Assembly (NCBI RefSeq): GCF_037860835.1
Contig: NZ_JBBEOG010000004.1
Coordinates: 124,001 to 188,000 of the forward strand
DNA length: 64,000 nt
Direction of reading: 5' to 3'
DNA from: Aquipuribacter nitratireducens
Lineage (GTDB): Bacteria > Actinomycetota > Actinomycetes > Actinomycetales > JBBAYJ01
Under the pieces are notes generated by a model. The model ran no database searches. It had not been told where the DNA came from and saw only the letters and a list, made by a program, of their open reading frames with translations. A program made the translations under genes and the position numbers. Positions 1 to 64,000 of this stretch are shown piece by piece. Each line of letters begins with the position of its first letter. The first letter of the stretch is position 1.

Positions 1-1
1 C

Positions 2-796
2 ACCGCGGCCGTGCTCGCCGGCGCCGGCGCCGCCGCCGCGGGCGACTGGCTCCCGATCTTCCGGACCGAGCGCGTCGCCGCGCCCGACGCCACCCGGGCC
101 GAGCTCGTCACGCTGCCCGAGCCGGAGGACCTCGACGCCTACGGCACGCTCGAGGTCCTCGCCCCGCCCGAGGTCCGTGAGGTCGACGGTGCGGCGGCCG
201 CGGAGGCTGCGACGGGTCTCGCCGTCCCTGTCGTGCACGACCTCCCGCGGGGCGTGACGGGCAGCCCCCGGCTGCTCGTCGCCGGGCAGGTGAGCGCGGA
301 GTTCACGTTCTCGGAGGAGGAGGCCGCGCGGACGGCCGCCGAGCTCGGCGCCGCCCTCGAGCCGGTCCCGGGGGGCCTCGACGGGACCCGGTTCCGCCTC
401 GTCGCCGGACCCGGTCACGCGAGCGTGTGGTCGGAGGCGCGTGGGGTGCCCGCGCTCGTCGTCGGCCGCGCCGTCGCGCCCACCGCGTTCTCGACGGGCG
501 TCCCGCTCGAGGAGGCCGTGGAGTTCCTCGCGAGCCTGCCCGGGCTCCCGCCCGGCACGGCACGGACGCTCACCGAGTTCGCCGGTGACGGCGCCACGCT
601 GCCGCTGCCGATCGGGACCGACGAGGCGACGACGACGACCGCCGACGTCGGCGGGGTCGACGCCACCGTCGTCACCGCCCGCGACGGGACGGCGGCCGGG
701 GTCGTGTGGGTCGAGGACGGCGTCGTGACCGCCGTCGCCGGGTCGCTCGGCGGTGACGAGGTCCTCGCCGTCGCCCGTGGGCTTCGCGACCGGTGA
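2..796 (+). CDS. Membrane-anchored protein of unknown function (5' end outside window)
   Basis: The reading frame is open from the first bases of the window, so the true start is probably upstream; an internal GTG at 11 is possible. The visible N-terminus is an Ala/Gly-rich membrane segment ending in a GDWLPIF turn, followed by about 235 exported or extracytoplasmic residues rich in Asp, Glu, Thr and Val. The arrangement resembles the C-terminal part of actinobacterial anti-sigma-like or DUF4367-like proteins, but no diagnostic motif is visible. Its stop overlaps the GTG start of the ABC ATPase gene (GTGA), which suggests translational coupling. Function not assigned. Confidence 0.6.
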   Translation, partial: TAAVLAGAGAAAAGDWLPIFRTERVAAPDATRAELVTLPEPEDLDAYGTLEVLAPPEVREVDGAAAAEAATGLAVPVVHDLPRGVTGSPRLLVAGQVSAEFTFSEEEAARTAAELGAALEPVPGGLDGTRFRLVAGPGHASVWSEARGVPALVVGRAVAPTAFSTGVPLEEAVEFLASLPGLPPGTARTLTEFAGDGATLPLPIGTDEATTTTADVGGVDATVVTARDGTAAGVVWVEDGVVTAVAGSLGGDEVLAVARGLRDR

Positions 797-1770
797 CCGC
801 CCGGACGGACGTGCCGGTCCCCGCCCACGACTCGCCCGCGGTGTGGTGCTCCGGGCTGCGGAAGCGGTACGGGCGCCGCACCGCCGTCGACGACGTGTCG
901 TTCGCGGTCGGGCGCGGGCGGGTCGTCGGGCTGCTCGGACCGAACGGCGCGGGCAAGACGACGGTCATCAAGAGCCTGCTCGGCCTCGTCCGTCCCGACG
1001 CAGGGGAGGTGATGCTCCTCGGTCGGCCCGCGACCGAGCCCGTGTCCCGCGCCGCCGTCGGCTACCTGCCCGAGCTGTTCCGCTACCAGCCGTGGCTCAC
1101 CCCGGCCGAGGTGCTGCGCCTCCACGTGCGGCTCGCAGGGGCACGCGTCTCCGGCGCGGAGCAGCGGGACCGGCTCGCGCTCGTCGGGCTCGACGACCGT
1201 GCCGACGACCGCGTCGGCGGGTTCTCCAAGGGCATGCAGCAGCGGCTCGGCCTCGCCGTCGCCCTCGTCGCCCGCCCGGAGCTCGTCGTCCTCGACGAGC
1301 CGACCTCGGCCCTGGACCCGCTGGGCCGTGCCGACGTCCGCGACGTCCTCCTCGGGCTGCGGGAGTCGGGGGTCGCCGTGCTCCTCAACTCCCACCTCAT
1401 CGGGGAGGTCGAGCGCGTCTGCGACCACGTCGTCGTCCTCGACCACGGCCGCGTCGCCGCGTCCGGCAGCCTCGAGGAGCTGCTGGGCCGCCGCGGCCTG
1501 CGGCTGCGCCTCGGCGGCCTGGACGCGCGTGCGCTCGCGCGCCTGGCGTCGGTGGGGACGCTCGAGCGGCAGGGAGACGTCGTGACCGTCACCTTGCCGA
1601 CCGCGGGTGCGGAGCCCGACGCCAACGACCGCCGCGTCCCGGACCTCGTCGCCGACCTCGTCGCGCTCGGCGTCCGGGTCCACTCCGTCGAGCCCGTCCG
1701 GATGAGTCTCGAGGAGCGGCTCCTCGACATCCTCCGGAGTGCGACGCCGGCGCAGGAGGTGGCGTCGTGA
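793..1770 (+). CDS. ABC transporter ATP-binding protein
   Basis: Cytoplasmic ATPase subunit of 325 residues. Walker A (GPNGAGKT) lies near residues 49-57, a signature-like segment (GGFSKGMQQRL) near 135-146, and Walker B with D-loop (LVVLDEPTSALD) near 157-168, followed by the switch His in NSHL. The signature GFSKGMQQRL is typical of the ABC-2 exporter subfamily that includes gliding-motility and antibiotic exporters. The GTG start overlaps the previous stop and the TGA overlaps the GTG of the permease gene, so three genes look co-translated. The substrate cannot be inferred. Confidence 0.93.
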   Translation: MTARTDVPVPAHDSPAVWCSGLRKRYGRRTAVDDVSFAVGRGRVVGLLGPNGAGKTTVIKSLLGLVRPDAGEVMLLGRPATEPVSRAAVGYLPELFRYQPWLTPAEVLRLHVRLAGARVSGAEQRDRLALVGLDDRADDRVGGFSKGMQQRLGLAVALVARPELVVLDEPTSALDPLGRADVRDVLLGLRESGVAVLLNSHLIGEVERVCDHVVVLDHGRVAASGSLEELLGRRGLRLRLGGLDARALARLASVGTLERQGDVVTVTLPTAGAEPDANDRRVPDLVADLVALGVRVHSVEPVRMSLEERLLDILRSATPAQEVAS

Positions 1771-2630
1771 GCGCCCGTGTCGTCCTCACGGTCGCCGCCC
1801 TCACGCTGCGGGAGACGAGCCGCCGCCGCGTCATCCGGGCGCTCGTCGTCCTCACCGCGCTTCTCCTCACCCTCAGCGCGTGGGGGTTCTCCCGGCTCGC
1901 GGTCCTCGAGCTCGACGGGGGCGCCCTCACGTCGGGGGAGGCCCGGCTGACGGCGTCGATCGTGCTCAACCTCGTGATGTTCGGGCTCAGCCTCATCGCC
2001 GCCCTCGGCACGACCTTCCTCGCCGGTCCCTCCCTCGCCGGCGACCTCGAGTCCGGTACGGCACTCGCGGTGCTCGCCCGCCCGGTGCGTCGCTCCGCGG
2101 TGCTCGTCGGCAAGTGGCTGGGTCTGGCCGCCTTCGGCAGCGGCTTCGTCCTGGTCGCCGGCCTCGCGCAGCTGCTCGTCGTGCGGCTCAGCGTCGGCTA
2201 CACCCCGCCCGACCCCGTCGAGGGCCTGCTCCTGCTCGCCTTCCAGACCACCGTGCTCCTCACGCTCGGCCTGCTCCTGTCGACCGCGGTGTCGCCGATG
2301 GCGTCGGGGATCGTCGCCGTCGGGCTCTTCGGGACGACGTGGATCGCGGGCGTCGTCGGCGGGGTCGGCGCGGCGTTCGGTCCGGAGAGCCTCGCGCGGG
2401 TGGGGACGGTGTCGCGGATGCTCCTGCCCACGGACGGGCTGTGGCGTGGCGCGATGAACGCCTTCCAGGACCCGACCGCCCTCCTCCAGATGGCCGGTGA
2501 CGACGTCGCCGGCGGGTTCCCGTTCCTCGGTCCCGAGCCGATCGCGTGGGGGTTCGTCCTCTACAGCGCCGGGTGGGTCGCGGTCGTCCTCGCGCTCGCC
2601 GTCCTGGTGCTGAGCCGCCGCGACGTGTAG
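1767..2630 (+). CDS. ABC-2 type permease
   Basis: Integral membrane partner of the upstream ATPase, 287 residues from the GTG at 1767 that overlaps the ATPase stop (GTGA). About six hydrophobic segments are visible, the first after a short basic N-terminus (RETSRRRVIR). A cytoplasmic segment DLESGTALAVLARPVRRSAV after the second helix is typical of ABC-2 permeases of the NosY/ABC2_membrane_2 kind. A longer open frame runs upstream but reads through the ATPase gene in another frame, so it is ignored. Likely an exporter; substrate unknown. Confidence 0.9.
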   Translation: MSARVVLTVAALTLRETSRRRVIRALVVLTALLLTLSAWGFSRLAVLELDGGALTSGEARLTASIVLNLVMFGLSLIAALGTTFLAGPSLAGDLESGTALAVLARPVRRSAVLVGKWLGLAAFGSGFVLVAGLAQLLVVRLSVGYTPPDPVEGLLLLAFQTTVLLTLGLLLSTAVSPMASGIVAVGLFGTTWIAGVVGGVGAAFGPESLARVGTVSRMLLPTDGLWRGAMNAFQDPTALLQMAGDDVAGGFPFLGPEPIAWGFVLYSAGWVAVVLALAVLVLSRRDV

Positions 2631-2660
2631 CGGCTCAAACTGCTCTTGGGGCTACAACGC

Positions 2661-2790
2661 CTGCGCCGCAGGAATGGTGGACGCGAGATCGCCCTGTCCG
2701 GCGCTATACCCCCTGTGCCGCAGGGAGAGTAGACGCGAGATCGCCCTGTCCGGCGCTATATCCCCTGTGCCGCAGGGCTGGTGGACGCCG
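2661..2790. repeat. Intergenic tandem repeat, 52-bp period
   Basis: The segment CTGYGCCGCAGG starts at 2661, 2713 and 2765, giving an exact 52-bp period with roughly two and a half copies. Each unit also contains GACGCGAGATCGCCCTGTCC and GGCGCTATAYCCC. CTGYGCCGCAG is itself close to a palindrome. The array fills the gap between the convergent permease and DUF1810 genes, where it could act in transcription termination or be a dispersed extragenic repeat family. Confidence 0.85.
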
Positions 2791-2802
2791 GCCCTGCGCC
2801 CG

Positions 2803-3225
2803 TCACAGGCGGCGAAGGGTCTCCTCGTCCTCCGCGCCGCCGTAGCTGCGCTCGAGGACGGTCCGGAACACCGGCTCGGCCGGGTCGGCGTGGGCGAACA
2901 GGGTCATGGACGAGCGGAGCTTGAGGGCGTCGACGTCGCCGAGCAGGCGCACCGGATCGGGGTCGGCGAGCGAGGCCACGACGTCGGACGCCTCGCGCAG
3001 TCGCGCGCCGAGCACCGGGTGGGCGAGGTACGCCCGGGCGGAGTCGAGCCCGTCGAGGGCGTAGTGCTGCGCGGTCCTGCTGCGGCCCAGCCCCGCCAGC
3101 TGCGGGAACACGAACCACATCCAGTGCGACCGCTTCCGGCCGGCGCGCAGCTCGGCGAGGGCGGCCTCGTACGTGCCGCCGGAGTCCTGCGCGGTGAGGA
3201 ACCGTCCGAGGTCGGGGTCGTTCAC
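2803..3225 (-). CDS. DUF1810 family protein
   Basis: 140 residues from the GTG at 3225. The N-terminal motif RFLTAQ...Y..AL.EL..GRKRSHWMWFVFPQ is the hallmark of DUF1810, followed by a Gly-rich loop and helices with LGARLREAS and LKLRSSMTLF. Members are small cytoplasmic proteins of about 140-150 residues with no proven function, so the length fits. A longer open frame to 3426 is Arg/Pro-rich and lacks homology-like character. The GTG overlaps the stop of a small upstream ORF (GTGA), suggesting coupling. Confidence 0.88.
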   Translation of the reverse strand: MNDPDLGRFLTAQDSGGTYEAALAELRAGRKRSHWMWFVFPQLAGLGRSRTAQHYALDGLDSARAYLAHPVLGARLREASDVVASLADPDPVRLLGDVDALKLRSSMTLFAHADPAEPVFRTVLERSYGGAEDEETLRRL

Positions 3226-3326
3226 GACCCGTCCCGGTAGGTGTCGGCCGCCTCCTCCTCCGGTCGCGGGGGCACCGTCTCGTCGGTCTCGAGGACCTCG
3301 AGCTCGTGGTCGGGCTGCTCGCTCAT
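3222..3326 (-). CDS. Small acidic 34-residue ORF coupled to DUF1810
   Basis: An ATG at 3326 opens a 34-codon frame ending in TGA that overlaps the GTG of the DUF1810 gene. The product is strongly acidic (MSEQPDHELEVLETDETVPP, then a Glu-rich run, ending AADTYRDGS), with codon choice like the neighbours (C or G in third positions). No membrane segment or known motif is visible. It is too short for a confident call, but the start-stop overlap and coding-like base use support translation. Confidence 0.5.
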   Translation of the reverse strand: MSEQPDHELEVLETDETVPPRPEEEAADTYRDGS

Positions 3327-3528
3327 GGCGTCCAGGGTGGCACCTCGGACAGGACGGGGCCTCGCGGGACCGATGTCCCGCGGGACCAGGCGTCACGTGC
3401 GTCGGACGCCGTGCGCGCCGGGTCACGGGGCGTCAGGGTTCTCCTGCCAGACGCTGGTCGGCCGCATCACCCGACCCGGACTCGTCCGCACGGGCGTCCC
3501 CCTCTGACCTCGGAGACCGGAGACCACC

Positions 3529-4041
3529 ATGAGCGACACCTCACCGACGGACCTCGACACCACGTTTCTGCGGTCGGCACGACAGCGAGGCGGCGTCGAT
3601 CTCGACGGGTTCCTCGTGCACGAGCTCGTGCCGGCGACCGCGACCGGCGGTCGACTGGCGGTGGTCGACCACGTCCTGCCGCCTCGCAGCCTCGCCTCGC
3701 CGTGGCACGTCCACGCCCGCACGGTGGAGATCAGCGTCGTCGTGCAGGGCACCGTCGGCGTCCGGATCGGCGACGAGGAGATGACCGCGGGCCCCGGCGA
3801 CGTCGTGCACAAGCCGGCGGGTGTCTGGCACGCGTTCTGGAACCCCGGTGAGGAGCAGGCCCGGCTCGTCGAGCTCATCACGCCGGCCGGCTTCGAGCGC
3901 TTCTTCTGGGACCTGGCGAAGTCGGTCGGAGCCCAGGGCTCGGACCTCGACCGGATAGCGGAGGTCGCCGCGGAGCACGACATCGTCGTCGACCCGACGT
4001 CCGTCGAGTGGCTCGTCAGCCGCTACGGCCTCGAGGGTTGA
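3529..4041 (+). CDS. Cupin-domain protein
   Basis: 170 residues. The cupin barrel covers about residues 45-120. Motif 1 supplies His60, His62 and Glu67 (PWHVHARTVE) and motif 2 supplies His101 (PAGVWHAFWN), a complete set of metal ligands. Start ATG at 3529 follows a GGAGACC-type ribosome site. The C-terminal 50 residues form a helical tail (FERFFWDLA...). Cupins of this kind can be dioxygenases, isomerases or binding proteins; nothing nearby fixes the substrate. It is convergent with the pyridoxal kinase gene. Confidence 0.85.
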   Translation: MSDTSPTDLDTTFLRSARQRGGVDLDGFLVHELVPATATGGRLAVVDHVLPPRSLASPWHVHARTVEISVVVQGTVGVRIGDEEMTAGPGDVVHKPAGVWHAFWNPGEEQARLVELITPAGFERFFWDLAKSVGAQGSDLDRIAEVAAEHDIVVDPTSVEWLVSRYGLEG

Positions 4042-4060
4042 CCCCTGCTCCCAGCGCTTC

Positions 4061-4909
4061 TCACACCTCGGTGACGTCGAACAGCCGCCGGGGCCGGACC
4101 AGCTCGTCCTGCGCGGCGACGAGCAGCAGCTCGCGCGAGCCGGCGTCCGCGGTCGCCTTGAGCAGACCCCACACCGACGCGGTCGTCGCGGCCAGCGCGT
4201 CCGGTGCGGACCGCGTCGTCGCCCAGTGCCGGAGGAACAGCGCCGCGGTGGCGTCCCCCGCGCCGTTGACGCTCAGCGGCAGGCGCGGGGTGCGCACCCG
4301 CCAGTGCCGACCACCCTCCGAGGCGAGCAGGTCGACGGCGTCGGCGGGGGTGTCGTCGACGTCGAGCGACGTCGTGAGGACGACACGCGGCCCGACGGCC
4401 TGCAGGTCCGCGACCGCGGCCGTCACCTCGGCGAGACTGGTCGTCGTGCGTCCCGTGAGGAGGTCGAGCTCGAAGTGGTTGGGCGTGGCGACGTCCGCCG
4501 CGGGCAGCGCGACGTCGCGCAAGAGCTCCTCGATGCCGGGCCGCACGAAGACGCCACGGCCGACGTCGCCGATCACGGGGTCGCAGCAGTACAGGGCCTC
4601 CGGGTTCGCGCGCTTGACCCGGGCGACCGCGGCCACCACGGCGTGGCCGACGTCGGCCGAGCCGAGGTAGCCCGACAGCACCGCGTCGCACGTCGGCAGC
4701 ACCCCGCGCTCGCCGATGCCGTCGACGAGCTCGTCGATGCTCGCCCCGTCGAACACCCGGCCCCGCCAGCTGCCGTAGCCGGTGTGGTTGGAGAACTGCA
4801 CGGTGTGGACCGGCCACACCTCCGTGCCCAGCCGCTGCAGCACGAACGTGGCCGAGGCGTTGCCGACGTGGCCGTAGGCGACGTGGGACTGGATCGAGAG
4901 GACGTTCAC
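4061..4909 (-). CDS. pdxY: Pyridoxal kinase PdxY-type
   Basis: 282 residues from the GTG at 4909. PfkB/ribokinase-like kinase that phosphorylates pyridoxal in the B6 salvage pathway. Diagnostic segments are N-terminal VLSIQSHVAYGHVGN, VQFSNHTGYG, CDPVIGD, TPNHFELDLLTG and the catalytic anion-hole motif NGAGD near residue 228. Length matches E. coli PdxY (287). The upstream MFS gene ends at 4906, so its stop overlaps this start and the two are probably co-transcribed. An antisense and in-frame extension upstream is a shadow of the MFS gene. Confidence 0.92.
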   Translation of the reverse strand: MNVLSIQSHVAYGHVGNASATFVLQRLGTEVWPVHTVQFSNHTGYGSWRGRVFDGASIDELVDGIGERGVLPTCDAVLSGYLGSADVGHAVVAAVARVKRANPEALYCCDPVIGDVGRGVFVRPGIEELLRDVALPAADVATPNHFELDLLTGRTTTSLAEVTAAVADLQAVGPRVVLTTSLDVDDTPADAVDLLASEGGRHWRVRTPRLPLSVNGAGDATAALFLRHWATTRSAPDALAATTASVWGLLKATADAGSRELLLVAAQDELVRPRRLFDVTEV

Positions 4910-6108
4910 GCGCGGCAGGGTACGGGCGCCGGGCCGGGCTCCGGTCGTCGGCGCACGACGCGGACGCCTGCGGCGAGGACCACACCGACGATCGCGACGA
5001 GGACGACGAGACCGTGCGGCGGCCACACGTCGAGCGCGACGCCACCGGCGACCGGTCCGACGGTGGCGCCGGCCTCGTAGGAGACGAGGAAGGCGCCGTT
5101 GGCCGTCGCCAGCGACGTCGCCGGGACGCGCTCGCCGAGGACGGTGAGCCCGACCGCGTAGAAGCCCATCGCGACCCCGCCGAGCAGGGCCGCCGCGAGG
5201 ACCGCCACCGGGCCGCGCGCCACCGCGAGGGCGAACAGCGTGCTCGTGACCGCGAGCGCCACCCCGAGGGAGCCCAGCAGGCGCAGCCGGTCGAGGCGGT
5301 CCGCGAGCCAGCCCACGGCGAGCTGCAGGAGGAGCCCCCCGACGAGGAACGCGGTGAGCAGCCGTAGCGCGAGGCTCGTGCCGGTGCCCGCGTCCAGGGC
5401 ATAGCTCGGCAGCAGCGAGATCCAGCCGAACTCGGCCACCCCGCCGACGGCCGCGGCGGCCATCGCGAGCGGCGCCAACGCCACCGCCCCGCGCAGCGTG
5501 AGGCCCTGGTGCGCAGGGACGGCCGGTGCGAGCCTGCGCGCGGCCAGCAACGGCACGCACATGAGCAGGGTCGCGGCCGTGCCGACGAGGTACGGCGACC
5601 ACACCTCCGTGCCGGTGCGCTCGAGGACGACCGGGCCGACGGCCCAACCCGTGAAGAGGAGCATCGCGTAGAGGGCGAGCACCCGGCCCCGGACCCGGTC
5701 GGGGACGACGGTGTTGATCCACGTCTCGCCGACGAGCCACGGGAGCGTGAGGCCGAGGTCGGAGACGAAGCGGAGCAGCACCCACCACCACGTGCCCTCG
5801 AGCACCGGCATGAGGAGGAACGTCGCACCGACGATGGCACCGCCGGCGACCATCGTCGGCACGGTGCCGAGGCGGGCGGCCAGCCGGGGGACCAGCGGGA
5901 CGAGGAGGACGACGGCGAGGGAGGGCGCTGCGCCGGCCAGGCCGACGAGCCAGCCCGGCGCGCCCCACGAGTCGAGGCGCAGGCTCGTCACGGTGTAGCC
6001 GATGCCGTACGCGAGGCCGAGGCCGGCCGTCGACAGCAGGACGGCGGCGAGGCCCCACCAGCGGGTGCGGCTGTGGCGGGAGGCGGAGGCGTAACGACTG
6101 TTATGCAT
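4906..6108 (-). CDS. MFS transporter controlled by the divergent TetR
   Basis: 400 residues from the ATG at 6108, with about twelve hydrophobic segments. After a short basic N-terminus (RHSRTRWWG) it shows the MFS pattern with a central cytoplasmic loop and the second-half motif GWLADRLDRLRLLGSLG. An alternative start at 6147 would run into the tetR gene. The ATG lies inside the palindromic operator between the two divergent genes, so a TetR bound there should block this gene directly. The substrate is unknown; a drug-efflux role is an inference from the TetR pairing. Confidence 0.88.
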   Translation of the reverse strand: MHNSRYASASRHSRTRWWGLAAVLLSTAGLGLAYGIGYTVTSLRLDSWGAPGWLVGLAGAAPSLAVVLLVPLVPRLAARLGTVPTMVAGGAIVGATFLLMPVLEGTWWWVLLRFVSDLGLTLPWLVGETWINTVVPDRVRGRVLALYAMLLFTGWAVGPVVLERTGTEVWSPYLVGTAATLLMCVPLLAARRLAPAVPAHQGLTLRGAVALAPLAMAAAAVGGVAEFGWISLLPSYALDAGTGTSLALRLLTAFLVGGLLLQLAVGWLADRLDRLRLLGSLGVALAVTSTLFALAVARGPVAVLAAALLGGVAMGFYAVGLTVLGERVPATSLATANGAFLVSYEAGATVGPVAGGVALDVWPPHGLVVLVAIVGVVLAAGVRVVRRRPEPGPAPVPCRA

Positions 6109-6123
6109 AACGCTTGTTACGAT
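6091..6123. promoter_or_regulatory. TetR operator and overlapping divergent promoters
   Basis: The core GTTATGCATAAC (6100-6111) is a perfect palindrome, flanked by outer arms GTAAC (6091-6095) and GTTAC (6116-6120), giving a 30-bp dyad between the MFS and tetR starts. A -10 like TACGAT (6118-6123) stands 7 nt before the tetR GTG at 6131, leaving no room for a Shine-Dalgarno, so tetR is probably leaderless. The MFS ATG lies inside the core. Operator assignment is inferred from position and symmetry. Confidence 0.8.
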
Positions 6124-6130
6124 AGGTGGC

Positions 6131-6715
6131 GTGGCAGGCGACGTCAACGCGGGTGGTCGACGGCGGGAGATCGTCGCGGCCGTCTACCGCGTGCTCGCCC
6201 GCGACGGTCTCGAGGGGGCGACCCTGCGGCGCATCGCCACCGAGGCCGGGTGCACGACGGGGTCGGTGACCCACCACTTCGCGGACCGGCGCGCCCTGCT
6301 CGAGGCGACGGTCGACACGGCGGTGGAGGAGTCGATGGCGCGGCTGCTCGCGAGCTGGCGGCGCGAGGGTCCGCGGGCCGGTCTCGCCGAGATGCTCCCG
6401 CTCGACGAGACCCGTCGGCAGGAGGTGACCGTCTGGCTCGCCGGGGTCCAGGCCGGCGCCCAGGACCCCGAGCTCGCGGAGCGGCTGGCGAACCGGTGCG
6501 CCGCCGCGCAGGAGCGGCTCGTCGCCGAGCTGCGCGCCCGCCGTGGAGACGCCGACGGAGGTGCCACGGACGACGACGTCGAGCTCCTCGCCGACGAGGT
6601 GCTGAGCGCCGTGGACGGGCTCGCGGTCTACGCCGTCGCGGACCCCCGCCGCTACCCGCCCGAGCGGCAGCTCGCCCTCGTCGACCGCGTCCTCGAGCGG
6701 ACGGGTCTCGCGTGA
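6131..6715 (+). CDS. TetR family transcriptional regulator
   Basis: 194 residues from the GTG at 6131. The N-terminal DNA-binding domain covers about residues 8-55 with the helix-turn-helix ATLRRIATEAGCTTGSVTHHF, very typical of TetR repressors, followed by a helical ligand-binding domain. It is divergent from an MFS gene with a palindromic operator between them, so autoregulation and control of the transporter are expected. Its stop overlaps the GTG of the downstream DksA-type gene (GTGA). Confidence 0.92.
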   Translation: MAGDVNAGGRRREIVAAVYRVLARDGLEGATLRRIATEAGCTTGSVTHHFADRRALLEATVDTAVEESMARLLASWRREGPRAGLAEMLPLDETRRQEVTVWLAGVQAGAQDPELAERLANRCAAAQERLVAELRARRGDADGGATDDDVELLADEVLSAVDGLAVYAVADPRRYPPERQLALVDRVLERTGLA

Positions 6716-7062
6716 GCGACGAGGACCTCCTCACCGCACGGCTCACCGCGCTCGCCGCCCAGGAGCAGCGTCTGCTCGCGCAGCTGGACCGGGTCGTGGC
6801 GGCGTCCGAGCAGTCGAACGCCGACGACGAGCACGACCCCGAGGGCGCGACCATCGCGTGGGAGCGGCAGCAGCTCGCCGCGGTCCTCGACCAGGTGCGC
6901 CGCAGCCGCGCGGCGCTGGAGGAGGCGGTCGCCGCGCGCGCCCGCGGTGAGGCGACCACGTGCGAGCGCTGCGGCGCGACCATCGACCCGCGCCGGCTCG
7001 AGGCGCGGCCGGAGGCCCGCACGTGCATCGACTGCGCGCGATCGGTCGCTCGGCGGCGCTGA
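6712..7062 (+). CDS. DksA/TraR-type zinc-finger protein
   Basis: 116 residues from the GTG at 6712, which overlaps the tetR stop. An N-terminal coiled-coil-like helical region (LTARLTALAAQEQRLLAQL, then a long Glu/Arg/Ala helix) precedes a C-terminal zinc finger CERC-X17-CIDC, the exact C-X2-C-X17-C-X2-C spacing of the TraR/DksA family. Such proteins act at the RNA polymerase secondary channel or are uncharacterised relatives. The acidic tip residues of true DksA are not obvious, so a DksA-like transcription role is only possible. Confidence 0.85.
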   Translation: MSDEDLLTARLTALAAQEQRLLAQLDRVVAASEQSNADDEHDPEGATIAWERQQLAAVLDQVRRSRAALEEAVAARARGEATTCERCGATIDPRRLEARPEARTCIDCARSVARRR

Positions 7063-7198
7063 CCGACCACGCTCGGTGTCGTCGGCGGTGACGGATCGTC
7101 AGGAAGTTGCCACGGCGCCGGCCGCGGTGGTTGCGTGCTGCGGGTCCCATGACAGTTGCGGCAATGACGCCGCGGCACACTGACGGAAGGACTCGACG

Positions 7199-9211
7199 AT
7201 GAGACTCCGATCGACACACACGCGGAGGGGGTGGGTCGGCCTCGCAGGTTCGGCTGTGGTGCTGTCCCTCCTCACGGCTCCCGCCTTCGCCCACCCGGAC
7301 GGTGCGGTCACCGACGAACCCGGCCACGAGGACGAGCACGGCAACCACGCCGACCCCACGCAGATCCAGCCGCCACCCGACCCGGCGGCGCCCCTGCTGG
7401 AGCACGACGCCTCCACGTCCGACGACATCGTCAGCAGCGGACCGAACGCCAAGGTCACGAAGAACCTCGCCGTCGCCGGGCGGGGCGAGCGACTGCTGGC
7501 CGACGGCACGACCGACGTGTGGTCGCACGACGGCTACGCCTACCTGGGCACCTTCAATGACCCCTGCGGCACCGGGGAGGGCTACGCCGAGGGCGGCGCC
7601 GTCGACCTCATCGACGACCGCACCGCGCCCGGCGTGGTGGTCTTCGACGTCCACAACCCCAACAAGGTCGAGTACGTCGGCAACCTGCCGTCGGTCGACG
7701 GCAGCCGGATCAACGACGTCAAGGTCGCGACCATGAGCGACGGCAGCGACGTCCTCGTCCACTCCAACGAGAGCTGTGACGGCGGCCCCGGCGGCTTCGA
7801 GATCTACGACGTGACCGACCCGAGCCACCCCGTCCACCTCGCCCACGTGCAGACCGACGACATCAACGTGCTGCTGCGGGAGCAGTTCGGCTACACGGAC
7901 TTCGGGGTCCACAACAACTACCTGTTCAGCCGGGACGGTCGCGACTTCAACGCCGTCCAGGTCGAAGGGCTGCTCGGCAGCTTCCAGGTGTACGACATCA
8001 CCGACCCGGCGAACGTCGAGCTCGTCTCGTGGTTCGGCGCCGAGTACCTGCTCGACCCGGGCGTCGACTGGGCGACGACGACCGACATAAGCGCGATCAT
8101 CGAGGCCGAGGCGTACCTCTTCAGCGGGTACGGGGCGTCGCAGAACCGGTTCCTCCACGACCACTACGTGACACCGGACGGCGCGCAGGCGTACCTCGCC
8201 AACTGGGACGCCGGGCTCCTGCTCGTCGACCTGGGCGACCTCGACGGCTCGGCGGCGACGCTCGTCTCCCAGGCGATCGACCCGGCGAGCGAGGACGGCG
8301 AGGTCAACAGCCACTCCGTGTGGCCCACGGCCGACGGCACGATCGTCGTCGAGGGCGAGGAGGACTTCGCCCCCTTCGAGACCGTGTTCACCATCGACTC
8401 CGGACCCGCAGCGGGCGAGTACGCCGCGTCCGAGGGCGCCATCACCGTGCCCATCGACAGCCTTCCGGGCGACGAGATGAGCGGACCGACCGTCTACGTC
8501 GGTCTCGCGTGCAACGGCGACCCGCTGCCCGCCGCCACGGGTGACGGCCAGATCGCACTCATCCAGCGCGGCGTCTGCGCGTTCACCGACAAGATCAACA
8601 ACGCGGACGCTGCCGGCTACGACGGCGTCGTCGTCTTCAACGACGCGGCCCGCGGTGATGCACTCGTCAGCATGGGCGGTGACCCGGTCGACCTGCCAGG
8701 CGTCTTCGTCGGCCACTCGGCCGGGCTCCTCATCGCCGGCGTCGGCTCCGCGGCGGACCTCGTGCTGGGAGCGGCCGGCGAGACCGTCACGGTCGCGGTG
8801 GAGCCCAACGGGTGGAGCGGCATGCGGATCTGGGACTACTCCAACCCGGCCAACCCGGTGCTCGCGAGCACGTTCAACACCGTGTGCAGCGCGGACCCGG
8901 TGGCCGACGGGTGCGACCCGCGCGGCACGTACTCCAGCCACAACGTCATCGTCGAAGGCACGAAGGCGTACATCAGCTGGTACTCCGACGGCGTGCTCGT
9001 GCTCGACGTGTCCGACCCGTACAACCCCGTCGAGGTGGCGAGGTACCACGAGTCGGGCCCGGAGTTCGAGGCCCGCAACGGCGGCATCCAGGACGTGTGG
9101 GGCATCCACAAGCAGGCCAGGTCGCCGTGGATCTACGCGTCCGACCGAAACGGCGGCCTGTATGTGCTCAAGGAGTACGGCGCAGGCTCCGCGAAGCAGG
9201 GCAAGGGCTGA
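7199..9211 (+). CDS. Secreted LVIVD-repeat protein with inserted PA domain
   Basis: 670 residues with a Sec signal peptide (basic MRLRSTHTRRGW, hydrophobic core, cleavage near AFA-HPD). Repeated segments of the type VFDVHNPNKVEYVGNL, IYDVTDPSHPVHLAHV, VYDITDPANVELVSW and VLDVSDPYNPVEVARY are LVIVD-type beta-propeller blades. A protease-associated (PA) domain is inserted near residues 425-535 (IALIQRGVCAFTDKINNA...GYDGVVVFND), and propeller repeats resume after it (MRIWDYSNPANPV). GGAAGG precedes the ATG at 7199. A paralogue lies at 46559. Role at the cell surface unknown; no catalytic motif seen. Confidence 0.85.
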   Translation: MRLRSTHTRRGWVGLAGSAVVLSLLTAPAFAHPDGAVTDEPGHEDEHGNHADPTQIQPPPDPAAPLLEHDASTSDDIVSSGPNAKVTKNLAVAGRGERLLADGTTDVWSHDGYAYLGTFNDPCGTGEGYAEGGAVDLIDDRTAPGVVVFDVHNPNKVEYVGNLPSVDGSRINDVKVATMSDGSDVLVHSNESCDGGPGGFEIYDVTDPSHPVHLAHVQTDDINVLLREQFGYTDFGVHNNYLFSRDGRDFNAVQVEGLLGSFQVYDITDPANVELVSWFGAEYLLDPGVDWATTTDISAIIEAEAYLFSGYGASQNRFLHDHYVTPDGAQAYLANWDAGLLLVDLGDLDGSAATLVSQAIDPASEDGEVNSHSVWPTADGTIVVEGEEDFAPFETVFTIDSGPAAGEYAASEGAITVPIDSLPGDEMSGPTVYVGLACNGDPLPAATGDGQIALIQRGVCAFTDKINNADAAGYDGVVVFNDAARGDALVSMGGDPVDLPGVFVGHSAGLLIAGVGSAADLVLGAAGETVTVAVEPNGWSGMRIWDYSNPANPVLASTFNTVCSADPVADGCDPRGTYSSHNVIVEGTKAYISWYSDGVLVLDVSDPYNPVEVARYHESGPEFEARNGGIQDVWGIHKQARSPWIYASDRNGGLYVLKEYGAGSAKQGKG

Positions 9212-9230
9212 GACGAGCCCGACGGCGGGG

Positions 9231-9260
9231 CGGTCCCGCGGCCTGTGCGCCGCGGGACCG
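9231..9260. terminator. Hairpin terminator between convergent genes
   Basis: Perfect 12-bp stem CGGTCCCGCGGC (9231-9242) with its complement (9249-9260) and a 6-nt loop, placed 20 bases after the LVIVD gene stop and before the end of the convergent CPBP gene. There is no U-tract, as is usual for actinobacterial terminators. Confidence 0.8.
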
Positions 9261-9302
9261 GCCCGTTGGCCCGGGACCGGCTCCGCCGCGTGGCGCGCCG
9301 CC

Positions 9303-10028
9303 TCAGCCGGACCCGAACAGCGGCGGCAGGGCGAGCAGCATCGCGCTCGACCACGTGACGTGGGTGAGGACGGGGCCGAGGATCCCGCCGCTCGCGCGCC
9401 GCTGGAGTCCCAGCACCCCGCCGAGCACGACGGCGGCGAGGACGAGGACGGGGTTGCCGGTCGCGACGGTCGCGAGGGCGTAGATCGCGGTCGAGATGAC
9501 GACGGGGTGCTCCCGGCCGATGGCGGCGAAGAGCCCGCCGCGGAAGAACACCTCCTCCGCGACCCCGTTGACGAGCGCGACCGTCCACACGAGCGGCACG
9601 ACACCGGCGAAGAAGTGCGCGAGCACGTCGTCGACGTACCCCTCGGCGAGCGGCACCTGCCGCACGACGAGCGCCCCGACGACGAACACCGCCGCCACCG
9701 CGAGACCGAGGAGGACCGGCGTGACGACGGGTCGGCGCAGCGTCCCGCGGAACGGGATGCGGCCGAGGTGGAGCGGCCCGGAGAGGATGCCGCCGAGCAC
9801 CCACACCCCGGCGGTCAGCAGGGTGAGCGGGTAGAACGCCGGGTCGCCGGGCTCGACGGCGAGCGAGACCCCGAGCAGCACCGCACCGACCACGAGAACG
9901 ACGGCGACGACGAGGCGCCGGCGCCGGAACTCCGCGTCCGGCTGGGTGTGGTCGCGCTCGACCTTGTCGATGAGCGCGGGCGCGAGGGGTGCGAGCAGCC
10001 GCCGCCACACCGGTGTCGCGTCGCTCAC
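9303..10028 (-). CDS. CPBP family intramembrane metalloprotease
   Basis: 241 residues from the GTG at 10028, with six or more hydrophobic segments. The CPBP/Abi motif 1 EEVFFRG (EExxxR) is intact, a Gly-rich segment follows, and the C-terminal motif HVTWS supplies the second conserved His. These are membrane proteases related to Rce1; bacterial substrates are mostly unknown. It starts 24 bases after the stop of the upstream NAD(P)-binding gene, so the two form an operon. The longer upstream frame is a shadow of that gene. Confidence 0.88.
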   Translation of the reverse strand: MSDATPVWRRLLAPLAPALIDKVERDHTQPDAEFRRRRLVVAVVLVVGAVLLGVSLAVEPGDPAFYPLTLLTAGVWVLGGILSGPLHLGRIPFRGTLRRPVVTPVLLGLAVAAVFVVGALVVRQVPLAEGYVDDVLAHFFAGVVPLVWTVALVNGVAEEVFFRGGLFAAIGREHPVVISTAIYALATVATGNPVLVLAAVVLGGVLGLQRRASGGILGPVLTHVTWSSAMLLALPPLFGSG

Positions 10029-10051
10029 CCGTCCCCGCCTGTCGCGCCCGG

Positions 10052-10984
10052 TCAGCGTCCGGCCGGCTGTCGCTCCTCGGCGCGCCGCTCGGCGAGCGCC
10101 TGGGCCACGGCCTCCCGGTAGGGCAGCGTCGGGCCCGGGACGACGTCGTGGATCGCATGGTCGGTGACGACCACCTCGTTCGTCATGGAGTCGACGAGAT
10201 TGCGCGCGGTCGGGATGTCGACGTCGGTGACGAACGCGAGCCAGTACGACGATAGCCGGGGCGTCAGCAGCGGGACGCGGATGCGCGGCAGCCGCTTCCT
10301 CTCCACCTGCGCGGCCTGCTGGAGCATGTCGACGTAGCGCAGCACCTCGGGTCCGCCGACCTCGAACGTGCGCCCGAGGGCATCCGGGTGCCCGAGCACC
10401 CCGACGAGGTAGCGGACGACGTCCGGCAGCGCGATCGGCTGTGTGCGGGTGTCGACCCAGCGGGGCGTGATCATGAGGGGGAGGTGCTCGACGAGCTGGC
10501 GGGTGATCTCCCAGGAGATCCCGCCGTGGCCCACGACGACAGCCGCCCGCAGCACCGTCACGGGGGCCGGGCCGTCGGCGAGGATCTTCTCGACCTGGCG
10601 GCGCGAGCGCAGGTGCGGGGACAGGTCCTCGTCCTCGCGGCCGAGCCCGCCGAGGTAGATCACCTGCCGGAGGTCGGCCTGCCCGGCGGCCGCCGCGAAG
10701 TTCCGGGCCGCCTCGGCGTCCTTCTCCTCGAAGTCGTCCGAGCCGAGGGAGTGGACGAGGTAGTAGGCGGCGTCCGCGCCCGCGAGCGCGTCGCGCAGCG
10801 ACGCGGGGTCGGCGACGTCGCCCTCGACGGGCGTCCCGGCGCCGTCGTAGTTGTCCGGGTGGCGGGTCATCGCACGCACGGTGTGGCCGGCCTCGGTGAG
10901 CCGCTCGCAGAGGTGGCTGCCGATGAAGCCGGACGCGCCCGCGACGAGGACGGTGAGCGGGCCGTCGAGGGGCGTGTCGGGCAT
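10052..10984 (-). CDS. NAD(P)-binding epimerase/reductase-like protein (atypical SDR)
   Basis: 310 residues from the ATG at 10984. A Rossmann fold begins at TVLVAGASGFIGSHLCERL (GxxGxxG), followed by GDVADPASLRDAL and AYYLVHSLGS, the pattern of atypical short-chain dehydrogenases of the NmrA/complex-I-chaperone-like group (YwnB/DUF2867-associated type). The active-site YxxxK of classical SDRs is not evident, so it may bind NAD(P) without a classical reaction. It leads a two-gene operon with the CPBP protease and is divergent from the GH51 gene. Confidence 0.82.
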   Translation of the reverse strand: MPDTPLDGPLTVLVAGASGFIGSHLCERLTEAGHTVRAMTRHPDNYDGAGTPVEGDVADPASLRDALAGADAAYYLVHSLGSDDFEEKDAEAARNFAAAAGQADLRQVIYLGGLGREDEDLSPHLRSRRQVEKILADGPAPVTVLRAAVVVGHGGISWEITRQLVEHLPLMITPRWVDTRTQPIALPDVVRYLVGVLGHPDALGRTFEVGGPEVLRYVDMLQQAAQVERKRLPRIRVPLLTPRLSSYWLAFVTDVDIPTARNLVDSMTNEVVVTDHAIHDVVPGPTLPYREAVAQALAERRAEERQPAGR

Positions 10985-11114
10985 GTGACCAGGATGGGGG
11001 CGATACGCCGTCACGGCACCCGGGCCGTTCCTCGGCCGACCGTCGTGGCAGCGTGAGGAGCTCGAGCCGCATCCTGCGGCCGACGCCACTCCGTCACCGC
11101 CGAGAGGACCGCCC

Positions 11115-12641
11115 GTGCCTGCCACCCACCTCAGCCTCGCCCGCGACTTCACGGTGGCGCCCGTGCCGCCCCGGCTGTTCGGCTCCTTCGTCGAGCACAT
11201 GGGCCGCTGCGTCTACACGGGGATCTACGAGCCGGACCACCCGAAGGCGGACGTCCACGGCCTCCGCAGCGACGTCCTCGACCTCACGCGGGAGGTGGGG
11301 CCGACCGTCGTGCGGTACCCCGGCGGCAACTTCGTGTCAGGCTACGACTGGGAGGACGGCGTCGGCCCGCGGGGCGAGCGTCCGCGCCGCCTCGAGCGGG
11401 CGTGGCGCTCGATCGAGACCAACGAGTTCGGGCTGTCGGAGTTCGTGCGCTGGGCCGACCTCGTCGGCACGGAGCCGATGATGGCCGTCAACCTCGGCAC
11501 TCGCGGGGTGCAGGAGGCGTGCGACCTCCTGGAGTACGCCAACCACCCCGGCGGCACGCGGCTGTCGGACCTGCGGCGGGCGCACGGTGACACAGATCCC
11601 TACGGGGTGCGGCTGTGGTGCCTCGGCAACGAGATGGACGGGCCGTGGCAGGTCGGGCACAAGACCGCCCACGAGTACGGCCGGCTGGCCGCGGAGACCG
11701 GGCGGGCCATGCGCCTCGTCGACCCGTCGGTCGAGCTCGTCGCGTGCGGGAGCTCCAGCCGCTCGATGCCGACGTTCGGGGAGTGGGAGCGGGTCGTCCT
11801 CGAGGAGGCGTACGACGTCGTCGACCACATCTCGGCGCACGCGTACTACGAGGAGCACGAGGGCCCGCACGGCCTCGCGGACTTCCTCGCGTGCGCCGCC
11901 GACATGGACGCCTTCGTCGACGAGGTCGTCGCCACCGCCGACGCCGTCCGGGCCCGCGGCCGGCATTCGAAGACGATCACGATCTCGTTCGACGAGTGGA
12001 ACGTCTGGTACCAGAGCCGCTACCGCGCGAGCGAGATCGCCGCCGGCACGAGCGAGTGGGCGGTCGCGCCCCGCGTCATCGAGGACGAGTACTCCCTCAC
12101 CGACGCCGTCGTCGTCGGCACGCTCCTCAACTCGCTGCTCCGCCACTCCGACCGCGTCGCCATCGGCTGCCAGGCGCAGCTCGTCAACGTCATCGGCCTG
12201 CTGCGCAGCGAGCCGGGCGGGGCGGCGTGGAAGCAGACCATCGCCCACCCCTTCGAGCAGGTGCGCCGCCACGCGGTCGGCGAGGTACTCGCGGTCCGGA
12301 GCCGAGGCGACCGTCACGAGTCCGACGCGTACGGCGACGTGCCCGTCGTCGACGCGAGCGCGACGTGGGACGAGGACTCGCGGTCGCTGTCGTTGTTCGT
12401 CGCGAACCGCTCCGTCGACGAGACGTCGACCCTCACCGCCGACCTGCTCGACTTCGGGTCGCTGCGGGTCGTCGACGCGCAGGTGCTGGCCGCGGAGGAG
12501 GGCCAGGACCGCCACGTGCGCAACGACGCGACCGGCCCCGAGCGGGTGCGACTGCGCCGGCTCGCCGGCGTGACGGTCGACGGCGGCGCGCTGGCGCTCC
12601 GCCTCCCCCCGCTGTCGTGGGCGGTCGTGCGATTGGGCTGA
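11115..12641 (+). CDS. abfA: Alpha-L-arabinofuranosidase, GH51
   Basis: 508 residues, no signal peptide, so it should act on imported arabino-oligosaccharides, releasing L-arabinose. The GH51 acid/base Glu173 is in GNEMDGPWQ and the nucleophile Glu294 in SFDEWNVWY. Other family segments are GSFVEHMGRCVYTGIYEP, VRYPGGNFVSGYDWEDGVGP and NPVITRE-like MAVNLGTRG. Length is standard. The GTG at 11115 is preceded by GAGAGGA. It fits with the araA/araD/kinase genes 4 kb downstream, which would consume the released arabinose. Confidence 0.95.
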   Translation: MPATHLSLARDFTVAPVPPRLFGSFVEHMGRCVYTGIYEPDHPKADVHGLRSDVLDLTREVGPTVVRYPGGNFVSGYDWEDGVGPRGERPRRLERAWRSIETNEFGLSEFVRWADLVGTEPMMAVNLGTRGVQEACDLLEYANHPGGTRLSDLRRAHGDTDPYGVRLWCLGNEMDGPWQVGHKTAHEYGRLAAETGRAMRLVDPSVELVACGSSSRSMPTFGEWERVVLEEAYDVVDHISAHAYYEEHEGPHGLADFLACAADMDAFVDEVVATADAVRARGRHSKTITISFDEWNVWYQSRYRASEIAAGTSEWAVAPRVIEDEYSLTDAVVVGTLLNSLLRHSDRVAIGCQAQLVNVIGLLRSEPGGAAWKQTIAHPFEQVRRHAVGEVLAVRSRGDRHESDAYGDVPVVDASATWDEDSRSLSLFVANRSVDETSTLTADLLDFGSLRVVDAQVLAAEEGQDRHVRNDATGPERVRLRRLAGVTVDGGALALRLPPLSWAVVRLG

Positions 12642-12738
12642 CCTGAAGGTCACGGCACGCCAACTGCTCGTGACCTGCTGTCTTCCAGTGGAGTAACGCG
12701 CGGCTTGTGCGGCATCACACATGACTTTTGACGCATGC

Positions 12739-12768
12739 TTGACCGAAGTGGCCTTCCGTCCATAGGTT
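12739..12768 (+). promoter_or_regulatory. Putative promoter of the exported sugar dehydrogenase gene
   Basis: TTGACC (12739-12744) and TAGGTT (12763-12768) are separated by 18 bp, a reasonable -35/-10 pair about 44 bases before the ATG at 12812. A short palindrome TGACCTGAAGGTCA overlaps the stop of the preceding GH51 gene (12639-12652) and might be an operator or weak hairpin. Confidence 0.45.
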
Positions 12769-12811
12769 CGTCGTCGTTCTGCCTGTCAGAGACGACGAGG
12801 AGACACTCCAC

Positions 12812-14983
12812 ATGACGACAACTCCCCTGCGGGTCGGTGTGACCGCCGTGGCCGCCGGAGCGCTCGTCCTCTCCCTCGGGGCCTCGGCCCCGGCGGTGAC
12901 GACGGTCGCCCCGCTCCACTCCGGTCACGTCGCAGACGCCGACCTGCCCCCCGACAGCGCCTTCGACAAGGTGACCATCGACCGGACTCCCGGTGAGCCG
13001 CTGGACCTCGCGGTCCTGCCGGACCTCCGGGTGCTCCACGTGACACGGGCCGGTGAGGTCCGGCTGCACGACCCGGTCTCCGGCCTCACGACGACAGCGG
13101 CCGAGCTCGACGTGTACCTCCACGACGAGGAGGGACTGCAGAGCGTCGCCATCGACCCGGACTTCGCGACGAACAACTGGGTCTACCTCTACTACTCGCC
13201 CGTGCTCGACACCCCGCTCGACGACCCGTTGACGCCGAACGTCAACGAGGGCGACGCGCCCGCCTTCGGCGAGCCCGAGGACTTCGAGCCCTACGAGGGC
13301 TACCTCCAGCTCTCCCGGTTCAAGCTCGTCGGCGACGAGCTCGACCTGTCGACGGAGGAGAAGATCATGCAGGTGCCCGTCGACCGGGGCATCTGCTGCC
13401 ACGTCGGCGGCGACATCGTCTTCGACGCCGACGGCAACCTCTACCTGTCCACCGGCGACGACACCAACCCCTTCTCCTCGGGCGGGTACACGCCGATCGA
13501 CGAGCGGGAGGACCGCAACCCGGCGTACGACGCCCAGCGGACCTCGGCGAACACGAACGACCTCGGCGGCAAGATCCTTCGGATCACCCCGACGGACGGC
13601 GGCGGGTACACGATCCCCGAGGGCAACATGTTCGCCCCCGGGACCGAGGGCACGAGGCCCGAGATCTTCGCCATGGGCTTCCGCAACCCCTTCCGCATCG
13701 AGCTCGACCAGGAGACCGGACTGCTGTTCGTCGGCGACTACTCGCCGGACGCGCGCTTCGCCAACCCCGAGCGCGGGCCCGGTGGGACCGGCCGGTGGAT
13801 GGTCGTCGAGGGCGGGGAGAACTTCGGGTGGCCGTACTGCGTCGACCCGACCACCCCCTACGTCGACTACGACTTCGCGACGGGCGAGAGCGGCGAGCCG
13901 TTCGACTGCGCCGCTCCCGTCAACGAGTCGCCGAACAACACCGGCCTCGTGCAGCTGCCGCCGGTCGCCGACAGCGAGCTGGAGTACCAGTTCGGGGCGA
14001 GCGCGGAGTTCCCGGAGCTCGGCACCGGCGGGATCGGCCCGATGGCCGGCGACGTCTACCGCGGGGTCGAGCCCGGCGTCCGCGGGCTCATGAAGGGCCG
14101 TCCGTCCGTCGCCTGGCCCGAGGAGTACATCGGGCACCCGCTCTTCGGTGAGTGGACGCGTGACTACGTCAAGATGTTCACCCTCGACGAGGACGCCGAC
14201 GAGATCGTCGAGATCGACTCCGTCCTCCCGTCGCTCGTCTTCGACAACCCGATGGACATGGAGTTCGGCCCCGACGGCGCGCTGTACGTCCTCGAGTACG
14301 GCGACGGGTACTTCCGGCAGAACCCCGACGCGCAGCTGTCGCGCTTCGACTTCATCGGCCAGGGCGGCAACCGCAGCCCGCAGCCGGTGATCGAGGCCGA
14401 CCCCGTCACCGGGTCCGAGGCGCCGCTGACCGTCGACTTCGCCGGCACGGGGTCGAGCGACCCGGAGGGTGACCGCCTCAAGTACGCGTGGGACTTCGAC
14501 TCCGACGGGACGGTCGACAGCACCTCCGCGACCGCGTCGTTCACCTACGAGGAGCCGGGCTACTACCGGGCGAGCCTCCAGGTGACGGACGTCGGCGGCA
14601 AGGACCGCAAGCGCAGCGCGTCGACGTACGTCGAGATCTCGGTGGGCGGGCAGGCGCCCGTCGTCGACTTCGTCACCCCGGGCAACGGCGACACCTTCAG
14701 CTGGGGCGACACGATCAGCTACGAGGTGACCGTCTCCGACGACCAGCCGGTCGACTGCGACGCCGTCACCGTGACCTACATCGTGGGCCACGACCAGCAC
14801 GGGCACCCGATCACGACGGCGTCCGGCTGCACCGGGACGATCCAGACCTCGCTCCCGCAGGGTCACGACCCGGAGGTCGACGAGATCAGCGCGGTCTTCG
14901 TCGCCAGCTACACGGACCCGGGCGCGGGTGCGATCCCGCCGCAGACCGGGACCGACCAGGTGCGTCTCGTCCCCGTGGGCTGA
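12812..14983 (+). CDS. Exported glucose/sorbosone dehydrogenase-like protein with PKD domain
   Basis: 723 residues with an N-terminal signal sequence (hydrophobic AVAAGALVLSLGASAPAV). Residues about 60-515 form a PQQ-dependent soluble glucose dehydrogenase-type propeller (LPDLRVLHVTRAGEV, DEEGLQSVAIDPDF, YLYYSP, HVGGDIVFDADGNLYLSTGDD, MGFRNPFRIELDQETG, GPDGALYVLEYGDGYF). A PKD domain follows at about 525-612 (SSDPEGDRLKYAWDFDSDG) and a short C-terminal beta domain with two Cys pairs. Probably oxidises or binds carbohydrate outside the cell. A Tat-exported isomerase-like gene follows across a strong terminator. Confidence 0.87.
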   Translation: MTTTPLRVGVTAVAAGALVLSLGASAPAVTTVAPLHSGHVADADLPPDSAFDKVTIDRTPGEPLDLAVLPDLRVLHVTRAGEVRLHDPVSGLTTTAAELDVYLHDEEGLQSVAIDPDFATNNWVYLYYSPVLDTPLDDPLTPNVNEGDAPAFGEPEDFEPYEGYLQLSRFKLVGDELDLSTEEKIMQVPVDRGICCHVGGDIVFDADGNLYLSTGDDTNPFSSGGYTPIDEREDRNPAYDAQRTSANTNDLGGKILRITPTDGGGYTIPEGNMFAPGTEGTRPEIFAMGFRNPFRIELDQETGLLFVGDYSPDARFANPERGPGGTGRWMVVEGGENFGWPYCVDPTTPYVDYDFATGESGEPFDCAAPVNESPNNTGLVQLPPVADSELEYQFGASAEFPELGTGGIGPMAGDVYRGVEPGVRGLMKGRPSVAWPEEYIGHPLFGEWTRDYVKMFTLDEDADEIVEIDSVLPSLVFDNPMDMEFGPDGALYVLEYGDGYFRQNPDAQLSRFDFIGQGGNRSPQPVIEADPVTGSEAPLTVDFAGTGSSDPEGDRLKYAWDFDSDGTVDSTSATASFTYEEPGYYRASLQVTDVGGKDRKRSASTYVEISVGGQAPVVDFVTPGNGDTFSWGDTISYEVTVSDDQPVDCDAVTVTYIVGHDQHGHPITTASGCTGTIQTSLPQGHDPEVDEISAVFVASYTDPGAGAIPPQTGTDQVRLVPVG

Positions 14984-15000
14984 CCGCTCCCGCACGACAA

Positions 15001-15045
15001 GGCGGTCGCGGCCAGGGACCACCGAGGTCCCTGGCCGCGACCGCC
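15001..15045 (+). terminator. Strong hairpin terminator
   Basis: Perfect 20-bp stem (15001-15020 with 15026-15045, left arm GGCGGTCGCGGCCAGGGACC) and a 5-nt loop, 17 bases after the stop of the sugar dehydrogenase gene. No U-tract. It separates that gene from the downstream isomerase gene, which must therefore have its own promoter or depend on readthrough. Confidence 0.88.
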
Positions 15046-15112
15046 GTGGCACCGCCGCCACGTCGTCACCCCCGCACCGACCCCACCACTGCACCCTGAG
15101 AGGAACCACGAC

Positions 15113-16090
15113 ATGTGCTTCGGATTCGACGGCCACAAGGCCGTCCGTGAGGTGGCCGAGCGCCAGGGCGGTCTCGACCGCCGCGGCGTGCTTCGCGGCT
15201 TCGGCGCCGCTCTCGTCGGCGGAGCGGCGACGCTCGCCGCCGGCCCCGCCCTCGCCGCACCCGGCACCGGCAACGGCCTCGGGCCCGGCTCGCCCGTGCC
15301 GGACGCCAAGATCAGCATCCAGATGTACACCCTGCGGTCGATCACGAACGGCACGACCGTGGCCGACGTGCTCGCCTCGCTGTCCGGCTACGGCTACCGC
15401 CGTGTCGAGCTCGCGGGCACGTACGGCTACAGCGCGCAGGAGATGAAGGACCTGCTCGACTCCTACGACATCTCCGCCACGTCGGCGCACTCGGGTCTCA
15501 GCGCTGATCTCGACGCGGCGCGGGCGAAGTTCGAGGACGCCCGCACGCTGGGGCAGCGCTTCAGCGTCGTGCCGTACCTCCGGTCGCAGTCGTCCGACCA
15601 GTGGCGCGCGTGGGCGGACGCGATGAACGCCGAGGCCGAGGTGGCTCGGACGTACGGGCTCCGCTACGGCTACCACAACCACGCCCACGAGTGGTACGAG
15701 ACCCTCGACGACGGCTCCAACGCGTGGGACATCCTCACCGAGCGCCTCGACCCGCGGTTCGTCCACTTCGAGGTCGACCTGTACTGGGCGGTCACGGGCG
15801 GCATCCTCAGCGGCCAGGCGACCGAGGCGACGGCGAGCCGGTTCGCCAGCGACGTCATCGCGGCGGCCCCGCAGAAGACGCTCCAGTACCACGTGAAGGA
15901 CCGCGACGCCGGCACGTCGTCCGAGCGGGCCTTCGCCGACGTCGGCACCGGGTTCATCGACTTCCCGCTGATCTTCGGTGACCACCGCGTCCAGGAGTAC
16001 ATCGTCGAGAACGACCAGCCCGACGTCGACCCGCTCACCACGGCGCGGGTCGGCTGGAACTACCTCAGCTCGGTGCGCGCCTCGGTCTGA
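15113..16090 (+). CDS. Tat-exported sugar phosphate isomerase/epimerase-like TIM barrel protein
   Basis: 325 residues. An unusual N-terminus MCFGFDGHKAV precedes a twin-arginine signal (DRRGVLRGFG, then a hydrophobic Ala/Gly core), so a folded protein is exported by Tat. The mature part is an AP-endonuclease-2/xylose-isomerase-like TIM barrel (KISIQMYTLR, YRRVELAG, YHNHAHEW, HFEVDLYWA, QYHVKDRD), with His, Asp and Glu in positions expected for a metal site. Exported members are often found with secreted glucose/sorbosone dehydrogenases, as here. The substrate is unknown; a role in extracellular keto-sugar processing is inferred. Confidence 0.86.
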   Translation: MCFGFDGHKAVREVAERQGGLDRRGVLRGFGAALVGGAATLAAGPALAAPGTGNGLGPGSPVPDAKISIQMYTLRSITNGTTVADVLASLSGYGYRRVELAGTYGYSAQEMKDLLDSYDISATSAHSGLSADLDAARAKFEDARTLGQRFSVVPYLRSQSSDQWRAWADAMNAEAEVARTYGLRYGYHNHAHEWYETLDDGSNAWDILTERLDPRFVHFEVDLYWAVTGGILSGQATEATASRFASDVIAAAPQKTLQYHVKDRDAGTSSERAFADVGTGFIDFPLIFGDHRVQEYIVENDQPDVDPLTTARVGWNYLSSVRASV

Positions 16091-16107
16091 CGCCTCACCG
16101 GCCACGG

Positions 16108-16147
16108 GCGACGGCCCCGTACCCCTTCGTGGGTGCGGGGCCGTCGC
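16108..16147. terminator. Bidirectional hairpin terminator
   Basis: 17-bp stem (16108-16124 with 16131-16147) with one T-G mismatch and a 6-nt loop, lying between the stops of the convergent isomerase gene and the DUF1801 gene at 16152. It can serve both strands. Confidence 0.85.
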
Positions 16148-16151
16148 ACGC

Positions 16152-16589
16152 TCAGCCCGTGGCGCGGCGCACGAGCGCCTCGACCCGGTCCTGCACCTCG
16201 TCCGTCCACTCGGTGATCGCGAAGGTCACCGGCCACATCACCCCGTCGTCGAGCCGGGCGGCGTCGTTGAAGCCGAGCGTGGCGTAGCGGGCGTCGAACT
16301 TCGCAGCGGCCTGGAAGAAGCACACGACCTGCTTGCCGTCGGCGTACGCCGGCATGCCGTACCACGTGCGCGCCTGCAGGTGCGGGGCGACCTCGGTGAC
16401 GATCGCGTGCACCCGCTCGGCGAGCTGCCGGTCCGCGTCCGGCATGTCGGCGATGGCGTCGAGCGTCGCCTGCAGGGCGTCCGCCTTCTTCGCCCCGCCC
16501 TTCTCCACCCTCAGCTCCTCCGCGCGTCGCCTCATCGCCTCGCGCTCGGCGGCGCTGAAGCCCCCGGAGGTCTCCTCGTCGTCGGCCAC
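16152..16589 (-). CDS. DUF1801 / YdhG-like protein
   Basis: 145 residues from the GTG at 16589, which has an AGAGGGG site 5 bases upstream. A basic, charged N-terminal helix precedes the DUF1801 core (TWYGMPAYADGKQVVCFFQAAAKFDARYATLGFND...LDDGVMWPVTFAITEW), a fold shared with YdhG and frataxin-like iron chaperones. True function in actinobacteria is unknown. It follows araA on the same strand after 156 bases that carry phased repeats, so separate control is likely. Confidence 0.82.
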   Translation of the reverse strand: MADDEETSGGFSAAEREAMRRRAEELRVEKGGAKKADALQATLDAIADMPDADRQLAERVHAIVTEVAPHLQARTWYGMPAYADGKQVVCFFQAAAKFDARYATLGFNDAARLDDGVMWPVTFAITEWTDEVQDRVEALVRRATG

Positions 16590-16615
16590 GTCGACCCCTC
16601 TCCCTCGCTGTGGGC

Positions 16616-16739
16616 GGGACGCTACGCCGGTCGGCCACGACTGGGACGATCCTGGGCCGACTGGGACGCCGGTAGTCGGAACCGGCCCGGAGACGTCCCT
16701 GTCGGCGACAGGTCGTCCCACTCCGCGGCCGGTCGTCCC
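16616..16739. repeat. Phased GGGACG half-sites upstream of the DUF1801 gene
   Basis: GGGACG occurs at 16616, 16643 and 16663, and its complement CGTCCC at 16694, 16714 and 16734. Within each orientation the main copies are exactly 20 bp apart, about two helical turns. The intervening sequence includes CGACTGGGACG twice and GGTCGTCCC twice. This looks like a multi-site regulator-binding region in the 156-base gap between araA and the DUF1801 start; no known operator is recognised. Confidence 0.5.
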
Positions 16740-16745
16740 CGTCGC

Positions 16746-18236
16746 TCAGCGCACGAGCCGGTGGTACGCCTCGTTCCAGCGCAGCTCCTGCTCGAAGCGA
16801 GCCGGCCGCGTGTCGGCGTCGATCAGCGCCAGCTCGGTGCGCGTGATGCGCGCGAGGTCGGCGAGCACCTCGGCGTCGACTTGGCTCGACAGGACCGTGT
16901 GGTGGCTGCCCCCGGCCACGATCCAGCACTCGGCCGACGTGCGAAGGTCCGGGGCCGGCTTCCACACCGCGCGCCCGACGGGCAGCCGCGGCAGCGGCTC
17001 GGGCGGCACGACGACCTCGATCTCGTTCGCCACCATCCGGAACCGGTCGCCGAGGTCCGACAGGCACGCGACGACCGCGGGACCGGGCTCGGCGTCGAAG
17101 ACGAGCCGGACCGGGTCCTCGCGGTTGCCGATCCCGAGCGGGTGGATCTCCACGCGCGGGGTCCCCGTGGCGATCGTGGGGCAGACCTCGAGCATGTGCG
17201 CGCCGAGGGACAGCGGCTCGCCGGGCCCGAAGTGGTACGTGTAGTCCTCCATGAACGAGGTGCCGCCGGGCAGTCCCTCGCCGGCGACCTTGAGCATCCG
17301 CAGCAGGGCCGAGGTCTTCCAGTCGCCCTCCCCGCCGAAGCCGTAGCCGTCGGACATGAGCCGCTGCACGGCGAGACCGGGCAGCTGCCGCAGCCCGGCG
17401 AGGTCCTCGAAGTTCGTGGTGAACGCCTTCGCCCCGATGTCGCCGAGCAGGCCGCGCAGCGCGAGCTCCTGGCGGGCGCCGTAGCGCAGCGCCTCGTGCC
17501 GCCCGCCGCCGCGGCGCAGCTCGGGCACGACGTCGTAGGTGTCCTCGTACTCGCCGACGAGGGCGTCGACCTCGGCGTCGGAGGTGCCGTCGACCGCGGC
17601 GACGAGGTCGGCGACCGCGAAGGCGTTGACGGTGACGCCGAGGCGCCACTGGGCCTCGGTGCGGTCGCCCTCGGTCACGGCGACGTTCCGCATGGTGTCG
17701 CCGAAGCGGGCCACGGTGAGCCGGCGGCCCTCGTGCCACGCGAGGGCGGCGCGGGTCCACGCCGCCAGGCGCGCCGTGACGTGCACGTCGGACGCGTGGC
17801 CGACGACGGTCTTGCGGACGACACCCATCCGGGACTGGATGTAGCCGAACTCCCGGTCGCCGTGGGCGGCCTGGTTGAGGTTCATGAAGTCCATGTCGAT
17901 GCTCGACCACGGCAGCGACTCGTTGGCCTGCGTGTGCAGGTGCAGCAGCGGCACCTGCAGGGCGTCGAGGCCCCGGATCCACATCCTCGCGGGCGAGAAC
18001 GTGTGCATCCACGCGACGACCCCGACGCACGAGGGGTCGGCGTTGGCGTCGGTCGCGAGCCGGTGGATGCCCTCGGAGGACGTGACGACCGGGCGCCACG
18101 TGAGGTCCGCGGGCAGCGCGCCGGACCCGTGCAGCAGCGCGGCGACCTGCTGGCTCTGCTCCGCGACCTGCTCGAGGACCTCCGGGCCGTACAGGCCCTG
18201 GCTGCCGGTGACGAACCAGATCTCGCGCGCGCTCAT
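16746..18236 (-). CDS. araA: L-arabinose isomerase
   Basis: 496 residues from the ATG at 18236; E. coli AraA is 500. Converts L-arabinose to L-ribulose. Catalytic segments are present: [10 protein letters not shown] and [11 protein letters not shown] carry the two metal-binding Glu, IHPLGIG and GGSHHTVLS carry the two His. Also typical are [28 protein letters not shown] and [17 protein letters not shown]. The ATG overlaps the araD stop (ATGA). Expression should be controlled by the tandem operators upstream of araD. Confidence 0.97.
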
Positions 18237-18949
18237 CGGGGGTCTCCCTCGGTTCCCTGGCCGTAGACGTTCTGGTACCGCTCGAACAGCCTGTCGACGG
18301 CCTCGGCCGGCAGGGGCTCGGGCGTTCCCAGCTGGTGGGCGAGGAACGTCGAGCGGGCGACGTCCTCGCACATGACGGCCGCCTTCACCGCGTCCTTCGC
18401 GTCGGAGCCGATCGTGAAGACGCCGTGCTGCGCCATGAGGACGGCGCGCGAACGGTGTCCCTCGAGGGTCTCGACGATGCCGCGGCCGATCGAGTCGTCG
18501 CCGATGAGCGCGAACGGGCCGACCGGGATCTCCCCGCCGAACTCGTCGGCCATCGCCGTCAGCACGCACGGGATGGGGCGACGGACGGCCGACCACGCGC
18601 ACGCGTACGTCGAGTGCGTGTGCACGACGCCGCCGACGTCGGCGCGGTGCCGGTACACGTAGGCGTGCGCGGCGGTGTCAGAGCTGGGCGAGCGGTCGCC
18701 CTCCACGAGGGCGCCGTCGAGGTCGCACACGACCATCGCCTCGGGCGTCAGCTCGTCGTAGGAGACCCCGCTCGGCTTGATGACGAAGAGGTCGGCGCCG
18801 GGCACGCGCCCGGAGACGTTGCCTGCGGTCCACGCGACCAGGCCGTAGCGGACGAGCTCGCCGTGGAGGCGGGTGACGTCGGCGCGGACGGCGGCGACGC
18901 GTGCGCCGAGGTCCGTGCCCGGGGAGAGGTCGACGGTGGCGGGGGGCAC
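18233..18949 (-). CDS. araD: L-ribulose-5-phosphate 4-epimerase
   Basis: Class II aldolase fold enzyme making D-xylulose 5-phosphate. Zinc ligands are in [13 protein letters not shown] and [11 protein letters not shown]; substrate-phosphate residues in TAGNVSGR and KPSGVSY. I chose the GTG at 18949 (238 residues) because AGGAGGAG stands directly upstream with correct spacing and the length matches E. coli AraD (231). A GTG at 18985 would add 12 residues but lies inside the regulator operator. Stop overlaps the araA start. Confidence 0.93.
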
Positions 18950-18973
18950 GGGCTCCTCCTCGACGAGGCTGGT

Positions 18974-18999
18974 GTGAACGTTCACAAGTGAACGTTAAC
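18974..18999. promoter_or_regulatory. Tandem LacI-family operators controlling araDA and the divergent regulator
   Basis: Site 1 (18974-18985) is the perfect palindrome GTGAACGTTCAC; site 2 (18988-18999) is GTGAACGTTAAC, one base different, 14 bp away. The consensus, with central ACGT flanked by dyad arms, fits a LacI/GalR-type repressor. Site 1 overlaps TTCACA (18981-18986), a good -35 for the regulator gene with TAGGCT (19005-19010) as -10. The GTG at 19018 then lies 7 nt past the -10, so that mRNA is probably leaderless and autoregulated. Confidence 0.85.
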
Positions 19000-19017
19000 G
19001 AGGGTAGGCTCGTCAAG

Positions 19018-20085
19018 GTGACGACGGCGCCGGGTGCTCCTGCGGGTCGGCGCGGCGGCCGCCGTGCGCCGGTCATGCACGACGTCGCCCGGCTCGCCGG
19101 CGTGTCCCACCAGACCGTGTCCCGCGTCCTCAACGGGAGCCCGGGCGTCCGACAGGCGACCCGCGAGCGCGTCGAGGCCGCGATCGCCGAGCTGGACTAC
19201 CGGCCGAACGCCGCGGCGCGCGCTCTGGTGACGGACAGGTCGGCCGCCGTCGGGGTGGTCGTCGCCGACACCACGCTGTTCGGCCCGGCGAGCATCCTCC
19301 TCGCCGTCGAGCAGTCGGTGCGCCGACGCGGGCGCGAGGTCAACGTCGCGTCCCTGCCCGACCTCGACGTCGCCTCGGTCGCGGACGCGTTCGCCTACCT
19401 CGAGGAGCTCCGGGTCGGAGGCGTCGTCGTCGTGGCTCCGCAGCGCACGGCTGCCGACGTCATGCTCGCCCTGCCCGAGGGGACGCCCGTCGTCGCGGTG
19501 GACGGCGGCCTCGTCGCCGACCTCCCCATCGTCTGCGTCGACCAGGCGCTCGGCGCCGCGCTCGTCACCGAGCACCTGCTCGACCTCGGCCACGAGACAG
19601 TGCACCACGTCGCCGGTCCGCCCGACTGGCTCGAGGCCGAGGAGCGGGTCGCCGGGTGGCGGGCGACGCTGAGCGACTCCGGCCGTGGCGTCCCCGAACC
19701 GGTGGGCGGCGGCTGGACCGCCGCCGACGGCTACGCCGCGGGGCAACTGCTCGCACGCGACCCCGACGTCACCGCCGTCTTCGCCGCCAACGACCCGACC
19801 GCGTTGGGCGTCGTCCGCGCCCTGCAGGAGGCCGGGCGCCGGGTGCCGGACGACGTCTCGGTCGCCGGGTTCGACGACGTGCCGGAGGCGCCCTTCTACG
19901 GCCCCGCCCTCACGAGCGTCCGGCAGAACTTCCCCGAGCTCGGCGAGCTCGCGGTCGCGACCCTGCTCGACCTCGTCGCCGGGGCCGAGGTGCCCCGGGG
20001 CCGCGTACCGGAGCGCACCGTCACGCCCTCGCTGGCCGTACGGTCCAGCACCGCCCCGCCCCCGACCACCCGGAGGACCTCATGA
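19018..20085 (+). CDS. LacI family regulator of arabinose genes (AraR-like)
   Basis: 355 residues from the GTG at 19018. N-terminal LacI helix-turn-helix and hinge (MHDVARLAGVSHQTVSRVLNGSPGVRQATRERVEAAIAEL, around residues 17-60), then a periplasmic-binding-protein-like sensor domain with VAGFDDVPEAPFYGPALTSVRQNF. It is divergent from araDA with two tandem operators between, and its stop overlaps the kinase start (ATGA). L-arabinose or a derivative as inducer is inferred. This is a LacI-type regulator, not the GntR-LacI hybrid AraR of Bacillus. Confidence 0.92.
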   Translation: MTTAPGAPAGRRGGRRAPVMHDVARLAGVSHQTVSRVLNGSPGVRQATRERVEAAIAELDYRPNAAARALVTDRSAAVGVVVADTTLFGPASILLAVEQSVRRRGREVNVASLPDLDVASVADAFAYLEELRVGGVVVVAPQRTAADVMLALPEGTPVVAVDGGLVADLPIVCVDQALGAALVTEHLLDLGHETVHHVAGPPDWLEAEERVAGWRATLSDSGRGVPEPVGGGWTAADGYAAGQLLARDPDVTAVFAANDPTALGVVRALQEAGRRVPDDVSVAGFDDVPEAPFYGPALTSVRQNFPELGELAVATLLDLVAGAEVPRGRVPERTVTPSLAVRSSTAPPPTTRRTS

Positions 20086-21686
20086 CCGTGGACCGCGACG
20101 ACGCCGTCCGCACCCTCGCCGAGGGTCGCGCCGTGCTCGGGATCGAGCTCGGCTCGACCCGCATCAAGGCCGTGCTCGTCGACCCCGCCGGCAACGTGCT
20201 CGCGACCGGCGGCCACGCGTGGGAGAACGACTTCGTCGACCGGCTGTGGACGTACTCCCTCGACGCCGTGTGGGCGGGCGTCCAGGAGGCCTTCCGCGCG
20301 GTGCGCGCCGACGCGGAGCGGCGCTTCGACGTCCTCCCGCGAAGGCTCGCCGCCGCGGGGGTGTCGGCCATGATGCACGGGTACCTCGCCCTCGACGCCG
20401 ACGGCGAGCTGCTCGTCCCCTTCCGCACGTGGCGCAACACGACCACCGGCGCGGCGGCGGCGGAGCTCACCGAGGAGCTGGGGTTCAACATCCCGCTGCG
20501 CTGGTCGGTGGCCCACTACTACCAGGCCGTCCTGGACGACGAGCCGCACGTGCCGCAGGTGGCGTCGCTCACGACGCTCGCCGGGTACGTCCACCGGCGC
20601 CTGACGGGGGAGCAGGTCCTCGGGGTGGGCGACGCGTCCGGGATGTTCCCTGTGGACCCGTCGACCCGGGACTACGACGCGGACCTGCTGTCTCGAGTCG
20701 ACGCCCTGGTGGCTCGGCGGAACGCGTCCGCGGCTGCGCTGTCCGCGCTCCTGCCGACCGCCCTCGCCGCGGGTGCCGACGCCGGTCGCCTCACGGCGGA
20801 GGGGGCGGCACTGCTCGACCCGTCCGGTGACCTGCAGCCGGGGGTCCCGTTCTGTCCTCCCGAGGGCGACGCCGGCACGGGCATGGTCGCGACGAACGCC
20901 GTCGCTCCCCGAACCGGCAACATCAGCGTGGGCACGAGCGTGTTCGCCATGGCCGTGCTCGAGCAGCCCCTCGCCCGTGTTCACCACGAGATCGACGTCG
21001 TGACGACGCCGGTCGGGGACCTCGTCGCGATGGTCCACTGCAACAACGGCGCGAGCGAGCTCGGCGCGTGGGCCGGCCTGCTCGGGGGGTTCGCGGCGGC
21101 GCTCGGGGCGAGTGCGGACCCCGATGCCGTCTTCGGTGCGCTCCTGCGCGCTGCGCTCGACGGCGAGCCGGACGGCGGCGGCCTCCTCGCCTACAACTAC
21201 CTCGCCGGTGAGCCGATCACGGGCCTCGACGAGGGGCGGCCGCTCGTCGTCCGCACCCCCGACAGCCGGCTCACGTTCGCCAACTTCGCCCGCACCCAGG
21301 TGTACGGCGTGTTCGGCACGCTGAGCCTCGGCATGGAGGTGCTCGCGGAAGAAGGCGTCGAGCTCGACGTGATGGTGGGCCACGGTGGTCTGTTCCGCAC
21401 CGAGGGTGTCGCGCAGCGGCTGCTCGCGGCCGCGCTCGGCATCCCGGTCGCCGTCAACGACGCGGCGGACGAGGGCGGCGCGTGGGGCATCGCCGTCCTG
21501 GCGGCCTACGCGGTGCGGGACACCGGTCAGGAGCTCGCCGAGTTCCTCGACCGGACCGTGTTCGCCCGCTCCGCCACCGCGGTCGTCGAGCCGGAGCCGG
21601 ACGACGTGGCCGGGTACGCGCGCTACCTCGACCGCTACCGGGCGGGGCTGGTCGTCCAGGAAGCGGCGACGGCCGCCTTGCCGTGA
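20082..21686 (+). CDS. FGGY-family pentulose kinase, probable L-ribulokinase (AraK-like)
   Basis: 534 residues from the ATG at 20082 (GGAGGA upstream, ATGA overlap with the regulator). The N-terminal phosphate-binding motif is IELGSTRIKAVLVDPAGNV, followed by HAWEN, GVSAMMHGYLALDADG, GNISVGTSVFAMAVLE, and C-terminal GHGGLFRTEGVAQRLLAAALG. It resembles xylulokinase-like FGGY kinases more than E. coli AraB. In Clostridium a non-orthologous ribulokinase of such a type (AraK) has been described. With araA and araD next door and no other kinase, L-ribulose is the likely substrate. Confidence 0.88.
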   Translation: MTVDRDDAVRTLAEGRAVLGIELGSTRIKAVLVDPAGNVLATGGHAWENDFVDRLWTYSLDAVWAGVQEAFRAVRADAERRFDVLPRRLAAAGVSAMMHGYLALDADGELLVPFRTWRNTTTGAAAAELTEELGFNIPLRWSVAHYYQAVLDDEPHVPQVASLTTLAGYVHRRLTGEQVLGVGDASGMFPVDPSTRDYDADLLSRVDALVARRNASAAALSALLPTALAAGADAGRLTAEGAALLDPSGDLQPGVPFCPPEGDAGTGMVATNAVAPRTGNISVGTSVFAMAVLEQPLARVHHEIDVVTTPVGDLVAMVHCNNGASELGAWAGLLGGFAAALGASADPDAVFGALLRAALDGEPDGGGLLAYNYLAGEPITGLDEGRPLVVRTPDSRLTFANFARTQVYGVFGTLSLGMEVLAEEGVELDVMVGHGGLFRTEGVAQRLLAAALGIPVAVNDAADEGGAWGIAVLAAYAVRDTGQELAEFLDRTVFARSATAVVEPEPDDVAGYARYLDRYRAGLVVQEAATAALP

Positions 21687-21692
21687 CCACCG

Positions 21693-22582
21693 CTACGCCG
21701 ACGACTGCGTGACGGACGCCCACCACTCGCCGGTCGCGCGCGCGGTCCTCAGGGACCTCGACCGGCAGCAGGTGCCTGGCGCCCGACACCTCGTGCGCGG
21801 TCCATCCCGCTCGTGCGGCGTGGCCTCGGAGCGAGGGCGGGTCGACGAGGTGGTCGTCGGCCCCCCACCGGAGCAGCACGGGCGCCGTGAGCCGGTCGAG
21901 GACCGCGGTCACCGGTTCCTGGTCGACGAGCACCGCCTCGACCGTCGACGCGAACCCGCTGACGAACCGGTCGAGGTGGCGGACCCGGGTCCGCACCGGG
22001 GTGACGTCGTCGGCCCAGACAGGCGCCTGCGCCGCCGACACGCGGGACGGGTCGCCGCCGAGCAGACCCGAGCGCCAGGTGGCCGGCGCGACCCGGTCCT
22101 CGACGGAGCCGCGTGTCGCGGGGAGCAGCGGCGCGCCGGCCACGCGCAGCACCGCACGGGCCACCGGCGGTGCCGCCGCCACGACGGCACGACCCGCGGT
22201 CCGCCAGAGCAGCACCTCGGACCGTCCGGTGCGCCGCCACGGCAGGGCCGGGGCCGCGAGCACGAGTCCCCCCACCCGATCGGGCACGAGATCAGCGGCC
22301 AGGACCGCGATCAGCCCGCCGGCGGATCACCCGTGCAAGCACCACGCGCTCGAGGTCGAGGTGGTCCAGGAGGGCCCGTACGAACCGCGCGTCCGACAGG
22401 ACCGCGGGCCGGTGGCCGGCGGGTGCGCCGGTGAGGCCGGTGAGGCTTCCCGGCACGTCGACCGACACCACGGACCCGAGCGGTGCCAGGGCGGCGACCA
22501 GGTCCAGCCAGCGGGAGGCGCTGCCCGGTAGCGAGCGCCACCGGTGGCGGGCCGCGGGTCCTCCCGACAGAGTCGAGCGCAT
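21693..22582 (-). pseudogene. Alpha/beta-hydrolase remnant with frameshifts and a stop at the nucleophile elbow
   Basis: Three frames must be joined to recover one protein. Frame one (ATG at 22582) encodes GSASRWLDLVAALAPLGSVV...LDLERVVL. A one-base insertion near 22340 and an in-frame TGA then interrupt what should be G-x-S-A-G-G (read HG-stop-SAGG). Frame two continues LIAVLAADLVPDRVGGLVLA to ARHLLPVEV, including RWGADDHLVDP. A second shift near 21765 restores a frame ending LRTARATGEWWASVTQSSA at the TAG 7 bases past the kinase stop. The N-terminal HG oxyanion motif is also missing. Best read as a decayed gene; base errors are the alternative. Confidence 0.75.
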
Positions 22583-22931
22583 GGCCGCCGACTCCGCCCA
22601 GCCCGAGGACCTCGACGACGTCTACGGCGACTTCAACGACGCTGTCAACATGACACCGAAGGAGCTCCGCGAGTGGCTCGACACCGACGAGTCCACGTCC
22701 GTCGGTGACTCCTCCGGCGGTGGCGAGTCGACCGGGCACGCGAGCGGGCGGCGGATCCTCGAGATCAAGGACACGAAGAAGGCCGACCTCACCGAGTCCG
22801 ACGTCGCCCACATGCGCAAGGTCGTCGGCTACGTCGCCCGGCACAGCAAGCAGCGGCCGAAGGGCGACGTCGAGGACACGCCCTGGCGGTACAGCCTCAT
22901 GAACTGGGGGCACGACCCGCTCAAGGGCTGA
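22581..22931 (+). CDS. DUF3140 family protein
   Basis: 116 residues from the ATG at 22581. The sequence VYGDFNDAVNMTPKELREWLDTDES...GRRILEIKDTKKADLTESDVAHMRKVVGYVARHSKQRP...TPWRYSLMNWGHDP is the DUF3140 pattern, a small soluble protein common in actinobacteria, of unknown function and often considered DNA-binding-like. Its start codon overlaps, on the opposite strand, the start of the decayed hydrolase. The CaCA gene follows 3 bases after the stop, so the two are likely one operon. Confidence 0.87.
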   Translation: MAADSAQPEDLDDVYGDFNDAVNMTPKELREWLDTDESTSVGDSSGGGESTGHASGRRILEIKDTKKADLTESDVAHMRKVVGYVARHSKQRPKGDVEDTPWRYSLMNWGHDPLKG

Positions 22932-22934
22932 CGC

Positions 22935-23981
22935 GTGCTCCCGCAGGTCCTGCCCGCGCTGCTGCCCGGCAGCGACCCGTGGCCGCTGTGGCCGAGCCTG
23001 GTCGCCCTCCTCCTCTCGGCCGGTGTCATCGTCTACACCGGGACGAAGATCACCGGGGTCGTCGACGAGATCGCCGACCGCACCGGACTCGGGGAGGCCA
23101 TCGCAGGGGCGATCTTCCTCGGTGCGACGACGTCCCTGCCCGGACTCGTCACGCTCGCGACGGGCGCGCTCGCCGGCGACGCGCAGTTCGCGCTCGCCAA
23201 TCCCGTCGGCGGGATCCTCATCCAGACGGTGTGGCTGAGCGTCGCCGACATCTTCTACCGCCGCGTCAACCTCGAGCACGCCGCGGCCAGCAGCGAGAAC
23301 CTCATGCAGTCCCTCATCCTCGTCGGGCTGCTCGCCGTGCCGCTGTTCGGCTACGCGGTCCCGAACCTGTCGCTGTTCGCCGTCCACCCGGCGTCGCTCG
23401 CCATCCCGGTCCTCTACGTCGCGGGTCTCGTCCTCGTGCGCCAGCAGCGCAACGAGCCGATGTGGGAGCCGGTCGAGACCCCGGACACCGTCCACGACGA
23501 GCCCGAGGAGCCGTCGGAGCGCAGCGCGGGCCGGCTCGCGGTGCTGTTCCTCTCGCTCGCGGTGTCGATGGCCGTGGCCGGCTACACGGTCGGACGCGCC
23601 GGGCTCGGCGTCGTCGAGGCGACGGGACTCTCCGGGGGCCTCGTCGGGTCGACCCTCACGACCGGGGTCTCGTCGATGCCGGAGCTCGTCACGCTCATCG
23701 CGGCCGTCCGGATGCGCGCGCTCGCGCTCGGCGTGGGCGACATCATCGGCGGCAACGTCTTCGACGCCCTCCAGATCGCGCTCGCCGACGTCTTCTACCG
23801 GCAGGGCGTCGTCTACGCCGACGCCGGACCGACGGGTCTGCTGCTGCTCGCCGCCGCCCTCCTCATGAGCGCGCTGCTCGCCGCCGGGCTGCTCCTGCGC
23901 GGACGCCGCGGGATCGGCTTCGAGGGCTTCGCCATCCCCACGATCTGGGTGGCGGCGATCGTCGGGGTCGCGTTCCTCTAG
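22935..23981 (+). CDS. CaCA-family cation antiporter (Na+/Ca2+ exchanger-like)
   Basis: 348 residues from the GTG at 22935, about ten hydrophobic segments in two homologous halves. The alpha repeats are recognisable: first half [29 protein letters not shown], second half [30 protein letters not shown] followed by [10 protein letters not shown]. In CaCA exchangers these repeats carry the ion-binding Glu; here repeat 1 lacks the Glu (SLPGLV) while repeat 2 has it (SMPELV), so ion specificity may differ from YrbG/CAX. Membrane location. Confidence 0.82.
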
Positions 23982-23985
23982 GGCC

Positions 23986-25740
23986 TCAGCGCGGCGCCGG
24001 CACCCCGGGCGGGCGCCGGTGGGCACGCTTCACCTCGTACATCGCGGAGTCGGCGCGCCGCAGGAGCGAGGCCGCGTCATCGCCGGGGACCGCGACCACG
24101 GCACCGATGCTCGCGCCCACGGGAAGACCGGGTGCCGCGTCGGCGAGGGCGGGCGCGAGCGCCCCGCGGACGCGATCGGCGAGCATGTCGGCGACGGCGG
24201 CGTCGGGGACGCCGGGGCAGACGGCGACGAACTCGTCACCGCCGAGGCGCCCCGTCGCGTCCTGCGGGCGCAGCGTCGACCGCAGCCGGGTCGCGACGAG
24301 CCGGAGCACGAGGTCGCCCGCCTCGTGCCCCAGGGTGTCGTTGACGTCCTTGAAGCGGTCGAGGTCGCAGAACAGGACGGCGACACCGCCGTTGCGCCGG
24401 TCGGCGAGCACGGTGTCGAGCTCCTCGACGAGGCGACGGCGGTTGAGGAGGCCTGTCAGCGGGTCGTGGTGGGCGAGGAACGCGAGCCGCTCCTGCGCGG
24501 CGCGCCGCTCTGTGACGTCGAGTACCTGCGCGACGACGGTCGTGCGGCCGTTGGGCGCCGACATGAGGGAGACGTGGACCTGCGTCCACACGGGCGTCCC
24601 GTCGGGGCGCAGGTGGCGCACCTCCCCGTCCCACCGGGTCCGCGTGCCGTGGGCGATCTCGTCGAGGGCGCGGCGGGTGCGGCGGGCGTCGTCGGGGTCG
24701 AGGAGCTCGCGCCAGCGCAGCGTCGACGGGTCGCGTCCGAGGAGGACCACGAGCGCGGGATTGGCGTCGCGGAGCACCCAGCCACCGTCCGTGCCCCGCA
24801 CGACGACCGCCTTGCCGATGACCGCCGCGTCGCTGGCCTCGGCGAGCCGGTCCCGCGAGGCCGCGAGCTCGGCCGCGAGGGTGTCGCGGGACTCCTGCAG
24901 GGTCGCGAGCGCCTGGCTCGTCACCATGACGAGGACGGTGAAGCACTGGACGAGCGCCGCCCGCGCCGCCTCGTCCGAGACGACCGCGAACGCCCCGGTG
25001 CCGATGACGGTGCCGACGACGGCGACGACCCCGACGACCGCGCTGAGGAGGGCACTCGTCCGTCGGCCGAGCCGGACCCCGGACCACACCGGGACCGCGA
25101 GGGCGAGGAACAGCGTGCTGATGCCGCCGTCGGTGAGGAAGAGCCACGTGACGAGCACCCCGGCGGCGCAGCAGACGAGGGCTGTCTCCACGGGGCGGCG
25201 CACCCACTGGGCGTCGCCCCGGGTACGGCGCAGGGAGAGGAGGACCGCGAGCACGACGAAGGTCGTGCCCCCGTTCCGTGCGGACACCAGTGCCCACGTC
25301 GGCCACGCACTCGCATCGGCGAGAGCGGCCAGCGCCACCGTCACGAGGGTGCCGCTGACGACCCCGACCGCGAGGCACGCGGCGAGGAGCCGCATGACCT
25401 CGCCGGGCTCGCGGAGCGCGGACCCGCCCGAGAGCGCGCGGCGGACGAGCGCGGCCCCGAGGGCGGCGTGGACGACGTTGACCGCTCCGTATGCCGCAGC
25501 CAGGTCCCACGCCGCGCCCGTCCACCGGTTCATGAGGACCGTGCACAGGAGGAGCAGCGTCGCCGGGAGGGCGGCCCGGCGCCACGTCGGGTGCTGCAGC
25601 AGCCACCACACGCCCACGCCGGCCGCCGGCCACACGAGGGACACCTGGGAACCCTCAGGGCGCGTCTCACGGCCGACCCACATGGCGACGACGTACACGA
25701 GCAGCAGGACGGCGTCGCGGGACACGGCGCGAGTGCGCAT
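23986..25740 (-). CDS. MASE1-PAS-GGDEF diguanylate cyclase
   Basis: 584 residues from the ATG at 25740, which has a GGAGGAGG ribosome site. The N-terminal 300 residues form a MASE1-like membrane sensor with about eight helices ([28 protein letters not shown]). A PAS domain follows (about 310-420, ending [11 protein letters not shown]), then a GGDEF domain ([48 protein letters not shown]). The inhibitory I-site RxxD (RPQD) sits exactly five residues before GGDEF, so c-di-GMP feedback is expected. An active cyclase is predicted. Confidence 0.93.
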
Positions 25741-25872
25741 GCCGACCTCCTCCTCCGTCGAGACGACATGACGTCCGTCACATCGGCGCAACGGCCCGGG
25801 TTCCTGAGCGCGCCCGCCCTGCGTCCGACCTCGGGTCGTGAGCCGCACGCCTGGCTCGGCTACGGTCGGCTC

Positions 25873-26451
25873 GTGCTGCTGTCCGACCACGACGTCGCCG
25901 CCGCCGTCGCGGCGGGGGAGATCGTCCTCGAGCCCTACGACGCGACGATGATCCAGCCCAGCAGCGTCGACGTCCGCATCGACCGGTGGTTCCGCCTCTT
26001 CGACAACCACCGCTACGGGCTCATCGACCCCAGCGTCGAGCAGCCCGACCTGACCCGGCTCGTCGAGGTGCCTGCGGGGGAGTCGTTCGTCCTCCACCCC
26101 GGCGAGTTCGTCCTCGGCTCGACGTACGAGCAGGTGACGCTCGGCGCGGGCCTCGCCGCCCGGCTCGAGGGCAAGTCGAGCCTCGGGCGCCTCGGTCTGC
26201 TCACCCACTCGACCGCCGGGTTCATCGACCCCGGCTTCTCCGGCCACGTCACCCTCGAGCTGTCGAACATGGCGACGCTGCCGATCGCGCTGTGGCCCGG
26301 CATGAAGATCGGGCAGCTGTGCTTCTTCCGGCTCTCGAGCCCGGCCGAGCACCCGTACGGCTCCGGCGGGGAGCGGCACAACCGGTACCAGGGCCAGCGC
26401 GGACCCACGGCCAGCCGGTCGTGGCAGAACTTCCACCGCAGCGAGGTCTGA
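25873..26451 (+). CDS. dcd: dCTP deaminase
   Basis: 192 residues from the GTG at 25873. Deaminates dCTP for dTTP synthesis. Highly conserved segments: [77 protein letters not shown] (catalytic Glu in TLEL), [10 protein letters not shown] and the C-terminal [12 protein letters not shown]. Actinobacterial members can be bifunctional deaminase/dUTPase, not decidable here. A -10-like TACGGT at 25861-25866 ends 6 nt before the GTG with no Shine-Dalgarno, so it is probably leaderless. Confidence 0.96.
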
Positions 26452-26454
26452 GCC

Positions 26455-27354
26455 GTGCCGGGACTGCGCCGACGGGCCGCCGCCGACCCGTGGGCGCCGC
26501 TGCGCGGCCGCCACCTGCTGCTGGTGCCGACCGTCGCCGGTCCGGACCAGGTCGACGCCCTCGTCCGCTGCTGGTACCCGCAGGCCGACCTCGTCGGCAC
26601 CGGCACCGCCGACCTCGACGGCGTCGCTGCCCTCCACGGCCCCCACGACATCAGCACCGAGGCGGCCGTCGCGGCCGAGGTCCCCACCCCGTGGTCGGTG
26701 GCCTACGACCTCGAGGTCGAGCGCTCGCCGCGTCAACCCGGCGAGCCGCCGCGTCGACCCGACGGCCTGCACCGCGCCTTCCCCGACGGGCTCCCGACCG
26801 GGGCCGAGCTCGCCGGGCTCGAGCTGCTCCTCGCCCTGGCCCGCCGGCTCGGCGGTGCCGTCCGTCCCGTCGGGTCGCGGGACGCGCTGACGCCCGACCA
26901 CACGACGGCCGTCGAGACGCGCGTCGTGTCCCCGACGTGGATCCGGCCCGCCGACGTCGCGGCGGTGTGCGCGCAGGAGGGCGAGGGCGTCCAGGTCGCG
27001 GTCGGCGGCGACACCTCCCCGGAGGCGCTCGAGGCGCCGGACGGCACCCCGTTCGTCGTCCACCTGCCGATGGGCCCGGCCGGGGCCGTGGTCGTCGAGG
27101 GGCAGGTGGCGGAGCACCCGGAGCCCGCCGTGGCGGGCGAGCCGTTCGGGGCGGGTCCGATGGCCGTCTACGACGTCCGGTGGGTGGCCCCGGACGAGGA
27201 GTGGCACCTCCTCGAGCACCTCGAGGGCCTTGCGCTGGCGTGCCGCGAGCGGGCCCGCCGCCCGATGGCGGCCATCACGCGCACGCTCGCGGAGCTCGGC
27301 GGCGGCGCGATCGTCGACGCCGACGGCTTCCTCGTCGACCGCTACCAGGTCTGA
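26455..27354 (+). CDS. Conserved-looking protein of unknown function
   Basis: 299 residues from the GTG at 26455, three bases after dcd, so probably co-transcribed. No signal peptide or membrane helix is visible. The sequence is rich in Ala, Asp, Pro and Val, with segments RGRHLLLVPTVAGPDQVDALVRCWYP, AGLELLLALARRLGGAVRP and EEWHLLEHLEGLALACRERARRP. No nucleotide-binding or catalytic motif is recognised. Codon use matches neighbours, so it is a real gene. Function not assigned. Confidence 0.72.
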   Translation: MPGLRRRAAADPWAPLRGRHLLLVPTVAGPDQVDALVRCWYPQADLVGTGTADLDGVAALHGPHDISTEAAVAAEVPTPWSVAYDLEVERSPRQPGEPPRRPDGLHRAFPDGLPTGAELAGLELLLALARRLGGAVRPVGSRDALTPDHTTAVETRVVSPTWIRPADVAAVCAQEGEGVQVAVGGDTSPEALEAPDGTPFVVHLPMGPAGAVVVEGQVAEHPEPAVAGEPFGAGPMAVYDVRWVAPDEEWHLLEHLEGLALACRERARRPMAAITRTLAELGGGAIVDADGFLVDRYQV

Positions 27355-27372
27355 TCCGGGCGCCGGCCGGCG

Positions 27373-29694
27373 TCAGGCCTGGCCGGCGGGCTCGGCGCTC
27401 TCCTGCGACTGCCCCGCCGGCTGTCCGCGGCGCACCGCCTCGAGCAGGAGCTGGGCGACGTCGAGCACCTCCGTGCTCTCCGGTGCCCTCTGCTCGCCCT
27501 GGAGGCTCGTGAGGCCGTCGGACAGCATGACGCGGCAGAACGGGCAGCCGACCGCGATCGCCCCGGCTCCGGTCGCGACGGCCTCCGTCGTGCGGTTGAT
27601 GTTGACGCGGGTGCCGAGCTTCTCCTCCATCCACATGCGGGCGCCGCCGGCGCCGCAGCAGAAGCTCGTCGTGCCGCTGCGGGGCATCTCCGTCAGGCGC
27701 GTGCCCGAGGCCTCGATGAGCTCCCGCGGCGGGGCGTAGACGCCGTTGTGCCGCCCGAGGTAGCACGGGTCGTGGTACGTGACGTCGCGACGGTCGGCGT
27801 CCGGCGCCGACACCGGCGTGAGGCGGCCGTCGCGTACGAGCCGGTTCAGCAGCTGGGTGTGGTGGACGACGTCGAGCTGCGTCCCGAGCTGGGGGTACTC
27901 GTTGCCGAGGGTGTTGAAGCAGTGGGGGCACGTGACGACGACCTTCGTGCCGCCCGGCTCGGCACCGGCCTCCTGCAACGTCTCGACGTTCTGCGCCGCG
28001 AGCATCTGGAACAGGAACTCGTTGCCGGCGCGCCGGGCCGGGTCGCCCGTGCAGGCCTCCGCGGGGCCGAGGACGGCGAAGCGGACCCCGGCGGTGTGGA
28101 GGAGCTCGGCGACGGCGCGGGTCGTCTTCTTGGCGCGGTCCTCGAACGCGCCCGCGCAGCCGACCCAGAACAGGTAGTCGACCTCGCTCAAGGCGTCGAC
28201 GTCGTCCGGTCCGCCCCCGCCGACGACGGGCACGGGGAACGACAGCCCCTTCGCCCAGTCCATGCGCTGCTTCGCGCCGACACCCCACGGGTTCTGCCGC
28301 TTCTCGAGGTTGCCGAAGAGGTTCCCCAGCTCGGTGGGGAAGGCGTCGGCGAGCAGGACCTGGTGCCGGCGCATGTCGACGACGTGGTCGACGTGCTCGA
28401 TGTCGACCGGGCACTGCTCGACGCACGCCCCGCACGTCGTGCACGACCACAGGACGTCCTCGCTCATCGCCGCGCCGTCGGAGCCGGCGCCCGCCGCGAC
28501 GAGGGAGCCGAGGACGTCGGCGTGCGGGTCGCGCTCCCACCCCGCGGGCACGCCCGCGTAGTCGCCCCCGCCGGCGACCTCGCCGACGAGGGGGCGCCCG
28601 AGGGCGTCAGAGCCGGAGTCGTGGCCGTCCAGCGCGCGGGCGGCGTCGTCGTACGCCCGGGCGCGCATCGAGGTGATGAGGAGCTTCGGGCTCAGGGGCT
28701 TCTCGGTCTGCCACGCCGGGCACTGGTCCTGGCAGCGGCCGCACTCGGTGCACGTCGTGACGTCGAGCAGGCCCTTCCACGTGAGGTCGGAGGCCGAGCC
28801 GACCCCGAGGGCGGCGTCGTCGGGCAGGTCCTCGGCCGCCTCGAGGTCGACGACCTCCCCGCCGACCCGGATCGGCTGCACCGCGCCGAGGCTCGTCCGG
28901 CCCGACGCGTGCCGCTTGAGGAAGACGTTGAACGGCGCGGTGAATCGGTGCCACGCGACGCCCATCGTCGGGGTGAGCCCGATGACGACGAACCACGCCA
29001 TCGACACGACGATCTTGACGGCGGCGACGACCGTGATCGCGGCCGCCAGCGCGCCGGTCGAGATCCCGACGAGCGCCTCGCCGAGCCACGCGGTCAGGGG
29101 GTAGTGCAGCAGCGTCGCCGTGCCCGCGCCCTCGGCGCTCTCGTACGCGTACTCCAGCGCCCGGAGCGCGAGCACGCACACGACGATCGCGAGGATCGTC
29201 GCCTCGACGTAGTAGGCCTGCCACGTCGTCGAGCGGTAGAAGCGGGACCGGCGCGGCTGGCCGGCGGCGCGCGGCCCCTGGAGCTGGCGGATGACGACGA
29301 GGGTGAGGATGCCGAGGCCGGTGAGCCACGCGATCGCCTCGACGACCCACTCGTAGGGCGGGAAGTGGCCGATCACGGGCAGCACGAAACCGGGGTCCGT
29401 CAGCTGCCCGTACGCGGTGGCGAGGGTCCCGACGAGCGCGACGAAGCCGACCATGACGAACCAGTGGGCGGCGCCGACCCACCGCCGCCGCAGCATCCGC
29501 GTGTGCCCGACGACCTCCCGGACGGTCGTGACGAGGCGTGTGCCGAGGGCGTCGGTGCGCGTGGGATCGGGCTGACCGAGCCGCAGCACGGCGACCATGC
29601 GGGCGAGCGTCGCGACGAACAGGGCGACGCCGGCCGCGGTGACCGCGAGCGCGATGACGAGGGCGACGGCCTGCAGCACCTGCAGAGAGTCCAC
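27373..29694 (-). CDS. EtfD-like membrane Fe-S oxidoreductase (FadF/Rv0338c family)
   Basis: 773 residues from the GTG at 29694 (GGAAGGAG upstream). N-terminal five to six membrane helices are of the NarI/cytochrome-b type, then two [4Fe-4S] motifs, CTECGRCQDQCP from Cys315 and CTTCGACVEQCP from Cys418, then two CCG domains (WVGCAGAFEDR...ACTGDPARR; DPCYLGRHNG...SFCCGAGGARMW). The layout matches the mycobacterial Rv0338c/EtfD family, which passes electrons from ETF to the respiratory chain during fatty acid oxidation. Function inferred by architecture. Divergent from the molybdopterin oxidoreductase gene. Confidence 0.88.
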   Translation of the reverse strand: MDSLQVLQAVALVIALAVTAAGVALFVATLARMVAVLRLGQPDPTRTDALGTRLVTTVREVVGHTRMLRRRWVGAAHWFVMVGFVALVGTLATAYGQLTDPGFVLPVIGHFPPYEWVVEAIAWLTGLGILTLVVIRQLQGPRAAGQPRRSRFYRSTTWQAYYVEATILAIVVCVLALRALEYAYESAEGAGTATLLHYPLTAWLGEALVGISTGALAAAITVVAAVKIVVSMAWFVVIGLTPTMGVAWHRFTAPFNVFLKRHASGRTSLGAVQPIRVGGEVVDLEAAEDLPDDAALGVGSASDLTWKGLLDVTTCTECGRCQDQCPAWQTEKPLSPKLLITSMRARAYDDAARALDGHDSGSDALGRPLVGEVAGGGDYAGVPAGWERDPHADVLGSLVAAGAGSDGAAMSEDVLWSCTTCGACVEQCPVDIEHVDHVVDMRRHQVLLADAFPTELGNLFGNLEKRQNPWGVGAKQRMDWAKGLSFPVPVVGGGGPDDVDALSEVDYLFWVGCAGAFEDRAKKTTRAVAELLHTAGVRFAVLGPAEACTGDPARRAGNEFLFQMLAAQNVETLQEAGAEPGGTKVVVTCPHCFNTLGNEYPQLGTQLDVVHHTQLLNRLVRDGRLTPVSAPDADRRDVTYHDPCYLGRHNGVYAPPRELIEASGTRLTEMPRSGTTSFCCGAGGARMWMEEKLGTRVNINRTTEAVATGAGAIAVGCPFCRVMLSDGLTSLQGEQRAPESTEVLDVAQLLLEAVRRGQPAGQSQESAEPAGQA

Positions 29695-29729
29695 GCTGAA
29701 GCTCCTTCCGGGTGCGCTCAGCCTCTCAT

Positions 29730-29745
29730 GTTACCGACCAGTAAC
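29730..29745. promoter_or_regulatory. Putative TetR-type operator between divergent redox operons
   Basis: GTTACCGACCAGTAAC is a dyad with five-base arms (GTTAC/GTAAC) around CGACCA; the inner TTACCGACCAGTAA fits a TTACYGRYCRGTAA pattern symmetrical in R/Y. It lies 36 bases upstream of the EtfD-like start and 73 bases upstream of the molybdopterin oxidoreductase start. Such dyads are common targets of TetR regulators of lipid catabolism in actinobacteria; this assignment is inference. Confidence 0.55.
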
Positions 29746-29817
29746 CACCTGAGGGTGTCGAACCTGCGTCACCGGGTACGCGAGGCCCATGCAGGAGCGG
29801 CGGACACGGGCGGCAGC

Positions 29818-32283
29818 ATGAGCAGGGACGCGATCGCGGCGCCGTGGGGCACCCGCACGCCCTACGGGCGGGGGGAGGTGTGGCCGGTCCGCGTCGACAT
29901 GCACCTCGCCGACGGGGTGACCGAGGCGGACGTCGACCGGTGGGTCCAGTCGGCGTCCATCCTCCACAGCAACGGCGACGCCCTCGACATCGCCGTCAAG
30001 GACGGCCGGGTGGTCGGGGTGAGGGGGCGCGGGGAGGACCGTGTCAACCACGGCCGGCTCGGCCCGAAGGACCTGTTCGGGTGGCAGGCGAACCGCTCGC
30101 CGGACCGCCTCACACGTCCCCTCGTCCGCCGGGGCGGCCGGCTCGTGGAGACCGACTGGGACGAGGCCATGGACCTCGTCGTGCGCCGCAGCCAGGACCT
30201 CCTCGCCGAGCAGGGACCCTCCGCCCTCGGCTTCTACACGACCGGTCAGCTGTTCCTCGAGGAGTACTACACCCTCGGTGTCGTCGCCCACGCCGGTGTC
30301 GGGACCCCGCACGTCGACGGGAACACCCGGTTGTGCACCGCGACGGCGGCCGCGGCGCTCAAGCAGTCGTTCGGCTGCGACGGCCAGCCCGGGTCGTACA
30401 CCGACGTCGACCACGCCGACGTCATCGCCCTGTACGGGCACAACATGGCGGAGACGCAGTCCGTGCTGTGGACCCGCATCCTCGACCGGCTCGCGGGGCC
30501 GAACCCGCCCGCCGTCGTGTGCGTGGACCCGCGCCTGACCCCGGTGGCGCGCGAGGCGGCGGTGCACCTGGCGCCACGCCCCGGCACGAACGTCGCGCTC
30601 ATGAACGGACTGCTCGCGGAGGTCATCGCCCACGACTGGGTCGACCACGACTACGTGGAGCGCCACGTCGTCGGGTTCGACGAGCTGAAGGAGCAGCTCG
30701 CCACGTGGTCGGCCGACCGAGCGGCGGACGTCTGCGACGTGCCCGTCGAGGACCTCCGCGAGGCGGCGCGGCTCGTCGGCACCGCCGACCGGCTGCTCTC
30801 CACCGTGCTCCAGGGCTTCTACCAGTCGAACCAGGCGACCGCGGCCGCGGTCCAGGTCAACAACATCCACCTGGTCCGCGGCAGGCTCGGGACGCCTGGC
30901 AACGGCATCCTCCAGATGAACGGGCAGCCGACCGCACAGAACACGCGGGAGGCGGGCGCGGACGGCGACCTCGCGGCGTTCCGGAACTGGACGAACGAGT
31001 CGCACGTCGCCGACCTCGCGCGGGTGTGGAACGTCGACCCGATGACGATCCCGCACTACACCCCGCCGACCCACGTCATGCAGCAGCTGCGCTACGCCGA
31101 GGAGGGCTCGATCCGCTTCCTCTGGGTGCAGGCGACCAACCCGCTCGTGTCCCTCCCGGAGCTGCACCGGGTGCGCTCGGTGCTGTCCCAGGAACGGCTC
31201 TTCCTCGTCGTCCAGGACATCTTCCTCACCGAGACGGCGCAGATCGCCGACGTCGTCCTCCCCGCGGCGACGTGGGGCGAGAAGGAGGGCACGTTCACGA
31301 ACGTCGACCGCACCGTCCACTACTCGGGGAAGGCGGTCGAGCCACCCGGCGAGGCGCGACCGGACCTCGACATCTTCCTCGACTACGCGCGTCGCATGGG
31401 CTTCCAGGACAAGGACGGCGGCCCGCTCGTGCACTGGCACGACCCGGAGTCGGCCTTCGAGGCGTGGAAGGAGTGCACGCGCGGTCGGCCGTGCGACTAC
31501 ACGGGGCTGACGTACGACCGGCTGCAGGGTGGATCGGGCGTCCAGTGGCCCTGCAACGACCGCAGCCCGGACGGCACCGAGCGCCTGTACGTCGACGGGG
31601 CGTTCTGGAGCGCACCGGACTACTGCGAGAGCTACGGGCGGGACCTCGTCACCGGGGCGCCCGTGAGCCAGACCGAGTACAAGGCCCTCAACCCCCACGG
31701 CAAGGCGGTCGTCAAGTACGCCCGGTACGTCCCGCCCCACGAGCTGCCGAGCGAGGAGTACCCGCTGCAGCTCACGACCGGCCGTACCCTCTACCACTTC
31801 CACACCCGCACGAAGACGGCCCGGGCGCCCCAGCTGCAGGCCGCGGCCCCGGAGGTGTGGGTCGAGATGTCCGCGCACGACGCCGACGCGTACGGCGTCG
31901 CGGAGGGCGACCTCCTCGAGGTCGCGTCCCCGCGCGCCGCCGTGCAGGCGCGGCTGCGGGTGAGCGGCATCCGGCGAGGCGTCGTCTTCCTGCCCTTCCA
32001 CTACGGCTACTGGGACACCCCGTCGGGGCACGAGCCCGACGGTGGCGCGCGCGCGGCCAACGAGCTCACGGTCACCGAGTGGGATCCCTGCTCCAAGCAG
32101 CCGATCTTCAAGACGGCCGTCGCGCGGGTCCGGCTGCTCGAGCGCGGTGACGGGACGCCGTCGGCCGCGCCCTCGACGACCGCGTCCCGCTCGGTGCGAA
32201 CCGGTCCGCCCGCCACGGCGGGAGGGCCGGCGGCCGCGGTCGAGGAGGACGTCCGCGCCCGGGTCGCCGGAGGTGCACGATGA
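29818..32283 (+). CDS. Molybdopterin oxidoreductase lacking N-terminal Fe-S cysteines
   Basis: 821 residues from the ATG at 29818. Nitrate reductase/formate dehydrogenase-like family: GRLGPKDLFGW, NSPDRLTRPLVR-like NRSPDRLTRPLVRRGG, WDEAMDLVVRRSQ, NTRLCTATAAAALKQSFG, MAETQSVLWTRI, NPLVSLPELHRV, ADVVLPAATWGEKEGTFTNVDRT, and the C-terminal cofactor-binding domain QLTTGRTLYHFHTRTKT. Where relatives have C-X2-C-X3-C, this protein has Ser47, His50 and Asp54 (SASILHSNGDALDI), so the proximal [4Fe-4S] cluster should be absent. Substrate unknown. ATGA overlap with the next gene. Confidence 0.87.
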   Translation: MSRDAIAAPWGTRTPYGRGEVWPVRVDMHLADGVTEADVDRWVQSASILHSNGDALDIAVKDGRVVGVRGRGEDRVNHGRLGPKDLFGWQANRSPDRLTRPLVRRGGRLVETDWDEAMDLVVRRSQDLLAEQGPSALGFYTTGQLFLEEYYTLGVVAHAGVGTPHVDGNTRLCTATAAAALKQSFGCDGQPGSYTDVDHADVIALYGHNMAETQSVLWTRILDRLAGPNPPAVVCVDPRLTPVAREAAVHLAPRPGTNVALMNGLLAEVIAHDWVDHDYVERHVVGFDELKEQLATWSADRAADVCDVPVEDLREAARLVGTADRLLSTVLQGFYQSNQATAAAVQVNNIHLVRGRLGTPGNGILQMNGQPTAQNTREAGADGDLAAFRNWTNESHVADLARVWNVDPMTIPHYTPPTHVMQQLRYAEEGSIRFLWVQATNPLVSLPELHRVRSVLSQERLFLVVQDIFLTETAQIADVVLPAATWGEKEGTFTNVDRTVHYSGKAVEPPGEARPDLDIFLDYARRMGFQDKDGGPLVHWHDPESAFEAWKECTRGRPCDYTGLTYDRLQGGSGVQWPCNDRSPDGTERLYVDGAFWSAPDYCESYGRDLVTGAPVSQTEYKALNPHGKAVVKYARYVPPHELPSEEYPLQLTTGRTLYHFHTRTKTARAPQLQAAAPEVWVEMSAHDADAYGVAEGDLLEVASPRAAVQARLRVSGIRRGVVFLPFHYGYWDTPSGHEPDGGARAANELTVTEWDPCSKQPIFKTAVARVRLLERGDGTPSAAPSTTASRSVRTGPPATAGGPAAAVEEDVRARVAGGAR

Positions 32284-32762
32284 AGATCGGGATGGCGCTG
32301 CGGGAGCTGCACCGCTCGGAGAACGAGCTCGCCCGGGCCTTGCTCGAGGTGTCGGAGCGGCACCGGGTCGACCACGACGTCTTCTACCTCGGCCGTGAGC
32401 TCGCGTCGTGGTCGCAAGCGCACGTCCGCGCGCTCGCGGACGCGGGAAGCCGCTACGACGTCGACCTCGACCCCGAGCCGGTCACGGGGCAGGGCCTGCT
32501 GGCAGCCGCGCGCGAGCGGTGGTCGGACGCCGTCGGTCGGGACCCGCGGGCTGCCCTCCGTCTGCTCGTCGACGTCCGCGAGGTCTACACGCTCGCGTGC
32601 GGGGTCTCGGTCGACTGGGAGCTGGTCGCGCAGGCGGCGCAGGGAGTGCGGGACGCCGAGCTGCTGGCGCTCAGCAAGGCCTGCCACCCCGAGACGCTGC
32701 GGCAGATGCGGTGGGCGAACGCGAAGCTCAAGGAGTCCGCCACCCAGATCCTCGTCAGCTGA
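32280..32762 (+). CDS. All-helical protein co-encoded with the molybdopterin oxidoreductase
   Basis: 160 residues; the ATG at 32280 overlaps the oxidoreductase stop (ATGA), indicating coupled translation. Predicted helices dominate: MALRELHRSENELARALLEVSERHRVDHDVFYLGRELASWSQAHVRALADAGSRY, with several His and Glu spaced as in four-helix-bundle proteins. I do not recognise a named family. The context suggests a dedicated partner, chaperone or stress-related companion of the oxidoreductase, but this is inference. Confidence 0.7.
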   Translation: MKIGMALRELHRSENELARALLEVSERHRVDHDVFYLGRELASWSQAHVRALADAGSRYDVDLDPEPVTGQGLLAAARERWSDAVGRDPRAALRLLVDVREVYTLACGVSVDWELVAQAAQGVRDAELLALSKACHPETLRQMRWANAKLKESATQILVS

Positions 32763-33445
32763 TGGGGGAGGGTGGCTCCCCGGACGACGCGCTGGGCATG
32801 ACGAGGATCGTCCTGCGACCCGTGGGCACGCCCCTCCCGCTGGGCTTCCTCGGTCTCGCGGTGGCGACGACGGCCTTCGCGGTCCTCCAGCTCGGCTGGC
32901 TGCCGCCGGAGCAGGGGCGGGTGGTCGCCCTCGCGGCCCTGCTCTTCACCGCACCGGTCCAGCTGCTCGCGTCCGTGTTCGGCTTCCTCGCACGCGACCC
33001 TGTCGCCGGGACCGGTATGGCGGTGCTGTCAGGGACCTGGGTCGTCGTCGGGTACGTCACCCTCACGACTGCACCCGGCGCCTCGAGCGCGGGCCTCGGC
33101 GTCCTGCTCGTGCTCTCGGCGCTCGCGCTGAGCGTCCCGGCGGCCGCTGCGCGCACCAAGCTCGTGCCCGCGGCGGTCATCGCCCTGTCCGCCCTCCGGT
33201 TCGCCGTGACAGGGGTGGCGGAGCTCACCGGGTCGGCGGGCTGGTCGTCGGCCGCAGGTGCGACCGGGCTCGTGCTCGGGGCGCTCGCCCTCTACGCCGC
33301 CCTCGCCCTCGAGCTGGAGGACGCCTCGCACCGCACCTCCCTGCCGCTGGGGCGGCGCGGGGCGGCCGGCGTGGCGATGCACGGCGACGTGCGTCAGCAG
33401 CTCGGCGAGGTCCGCCACGAGGCGGGGGTCCGCGACCAGCTGTGA
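32762..33445 (+). CDS. Membrane protein, GPR1/FUN34/YaaH-like
   Basis: 227 residues from the ATG at 32762, whose A is the last base of the previous TGA (TGATG). About six hydrophobic segments follow an N-terminal RPVGTPLPLGFLGLAVATTAFAVLQLGWL, the pattern of GPR1/FUN34/YaaH (SatP) proteins, which move acetate, succinate or ammonium in some species. The NPAPLGL-type signature is diverged to TPLPLGF, so the family call is moderate. Third gene of the molybdopterin oxidoreductase operon. Confidence 0.68.
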   Translation: MGEGGSPDDALGMTRIVLRPVGTPLPLGFLGLAVATTAFAVLQLGWLPPEQGRVVALAALLFTAPVQLLASVFGFLARDPVAGTGMAVLSGTWVVVGYVTLTTAPGASSAGLGVLLVLSALALSVPAAAARTKLVPAAVIALSALRFAVTGVAELTGSAGWSSAAGATGLVLGALALYAALALELEDASHRTSLPLGRRGAAGVAMHGDVRQQLGEVRHEAGVRDQL

Positions 33446-33461
33446 CGCCGGCCGCTGCCCT

Positions 33462-33608
33462 TCACAGGAGCCCGACGAGCCACCGGGTCGCGACCACGAG
33501 GAGCGGGGCCGCCGTCACGAGCATGGCGACGACGACGAGCACGGCGACGAGCCGGGCCGCGGGCGACACCTCGCCGTCGGCGGTCCTCCCGCGCAGGAAC
33601 CTCAGCAC
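33462..33608 (-). CDS. Small single-span membrane protein (48 residues)
   Basis: A GTG at 33608 opens a 48-codon frame: a basic N-terminus VLRFLRGRTADGEVSPAARL followed by one long hydrophobic helix (VAVLVVVAMLVTAAPLLVVA) and the tail TRWLVGLL. The frame is hydrophobic and positively charged at the N-terminus as expected for an inner-membrane small protein. It begins 19 bases after the stop of the DUF4235 gene on the same strand, suggesting an operon of two small membrane proteins. Confidence 0.6.
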   Translation of the reverse strand: MLRFLRGRTADGEVSPAARLVAVLVVVAMLVTAAPLLVVATRWLVGLL

Positions 33609-33627
33609 GGAGCCAGGGTACGGGCGC

Positions 33628-33939
33628 TCAGCGACGACGCCTCGGGCGAGTCTCGTCGCCCGTGTAGGGCGTCTGCATCGCCTCGGGCAGCTGGTTGCCC
33701 TTCTTCGCCGTCCGGGCGGCGACCTGCCGCGTCGCCATGGTCCGGATGACGGTGACGGCCGCGCCGCTGATCGCTGCGAAGACGAGCGCCTCGACCGCGC
33801 GCACCTCCGGGCTCTCCGGCTCCTCGGGAGCCTCCCGTCCGGTGACGGCCTTCCACGTGACGAGGAGGACCTTGTTGACCACGGCCAGGGCGGCGAAGCG
33901 GAAGGCGATCGACATCAGCTTCCACGCGAAGGTCGGCAT
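33628..33939 (-). CDS. DUF4235 family protein
   Basis: 103 residues from the ATG at 33939. Sequence W KLMSIAFRFAALAVVNKVLLVTWKAVTGREAPEEPESPEV, then EALVFAAISGAAVTVIRTMATRQVAAR, is the DUF4235 pattern: two hydrophobic segments separated by an acidic linker, with a basic C-terminus. Members are small actinobacterial membrane proteins of unknown function. Divergent from dnaK. Confidence 0.88.
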   Translation of the reverse strand: MPTFAWKLMSIAFRFAALAVVNKVLLVTWKAVTGREAPEEPESPEVRAVEALVFAAISGAAVTVIRTMATRQVAARTAKKGNQLPEAMQTPYTGDETRPRRRR

Positions 33940-33986
33940 GTCCCGACCCTGCCCCTGGAGACCCGTGGCGGCAACAGATCGCCGGA

Positions 33987-34043
33987 GTTGAGCCCGATCG
34001 GCTCAAGAATGAGGCGTCCCGACTTGACACGGGACGGCTCAAG
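33987..34043 (+). promoter_or_regulatory. Two HAIR-type HspR sites upstream of dnaK
   Basis: Site A (33987-34007) reads GTTGAGC-N7-GCTCAAG and site B (34023-34043) reads CTTGACA-N7-GCTCAAG, close to the HspR inverted repeat CTTGAGT-N7-ACTCAAG. Site B contains TTGACA (34024-34029), a consensus -35, so HspR bound there would cover the promoter. The N7 of site A (CCGATCG) is identical to that of the clpB site. Confidence 0.9.
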
Positions 34044-34117
34044 ACCGACTCTCGTGGTCGGAACGGCCCGTCGACCCGGCGGGCCGCGCGAACGCCCCAG
34101 CAGAAGGAGTACCCCCG

Positions 34118-35988
<1,871 letters not shown>

Positions 35989-35992
<4 letters not shown>

Positions 35993-36648
35993 CCGGTCAG
36001 CCCGAGGACAGCGTGAGCCAGCCCGGCAGCGACGTCCCCGCACCCGCCGGCGACGACCTCGCCGCGGCGGCGGAGGCCGTCGACCAGCAGGAGGCCGTAG
36101 GGACCGACCACCCGGGACCCGACGAGTCCGTGGCCGCCGCCGACGAGGCGGCGGCCCGGGCCGAGGGCGGGCTGCCGCCGGTCGACGGCCCGGAGCGGCC
36201 GGCCGGGGAGGGGTCGGACCCGCTCGGTGAGGCGCTCGCCCTCGCCGACGCGCGGTTGCAGGACCTCCAGCGGGAGCGGGCGGACTTCGTCAACTACCGC
36301 CGGCGCGTCGAGCGCGACCGGGAGCAGGCGGGGCAGGAGGCGCGCGCCGCCGTCCTCGCCGCGCTCCTGCCCGTCCTCGACGACGTCGAGGGCGCCCGGC
36401 AGCACGGCGACCTCACGGGTCCCTTCGCGGCGGTGGCGGACAAGCTGACCGCCACGCTGCAGCGGCTCGGTCTCGAGGCGTTCGGGGAGGCCGGCGAGCC
36501 GTTCGACCCCTCGCTCCACGAGGCGCTGCTGCAGGACGGGCAGACCGAGGTAGACGTGCCGACGTGCACCCAGGTGCTCCAGCGGGGCTACCGAACGGGT
36601 GAACGTGTCCTGCGCCCCGCCCGTGTGGCGGTGGCGACCCCCGCCTGA
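35989..36648 (+). CDS. grpE: Nucleotide exchange factor GrpE
   Basis: 219 residues from the GTG at 35989, overlapping the dnaK stop. The first 75 residues are a disordered acidic Ala/Glu/Pro region, longer than in E. coli. The core follows: a long helix ([28 protein letters not shown]), then [17 protein letters not shown] and the beta domain [14 protein letters not shown]...[20 protein letters not shown]. Exchanges ADP on DnaK. Third-position bias normal. Confidence 0.97.
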
Positions 36649-36669
36649 GGGTCAAGTCGGGCACGGGCG

Positions 36670-37917
36670 GTGCCGAACGAGGACCGTGTGACGGTGAGCA
36701 CCAGCAGCCTCCACACGGTCCTCGTGGGCCGTCAGGGCATCCATGAGCTCGTCGGCGGGATCGCCGGTGGGCTGGTCGGCTACGAGCTGCTGTTCCGGCA
36801 GCTCCCCATCGAGTCGCTGCAGGACGAGCAGGACCACGAGGCGGCGACGGCCCAGGTGCTGAGCGCCGTCTTCGGCGACTTCGGGGTCGACGACATCTCG
36901 GGCCGGCTGCCCCTCTACGTCAACGCGCCGCGCGGCTACGTGGTCGGCGACGTCCCGCTGCCCGACGTGCCGGACCGGGTCGTCGTCGAGGTCCTCGAGC
37001 ACGTGGGTGTCGACGCCGAGGTCCTCGAGGGCGTCGAGCGGCTGCGCGCCCAGGGCTACCGGGTCGCGATCGACGACTGGGACGGCGACGCCCGCCGCGA
37101 GCCGCTCCTGCGGGTCGCCGACGTCGTGAAGATCGACCTGTCCCGCCTCGGCCAGGCCGCCCTCCACCAGGTCGTCGAACAGGCCCGAGCCGTGGCACCG
37201 CACGCGCAGGTCCTCGTCGAGCGGGTCGAGACCGAGCTCGACCTCGAGCTCGCGGCCGCGGCCGGCGCCGACCTGGTCCAGGGCTTCTTCCTCGACCGTC
37301 CCCGCACCGTCGCGACGTCGACGCTCACGCCGTCCGAGGTCGCGTGCGTCCGGCTCCTCGCCGCGCTGGCCGCGGAGGCGGAGGCGTCCGAGGTCGAGGC
37401 GCTCGTGTCCTCCGACCCGGGCCTGGCCCTGCGGGTGCTGCGGACGGCGAGCAGCCCCGCCGGTGTCGGGCGCCCCGTCCGCTCGGTCCTGCAGGCCGTC
37501 GTCCTGCTCGGGCCCCGCATCCTCAGCGCGTGGGTCGTGCTCATGGTGCTCGGCGGGTCGCGCAAGGTCCCCCGCGAGCACGTCGTCACGATGCTCGCCC
37601 GTGCGGGCGCGTGCGGCCGGCTCGAGCCGGAGCACCGCGACGTCGCCTACACGGCGGGGCTGCTGTCGGCGGTCTCCGAGGTGCTCGGCAGCGACCCCGC
37701 CGAGACGCTGCGCTCCAGCGGCGTCGACGAGGCCGTCCAGGCCGCCGTCCTCCACGGCGAGGGTCCGGTGGGCTCCGCGCTGCGCGCGGTCGTCGGGCAC
37801 GAGCGCGGCGCGCCCGCCGTCGTCATGTCGAACGGGTACACGCCGTTCGAGGTGTCGATGGCGTACCTGGCGGCGCTCAGGGAGGCGGCTCGCACCGCCT
37901 CGGCCGTCGACGGCTGA
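36670..37917 (+). CDS. EAL-like/HDOD two-domain protein inside the dnaK locus
   Basis: 415 residues from the GTG at 36670 (an in-frame GTG at 36688 is an alternative). Residues about 15-215 are a degenerate EAL domain of the YuxH type: the EAL triplet is replaced in YELLFRQ, while VAIDDWDG, VVKIDLSRLG, LVERVET and VQGFFL are recognisable. Residues about 220-410 are an HDOD domain. Probably no c-di-GMP hydrolysis; a regulatory or scaffold role is likely. It sits 22 bases after grpE and before dnaJ, an unusual insertion into the chaperone operon. Confidence 0.87.
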   Translation: MPNEDRVTVSTSSLHTVLVGRQGIHELVGGIAGGLVGYELLFRQLPIESLQDEQDHEAATAQVLSAVFGDFGVDDISGRLPLYVNAPRGYVVGDVPLPDVPDRVVVEVLEHVGVDAEVLEGVERLRAQGYRVAIDDWDGDARREPLLRVADVVKIDLSRLGQAALHQVVEQARAVAPHAQVLVERVETELDLELAAAAGADLVQGFFLDRPRTVATSTLTPSEVACVRLLAALAAEAEASEVEALVSSDPGLALRVLRTASSPAGVGRPVRSVLQAVVLLGPRILSAWVVLMVLGGSRKVPREHVVTMLARAGACGRLEPEHRDVAYTAGLLSAVSEVLGSDPAETLRSSGVDEAVQAAVLHGEGPVGSALRAVVGHERGAPAVVMSNGYTPFEVSMAYLAALREAARTASAVDG

Positions 37918-37923
37918 GCCAAA

Positions 37924-37944
37924 CTTGACACGACCCGACTCAGG
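37924..37944 (+). promoter_or_regulatory. HAIR-type HspR site upstream of dnaJ-hspR
   Basis: CTTGACA (37924-37930), N7, ACTCAGG (37938-37944) matches the HspR consensus CTTGAGT-N7-ACTCAAG with three substitutions, 21 bases before the dnaJ ATG. It includes TTGACA as a possible -35. It gives dnaJ-hspR its own HspR-controlled promoter, separate from dnaK-grpE. Confidence 0.75.
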
Positions 37945-37964
37945 GTTGCACCCTGGTCCGCACC

Positions 37965-39023
37965 ATGACGGGACAGGACTGGCTGGAGAAGGACTTCTAC
38001 GCGGTCCTCGGCGTGCCCAAGGACGCCGACGCCGCCGCGGTGAAGAAGGCGTACCGCGCGCTCGCCCGCAAGCACCACCCGGACGCCAACGCCGGTGACG
38101 CCGCCGCGGAGCAGCGGTTCAAGGACATCGGCGAGGCGTACTCGGTCCTGTCCGACCCCGAGAAGCGCCAGCAGTACGACGCCGTGCGGGCGATGCGCTC
38201 CGGTGCCCGCTTCACCGCGGGGAGCGGGGCGGGCCCCGGCGGCGCCGGCTTCGAGGACCTGTTCGGCGGCATGTTCGGCGGGGCGCCCCGCGGCGGCTAC
38301 GGCACCCGCACGAGCGGCCGCCGCAGCAGCCAGGGCTCGCAGGAGTTCGACGACCTCCTCGCCGACCTCCTCGGCGGGCAGGCCGGGTTCGGGGGCGCGC
38401 CCGGCGGCGGGCCGACCGGCGGCTTCCCCGGTGCCACCCGCGGCCCCGTCAAGGGCGCCGACCTCACGGCCACCGCCCGGGTGACGCTCGCGCGCGCCCT
38501 GCTCGGGGCCGAGGTCGACGTCCAGGTCGCCGACCCCGGCGCCGGTCCGCGCACCGTCCACGTCCGCCTGCCCGCCGGGGTGAAGGACGGGCAGAAGGTC
38601 CGCGTGCGCGGCAAGGGCGCCACCGGGTCGGCGGGCCGGGGCGACCTGCTCGTGACGGTCCGCGTCGAGTCGCACGAGGTCTTCTCCTGGGACGGTGCCG
38701 CCCTGCGCGTGAACGTGCCTGTCACCTTCGCCGAGGCCGCCCTCGGGGCGACCGTGCAGGTCCCGACGCTCGAGGGCGTCGCCCGGCTCAAGGTGCCCGC
38801 CGGCACCCCGTCCGGGCGGACGTTCCGGCTCAAGGGCCGCGGCCCCGCCGTCAAGGGCGCTCCCACCGACCTGCTCGCGACCGTCACCGTCGTCGTGCCG
38901 CAGAAGCTGAGCGGCGAGGCGCGTGCGGCGGTCGAGACGCTGCGCCGGGCCGACGAGGGCGCGGACCCGCGCGCCGACCTGCTCGCCGCGGCGGAGTCCC
39001 TGCGCCAGGAGGTGGCGTCGTGA
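37965..39023 (+). CDS. dnaJ: DnaJ-type cochaperone without zinc finger
   Basis: 352 residues. J domain at 8-75 with HPD at 38-40 ([11 protein letters not shown]), a long Gly/Phe/Arg-rich linker (about 85-150), then two C-terminal beta-sandwich domains ([44 protein letters not shown]). None of the four CxxCxGxG zinc motifs is present, so by class it is a type II, CbpA-like J protein, although in the dnaJ position. Stop overlaps the hspR GTG (GTGA). Confidence 0.93.
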
Positions 39024-39451
39024 GCGAGGCGAGGACCGTCCGCCGGGCCTACGTCATCTCCGTCGCGGCCGACCTCGCCGGCATGCACCCGCAGACGCTG
39101 CGCCAGTACGACCGCGAGGGGCTCGTCACCCCGACCCGCACCCGCGGCGGCGGCCGGCGCTACACCGACGACGACGTCGAGCGCCTCCGCGAGGTCCAGC
39201 GCCTGTCGCAGCAGGAGGGCGTCAACCTCGCCGGTATCCGCCGCATCCTCGAGCTCGAGGCGGAGGTCCGCCGGCTGAAGGACGAGCTGGCCGCCGCGCG
39301 CGACGACCTGCGCCGCACCCGCGAGGCCGCCGACCGGGTGTTCGCCGCCGGGGCCGCCGGGGACATCGTCGCGATGCCGCCCGGCCGCCGCCCCCGCCGC
39401 CGCGAGGTGTCGACGGCGCTCGTGGTCTGGCGCCCGCAGTCCCGCGCCTGA
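39020..39451 (+). CDS. hspR: Heat-shock repressor HspR (MerR family)
   Basis: 143 residues from the GTG at 39020, overlapping the dnaJ stop. MerR-type winged helix: [71 protein letters not shown], then a coiled-coil helix and a basic tail. HspR binds HAIR repeats and needs DnaK as corepressor in Streptomyces. Matching sites are seen before dnaK, dnaJ and clpB in this window, so it should autoregulate. Confidence 0.97.
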
Positions 39452-39467
39452 CCCGCCCCGCCGTCTG

Positions 39468-39585
39468 TCTGCGTTTTTGCCGACTTCTGGCGCGTAGGTC
39501 TGCGTTTGTGTCGACGGTTGGCGCGTAGGTCTGCGTTTGTGTCGACGGTTGGCGCGTAGGTCTGCGTTCTTGCCGACGTGGGCGG
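39468..39585. repeat. Intergenic tandem repeat, 31-bp period
   Basis: TCTGCGTTT or TCTGCGTTC starts at 39468, 39499, 39530 and 39561, an exact 31-bp period. The unit is TCTGCGTTTGTGTCGACGG followed by TTGGCGCGTAGG; the second and third copies are identical, the outer ones vary. It fills the space between the convergent ends of hspR and the AGCS transporter gene. It is relatively T-rich, unlike surrounding DNA. Possibly an extragenic repeat family with a role at gene ends. Confidence 0.88.
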
Positions 39586-41139
39586 TCAGGCGGTGGGCTC
39601 GCGCTCCGCGATCGGAACGATCTCGCCCGCCCGACGCGCCGCGGTGTAGTCGCGCAGCATCTGCCGCACCTCGGGGAACAGCAGGTAGAGCCCGAGGATG
39701 TTGACGAGCGCGCAGATGAAGAGCATCGCGTCGGCGAAGCTCAGCACCGCGGAGAACGTCAGCACCGTGCCGATGACGGTGAAGACGCAGTAGAGGAGCT
39801 TGAAGGTGAGCTCGCTGCCGGGCGTGCGGCCGAACAGCGTCGTCCACGCCTTCAGCGTGTAGTACGACCACGTGATGAGGGTCGAGAACGCGAACAGCGC
39901 GACCGCGATCGCGAGCACGACGGGGAACCACGGGATGACGGTCGCGAAGGCGTCGGAGGTGAGGACGACGCCGTCGGGGCTCGGGCTCTCACCGGCCGCG
40001 TAGGCGTCCCGCGCGTCGAGCCACGACTGGGGCGACGCCACGACGATCGTGACGGCCGTCATCGTGCAGATGATGACGGTGTCGATGAACGGCTCGAGCA
40101 GGGCGACGTAGCCCTCGGTCACCGGGTGACGGGTCTTGACCGCCGAGTGCGCGATGGCCGCGGACCCGAGCCCGGCCTCGTTGGAGAAGGCCGCGCGCTG
40201 GAAGCCGACGACCATCACGCCGATGATCCCTCCCGCGACCCCCTCGGGGTCGAAGGCGCCGTCGACGATCGCGGCGAACGCCCCCGGCACCGCGGTCGCG
40301 TTGAACGCGAGGACCGTGAGGCACGCGAGCACGTAGACGATCGCCATCGCGGGGACCAGCCGGCTCGTGACCTTCGCGATCGACTGGATGCCGCCGATGA
40401 TGACGGCGCCGACGAGCGTCGCGAGCACCAGACCGAAGATCAGCGACGCGCCGCCGGAGCCGAGCGGGCCGTCCGCGCCGCCGGTGACGTTCTCCGCCTG
40501 CGCGAAGGTCTGGTTGGCCTGGAACATGTTCCCGCCGGCGAGGCCGAAGGCGAGGATCGCGACCGCGTAGACGGCGACGAGGACCTTGGCCAGGCCGGGC
40601 ACCTTGAGCTTGCGGAAGGCGACGGCGAGGTAGCGGAACGGACCGCCGGTCACCGTGCCGTCCGGGTGCTCCTCGCGGAAGGCCACCCCGAGCGTGCACT
40701 CGACGAACTTCGTCGCCATGCCGAGCAGGCCGGCGACGATCATCCAGAACGTCGCGCCCGGCCCGCCGATCGACACCGCGACCGCGACGCCGGCGATGTT
40801 GCCGAGGCCGACGGTCCCCGACACCGCCGCGGTCAGCGCCTGGAAGTGCGTGACCTCACCGGGCGCCGTGGGGTCGTCGTACTTCCCGCGGGCGAGGGCG
40901 GTCGCGTGGGCGAAGCCGCGGATCTGGATGAACTTGTAGCCGATGGTGAAGACGACCGCGCCGATGATGAGCCACGACACGATCCACGGGAACGAGATCT
41001 CCCCGAACGTGACGGGCGCGAAGATGACGGCGCTGACGGCGTCGGACACCGGTGTGAAGGCGCCGTCGATGGCGTTCTCCACCCGCTCGATCGGACCGGT
41101 CGTGGCGCTCGTCGCCAGCAGCGGCAGGCTCGCGGACAT
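39586..41139 (-). CDS. Amino acid carrier, alanine/glycine:cation symporter (AGCS) family
   Basis: 517 residues, about eleven membrane segments. AGCS signatures are clear: FQALTAAVSGTVGLGNIAGVAVAVSIGGPGATFWMIVAGLLGMATKFVECTLG, GGPFRYLA, and FQRAAFSNEAGLGSAAIAHSAVKTRHPVTEGYVALLEPFIDT. Imports alanine or glycine with Na+ or H+. The ATG at 41139 is preceded by AGGGAGC-type sequence. No regulator lies nearby. Confidence 0.94.
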   Translation of the reverse strand: MSASLPLLATSATTGPIERVENAIDGAFTPVSDAVSAVIFAPVTFGEISFPWIVSWLIIGAVVFTIGYKFIQIRGFAHATALARGKYDDPTAPGEVTHFQALTAAVSGTVGLGNIAGVAVAVSIGGPGATFWMIVAGLLGMATKFVECTLGVAFREEHPDGTVTGGPFRYLAVAFRKLKVPGLAKVLVAVYAVAILAFGLAGGNMFQANQTFAQAENVTGGADGPLGSGGASLIFGLVLATLVGAVIIGGIQSIAKVTSRLVPAMAIVYVLACLTVLAFNATAVPGAFAAIVDGAFDPEGVAGGIIGVMVVGFQRAAFSNEAGLGSAAIAHSAVKTRHPVTEGYVALLEPFIDTVIICTMTAVTIVVASPQSWLDARDAYAAGESPSPDGVVLTSDAFATVIPWFPVVLAIAVALFAFSTLITWSYYTLKAWTTLFGRTPGSELTFKLLYCVFTVIGTVLTFSAVLSFADAMLFICALVNILGLYLLFPEVRQMLRDYTAARRAGEIVPIAEREPTA

Positions 41140-41247
41140 CTGGGCTCCCTCGGGTCGGGACCCGGGCGCCGGTGCCCGGGAGCAGCGGGACCTGCCCGAC
41201 CGTAGTGACCCCGCGCCGACCGGGCCACCCCGGCGCGCGGCCCGGGC

Positions 41248-42093
41248 TCACACGATGTCGACGAGGTCGGCGACGGACTCCCGCACGAGCGTGGGCCGGT
41301 ACGGGTAGCGGCCGAGCTCCTTCTCGTGGGTGGACCCGGACAGCACGAGGACGGTGCGGAGGCCCGCCTCCATGCCGGCGACGACGTCGGTGTCCATCCG
41401 GTCGCCGACCATCGTCGTGGTCTCCGAGTGCGCCCCGATGAGGTTCATGGCGTAGCGGAACATCACGGGGTTCGGCTTGCCGATGACGTACGGGCGGCGC
41501 TCCGTCGCCGTCGCGATGAGCTCGGCGACGGCTCCGCACGCGGGCAGCGGTCCCTCGGGGGAGGGGCCCGTCGGGTCGGGGTTCGTGGCGATGAAGCGGG
41601 CGCCGTTCGTGATGTGACGGATCGCCTTGGTGATCGCCTCGAACGAGTACGTGCGGGTCTCGCCGAGCACGACGTAGTCCGGGTCGGTGTCGGTGATGAC
41701 GAACCCGCTCTCGTGCAGCGCCGACGTCAGGCCGGTCTCGCCGACGACGTAGACCGACGCCCCCTCGGCCTGGTCGCGCAGGAACGTCGCCGTCGCGAGC
41801 GCGGAGGTCCAGATCTCCTCCTCGCGGACGTCGACGCCGCTGCCCTGGAGCCGGTTCGCGAGGTCGCGCGCGGTCCAGATCGAGTTGTTCGTCAGGACGA
41901 GGAACGGTCGGCCTGCCTCGCGCAGCGCGGCGAGGAACCGGTCGGCGCCAGGGACCATCTCCCCCTCGCGCACCAGGACGCCGTCCATGTCGGTGAGCCA
42001 CGCGCGCGACTCGAAGTCCTCGTGCGTGCCGCTGCCGTCGCCTGCGGCGCTCGTCGTGCCGTCGGACTCGCGGGTGGACTGCCTGCTCGCCAT
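41248..42093 (-). CDS. HAD-superfamily phosphatase, NagD-like (class IIA)
   Basis: 281 residues from the ATG at 42093; an in-frame ATG at 42159 would overlap the clpB promoter and is rejected. HAD motif I is DMDGVLVREGEMVPGADRFLAALREAG, motif II FLVLTNNSI, the IIA cap domain follows, motif III KPNPVMFRYAM and motif IV MVGDRMDTDVVAGMEAGL. A ribonucleotide or sugar-phosphate monophosphatase is expected. Low-complexity Ser/Asp/Gly N-terminus of 25 residues. Confidence 0.92.
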   Translation of the reverse strand: MASRQSTRESDGTTSAAGDGSGTHEDFESRAWLTDMDGVLVREGEMVPGADRFLAALREAGRPFLVLTNNSIWTARDLANRLQGSGVDVREEEIWTSALATATFLRDQAEGASVYVVGETGLTSALHESGFVITDTDPDYVVLGETRTYSFEAITKAIRHITNGARFIATNPDPTGPSPEGPLPACGAVAELIATATERRPYVIGKPNPVMFRYAMNLIGAHSETTTMVGDRMDTDVVAGMEAGLRTVLVLSGSTHEKELGRYPYRPTLVRESVADLVDIV

Positions 42094-42139
42094 GTCGGAC
42101 GAGCCTATGGGTGGGGACGTCCGGCGGCAGCCCACCGAA

Positions 42140-42188
42140 GTTGACGCGACGTGGCTCAACTTCCATACTTGAGCCCGATCGGCTCAAG
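42140..42188 (+). promoter_or_regulatory. clpB promoter with two HAIR-type HspR sites
   Basis: Site 1 (42140-42160) is GTTGACG-N7-GCTCAAC; site 2 (42168-42188) is CTTGAGC-CCGATCG-GCTCAAG, a perfect 21-bp palindrome. The promoter TTGACG (42141-42146), 17-bp spacer, CATACT (42164-42169) lies between and under them, so site 1 covers the -35 and site 2 the -10/start. This is the clearest HspR promoter in the window. Confidence 0.92.
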
Positions 42189-42204
42189 ACCAGGAGGACG
42201 TCTG

Positions 42205-44808
<2,604 letters not shown>

Positions 44809-44910
44809 GCCGGTCACGCCCCCTCTGACCGTCCGTTTCGTCCCGACCCCACGCGGGTACCCGGCGTCCAGGCGCCCGCGGACGACGGGCGGTGCGGGTA
44901 GGCGGCGACG

Positions 44911-46428
44911 ATGACGGACGGCCCCGGCGGCTCCACGGCAGGCGCATCGAGCGCGGCGGCTCGGACCGCCGCGGGCGACCCCGGCGACGGCGAGCAGGGG
45001 GGCGGCCGCAGCCACACCGCCAACGCCGTGCTCATCTCGGTCGTCGCCGCCATCGGCGGGTTCCTCTTCGGCTTCGACACCGCCGTCATCAACGGCGCCG
45101 TCGACGCCCTCAGCGGCGACTTCGAGCTGTCCCCGGGTCTCACCGGCTTCGCCGTCTCCAGCGCACTGCTCGGCTGCGCCACCGGGGCATGGTTCGCCGG
45201 CGGCGCCGCCGACCGGTTCGGTCGGCCCAAGGTCATGATCATCGCGAGCGTCCTCTTCACCGCGAGCGCGATCGGGTCCGGCCTCGCGTTCGGCGTGTGG
45301 GACCTCATCCTCTGGCGCGTCGTCGGCGGTCTGGGTGTCGGGACCGCCTCCGTCATCGCTCCCGCCTACATCGCGGAGATCGCGCCCGCGGCGATCCGCG
45401 GCCGGCTCGGCTCCCTCCAGCAGCTCGCGATCGTCACCGGCATCTTCGTCGCGCTGCTGTCCGACGCCTTCCTCGCCGGGGCCGCCGGCGGTGCCGCCGA
45501 GGAGCTGTGGCTCGGGCTGACCGCGTGGCGGTGGATGTTCCTGTCCGAGCTCGTCCCCGCGGTCGCCTACGGCCTCCTCGCCCTCACCATCCCGGAGTCG
45601 CCGCGCTTCCTCGTCGCGCGGGGCGAGGACCGCCGCGCCCGCACGGTGCTGCTGCGGCTCATGTCCGGCGAGAGCGCCCGCGAGCGCATCGACGCGATCA
45701 AGAAGTCGCTCCAGGGGCAGAAGGCCGTCGGGCTGTCGAACCTGCGGGGCGCGGCGCTCGGGCTGCAGCCGATCGTGTGGGTCGGGATCGCCCTGTCGCT
45801 GTTCCAGCAGCTCGTCGGCATCAACGTGATCTTCTACTACTCCACGACGCTGTGGCGCTCCGTCGGCTTCGAGGAGTCCGACGCCCTCACCGTCACCGTC
45901 ATCACGTCCGTGACGAACGTCGCCGTGACGGTCGTCGCGATCCTCCTGGTCGACAGGATCGGCAGGCGCCCGCTGCTGCTCATCGGCTCGACGGCGATGA
46001 CCGCCGCACTCGCCACCATGGCCGTGTGCTTCTCGCAGGCGACAGGGTCGGGGGAGGACGTGAGCCTCGCGGAGCCGTGGTCGACGGTGGCCCTCGTCGC
46101 GGCGAACGTCTTCGTCGTCGGGTTCGGCGTCTCGTGGGGCCCGGTCGTGTGGGTGCTGCTCGGGGAGATGTTCCCCAACCGGCTCCGGGCGCCCGCCCTG
46201 GCGGTCGCCGCGGCCGCGCAGTGGGTCGCGAACTTCGCCGTCAGCACGACCTTCCCGTGGCTGTCGGAGAACGCGGGTCTCGCCGTGACCTACGGCGGCT
46301 ACGCGGCCTTCGCGCTCCTGTCCGGGCTGTTCGTCGCGACCGTCGTGCAGGAGACCAAGGGGCGCGAGCTGGAGGACATGACGGGAGAGACCGGACGACG
46401 TCGCAAGGACCTCGTCGGCAGCACGTGA
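44911..46428 (+). CDS. Sugar porter MFS transporter
   Basis: 505 residues, twelve membrane segments after a 30-residue disordered Gly/Ser/Asp N-terminus. Sugar porter motifs: GGFLFGFDTAVINGAV, GGAADRFGRPKVMIIAS, WRVVGGLGVGTASVIAPAYIAEIAPAAIRGRLGSLQQLAIVTG, PESPRFLVARG, QQLVGINVIFYYSTTLW, DRIGRRPLLLIG and the C-terminal VQETKGRELEDM. Proton-sugar symport is expected; substrate may be a pentose or hexose. A TAGGCG element ends 6 nt before the ATG, compatible with a leaderless mRNA. Could supply the arabinose pathway, unproven. Confidence 0.93.
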   Translation: MTDGPGGSTAGASSAAARTAAGDPGDGEQGGGRSHTANAVLISVVAAIGGFLFGFDTAVINGAVDALSGDFELSPGLTGFAVSSALLGCATGAWFAGGAADRFGRPKVMIIASVLFTASAIGSGLAFGVWDLILWRVVGGLGVGTASVIAPAYIAEIAPAAIRGRLGSLQQLAIVTGIFVALLSDAFLAGAAGGAAEELWLGLTAWRWMFLSELVPAVAYGLLALTIPESPRFLVARGEDRRARTVLLRLMSGESARERIDAIKKSLQGQKAVGLSNLRGAALGLQPIVWVGIALSLFQQLVGINVIFYYSTTLWRSVGFEESDALTVTVITSVTNVAVTVVAILLVDRIGRRPLLLIGSTAMTAALATMAVCFSQATGSGEDVSLAEPWSTVALVAANVFVVGFGVSWGPVVWVLLGEMFPNRLRAPALAVAAAAQWVANFAVSTTFPWLSENAGLAVTYGGYAAFALLSGLFVATVVQETKGRELEDMTGETGRRRKDLVGST

Positions 46429-46472
46429 CCGTCCTGCCACCCGACCGTCTGGAAACACAAACTTCTGCCGGA

Positions 46473-46505
46473 GGCCTGTTACCGCCGGGTACGTCCCGCT
46501 AGGTT
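46473..46505 (+). promoter_or_regulatory. Promoter with 19-bp element shared with the M28 peptidase gene
   Basis: GGCCTGTTACCGCCGGGTA (46473-46491) is followed after 8 bases by TAGGTT (46500-46505), a -10 like sequence. GTTACC (46478-46483) lies 16 bp before the -10. The same 19 bases recur at 48555 with the same spacing. TACC-GCCG-GGTA within it is a dyad. The element starts 86 bases before the ATG at 46559. Confidence 0.7.
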
Positions 46506-46558
46506 CGCCGCCATCGACGGCGGCGGACGAGCCGCCTCAGCCACGAATGAGGTCGAGG

Positions 46559-48427
46559 ATGAGACGACGACTACCGGCAGCGATCGCGGCCGGAGCAGCA
46601 GCCACCCTGCTCCTGCCCATGGCCGCCTACGCGCACCCGGACCACGGGCAGCAGTCCGGCAAGGAGATGTTCCCCGGCGAGGGGGTCATCGTCGAGGGGG
46701 ACAAGCAGCACGGGGGTGACGAGGGCCACCTCGACCCCGTCAGCTACGGGGTCGAGGTCGTCGGCAAGGCGCCCGTCAGCCCCACCGAGGGCGGCCTCGA
46801 GGGTCGCGTGGCCGACGTGTACGCGAAGGGCGACTACGCCTACCTCACGTCGTTCCGCGGCAACGGCACCGACGCGTGCGTCGGCGGCGTCTTCGTCATG
46901 GACATCTCCGACCTCGAGAACCCCGCCGAGGTGCCCGACTCCTTCATCCCCACCAGCCCCGGCTCGTACGCCGGCGAAGGCGTCCAGGTCATCACGATCG
47001 GCAAGCGGGACGTCCTCATCCACCAGAACGAGACCTGCCCGGGGGCGACGCCGGACGCCGGGACCTTCGGCGGCATCAACCTCTGGGACGTGACGGACCC
47101 CACCAACCCCGTCCAGCTCGCTGCGCACGCCGGTGACACCGACGGCGGCGCGTCCGCCAACACCGTCCACAGCTTCTACGCGTGGTACGACCACAAGTCG
47201 AAGCGCACCTGGGCCGCGCTCGTCGACAACGAGGAGTTCGCCGACGTCGACATCATGGACATCAGCGACCCGGCCAACCCGGTCATGGTGAACGACACCC
47301 TCGACATGGAGGCCCTCTTCGGGGTCAGCCAGGACTCGCCCGCGGGCCTCACGTCGATCTTCAGCCACGACATGGACGTCGTGAAGCTCGGCAGCAAGTA
47401 CGTGATGTCGCTCAACTACTGGGACGGCGGGTACGTCGTCCTCGACGTCTCCGACCCGCGCCCCGGTGCGGTGAAGCTCATCGCCGAGAGCGACTACGCC
47501 GCGCTCGACGAGGAGAGGCTCGCGCGCGGCCAGGAGATCTCGCCGGAGGGCAACGCCCACCAGTCGGAGATCTCGCCCAACGGCAAGTTCCTCATCGGTA
47601 CCGACGAGGACTTCAACCCGTTCCGCATCGTCGCGACCATCGACTCGGGTCCGTACGCCGGCACCGAGTTCCGCGCCGTCCAGGCCGGCGGCACCCCCGC
47701 GATCAGCGAGGACCAGTCGATCTCCGGCCCCACGACCTTCGTCGGTGAGGCGTGCTCCGCACTGCCCGCGGGGTCCGGCACCGCCCTGGTGGAGCGAGGC
47801 ACCTGCGCCTTCCAGGTCAAGCTCGACAACATCACGGCGGCCGGCTACGACGCGGGCATCGTGTTCAACGCGGTGCGCGCCGACTGCGAGACGTACGTCA
47901 ACATGCTCGCGGACAGCGAGACGACCCCGTTCGTCTTCGTCAACCGCACCACGGGCCTGCAGATGCTCGGCATCGACCCGACGTCGAGCCCGTGCACCGT
48001 CGCCAGCCCCGCGGTCGGCAGCGGGTCCGCCGACGTCACGATCGAGGCGATCTTCGACGGCTGGGGCTACGTCCGCCTCTTCAGCACGGACATCCCGCGC
48101 AGCCCGAAGGAGACCACCGGCTCGATCTCCCAGATCGACACCTACGCCGTCGAGGAGTCCCAGGACCCCGCGTACGCCGAGGGCTACGGCGACCTGTCGG
48201 TCCACGAGGTCGCCATCGACCCCGACGAGAACCTCGCCTACCTGTCGTACTACGCCGCCGGCTTCCGGGTCGTCGAGTACGGCAAGGACGGCATGACGGA
48301 GGTCGGCGCCTTCATCGACGAGGGCGGCAACAACTTCTGGGGTGTCGAGGTCATCGAGCGGGACGGCGAGACGTACGTCCTCGCCAGCGACCGCGACTAC
48401 GGGCTCTACGTGTTCCAGACCCCGTGA
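46559..48427 (+). CDS. Secreted LVIVD-repeat protein with inserted PA domain (paralogue)
   Basis: 622 residues from the ATG at 46559, chosen because ATGAGG stands six bases upstream; the ATG at 46547 would add four residues. Signal peptide MRRRLPAAIAAGAAATLLLP with cleavage near AYA-HPD. LVIVD-type blades (VFVMDISDLENPAEVP, LWDVTDPTNPVQLAAH, IMDISDPANPVMVND, VLDVSDPRPGAVKLIAE), PA domain at about 385-490 (TALVERGTCAFQVKLDNITAAGYDAGIVFN), then further blades (YVRLFSTDI; FRVVEYGKDG). Same order as the protein at 7199. No catalytic residues recognised. Confidence 0.87.
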   Translation: MRRRLPAAIAAGAAATLLLPMAAYAHPDHGQQSGKEMFPGEGVIVEGDKQHGGDEGHLDPVSYGVEVVGKAPVSPTEGGLEGRVADVYAKGDYAYLTSFRGNGTDACVGGVFVMDISDLENPAEVPDSFIPTSPGSYAGEGVQVITIGKRDVLIHQNETCPGATPDAGTFGGINLWDVTDPTNPVQLAAHAGDTDGGASANTVHSFYAWYDHKSKRTWAALVDNEEFADVDIMDISDPANPVMVNDTLDMEALFGVSQDSPAGLTSIFSHDMDVVKLGSKYVMSLNYWDGGYVVLDVSDPRPGAVKLIAESDYAALDEERLARGQEISPEGNAHQSEISPNGKFLIGTDEDFNPFRIVATIDSGPYAGTEFRAVQAGGTPAISEDQSISGPTTFVGEACSALPAGSGTALVERGTCAFQVKLDNITAAGYDAGIVFNAVRADCETYVNMLADSETTPFVFVNRTTGLQMLGIDPTSSPCTVASPAVGSGSADVTIEAIFDGWGYVRLFSTDIPRSPKETTGSISQIDTYAVEESQDPAYAEGYGDLSVHEVAIDPDENLAYLSYYAAGFRVVEYGKDGMTEVGAFIDEGGNNFWGVEVIERDGETYVLASDRDYGLYVFQTP

Positions 48428-48485
48428 CCTGAGCACCACACCCGACAGGGCCCGCGAGCGACCTGCTCGCGGGCCCTGTCGCGTC
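48424..48485 (+). terminator. Hairpin terminator, copy 1 of a duplicated cassette
   Basis: Perfect 17-bp stem (48443-48459 with 48465-48481; left arm CGACAGGGCCCGCGAGC) and loop GACCT. The whole stretch GTGACCTGAGCACCAC to CTGTCGCGTC recurs at 50241-50300 with only a 2-base indel and one substitution. The cassette begins inside the stop codon region of the LVIVD gene. Confidence 0.92.
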
Positions 48486-48554
48486 ACGCCTCGCCGATCC
48501 GGTCGACACACGAACGCCCGCTCCTATGCCACGACACGAGTATTTTCGCCGTAG

Positions 48555-48587
48555 GGCCTGTTACCGCCGGGTATTCGCCGATATGTT
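48555..48587 (+). promoter_or_regulatory. Promoter of the M28 peptidase gene with the shared 19-bp element
   Basis: GGCCTGTTACCGCCGGGTA (48555-48573) followed after 8 bases by TATGTT (48582-48587) as -10; GTTACC to -10 distance is 16 bp, as in the copy at 46473. Just downstream, CCCCC-GTTCA-GGGGG (48588-48602) can form a hairpin in the 5' leader before the AAGGGA ribosome site. Confidence 0.7.
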
Positions 48588-48628
48588 CCCCCGTTCAGGG
48601 GGGAATCATCTGCGAAGGGAACCGAGTC

Positions 48629-50230
48629 ATGCCTGCCCACACCCGCTCCTGGCGCGTCGGCACCGTCGCCGCCGCCGCCGGTGCGCTCGTCGCCTCCTCG
48701 GTGGCCGCCCTGCCTGCGACCGCCGCCCCGGCCCAGGCCGGCTGCGACAGCCGGACGAACAACACGTACAGCAAGCTCCTCGAGTGCGTCCGGGTCGAGG
48801 GCGTCGTCGACCACATGGAGGCCTTCCAGGCCATCGCCGACGCCAACGACGGCACCCGCGCCGACCAGACCCCCGGCTACGAGGCGAGCGTCGACTACGT
48901 CGTCGACGTCATGACTGCTGCGGGCTGGGACGTGGAGCGCGTGCCCTTCGAGTACGTCGGCGGGATCGACACCGTCGTGCAGCAGCTCTCGCCGGTGCAG
49001 GCCACGTACGAGACGAACGACGCCACCGGCACCGGCGGGGGCGACGTCACCGGCACCGTGACGCCGGTCGACATCAACCTCGCGGGCAACCGGGCGAACA
49101 GCAGTGGCTGCGAGGCCGCCGACTTCGCGGGCTTCCCGGCCGGGACCATCGCGCTCGTGCAGCGCGGCAGCTGCGCGTTCGCGATCAAGGCTCAGAACGC
49201 CATCGACGCGGGCGCCAGCGCAGTGATCATCTTCAACCAGGGCGACACTGCGGCACCGGACCGCAACAACGCCATCAACCCGACGATCGAGCCCGTCGAG
49301 TCGCCGATCCCGGTCGTCGGCACCACGTTCGCCGCAGGCGAGTCGCTCGCCCAGCCGGGCTCCACGGCGCGGGTGTTCGTGCCGACCAACGTGTCGGAGA
49401 ACGTCATCGCCGAGCTGCCCGGTCGCACCGACGGCAACGTCGTCATGGCCGGTGCACACCTCGACTCGGTTCCCGAGGGCCCCGGCATCAACGACAACGG
49501 CAGCGGATCCGCGGCGCTCCTCGAGATCGCGGAGCAGATGGCGAAGTCGAAGCCGTACAACACGGTCCGGTTCGCCTGGTGGGGTGCGGAGGAGTTCGGA
49601 CTGATCGGCTCGACCGAGTGGGTCGAGCAGCGCACGCAGGAGGAGCTCGACGAGATCGCGCTCTACCTCAACTTCGACATGATCGGGTCGCCGAACTACT
49701 ACCTCGGCATCTACGACGCGAACGAGTCGAGCTTCGAGGCGCCCGTCGTCGTGCCCGAGGGCTCCGAGGACATCGAGCGGACGTTCGAGGAGTACTACAC
49801 GCTGGCAGGCGAGCCGTACGACGACTCCGCCTACTCCGGGCGCAGTGACTACCAGGCCTTCATCGAGAACGGCATCCCCTCCGGCGGTCTCTTCACCGGC
49901 GCCGAGGTCGTCAAGACCCCCGAGCAGGAGGCGATCTGGGGCGGCACCGCGGGTGAGCAGTTCGACCCCTGCTACCACCTCGCGTGCGACACGATCGACA
50001 ACTACGACGCCCACGCGCTCGCGGTGAACTCCGACGCGGTCGCGTACGCCGTCTTCACCTACGCCGCCTCCACGGAGGACGTCAACGGCGTCAGCGGCGC
50101 GAGGATCCCGGGCAGGTTCTCGGTCCCCGCCGAGGTCGACGGTCCGCGGTACACCTTCGCCGGCCCCTTGGGGGGCGACGGCCCTCACGACCACGACCAC
50201 GACCACGACCACGAGGGCGAGGAGTCCTGA
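48629..50230 (+). CDS. Secreted M28 zinc aminopeptidase with PA domain and His/Asp tail
   Basis: 533 residues with a Sec signal (TVAAAAGALVASSVAALPATAAPAQA). PA domain at about 155-260 (TIALVQRGSCAFAIKAQNAIDAGASAVIIFN). The M28 catalytic domain has all metal ligands and the base: His277 and Asp279 (GAHLDS), bridging Asp289 (INDNGSG), Glu321-Glu322 (WGAEEFG), Asp350 (NFDMIG) and His450 (CYHLACD). Related to Streptomyces aminopeptidase and aminopeptidase Y. The C-terminus ends in five His alternating with Asp, encoded by a hexanucleotide repeat, probably a metal-binding tail. Confidence 0.93.
   Translation: MPAHTRSWRVGTVAAAAGALVASSVAALPATAAPAQAGCDSRTNNTYSKLLECVRVEGVVDHMEAFQAIADANDGTRADQTPGYEASVDYVVDVMTAAGWDVERVPFEYVGGIDTVVQQLSPVQATYETNDATGTGGGDVTGTVTPVDINLAGNRANSSGCEAADFAGFPAGTIALVQRGSCAFAIKAQNAIDAGASAVIIFNQGDTAAPDRNNAINPTIEPVESPIPVVGTTFAAGESLAQPGSTARVFVPTNVSENVIAELPGRTDGNVVMAGAHLDSVPEGPGINDNGSGSAALLEIAEQMAKSKPYNTVRFAWWGAEEFGLIGSTEWVEQRTQEELDEIALYLNFDMIGSPNYYLGIYDANESSFEAPVVVPEGSEDIERTFEEYYTLAGEPYDDSAYSGRSDYQAFIENGIPSGGLFTGAEVVKTPEQEAIWGGTAGEQFDPCYHLACDTIDNYDAHALAVNSDAVAYAVFTYAASTEDVNGVSGARIPGRFSVPAEVDGPRYTFAGPLGGDGPHDHDHDHDHEGEES
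50186..50215 (+). repeat. CACGAC hexanucleotide microsatellite in the peptidase gene
   Basis: Four CACGAC units and one CACGAG from 50186 to 50215 encode the alternating His-Asp tail of the peptidase. Units are multiples of three, so copy-number change by slippage would alter tail length without breaking the frame. Confidence 0.9.
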
Positions 50231-50240
50231 CGGTCGTGAC

Positions 50241-50300
50241 GTGACCTGAGCACCACCCGACGGGGCCCGCGAGCGACCTGCTCGCGGGCCCTGTCGCGTC
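50241..50300 (+). terminator. Hairpin terminator, copy 2 of the duplicated cassette
   Basis: 17-bp stem (50258-50274 with 50280-50296) with one G-T pair and loop GACCT, 10 bases after the peptidase stop. Nearly identical to 48424-48485, including about 15 bases upstream of the stem and GCGTC downstream, showing that the cassette itself was copied. Confidence 0.92.
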
Positions 50301-50349
50301 CTCGTGCGGAATCGACAGCCGGGGGAACACGCGAGGACGGTGGGACGGC

Positions 50350-51114
50350 ATGCCACGCACACAGGGACGAACCCACGCACGAGCTCACGGACGAGCACTG
50401 GTCGTCGCCGTCGCGGGAGCCTCCCTCCTCCTCGCCGCGTGCGGGGACGAGGGCTCGGACACGGCCGCGCCGGACGTCGTCGACACCGACGTCGTCGCGA
50501 CCGTGACCGACGAGGCGACGACCGTGGTGACGGGCGAGGTGACGGACGAGGTCACGGACACGGTGACGGACGAGTCCACCGTCACCGACACGGAGACCGT
50601 CGTCGAGACGCAGACCGAGACCGTCGACGCCGACGACGGCTCCGCCGTGGACGCCGGCGACGAGGACGGCGGGATCGACGCGAGCACCGAGCCGGACACC
50701 CGCGACGCGACAGGGGAGCCGGTCACGCTCGTCGACGTCCGGGTCGGCTCCCACGAGGAGTACGACCGGGTCGTGTGGGAGTTCGCCGGCGACGGCACAC
50801 CCGGCTGGCGCGCGGAGTACGTCGACGACCCGACGCGGCAGGGCTCCGGGCAGCCGGTCGACCTCGAGGGTGACGGGACGCTGTCCGTCGCGATCGACGG
50901 CACCGCGCTGCCGACCGACGCCCCTGCCGGCGTCACGCCGTACGACGGTGCCCAGCGGGTGGCCGCCGCCTCGTTCGAGACGATCACCGAGGTGCTCGTC
51001 GGGAACTGGTTCGAGGGGACCTACGACGCGTTCGTCGGGGTCGAGGGCGAGCAGCCCTTCCGGGTCCGGCTCTTCGAGGACCCGACCCGCGTGGTCCTCG
51101 ACGTCGAGAACTGA
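50350..51114 (+). CDS. Lipoprotein with AMIN-like C-terminal domain
   Basis: 254 residues from the ATG at 50350. Signal with twin-basic N-terminus and lipobox LLLAAC, so lipid-anchored at residue about 31. A Thr/Asp/Val-rich linker (repeats of TVTDEST/TDTETVVE type, about residues 40-110) holds a folded domain at about 120-254 (VTLVDVRVGSHEEYDRVVWEFAG...EVLVGNWFEGTYDAFVGVEGEQPFRVRLFEDPTRVVLDVEN), the actinobacterial AMIN-like domain. Possible cell-wall binding. It lies directly after the peptidase and its terminator. Confidence 0.82.
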   Translation: MPRTQGRTHARAHGRALVVAVAGASLLLAACGDEGSDTAAPDVVDTDVVATVTDEATTVVTGEVTDEVTDTVTDESTVTDTETVVETQTETVDADDGSAVDAGDEDGGIDASTEPDTRDATGEPVTLVDVRVGSHEEYDRVVWEFAGDGTPGWRAEYVDDPTRQGSGQPVDLEGDGTLSVAIDGTALPTDAPAGVTPYDGAQRVAAASFETITEVLVGNWFEGTYDAFVGVEGEQPFRVRLFEDPTRVVLDVEN

Positions 51115-51153
51115 CCGCAGGGGCCTCGCGCGGCACCGGCCCGGTGACGCCGG

Positions 51154-52122
51154 TCAGTGGACCGGCGGCTCCAGGCCCGTCGCAGCCGCCTGCCGGCTGA
51201 GCCGGGCGTCGAGGGCCGACAGCCCGGCCACGACGATGGCGCCCACCGCCGCGACCGCCACCACACCGAGGACGCCCGTCACCCCGTCGGTCGGGGCGAG
51301 CAGGCCGCGGTCGGCGTCCTGCCACGGCCACAGGGCCCGCAGCGACCCGATCATGAGCCCCGCCATGGCGACGAGCGTGACGTGACGGTGCGCGTGCAGC
51401 AGCCAGCGGACGACGCGGACGAAGCTCGCGAGACCGAGCACCGCCCCGACGAAGAAGGCGCCGAGGTACACGAGGTCGCGGTCGTTGACCGCGGCGATGG
51501 TGGAGTCGTAGAGGCCGACGCTCAGCAGGAAGAACGACCCGCTGACGCCCGGCAGGACCAGCGCGCACACGGCGACGGCGGCCGCGAGGGCGACGAGGGG
51601 CAGCGCGGGTGCGGTCACCTCACCGGGCGGCAGGCCCGTGAGGACGGCGGCCGCCGCGGCCGCGCCGACGAGGACGGCCCAGTCCCGGGCGCGGCGCAGC
51701 CCGCCGCTCATCCGCAGCGGCACGGCGACCGAGGCGGCGATGAACCCGAAGAACAGGGCCCGCATGCCGACGGGGTGGTCCTCGAGCAGCGGTTCGATGG
51801 CGGCCGCGCCCAGCAGCACCGCCGCCACCATGCCGACCCCGACCGGCAGCAGCACCGACCAGTGCACCCGGCGGAGCTCCTCGCGCGCGGCGCCGGCGCC
51901 GCGCCGCACGGGGGCGGTGGCGGCGCGCACGACGTGGTCCGCGCCGGTGATGAGCCGGTCGTAGACGCCGACGACGAGAGCGAGCGTGCCGCCGGAGACA
52001 CCGGGCACCACCTCGGCGGCGCCGATGAGCCCGCCGGCGACGAGGTAGCCCGGGAGGCGGGCGCCGTACGGCAGGTCGGTGCGACCGCCGCGCAGCGACG
52101 GGTGCGGTCGGGGGCCGCTCAC
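51154..52122 (-). CDS. DUF368 family membrane protein (PopT-type undecaprenyl-phosphate flippase)
   Basis: 322 residues from the GTG at 52122, about nine hydrophobic segments. DUF368 signatures are intact: GYLVAGGLIGAAEVVPGVSGGTLALVVGVYDRLI at the start and LAAAVAVCALVLPGVSGSFFLLSVGLYDSTIAAV in the second half. DUF368 and DedA proteins were shown in other bacteria to recycle undecaprenyl phosphate across the membrane; that role is inferred here. The GTG overlaps the stop of exonuclease III (52119). Confidence 0.9.
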   Translation of the reverse strand: MSGPRPHPSLRGGRTDLPYGARLPGYLVAGGLIGAAEVVPGVSGGTLALVVGVYDRLITGADHVVRAATAPVRRGAGAAREELRRVHWSVLLPVGVGMVAAVLLGAAAIEPLLEDHPVGMRALFFGFIAASVAVPLRMSGGLRRARDWAVLVGAAAAAAVLTGLPPGEVTAPALPLVALAAAVAVCALVLPGVSGSFFLLSVGLYDSTIAAVNDRDLVYLGAFFVGAVLGLASFVRVVRWLLHAHRHVTLVAMAGLMIGSLRALWPWQDADRGLLAPTDGVTGVLGVVAVAAVGAIVVAGLSALDARLSRQAAATGLEPPVH

Positions 52123-52952
52123 GCGCCCGCGCCCGGCAGGTCGGGGGCGATGTCGAGGTCGACGACGACCGGCGCGTGGTCGCTCGGCCCCTGCCCCGTG
52201 CTCGACCCCTTCGGCTTCCGCTGCTCCCGGTCGACGAACGCCCCGGTCACCTTCTCCGTGAAGGCGTCGTTGCCGAGGACGAGGTCGATGCGCATGCCGC
52301 GCTTCTTCGGGAACGCGAGCTGCTGGTAGTCCCAGTACGAGAAGACACCCGGACCCGTGCGCGGGAGCACGACGTCGGTGAAGCCGTCGTCGAGGAACGC
52401 GCGCAGCGCCGCTCGCTCCGGCTCTGTGACGTGGGTGGAGCCGACGAACACGGCCGGGTCCCACACGTCGTCGTCGGTCGGGGCGATGTTCCAGTCGCCG
52501 ACGAGCGCGAGGGGGCGACCGGGGTGCTCGGCGTCCCACGTCGACGCCGCCCGCCGCAGCGCCGCCAGCCACTCGAGCTTGTAGGCGTAGTGGGGGTCGT
52601 CGACCGTGCGCCCGTTCGGCACGTAGAGGCTCCACAGCCGCACCCCGCCGCACGTGGCGCCGATGGCGCGGGCCTCGGTGGCGAGCGGGTCGCCGAAGCC
52701 GGGGCAGCCGTCGAAGCCGAGCTGCACGTCGTCGATGCCGACCCGGGAGACGACCGCGACCCCGTTCCACTGGTTCAGTCCGTGGAAGGCGACCTCGTAC
52801 CCGGCCGCCTCGAACGCCATGACGGGGAACTTCGCGTCCGGGACCTTCGTCTCCTGCAGCGCGCACACGTCCGTCCCGGAGGTCTGCAGCCACTCGACCA
52901 CCCGGTCGAGCCGGGAGCGGAGGGAGTTGACGTTCCACGTCGCGAGGCGCAC
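52119..52952 (-). CDS. xth: Exodeoxyribonuclease III
   Basis: 277 residues from the GTG at 52952, giving the usual start VRLATWNVNSLRSRL; an in-frame GTG at 52970 would add six residues. AP-endonuclease/exonuclease motifs: QETKVPDAKFP (Glu), LYVPNGR (Tyr), GDWNIAP (Asp, Asn), FSYWDYQ, RIDLVLGN and SDHAPVVVDL (catalytic His). A TACCGT -10 (complement of 52959-52964) ends 6 nt before the chosen start, so a leaderless mRNA is likely. Divergent from the SDR gene. Confidence 0.93.
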   Translation of the reverse strand: MRLATWNVNSLRSRLDRVVEWLQTSGTDVCALQETKVPDAKFPVMAFEAAGYEVAFHGLNQWNGVAVVSRVGIDDVQLGFDGCPGFGDPLATEARAIGATCGGVRLWSLYVPNGRTVDDPHYAYKLEWLAALRRAASTWDAEHPGRPLALVGDWNIAPTDDDVWDPAVFVGSTHVTEPERAALRAFLDDGFTDVVLPRTGPGVFSYWDYQQLAFPKKRGMRIDLVLGNDAFTEKVTGAFVDREQRKPKGSSTGQGPSDHAPVVVDLDIAPDLPGAGA

Positions 52953-53013
52953 GCGGTCACGGTAGGCCACGGGTCGGACGCGACCGCCCGGGCCCGTCAG
53001 TAGGCTCGCGACC

Positions 53014-53823
53014 GTGCCAGGACCAGACCGCCGTCCGACGGCCCTCGTCACGGGTCCCACCTCCGGCATCGGGGAGTCGTTCGCCCGTCGCCTCGCCGCC
53101 GACGGCCACGACCTCGTCCTCGTGAGCCGCGACGCCGACCGCCTGGCCGCGCTCGCCGCGTCGCTGGAGGCACGCCACGGTGTGACGTGCGAGGTCCTGC
53201 CCGCCGACCTGTCGGACCGCGCCGACGTGCACCGCGTCGCGGAGCGGCTCGGCGACGCCGGGCGACCGGTCGACGTGCTCGTCAACAACGCGGGCTTCGG
53301 AGTGCGGGGGCGCTTCGTCGGTGGCGACGTCGACGCCGAGCTCCGCCAGCTCGACGTCCTCGCCACCGCGGTGCTCGTGCTGTGCCACGCCGCCGTGCCC
53401 GGGATGGTCGAGCGCCGCCGCGGCGTCGTCGTCAACGTCAGCTCGGTCGCGGGGTTCGGGCCGATGGGCACGTACTCCGCGGCCAAGGCGTGGTGCACGT
53501 CGTTCACCGAGCACCTCGCGGCGAGCGTGCGCGGCACCGGGGTCACGGTGACCGCCCTGTGCCCCGGCTTCGTGCGGACCGAGTTCCACGAGCGGGCGGG
53601 GATGGACGTCGGGTCGCGGTCGTCGGGCTGGTGGCTCGACCCCGACGACCTCGTCGAGGACTGCCTCGCGGACGTGAGGCGGGGGCGCGTCCTCAGCGTG
53701 CCGTCGCGGCGGTACAAGGCGCTCGCCGGCCTGCTGTCCGCACTACCTCCCGGCGGCTACCGCGCCCGCGTGCTCACCGCGTCCCGCCGGCGCACCGGCA
53801 CCTCCCGGGAGGAGACCCGATGA
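53014..53823 (+). CDS. Short-chain dehydrogenase/reductase
   Basis: 269 residues from the GTG at 53014. Classical SDR: cofactor motif TGPTSGIGESFARRL, SRDADRL after strand 2 (Arg suggests NADP preference), NNAGFG, catalytic Ser in VNVSSVAGFGP and YSAAK. The C-terminal part resembles DltE-like reductases (LCPGFVRTEFHERAG). A TAGGCT -10 (53001-53006) ends 7 nt before the GTG, so it is probably leaderless. Stop overlaps the pyrE ATG. Substrate unknown. Confidence 0.92.
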   Translation: MPGPDRRPTALVTGPTSGIGESFARRLAADGHDLVLVSRDADRLAALAASLEARHGVTCEVLPADLSDRADVHRVAERLGDAGRPVDVLVNNAGFGVRGRFVGGDVDAELRQLDVLATAVLVLCHAAVPGMVERRRGVVVNVSSVAGFGPMGTYSAAKAWCTSFTEHLAASVRGTGVTVTALCPGFVRTEFHERAGMDVGSRSSGWWLDPDDLVEDCLADVRRGRVLSVPSRRYKALAGLLSALPPGGYRARVLTASRRRTGTSREETR

Positions 53824-54386
53824 CCGACCCGACCGCCGACCCGACCGCCCTGGGCCGCCTCGCGGCGCTCGTCGCGCAGCGCGCCGTCGTCCACGGCGAG
53901 GTCACGCTCGCCTCCGGCGCGACGGCGCCGTACTACGTCGACCTGCGCCGGGTCACCCTCGACGGCGAGGTCGCCCCGCTCGTCGGCGAGGTCATGCTCG
54001 ACCTCGTCGACGACCTCGCCTTCGACGCCGTCGGCGGGCTCACGCTCGGCGCGGACCCGGTCGCGACGGCGATGCTCCACGTCGCCGCAGCCCGTGGCCG
54101 TCGCCTCGACGCGTTCGTCGTCCGCAAGGCCGGCAAGGCGCACGGCCTCCAACGCCGCATCGAGGGCCCGGACGTCGCCGGACGGCGGGTCCTCGCGGTC
54201 GAGGACACCTCGACGACCGGTGGCTCCGTGCTCACTGCGGTCGAGGCGCTGCGCGAGGCGGGCGCCGACGTCGTCGCGGTCGCCGTCATCGTCGACCGGG
54301 CCACCGGCGCCGCCGAGCGCGTCGGCGACGCCGGGCTGCCGTACCGCTACGCCCTGGGCCTCGCCGACCTCGGCCTCGCGCCGTGA
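53820..54386 (+). CDS. pyrE: Orotate phosphoribosyltransferase
   Basis: 188 residues from the ATG at 53820 (GGGAGGAG upstream, ATGA overlap with the SDR). Forms OMP from orotate and PRPP in pyrimidine synthesis. Seen: SGATAPYYVDLRRVTLDG (orotate site), FVVRKAGKAHGLQRRIEG (flexible catalytic loop Lys), and the PRPP motif RRVLAVEDTSTTGGSVLTAVEALREAG. Length is a little under the 200-213 common in the family because of a short C-terminus. The stop overlaps the next GTG. Confidence 0.95.
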   Translation: MTDPTADPTALGRLAALVAQRAVVHGEVTLASGATAPYYVDLRRVTLDGEVAPLVGEVMLDLVDDLAFDAVGGLTLGADPVATAMLHVAAARGRRLDAFVVRKAGKAHGLQRRIEGPDVAGRRVLAVEDTSTTGGSVLTAVEALREAGADVVAVAVIVDRATGAAERVGDAGLPYRYALGLADLGLAP

Positions 54387-55147
54387 CGGGAGGGGACGTC
54401 GCGACGGCCGGTGCCGGCGTCCCCGGAACCCTCCTGCCCGTGCTCCTCGGGCTCGCCGTCGTCGTCGTCATCGGGGTCGCGGTCCTCGGCTGGGTGGCGG
54501 AGCGACGCCGCCGCGAGGCGCTGTTCGCGTGGTCCGTCGACAGGGCCTGGTCGTTCGCCCCCGGCGACCCGCGGCTCGTCGACCTGCTGCCGGGCGCGCC
54601 GTTCGGCCGCGGCCACAGCCGGGAGGTCCGGACGGTCCTGCGCGGGCGGTGGGGGAGCAGGGAGGCGCTCGCCCTCGACTACCGCTACAAGCAGACGTCC
54701 GGCTCCGGGAAGAACCGGCGAACCCGCACCTACGACCACGCCGTCGTCGCGCTGCGCCTGCCCGTGCCCCTCCCGCGGGTGCACGTGGGCCCGGAGAGCG
54801 TGTTCGACCGGGTCCTGCAGGCCTTCGGTGCCGACGACATCGAGGTCGAGAGCCACGACTTCAACCGCCGCTACCGGGTCGAGGCCCGCGACCGCCGGGC
54901 GGCGGTCGCGATCCTCCACCCCCGCCTCGTCGAGCTCCTCACGACCGTCGAGCCGGCTGAGTGGCGCACCGACTTCTCGAGCGAGGGGCCGGTGCTCGTC
55001 TCGTGGTGGTCCGGCGCGCTCGAGCCGGCGGCGCTTCAGCACCGCCTCGTGCTGCTCGACCGCATCGTCGCCTCGGTGCCGGACTGGTTGTGGCGGGAGA
55101 GTGGCGGCGAGCCGGAGGCCGCCCCCGACCGCGCACCCGGGCCCTAA
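54383..55147 (+). CDS. Membrane-anchored protein of unknown function next to lemA
   Basis: 254 residues from the GTG at 54383 that overlaps the pyrE stop. One N-terminal membrane helix (LLPVLLGLAVVVVIGVAVLGWVA) is followed by a cytoplasmic-looking domain (WSVDRAWSFAPGDPRLVDLL...FGRGHSREVRTVLRGRWGSREALALDYRYKQ...RTRTYDHAVVALRLPVPLPRVHV), similar to DUF3137-like proteins that are often found beside lemA. No catalytic motif. Role inferred only from neighbourhood. Confidence 0.75.
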   Translation: MTGGDVATAGAGVPGTLLPVLLGLAVVVVIGVAVLGWVAERRRREALFAWSVDRAWSFAPGDPRLVDLLPGAPFGRGHSREVRTVLRGRWGSREALALDYRYKQTSGSGKNRRTRTYDHAVVALRLPVPLPRVHVGPESVFDRVLQAFGADDIEVESHDFNRRYRVEARDRRAAVAILHPRLVELLTTVEPAEWRTDFSSEGPVLVSWWSGALEPAALQHRLVLLDRIVASVPDWLWRESGGEPEAAPDRAPGP

Positions 55148-55156
55148 CCTCTCGCC

Positions 55157-55732
55157 ATGGACCTCGCGACCGTGCTCGTGGTGCTCCTCGTCGCCGCCGT
55201 CGTCGTGCTCGCGCTGTGGGTGGTCGCGCTCTACAACGGCCTCGTCCGCCTGCGGAACCTCGTGCAGGAGTCGTGGCGGCAGGTCGACGTCGAGCTCCAC
55301 CGCCGCCACGACCTCGTCCCGAACCTCGTCGAGACGGTCAAGGGCTACGCCGCCCACGAGCGCCAGGTGCTCGAGGACGTCGTCGCCGCGCGGTCGCTCG
55401 CCGCCCGGCCCGGCAGCGGTGTCGCGGAGCAGGCGACGCAGGAGGACGCGCTCAGCGGGGCGCTCGGCCGCCTGTTCGCCCTCGCCGAGGACTACCCGCA
55501 GCTGCGCGCGAGCGAGAACTTCCTCGGGCTGCAGCGCGAGCTCACCGACACCGAGGACCGGATCGCCGCGAGCCGTCGGCTCTACAACGCGAACGTCCGT
55601 GCGCTCAACACGAAGGTCGAGGTGGTCCCCAGCACGTTCGTCGCGGGCGCGGCAGGGATCGGCCGGGCCGAGTACTTCGAGGTCCGCGACCCCGCTGTCC
55701 GGGCGCGCCCGGACGTGTCGTTCGGGACGTGA
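55157..55732 (+). CDS. lemA: LemA family protein
   Basis: 191 residues from the ATG at 55157. One N-terminal membrane helix (VLVVLLVAAVVVLALWVVALYNGLVRLRN), then the LemA helical bundle: ESWRQVDVELHRRHDLVPNLVETVKGYAAHERQVLEDVVAAR, LRASENFLGLQRELTDTEDRIAASRRLYNANVRALNT, ending VEVVPSTFVA and EYFEV. Function unknown. TAACCT (55145-55150) ends 6 nt before the ATG, a possible leaderless internal promoter. Confidence 0.95.
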   Translation: MDLATVLVVLLVAAVVVLALWVVALYNGLVRLRNLVQESWRQVDVELHRRHDLVPNLVETVKGYAAHERQVLEDVVAARSLAARPGSGVAEQATQEDALSGALGRLFALAEDYPQLRASENFLGLQRELTDTEDRIAASRRLYNANVRALNTKVEVVPSTFVAGAAGIGRAEYFEVRDPAVRARPDVSFGT

Positions 55733-55756
55733 GCCGGCGCTGACGGTCCACGCCTG

Positions 55757-56554
55757 ATGGTGTCCGACGACGAGCCGGTCGACCCCGAGGTCGACCGTCG
55801 CAACGTCGTCGACCGCTACCGTGGCTGGAGCGTCGAGGCGATCCGCGCGGACCTCGCCGCCCGCGCGCACCCGTTCCACGTCGCCGTCGAGAACCTTGCG
55901 CACGACTTCAACATCGGCTCCGTCGTCCGCAGTGCCAACGCGTTCGGCGTGCGCGCCGTGCACGTCGTCGGACGACGGCGCTGGAACCGTCGCGGCGCGA
56001 TGGTGACCGACCGCTACCTCGACGTCCGCCACCACCCGGACGCGGCCGCGCTCCACGCGTGGGCCCGCACGGAGCACCTGCCGGTGGTCGGGGTCGACAA
56101 CGTCCCGGGTGCGCTACCCGTCGAGACCGTCGAGCTGCCGCGGGAGTGCGTGCTGCTGTTCGGCGCGGAGGGCCCGGGCCTGTCGGAGGAGGCGCTCGCG
56201 CACTGCGACCTCGTCGTCGAGGTGAGCCAGTTCGGCTCCACCCGGTCGGTCAACGTGGGCGCGGCCGCCGCCGTCGTCATGCACGCCTGGGTGCGGCGCT
56301 GGGTGTTCGGCCAGCACCCCGGCCCTCCTCAGGAGGGCGACCCGGCGACGAACACGCCGTCGACGATCGAGCCCTCGACGCGCACCGGTGCTGGGGACCA
56401 CGACACCTCCCCCTCCGACTCGGTCTCGGCGCCCAGCGCGGCGCCCGCGAGGTCGAGCGGCATCGACTCCCCGCCGCACTGCGGGGGGAACGACTCGGCG
56501 AGCGCCTCGCACAGGCGCCCGTCGGGCCCGCCCGAGCCGTCGGAGACCCAGTAG
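55757..56554 (+). CDS. TrmH (SpoU) family RNA 2'-O-methyltransferase with C-terminal readthrough extension
   Basis: 265 residues from the ATG at 55757. SPOUT motifs: HNFNIGSVVRSANAFGVRAVHVVG-type (AHDFNIGSVVRSANAFG), LLFGAEGPGLSEEAL and STRSVNVGAAAAVVMHAW, the knot that binds AdoMet. Homology-like sequence ends near residue 190; the remaining 75 residues (Pro/Ser/Thr-rich) are encoded antisense to the C-terminal part of the lipoprotein gene at 56329. The natural stop seems to have been lost. tRNA or rRNA target unknown. Confidence 0.88.
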   Translation: MVSDDEPVDPEVDRRNVVDRYRGWSVEAIRADLAARAHPFHVAVENLAHDFNIGSVVRSANAFGVRAVHVVGRRRWNRRGAMVTDRYLDVRHHPDAAALHAWARTEHLPVVGVDNVPGALPVETVELPRECVLLFGAEGPGLSEEALAHCDLVVEVSQFGSTRSVNVGAAAAVVMHAWVRRWVFGQHPGPPQEGDPATNTPSTIEPSTRTGAGDHDTSPSDSVSAPSAAPARSSGIDSPPHCGGNDSASASHRRPSGPPEPSETQ

Positions 56555-56793
56555 CCGCTCACGACGAACGGGCCGTCGATGGGTGTGGTCGCGGCGTCGG
56601 CCACGGCGACGCTGCCGTCGGGCTGGGACGTCACCCCGCCGGTGCCGGTCGGGATGTCGGCGCAGTCGGTCGCGCCCTCGAGGCAGGCGCCCGCGGCGCC
56701 GTCGGGCGTCTCGTCAGCCGCGCCGCAGGCGCTCAGCAGGAGCAGCAGGGGGACCGGCCACAGGCGGGCCCGAGGTGGTCGTCGCGATGTCAT
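56329..56793 (-). CDS. Small lipoprotein of unknown function
   Basis: 154 residues from the ATG at 56793. Signal MTSRRPPRARLWPVPLLLLL with lipobox LLSAC, so lipid-anchored. The mature part is acidic with four Cys that may form disulfides (ACLEGATDCADIP, RLCEALAESFPPQC), and a beta-rich C-terminus (SPAPVRVEGSIVDGVFVAG). The first 80 bases overlap the end of the Brp/Blh gene in another frame, and the last 226 bases overlap trmH on the opposite strand. Confidence 0.75.
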   Translation of the reverse strand: MTSRRPPRARLWPVPLLLLLSACGAADETPDGAAGACLEGATDCADIPTGTGGVTSQPDGSVAVADAATTPIDGPFVVSGYWVSDGSGGPDGRLCEALAESFPPQCGGESMPLDLAGAALGAETESEGEVSWSPAPVRVEGSIVDGVFVAGSPS

Positions 56794-57865
56794 GCGGCTT
56801 GGACGCGTCCCGACCGCCCGCCGGTTCCCCCGCCGGTGCCCCCGCGGTCGTCGGCGCGCGACGACGGGACCGCGCGGACCGCACCTCGAGGAGCGCGACC
56901 GCGGCCGCGTGCGGCACGGTGAGCGCCCACACGACCGCGAGGAGCGCCCCGAGCACGGTCGCGCCGCTGAGCGCGACCGCCACGGCCGCGGCGAGGACCC
57001 CCGCAGTCGCGGGCAGACCCGCGCGGGCCGAGCGGACCACCTCGCGCAGGGGACGGCCGCGCAGCCCGCGGGGCGGGGTCCCCACCTCCGTGCGCAGCAG
57101 CGTCGCGAGCCGCGCCTGGTGGCGCACCGCGTGCCAGCCCGCGAAGAACGCGGCGAAGGCGAGCAGGGGGTCGGCGAGCCACGCCACCGCCGTGAGACCG
57201 CCGAGCTCGAGGCCGACGGTGCGGGCGCGGGCGTCGCCGAGCACGGCGGCGACCGCGCACACGGCGAGGGCGGTGGCCACGAGCGCCGCGACGACGAGCG
57301 CGAGCGCGGGCAGGGGCGCGAGGACGGGGGCGAGGCGCGGGTCCACCGCGGCGAGCGCGGCGCTCGCCTCCGGCGACGCCAGGGGCACGACGACGACCAC
57401 GGCCCCACCGAGGGCGGCGCTCCACGCGAGCGGGTCCCCCCACGACCGGGCGAGGCCGCGCTCGACGGCCACCCCGGCCTCCCCGGCCGCGAAGTGCACG
57501 ACGCTCAGGAGGAGGAAGAGGGCGAAGCCGGACCGGGGGGCGGCGAGGTACCCGACGAGCGCGGCCCCGGCGACGGCGACGTAGGGGATGACGAAGCGGG
57601 CACGCAGTCCCGTGACGCCCGCGAACCGTCCCGCCGGGCGACGCTCCGCGGCACCTGACCGGGTGAGGTCGACGAGGTGGTCGAGGGCCCCGTGCGGGCT
57701 GCCGAGCGCCAGTGCGACGACAGCGACCACCGCGGCGACACCCGTGCGCCACGGCTCGCCGAGAGGCGCGAGCAGCAGGGACAGCGCGACGGCTGCGACG
57801 AGCGCGACGGTGCCGACCCGGGCGACGGCCGGGTCGCCGACGAGGGGGGCGGCGCTGCTCCTCAC
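56714..57865 (-). CDS. blh: Brp/Blh family beta-carotene 15,15'-dioxygenase
   Basis: 383 residues from the GTG at 57865, seven to eight membrane helices. The iron-ligand motifs of the Brp/Blh family are intact: GSPHGALDHL (His58, Asp62, His63), LSVVHFAAGE, FFAGWHAVRHQ and TVPHAAAV. Cleaves beta-carotene into two retinal molecules, usually to supply a microbial rhodopsin. The last 70 residues are disordered Ala/Pro/Gly and overlap the lipoprotein gene. No rhodopsin or carotenoid genes are visible in this window. Confidence 0.88.
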   Translation of the reverse strand: MRSSAAPLVGDPAVARVGTVALVAAVALSLLLAPLGEPWRTGVAAVVAVVALALGSPHGALDHLVDLTRSGAAERRPAGRFAGVTGLRARFVIPYVAVAGAALVGYLAAPRSGFALFLLLSVVHFAAGEAGVAVERGLARSWGDPLAWSAALGGAVVVVVPLASPEASAALAAVDPRLAPVLAPLPALALVVAALVATALAVCAVAAVLGDARARTVGLELGGLTAVAWLADPLLAFAAFFAGWHAVRHQARLATLLRTEVGTPPRGLRGRPLREVVRSARAGLPATAGVLAAAVAVALSGATVLGALLAVVWALTVPHAAAVALLEVRSARSRRRAPTTAGAPAGEPAGGRDASKPHDIATTTSGPPVAGPPAAPAERLRRG

Positions 57866-57928
57866 GCTGTCAGGTTGCGGGCGCGGGCGGTCGGCGGCAA
57901 CTCGTCCGGGTGCGCCGGGAGCCGGGCC

Positions 57929-58906
57929 TCAGAGGGCGTCGACGTCGAGCCAGGTGGTGCCGGCGGCGACGTCGAACGTGCCGCCCCACGCCGCCGGCAG
58001 CAGGACCACGGCGCCGGGCCCGAGCGGGGCGGGCAGCTGCTCCTGCCGCAGCTCGCCGGACACGACCACGACGACGCGCGGCGTGAGCCGCTGCGGGGCG
58101 TGGACGCTGCCGTCGAGGAGGGCGGTGGTGCGGGACAGCCGCATGCGCTCGGTCTCGACGAGCACCCCGTCGCCGTCGACCGGGTCGGCGGGGGCGAGGT
58201 TCGCCTCCCACGCCGCCCGCACGCACGCGAGCGCCTCACCCGTGTGGAGTGGGCGGGGCGTGCGGCCGGTCTCGACCGACCAGTCGTAGAGCCGGTACGT
58301 GGTGTCGCTCGGGGTCTGCGGCTCGGCGACGACGACACCCGCGCCGAGGGCGTGGACGGTGCCGGGCGGCACGTGGTGGACCTCGCCCACCCGGGCCGGC
58401 ACCCAGCGCAGCAGCCGGGTCACCTCCGGCGTGCCGGCCGCGACGGCGAGCTGCTCGGGCGTCGTCCCGGGCCGGAGACCCACCGCCAGGTGGGCCCCGG
58501 GGTCGGCGGCGACCACGACCCACGACTCGCACTTGAGTCGCGCGCCGGGCAGCTCGTCGAGGACCGCGGCCGGCGGGTGGACCTGCACCGACAGCGGCTC
58601 CCGGGCGTCGAGGTGCTTGACGAGGAGGGGGAACCGGTCGCCCGGCGCCGGGGCGGTGGTGCCGAGCAACGCGTCCCTGTGCTCCCGCACGAGGTCGTGC
58701 AGCGTCGCGCCCGCGAGGGGACCGTGGGCGACGCGGCTCGAGCTGTCCGGCACGACGGTGTCCGCGGGGTCGAGGTCGACGACGTCCCACGACTCCCCGA
58801 CGTCGACCCCGTCGGGGAGGGAGCGGCCGAGCGCCCCCAGGCGGCGCCCGCCCCACGGCTTCGGCACGAGGAGCGGGCTCAGCAGGAGGGGCGCGAGGTG
58901 CTCCAC
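57929..58906 (-). CDS. manA: Mannose-6-phosphate isomerase, class I
   Basis: 325 residues from the GTG at 58906, which follows the plsC stop by a single base. Interconverts mannose 6-phosphate and fructose 6-phosphate. Seen: LLSPLLVPKPWGGRRLGALG, ESWDVVDL, PLLVKHLDAREPLSVQVHPP (zinc ligands), AEPQTPSDTTYRLYDW and a C-terminal cupin. Longer upstream reading frames run through plsC in another frame and are ignored. Supplies precursors for glycans or enters glycolysis. Confidence 0.92.
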   Translation of the reverse strand: MEHLAPLLLSPLLVPKPWGGRRLGALGRSLPDGVDVGESWDVVDLDPADTVVPDSSSRVAHGPLAGATLHDLVREHRDALLGTTAPAPGDRFPLLVKHLDAREPLSVQVHPPAAVLDELPGARLKCESWVVVAADPGAHLAVGLRPGTTPEQLAVAAGTPEVTRLLRWVPARVGEVHHVPPGTVHALGAGVVVAEPQTPSDTTYRLYDWSVETGRTPRPLHTGEALACVRAAWEANLAPADPVDGDGVLVETERMRLSRTTALLDGSVHAPQRLTPRVVVVVSGELRQEQLPAPLGPGAVVLLPAAWGGTFDVAAGTTWLDVDAL

Positions 58907-58907
58907 G

Positions 58908-59852
58908 TCATCTCCAGACCGTGCGGCGGGCCCGCCGCTGCGGCGGCCGGCTCGTCTGCCACACCCGGCGCCAGCGGGCGACGTCCGGACCGCTCGTCGG
59001 GGCGCTCCCGCCTCCGGCCGCACGGAGGCGCGAGCCGTACCAGTCGCCGGAGTCCTCCTCCAGCAGGGCGGCCATCGCCGCCTCGATGCGGCGGCCGAGC
59101 TCGCGCGGCCCCTCGCCCTCACGCGGTCGCAGCGGCTCGCCGTAGCGGACGCTGACCGGCGGGCGGCCCGGACTCGGCCAGCCCTGCTCGTGGGGCATCG
59201 CGTTGAACGTCCCGCGCAGCGCGAGCGGCACCACGGGGACACCGGCGCCGATCGCCATGAAGGCGGCACCGAGCTTGAACGGCTGCGTCCAGCCGTCGCG
59301 AGAGCGGGTGCCCTCGGGGTAGACGACGATCGACCAGCCGTCCTTCAGCAGGTAGCCGGGCGTGTTCGACAGCGTCCCGCCGCGTCGCTCGATGGGGAAC
59401 GTGTTGAACAGCACGGCGGAGCCCGCGGCCCGCCACCACGTGTCGAAGAAGTAGTCCGCGGCGGCGGCGACGGCCGTGCGGCGGCGCCAGCGGGGCGGCA
59501 GCGTGTTGAGGATGAGCGGGGTGTCGACGTGGCTGGAGTGGTTGGCGACGAAGACGACGGGCCCGTCGATCCGGTCGAGCACGTCGAGACCGTGGGCCCG
59601 GACGCTCACCTGCGAGCGCAGGAGGGCGTTCATGCCGACGCCGAGCGCCACCTCGCGGACCGCGCGGGCGACGGGGCCGCGCGCCCAGCGGGTGGGGAAC
59701 ACCTTGGTCGAGCGCGGCGGCACGAACGGCTCGGCGGAGCGGGGGACGAGGGCACGCCGCCCGACGCCCCAGCGCCAGCCGCGCGCGACGGTGCGGACGT
59801 CGCGGTAGCCGTCGCGGACGAACCGCCACGGCGTCATCGCCGTTCCGCTCAC
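58908..59852 (-). CDS. 1-acylglycerol-3-phosphate O-acyltransferase (PlsC-like)
   Basis: 314 residues from the GTG at 59852, overlapping the LarA-like stop (GTGA); the ATG at 59837 is an alternative. Acyltransferase motif I NHSSHVDTPLI (His105, Asp110), FNTFPIERRGG, YPEGTRSRDG (motif III) and VPVVPLALRGTFNAMP (motif IV) are complete. One hydrophobic segment. Involved in phospholipid or other lipid acylation. It is the middle gene of a coupled run with larA-like and manA. Confidence 0.92.
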   Translation of the reverse strand: MSGTAMTPWRFVRDGYRDVRTVARGWRWGVGRRALVPRSAEPFVPPRSTKVFPTRWARGPVARAVREVALGVGMNALLRSQVSVRAHGLDVLDRIDGPVVFVANHSSHVDTPLILNTLPPRWRRRTAVAAAADYFFDTWWRAAGSAVLFNTFPIERRGGTLSNTPGYLLKDGWSIVVYPEGTRSRDGWTQPFKLGAAFMAIGAGVPVVPLALRGTFNAMPHEQGWPSPGRPPVSVRYGEPLRPREGEGPRELGRRIEAAMAALLEEDSGDWYGSRLRAAGGGSAPTSGPDVARWRRVWQTSRPPQRRARRTVWR

Positions 59853-61480
59853 GCGCCGCCCACCAGGCCGCCCGCCGCGGCGAGGTCCGGGACCGACACG
59901 TCCGCCACGAGGTGCGGGGGGTTGTGCAGGTACGTGATGGACGGGTCCGGTCCGACGGTGTCGGACACCATCTCGAGGGCGTCCTGCAGGCTCGACGCGG
60001 CGCGGAAGCCCATCCGGGCGCACGCGGCGCGGTTGCCGCCGACCCACACGACGTTGCGGCCGCCGCCGAGGTGGTCGAGGGCGTGGGCGATCCAGTACCA
60101 CATGTAGAACGGGTGGACGCCGTGGTAGGCGTGGCTCGTCCGGTACAGGTGGACGTACCAGGGGTCCGTCGCGTACCGCTCCTCGAACTGCTTCTCGATG
60201 ACGGAGGGCTCCGTCGACGTCGACAGGACCTCCTCGAAGAAGTCGACGTAGCTGGGGTGGTGCAGCTGGTGGAACTCCTGCTCGACCGGGTGGTAGAGGA
60301 TCACCGCGCCGCCGGGGCGCACCACGGGTGCGCCCCGGTAGGAGTTGAAGTAGTACCCGAGCCCCATGCACGCGGCGAGGATCGGGTTCATCACCGAGTC
60401 GACGTTGTACGGCCCGACGAACGGCACGCCGAGCACCATGACGTCGCTCTGGCCCTGCACCGGTACGAGCTGCTGGCGGTGGACGGCCTCGATGGTCCGG
60501 GCGTGGACCGCCTCGACCTCGCCGGCGGTGATGCCCGTGAGGCTGTACTCGGAGCGGATGCCGTGGAACGCGCGGTGCCGCAGCCGCTTCGGCGCGACCG
60601 CGAGCCCGCGCCGCACGCCGACGAAGCGGGCCTGGTCGCTGATGTTCCACTCCCACTCGCGCTTCTGCAGGAACGAGTAGGCGTCCGGGAAGATCGTGTT
60701 GTTGAGCGTCGTCTCGATCTGGAACACCTTGACGTGCTCCGCGACGACGCGGCCCATCCGCCACGCGCTGCCGTGGAGGGCGGAGCGGGTGTGGTCCATG
60801 AACGAGCGGCTCTGGACCATCGTGTGGCTGTTGTGGTGGTGGCGCAGGCTCGAGTACGGGGCGAGGCCGATCGCGACGGACTTGTGCCCGCCGTCCATCG
60901 CGACGAGGTTGACGTTGACGTAGACGAGCAGGTCGGACTCCGCCGACCGCTTGTGGATGTCGACGTCCTCGCCGTGCCTCGTCCGCCCGAGGTGGGCGAT
61001 GGTGTCCTTGTCCTCGGCGTCGAAGTTGTAGAGCGCCCCCTGCGGGAAGAAGCTGCGGAACACCCGCTCGCCGACGATGTGCTTGAGCTCGTCGGGGGTG
61101 AGCCTGCGGTGCAGGGCGTTGGCGCTCACGAGCTCGACGTCGTCGACGCCGGCCTGGGCGGCGAGCTCGAGCACCGCCTCGATGACCCGTTGGCGGATGT
61201 CGGGGGCCTTCATCGGCGGGAGCGGGATCGAGATGTCGTCGAAGGCGATGGTGAGACGCATGCCCGCCGTGAGCAGCGCCGGCAGCGGCTCGCTGTCGAC
61301 CGGGTGCAGCAGCGCCTGCTCGATGGCCTCGTCGACGTCGGGCACCCCGGGCAGGCTCTCCGGCGGGTAGACCACCCGGGTGCCGCGCGGGAAGCGCTCG
61401 AGCCGGAACCCCTCGCCCTCGTGGACCACGAGCGGTGGGGTCCGGTCGTCGACCTCGAGCACGAATCCGGGACGGGTCAT
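59849..61480 (-). CDS. LarA-like (DUF2088) protein
   Basis: 543 residues from the ATG at 61480. The N-terminal part resembles the lactate racemase LarA nickel-pincer fold: LTIAFDDISIPLPPMKAPDIRQRVIEAVLELAAQAGVDDVELVSANALHRRLTPDELKHIVG, then NVNLVAMDGGHKSVAIGLAPYSSLRHHHN. The canonical DDxTRPTP is replaced by DDISIPLPP, and the protein is about 120 residues longer than LarA (about 420). It may be a racemase or epimerase of another 2-hydroxy acid. No larB/larC/larE is visible nearby. Confidence 0.82.
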   Translation of the reverse strand: MTRPGFVLEVDDRTPPLVVHEGEGFRLERFPRGTRVVYPPESLPGVPDVDEAIEQALLHPVDSEPLPALLTAGMRLTIAFDDISIPLPPMKAPDIRQRVIEAVLELAAQAGVDDVELVSANALHRRLTPDELKHIVGERVFRSFFPQGALYNFDAEDKDTIAHLGRTRHGEDVDIHKRSAESDLLVYVNVNLVAMDGGHKSVAIGLAPYSSLRHHHNSHTMVQSRSFMDHTRSALHGSAWRMGRVVAEHVKVFQIETTLNNTIFPDAYSFLQKREWEWNISDQARFVGVRRGLAVAPKRLRHRAFHGIRSEYSLTGITAGEVEAVHARTIEAVHRQQLVPVQGQSDVMVLGVPFVGPYNVDSVMNPILAACMGLGYYFNSYRGAPVVRPGGAVILYHPVEQEFHQLHHPSYVDFFEEVLSTSTEPSVIEKQFEERYATDPWYVHLYRTSHAYHGVHPFYMWYWIAHALDHLGGGRNVVWVGGNRAACARMGFRAASSLQDALEMVSDTVGPDPSITYLHNPPHLVADVSVPDLAAAGGLVGGA

Positions 61481-61519
61481 GCGGGGTATCCAACCACCGT
61501 CCACAGATGCCCCCGCACG

Positions 61520-62521
61520 TCACGTCTCTGGTGCCGATCGCTCCAGGCCGTGACTCTCGGCGAGGTCCTCGCGTGCGTGGCGGGCCAGTGCCCCTGCCGG
61601 GACGACTGCCGCACGCAACTGCGTGCGGGCGACCACACTCGCTGTCCGCAGGCCCGTGCCGAGTCCGGCACGTTCCCCGACCACCGCGCCGGGGCCGACG
61701 ACGCCGACGACCTCTCCGTCGATGAGGACGTCGGCGATCCCGTCGAGCACGAGTGCCACCGAGGTGTCAGGGTCCCCCTGTCTGATCAGGCACTCGCCGG
61801 CGGAGACCCGTACGAAGCGTCGCGAACGGACGCTCATGACCAGGTCGGCGAGCCGCTGTTCGAAGTCCGACGTCGCAGCGGCCACCGCAGGCTCCTGCGC
61901 ATCTGCTCCCGCACCCGCTTGCCCCCTCAACCACGACGACCAGTCCGCCGTGGCACTCCGCCCGACGAGAGCCCCCTCGGCGTCGAAGACCCAGTGCCGC
62001 GGGAAGTCGCTCGCGTCCAGCAGGCGCCACCGCACTCCGCCCTCCCAATCGAGTCGCAGCTCGAGGGTCGTCCAGACCAGAGGCGGCCGGAGGCGCAGGT
62101 ATGGCCAGGTCCGGTGGGTCCGTGGGAGGGGCACGGCGGTACGAGCTCCGAAGGTCTGGACGAAGCTCGCCCCGGACGACGTGATGACCGGTGGGCGGCG
62201 CGTCAGCGGCATGGACACGGCGGGGAAGCGGAGCCGCGCCGGCCCGAGCGTCAAGGTCGTTCCGCCTGCAAAGCCGTCGCTGTCGGCCCCGAACGCCGCG
62301 TCCACCCTGCCGTTGCGCCGTCGGAGCCGACCGGACACCCGGTGCACGACCCGCACAGCGTCGCTGTCCACTAGATCTCGAAGAGCACCCGGCGGCAGCC
62401 GGGGGCCTGGTGGCCGGTCATAGTGGCCGAGACCGACGTCGAATCCCGCCCGCAGAATCCCGTCGACGAGCTCGGACGGGATCCAGCTGACGCTCGTCAC
62501 CGAGCCTTCCACCAGGTCCAT
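61520..62521 (-). CDS. Cyclic nucleotide-binding protein with unknown N-terminal domain
   Basis: 333 residues from the ATG at 62521. The first 200 residues form a domain I do not recognise (WIPSELVDGILRAGFDVGLGHYDRPPG, VVHRVSGRLRRRNGRVDAAFG, TLTLGPARLRFPAVSMPLTRR, WRLLDASDFPRHWVFDAEG), beta-rich and without motifs. Residues about 220-320 are a CNB domain (SAGECLIRQGDPDTSVALVLDGIADVLIDGEVVGVVGPGAVVGERAGL...RTASVVA) with the phosphate-binding GER...RTA. No DNA-binding helix-turn-helix follows, so it is an effector rather than a Crp. Divergent from a nucleotide cyclase. Confidence 0.85.
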   Translation of the reverse strand: MDLVEGSVTSVSWIPSELVDGILRAGFDVGLGHYDRPPGPRLPPGALRDLVDSDAVRVVHRVSGRLRRRNGRVDAAFGADSDGFAGGTTLTLGPARLRFPAVSMPLTRRPPVITSSGASFVQTFGARTAVPLPRTHRTWPYLRLRPPLVWTTLELRLDWEGGVRWRLLDASDFPRHWVFDAEGALVGRSATADWSSWLRGQAGAGADAQEPAVAAATSDFEQRLADLVMSVRSRRFVRVSAGECLIRQGDPDTSVALVLDGIADVLIDGEVVGVVGPGAVVGERAGLGTGLRTASVVARTQLRAAVVPAGALARHAREDLAESHGLERSAPET

Positions 62522-62556
62522 GGCTCCTCCGGCGCCGTCGTCGGCGCTGACCGCAG

Positions 62557-64000
62557 ATGCCGATGCTCCTCCGCTCGACGCCCCACGACAAGGTCCTGGC
62601 CCGGTTCCCCAGGCGGGTGTTTGATGCGCTCACGCCCGAGTCCCGCATGCTGGCGAAGGGGGTCGTCGTGGTCGAGGTCCGTGAGGTGCGTACCAGGCTC
62701 ATGGGACGACAGGGCCGTCGGAGCCCGTGGGTGAGGGTCGCGACGGGGGCCGCCCTCCTCCTCCCTCTCGCCGGTCTCGTCGCCCTCCTCCTCGTGGCGC
62801 CCGAGGACCTTCGCTGGCACCAGGCCGGGGTGCACTTCACCGTCTTCCTCCTGGTCGGCTCCACCGCGACCGGCCTGGCCCTCGGTGCAGTGCGGGCTGC
62901 CACGCGTCGCGGGGACGCCAGGGTCCTGCTGCTCGCGATCGCCTTCTTCGTGATCGGCGGCTTCATGGCGCTCCACGCGCTCGGAACGCCCGGTGTGCTC
63001 ATCGCCGGTCGGCCGGGGCTGACGGTGGCCATCTCGGTCGGGGTCGCTGTCGCGTCGATCTGGGCACTGGCCGCGGCATGGGTCGACTCGCGCCCTTCGT
63101 GGCCGGGGCTGGTCGTGCGGTACCGGTCCTGGCTGCTGTGGGGCGTCGTAGTGTCGCTCGGGGCGTGGCTGGTGTGGTCGGTCGTCGGCCTGTGGCCGGT
63201 CGCATCGGCCGGCAGCGAGGGACCAGGTGACGTCCTGACCTGGTTCTACGCCCTGTCCGCCGCCTGCTACCTCGTGGCCGCCGCGAGGCTCGGGTGGCGG
63301 CACCGCGAACACCTGGGACTTCTCGTCACCAGCGTCGTCGGGTGCTTCGTGCTCTTGGCCGAGTCCTTGGTGGGGGTCGCTCTGGCCGGGGAGCGCACGT
63401 GGCACGGCGCCTGGTGGCTCTGGCACGCAATGATCGTCTGTGCGTTCGCGCTCGTGATCGTGGCCGCGCAGCGGCAGTGGCGCGAGGAGCGCTTTCGGGG
63501 CCTCTACCTGCCCGCGACACGCGAACACCGTCAGGAGGTGACGGTCCTGTTCTCCGACCTCGCCGGCTTCACCACCTACACCGCTCGGCACCCGGCGTCC
63601 GAGGTGGCGGCCATGCTCCGCGCCTTCTACGAGATGGCGGCGCCGTTGCTGCACCGGACATTCGGCGCAGAGGTCGAGAAGTTCATGGGCGACGGTGTGT
63701 TCGCGACCTTCAACCGTGACGGTCGGGACCTCGACCACGCCACGACCGCCTGTCGGGCTGCTCTGGCGTTGCAGGCGGAGGTGGCTCGCGTGCGGCGCTC
63801 GCATCGCGACTGGCCCGGCCTCCGCGTCGGAGTCAACACCGGTGAGGTCGTCATCTGCGAGCTCGGCGGCGACGGGTATGTCGTTTACCCGGCCGTCGGG
63901 GACGCGGTCAATCTCGGCTCGAGGCTCGAGGCCCATGCTCCCGTCGGGGGAGTCCTCGTCGGCCGGGCCACGGCCGAGCGACTGCCCGGAGGCACACACA
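62557..64000 (+). CDS. Membrane-bound class III adenylate/guanylate cyclase (3' end outside window)
   Basis: The frame starts at ATG 62557 (second ATG at 62563) just after an in-frame TGA and stays open to the last base. A charged N-terminus (about 50 residues) is followed by six to seven membrane helices (residues about 55-300) and a class III catalytic domain from about 325: FSDLAGFT with Asp334, EKFMGDGVF with Asp379 as the two metal Asp, Lys375, Asp449 in VGDAVN, and Asn452/Arg456 (NLGSR) as transition-state residues. All catalytic residues seen are intact. The Lys/Asp pair favours ATP as substrate. Divergent from a CNB protein 35 bases away. Confidence 0.9.
   Translation, partial: MPMLLRSTPHDKVLARFPRRVFDALTPESRMLAKGVVVVEVREVRTRLMGRQGRRSPWVRVATGAALLLPLAGLVALLLVAPEDLRWHQAGVHFTVFLLVGSTATGLALGAVRAATRRGDARVLLLAIAFFVIGGFMALHALGTPGVLIAGRPGLTVAISVGVAVASIWALAAAWVDSRPSWPGLVVRYRSWLLWGVVVSLGAWLVWSVVGLWPVASAGSEGPGDVLTWFYALSAACYLVAAARLGWRHREHLGLLVTSVVGCFVLLAESLVGVALAGERTWHGAWWLWHAMIVCAFALVIVAAQRQWREERFRGLYLPATREHRQEVTVLFSDLAGFTTYTARHPASEVAAMLRAFYEMAAPLLHRTFGAEVEKFMGDGVFATFNRDGRDLDHATTACRAALALQAEVARVRRSHRDWPGLRVGVNTGEVVICELGGDGYVVYPAVGDAVNLGSRLEAHAPVGGVLVGRATAERLPGGTH

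Follow-up and report, generated by a model that had tools for sequence, protein, structure and literature searches.

The closest described case of a transferred gene gaining control sequences locally is TDAH, in which local tandem duplication, bordered by 9-bp microhomology, activates such a gene (PMC11111574). The locus described here would likewise represent local acquisition of control by a transferred gene, differing in that a promoter core and a terminator have both been copied and a single unit remains, and in that the capture is read from the DNA sequence. One of the two proteins encoded here has repeats of the GGVHVVDISDPxxP type and thereby resembles the LVIVD-repeat surface proteins (Pfam PF08309; the repeat is named in PMC2447325), from which it differs by a score just below the cut-off and an inserted PA domain. 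Its best Foldseek match is 5hrm, the haloalkylphosphorus hydrolase/phosphotriesterase of Sphingobium sp. TCM1 (E 9.7e-14, TM 0.44/0.55), whose 2016 structure, going by the title cited in PMC11656708, houses a binuclear metal centre inside a propeller of seven blades. The other protein, an M28 peptidase, matches two solved structures, keratinase KP1 (8ac9) over residues 49–486 (E 1e-113) and aminopeptidase 1cp7 over residues 256–482 (E 9.8e-60), and carries a His/Asp-rich C-terminal tail.

The window, a 64,000-nucleotide stretch of the Aquipuribacter nitratireducens genome with a GC content of 0.734, contains the following features, compared throughout with two congeneric genomes, G001 and G002 (A. 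nitratireducens itself being G000).

44911–46428, + strand: sugar-porter MFS transporter gene (Pfam Sugar_tr, 382.8 bits), with M28 as its right-hand neighbour in both congeners
46473–46491, + strand: E1, copy 1 of the putative 19-bp promoter-core element, an exact match to copy 2
46500–46505, + strand: −10-like hexamer TAGGTT, 8 bases past E1; TACGTT stands 5′ of the M28 genes in G001 and G002
46559–48427, + strand: gene for an exported LVIVD-like protein, predicted to fold as a seven-bladed propeller into which a PA domain is inserted (PA 34.8 bits; AlphaFold pLDDT 84.9; propeller matches)
48425–48485, + strand: T1, copy 1 of the putative hairpin terminator cassette, equal to copy 2 in 58 of 61 columns (−41.5 kcal/mol)
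48555–48573, + strand: E2, copy 2 of the 19-bp element and presumed original, in an M28 upstream region alignable with that of G001
48582–48587, + strand: −10-like hexamer TATGTT, 8 bases past E2; G001 and G002 have TACGTT at the corresponding alignment position
48629–50230, + strand: gene for an exported protein resembling M28 aminopeptidases, with a PA domain and a tail rich in His and Asp (Peptidase_M28 165.2 bits, PA 63.1 bits)
50242–50300, + strand: T2, copy 2 of the hairpin cassette and presumed original, with related hairpins 3′ of M28 in G002 and G001
50350–51114, + strand: lipoprotein gene with an AMIN-like domain (137.8 bits), a neighbour only

The gene calls of the original prediction were right in outline. 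The M28 protein passes both Pfam cut-offs (21.3 bits for Peptidase_M28 and 23.9 bits for PA) and contains AHLDS, NDNGSG, WWGAEEFG, NFDMIG and CYHLACD, which we take to be the motifs of the candidate zinc ligands and catalytic Glu of M28. In the LVIVD-like protein the PA domain passes, whereas the LVIVD match, at 18.4 bits, falls just under the curated cut-off of 20.2; a paralogue elsewhere in the window (7199–9211) passes it with 41.6 bits. The LVIVD-like frame is open from an ATG at 46547, yet the in-frame start at 46559 is more likely, because by inspection a Shine-Dalgarno-like GAGG lies at 46549–46552. The lipoprotein gene, once proposed to complete the group, drops out of it, having no control element in common with the other two genes and no copy of the 19-mer in a search of the window; the lipoprotein has no match in G002, where it is absent between M28 and DUF368.

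The 19-mer GGCCTGTTACCGCCGGGTA occurs exactly twice in the window, as E1 and E2, and the equal spacing that had been claimed for it is indeed present, each copy lying 8 bases 5′ of a TAnGTT −10-like hexamer. Together, the promoter-like blocks of the two genes form a 37-base direct repeat with 30 of 37 positions matching. Over the 18 bases 3′ of the 19-mer, 11 agree between the copies, as well as 0.4% of window positions do, but with the −10 hexamer excluded only 6 of 12 agree (chance 0.20), which speaks against copying. In 100 dinucleotide-shuffled windows the 19-mer had a mean of 0.03 matches at ≤3 mismatches, and none of these windows held two. Also counting against a model of copying, the left flank of E1 is unlike that of E2 (similarity at chance level, with 280/1000 shuffles as good), which plain tandem duplication would not predict. 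Moreover, homologous recombination would hardly be expected to leave a sharply bounded copy of only 19 bp, and the identity might instead reflect selective constraint on a binding site.

Searching the 3.83 Mb of the A. nitratireducens genome at ≤3 mismatches, we found four places, namely the exact pair and two with 3 mismatches, one inside several overlapping long open frames (C1:579214) and one where an open frame of 350 codons ends (C5:143256). At ≤2 mismatches only the two neighbouring genes are marked, and neither congener has a site. The query CTGTTACCGCCGGGTA plus a TANNNT hexamer, allowed ≤3 mismatches across all three genomes, returned the known pair and a single 3-mismatch place in G001, outside any open frame of ≥150 codons. 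Among the loci compared, the best place per locus (best 25 listed, loci of the window copies aside) had 3 mismatches in L004, L005, L032 and L116, the former two being the known places of A. nitratireducens itself. A regular-expression scan of the 450 bases preceding the match start, covering 60 of 64 loci (the four partial ones omitted), gave no TGTTAC or TTACC...GGTA-like motif, no exact 19-mer was present in viral contigs, and no common element was evident by eye in 12 more distant M28 upstream regions. Several readings of the element were also tried and set aside. As a palindrome it pairs at best 4 of 6 positions around one centre. The copper operator of mycobacteria is TACCC-N5-GGTA, and the spacing here, TACCC-N3-GGTA on the reverse strand, does not fit it. 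Leader hairpins, considered as a common feature, differ between genes and species and depend on the start sites.

These searches do not bear out the co-regulated surface programme that had been proposed, as the 19-mer (≤2 mismatches) marks two adjacent genes only, and listing the genes downstream of it genome-wide yielded no regulon, the cassette likewise being found at this locus alone among the candidates scored. At these thresholds the element is neither upstream of several genes across the genome nor kept at orthologous promoters in the two congeners. Nor is it scattered at random relative to genes; the two 3-mismatch places apart, there are simply no other sites. The locus thus appears, on sequence grounds, to be a two-gene case of captured control sequences and not a genome-wide control programme.

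At the 3′ ends, the near-identical cassettes of about 60 bases that the original prediction described are present after both genes, differing by one mismatch and one 2-base gap, and the homology of T1 to T2 sets in with the LVIVD-like stop codon. Their alignment scores 101.5, compared with 36 for the best of 1000 shuffles, and two matches to the cassette pattern occurred in 0 of 100 shuffled windows. Each hairpin has 17 contiguous pairs, and the folding energies of the 58-base stretches come to −41.5 and −40.8 kcal/mol. The strong GC-rich hairpin of a classical intrinsic terminator is therefore present; a T-run after the stem is absent, and for this reason a classical terminator scan leaves both hairpins unlisted. 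Actinobacteria use tail-less terminators. No third cassette was found in the genome, where both places are those described here (40 of 85 first-look candidates scored). In the congeners, 40 of 124 candidates were scored in G002 and 40 of 78 in G001, whose hairpins were missed by the candidate search and found via direct alignment. By this route the hairpin 3′ of the A. nitratireducens M28 gene proved to have counterparts in G002 and, in G001, at the ends of two M28 genes, with 0/1000 shuffles as good in each case; an unrelated hairpin scored 23 in the same comparison, and the match to G001 C278 scored 45, just above the best shuffle at 42, the shuffles not preserving hairpins.

In both congeners (2/2) the transporter gene is directly followed by M28, and no relative of the LVIVD-like protein was found in either at E ≤ 0.001. 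For the sequence upstream of M28, the alignment to its G001 counterpart is good (3/1000 shuffles as good) and that to its G002 counterpart weak (83/1000), while the LVIVD-like upstream region aligns with neither (618/1000 for G001, 381/1000 for G002). What is kept 5′ of M28 in G001 is only CCTGTT and TAnGTT, the former separated from TACGTT by almost the distance found here. The weak G002 alignment, the marginal C278 hairpin and the lack of any consensus sigma-70 promoter listed by a scan of 44800–51500 also count against copying.

A tree of 63 of 77 translated loci (eight duplicates of included sequences, four partial and two multi-piece rows left out) joins the LVIVD-like protein to those of Actinophytocola and Nocardioides with SH-aLRT 99, this group being nested in a clade of 20 rows of which 13 are Pseudonocardiales. 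The tree was built by a quick method with SH-aLRT support only, and several long branches were flagged in it, foremost the window paralogue. Near-full-length relatives occur in 3 of 297 genomes of the organism's own order, its own included. The gene is thus probably a lineage-specific gain whose nearest kin, Actinophytocola and Nocardioides, lie outside the order. Its age is not clearly recent, because its GC3 of 0.966 is like that of its neighbours and its end branch is long (0.49).

Directly supported are the copies themselves, the lack of a further good copy in the genome searches, the arrangement free of the LVIVD-like gene together with the M28 hairpin in two congeners, and the kin outside the order. 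We consider it probable that the LVIVD-like gene was gained beside the M28 gene and now lies between copies of M28 control sequences, the congener arrangement suggesting that M28 is the earlier resident and the LVIVD-like gene the newcomer. In this lineage the latter would have come to lie to the right of the sugar-porter gene and to the left of the older M28/PA gene, acquiring the M28 promoter core (19 identical bases spanning the −35 and some of the spacer, followed by a −10 of similar sequence) and, precisely from its own stop codon onwards, the M28 hairpin terminator. Local recombination, template switching, or a duplication in which one copy was replaced may have transferred the flanks from M28 to the newcomer. 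The 19-bp element would be part of a working promoter, and the two genes would form matching yet independent transcription units whose secreted products appear in the same conditions. As the control sequences are copies of each other in genes whose coding sequences differ but for the PA domain, their flanks were copied or recombined; to this extent the earlier idea of assembly through recombined flanks stands.

The sharp end of the identity at 19 bases, between flanks that differ, would also be expected if the 19-mer were the operator of a specific regulator, selected to be identical at two promoters, with the terminator likeness arising as a separate event. Its placement, where an operator would overlap the −35 and the spacer, and the near-equal spacing of CCTGTT from TACGTT 5′ of the G001 M28 gene agree with this. 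However, its symmetry is poor, there is no third site at ≤2 mismatches in the genome and none in the two congeners, and while two adjacent genes could make up a regulon by themselves, nothing in these searches for the element points to its regulator, which leaves this reading doubtful. Tandem duplication of the whole M28 unit, followed by replacement of the first coding part by the LVIVD-like gene with promoter and terminator remaining, would account for M28 control sequences at both gene ends in order and orientation, and G001 has more than one M28 copy; yet its extra copy (C51) sits in a different neighbourhood, so that it gives no evidence of a tandem pair, and the left flank of E1, which should resemble that of E2, does so only at chance. 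We regard this route as unlikely.

That the gene was ancestral here and lost in both congeners seems improbable. The comparison comprises only two congeners and the third-position composition fits the neighbourhood, but G000 is closer to G002 (transporter 158/176) than to G001 (397/468), so that the gene would have to have been lost twice, and the nearest relatives found lie outside the order. Chance likeness of promoter and hairpin sequences, conceivable in a GC-rich genome with many GC-rich hairpins, is already refuted by the shuffles of 19-mer and cassette described above, leaving it next to no probability.

The LVIVD-like product is predicted to be a seven-bladed propeller with a PA insert, the fold of the Sphingobium-type phosphotriesterase; the model has Z of about 30 to many other propellers, so the fold match is not specific. 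A profile of residues 57–375 matched 5hrm as the only solved molecule (E 1.6e-5), at 13% identity and with no single stretch significant alone; in VIA-align 5hrm is not among the 50 matches listed, which says nothing against the match. Across 30 aligned relatives D90, E144, H208, H274, H338, H553 and N595 are invariant, so that each of seven inner strands has an invariant polar residue, in four cases His, where it begins or next to that point, and these are partly kept in the divergent paralogue. The protein is perhaps a secreted metal-dependent enzyme. Two Streptomyces plasmids carry a 40% relative, with no sign of a mobile cassette in the matched part. Literature searches by title and abstract start did not name the locus, and such searches could hardly reveal it.

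Regulation at the locus is ordinary and reveals no new regulatory system; as control-sequence capture it is mildly interesting, since source, copy and relatives without the newcomer are all readable, making the acquisition of control by an arriving gene testable at the level of bases. Tentatively, and as one possibility, the actinobacterial LVIVD-like/PA family might consist of secreted metal enzymes with an active site at the propeller mouth, partnered here with M28 through the captured promoter core and terminator so that both PA proteins would be released together on shared substrates. The locus thereby points to a little-studied family of secreted propellers with an apparent conserved metal or active site.

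The locus lies in contig C4 of the Aquipuribacter nitratireducens genome (3.83 Mb, 26 contigs) and includes two genes, encoding an LVIVD-like/PA protein and an M28/PA aminopeptidase, together with two copies each of a 19-bp promoter-core element (E1, E2) and a hairpin terminator cassette (T1, T2). In order, the features are:

Before the sugar porter: ClpB-like gene (named by eye)
44911–46428: sugar porter
46473–46491: E1
46559 or 46547 to 48427: LVIVD-like/PA protein
48425–48485: T1
48555–48573: E2
48629–50230: M28/PA aminopeptidase
50242–50300: T2
50350–51114: AMIN-like lipoprotein
After the lipoprotein, other strand: DUF368, then exonuclease III (named by eye)

The shared element and duplicated terminators of the original prediction were borne out. 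E1 and E2 are exact copies of the 19-mer, each with a TAnGTT hexamer 8 bases past it, and the promoter blocks share 30 identical positions in a 37-base stretch. Among the 18 bases to the right of the 19-mer, 11 agree, for the most part those of the -10, a level equalled at 0.4% of window positions; with the -10 set aside, 6 of 12 agree, which 20% of window positions reach, and the likeness of the left sides is within chance (280/1000 shuffles as good). T1 and T2 are identical in 58 of 61 columns, the homology beginning at the TGA that is the LVIVD-like stop codon, the counterpart of which in T2 lies 11 bases past the M28 stop codon. Both cassettes form stems of 17 contiguous pairs, folding at about -41 kcal/mol, and neither contains a T-run.

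Allowing up to 3 mismatches, the 19-mer occurs at four places in the genome: the known pair itself and two sites that each differ at 3 positions. The element thus marks two genes and no regulon, so that the proposed regulatory programme was not upheld, and the lipoprotein assigned to it is not part of the group. At up to 2 mismatches the 19-mer was found in neither congener (G001, G002), and a search for the 19-mer plus -10 gave one 3-mismatch place, in G001. The cassette search, which scored 40 candidates in each genome (of 85 in the own genome, 124 in G002 and 78 in G001), returned two plus-strand places in the own genome, the minus-strand matches being its own palindrome; the place after M28 in G002, where the minus-strand match is again palindromic, plus three weaker places elsewhere; and nothing in G001 at the same threshold.

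The congeners suggest which gene carried these sequences originally. The order in G002 is ClpB, transporter, M28, DUF368 and exonuclease III; M28 and DUF368 stand too close together there for the lipoprotein to fit between them, and the 18 candidates scored, out of 27, gave no match to it in that genome. One G001 contig carries ClpB, a gap of ~1.2 kb, the transporter and the M28 start, and another opens with an M28 end, followed by exonuclease III. With every candidate scored, LVIVD-like relatives at E <= 0.001 were present in one of the three genomes, our own, and in neither congener. Against shuffles that do not preserve hairpins, the post-M28 hairpin scored 80 with G002 (shuffle maximum 39.5), 54.5 with the G001 M28 end on contig C51 (maximum 39) and, by a small margin, 45 with that on C278 (maximum 42), each with 0/1000 as good; an unrelated G001 hairpin scored 23. 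The M28 upstream region aligns along its length with its G001 counterpart (3/1000 shuffles as good), its alignment with the G002 counterpart being weak (83/1000), while the LVIVD-like upstream region aligns with neither (618/1000 and 381/1000). On this evidence, promoter core and terminator are most likely M28's by descent, the LVIVD-like gene having the copies; the case for this direction is stronger for the terminator and weaker for the promoter.

In G001, one M28 3' end adjoins exonuclease III, matching the window region, and another lies near CopC-like and NRAMP-like genes (named by eye); given these different neighbourhoods (loci L158 on C51 and L159 on C278), M28 seems to be duplicated there. 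Upstream of some LVIVD-like genes in Lentzea/Saccharothrix relatives (L008, L009, L016), GGGGGA stands 10 or 11 bases past a TAnnnT hexamer, a layout that by eye resembles the M28 genes here.

Judged from sequence, two secreted products are probably made from twin promoters and ended by twin hairpins, and the copied parts would give the LVIVD-like and M28 genes equal control. Read-through from the sugar-porter gene into the LVIVD-like gene is also possible: the intervening 46429–46472 has no strong hairpin (-4.3 kcal/mol over 44 bases), and the G001 transporter has one behind it (-33.2 kcal/mol over 60 bases). As for how the copies arose, the recombination proposed earlier is partly supported, since the flanks are copied, but the left flank of E1 does not fit a simple tandem duplication. 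A ready-made cassette inserted as a whole, template switching over a short tract, and duplication followed by replacement and decay are each possible. TDAH work (PMC11111574) reports that a transferred gene can be activated by tandem duplication with 9-bp microhomology borders; this lends plausibility to a microhomology route here as a precedent, not as evidence.

Across the order, 18 of 297 genomes match the LVIVD-like protein at E <= 0.001; besides our own, only G226 and G250 hold near-full-length relatives, the remaining 15 matching around the PA domain only (14) or elsewhere (one). The G226 protein and its Cryobacterium gelidum counterpart are identical, and on this basis the order takes in Microbacteriaceae. 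In a 63-row tree, the LVIVD-like protein of the window locus forms a pair with an Actinophytocola bin and Nocardioides immobilis (SH-aLRT 99). They are nested in a 20-row clade (SH-aLRT 100) that has 13 Pseudonocardiales and not one row with a Micrococcales label, a placement that fits horizontal gain without proving it. Since GC3 equals that of the neighbours and the end branch is long (0.49), either the gain cannot be called clearly recent or its donor was alike in composition. Two further LVIVD-like paralogues occur in the genome, on contig C5 and at window 7199–9211, the latter an LVIVD/PA propeller gene ~37 kb upstream of the first gene, 29% or 36% identical depending on the alignment, and without a copy of element or cassette.

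The M28 protein is akin to keratinase KP1 and aminopeptidase 1cp7 (solved-structure matches), and on this kinship probably trims peptides outside the cell. Its C-terminus (50186–50227) is a His/Asp-rich tail, HDHDHDHDHEGEES; similar but not identical His-rich tails occur in the orthologue of G002 and in the C278 copy of G001, and none in the C51 copy.

The LVIVD-like protein is predicted to fold as a propeller (model pLDDT 84.9, propeller matches at Z ~30) with seven repeats, its PA domain (412–472) coming after the fifth and before the sixth. D90, E144, H208, H274, H338, H553 and N595, invariant in 30/30 aligned proteins, each lie within 2 residues of a strand start, one per repeat (predicted strands 88–94, 146–151, 207–215, 272–281, 337–342, 552–557 and 597–605). 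Such a recurring polar residue, invariant and placed on or next to a strand start, is the trace expected of a metal or active site at the mouth of the propeller, and suggests one. The window paralogue keeps the four histidines, D90, E162, D275, D293, E354, D355, Y569 and D615, has an Asp beside a gap opposite E144 and a Gln opposite N595, and is altered at D227, E230, E341, D353, E554, N596 and D617; the C5 paralogue keeps every one of these positions, and the G250 protein all except N596. The best Foldseek match was a Sphingobium phosphotriesterase, also the sole solved molecule hit with a profile built on residues 57–375; because repeat motifs carry the profile match, with no single stretch significant, this match is a lead only. 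The locus itself probably represents control-sequence capture by a gained gene, and the propeller family is the more interesting lead.
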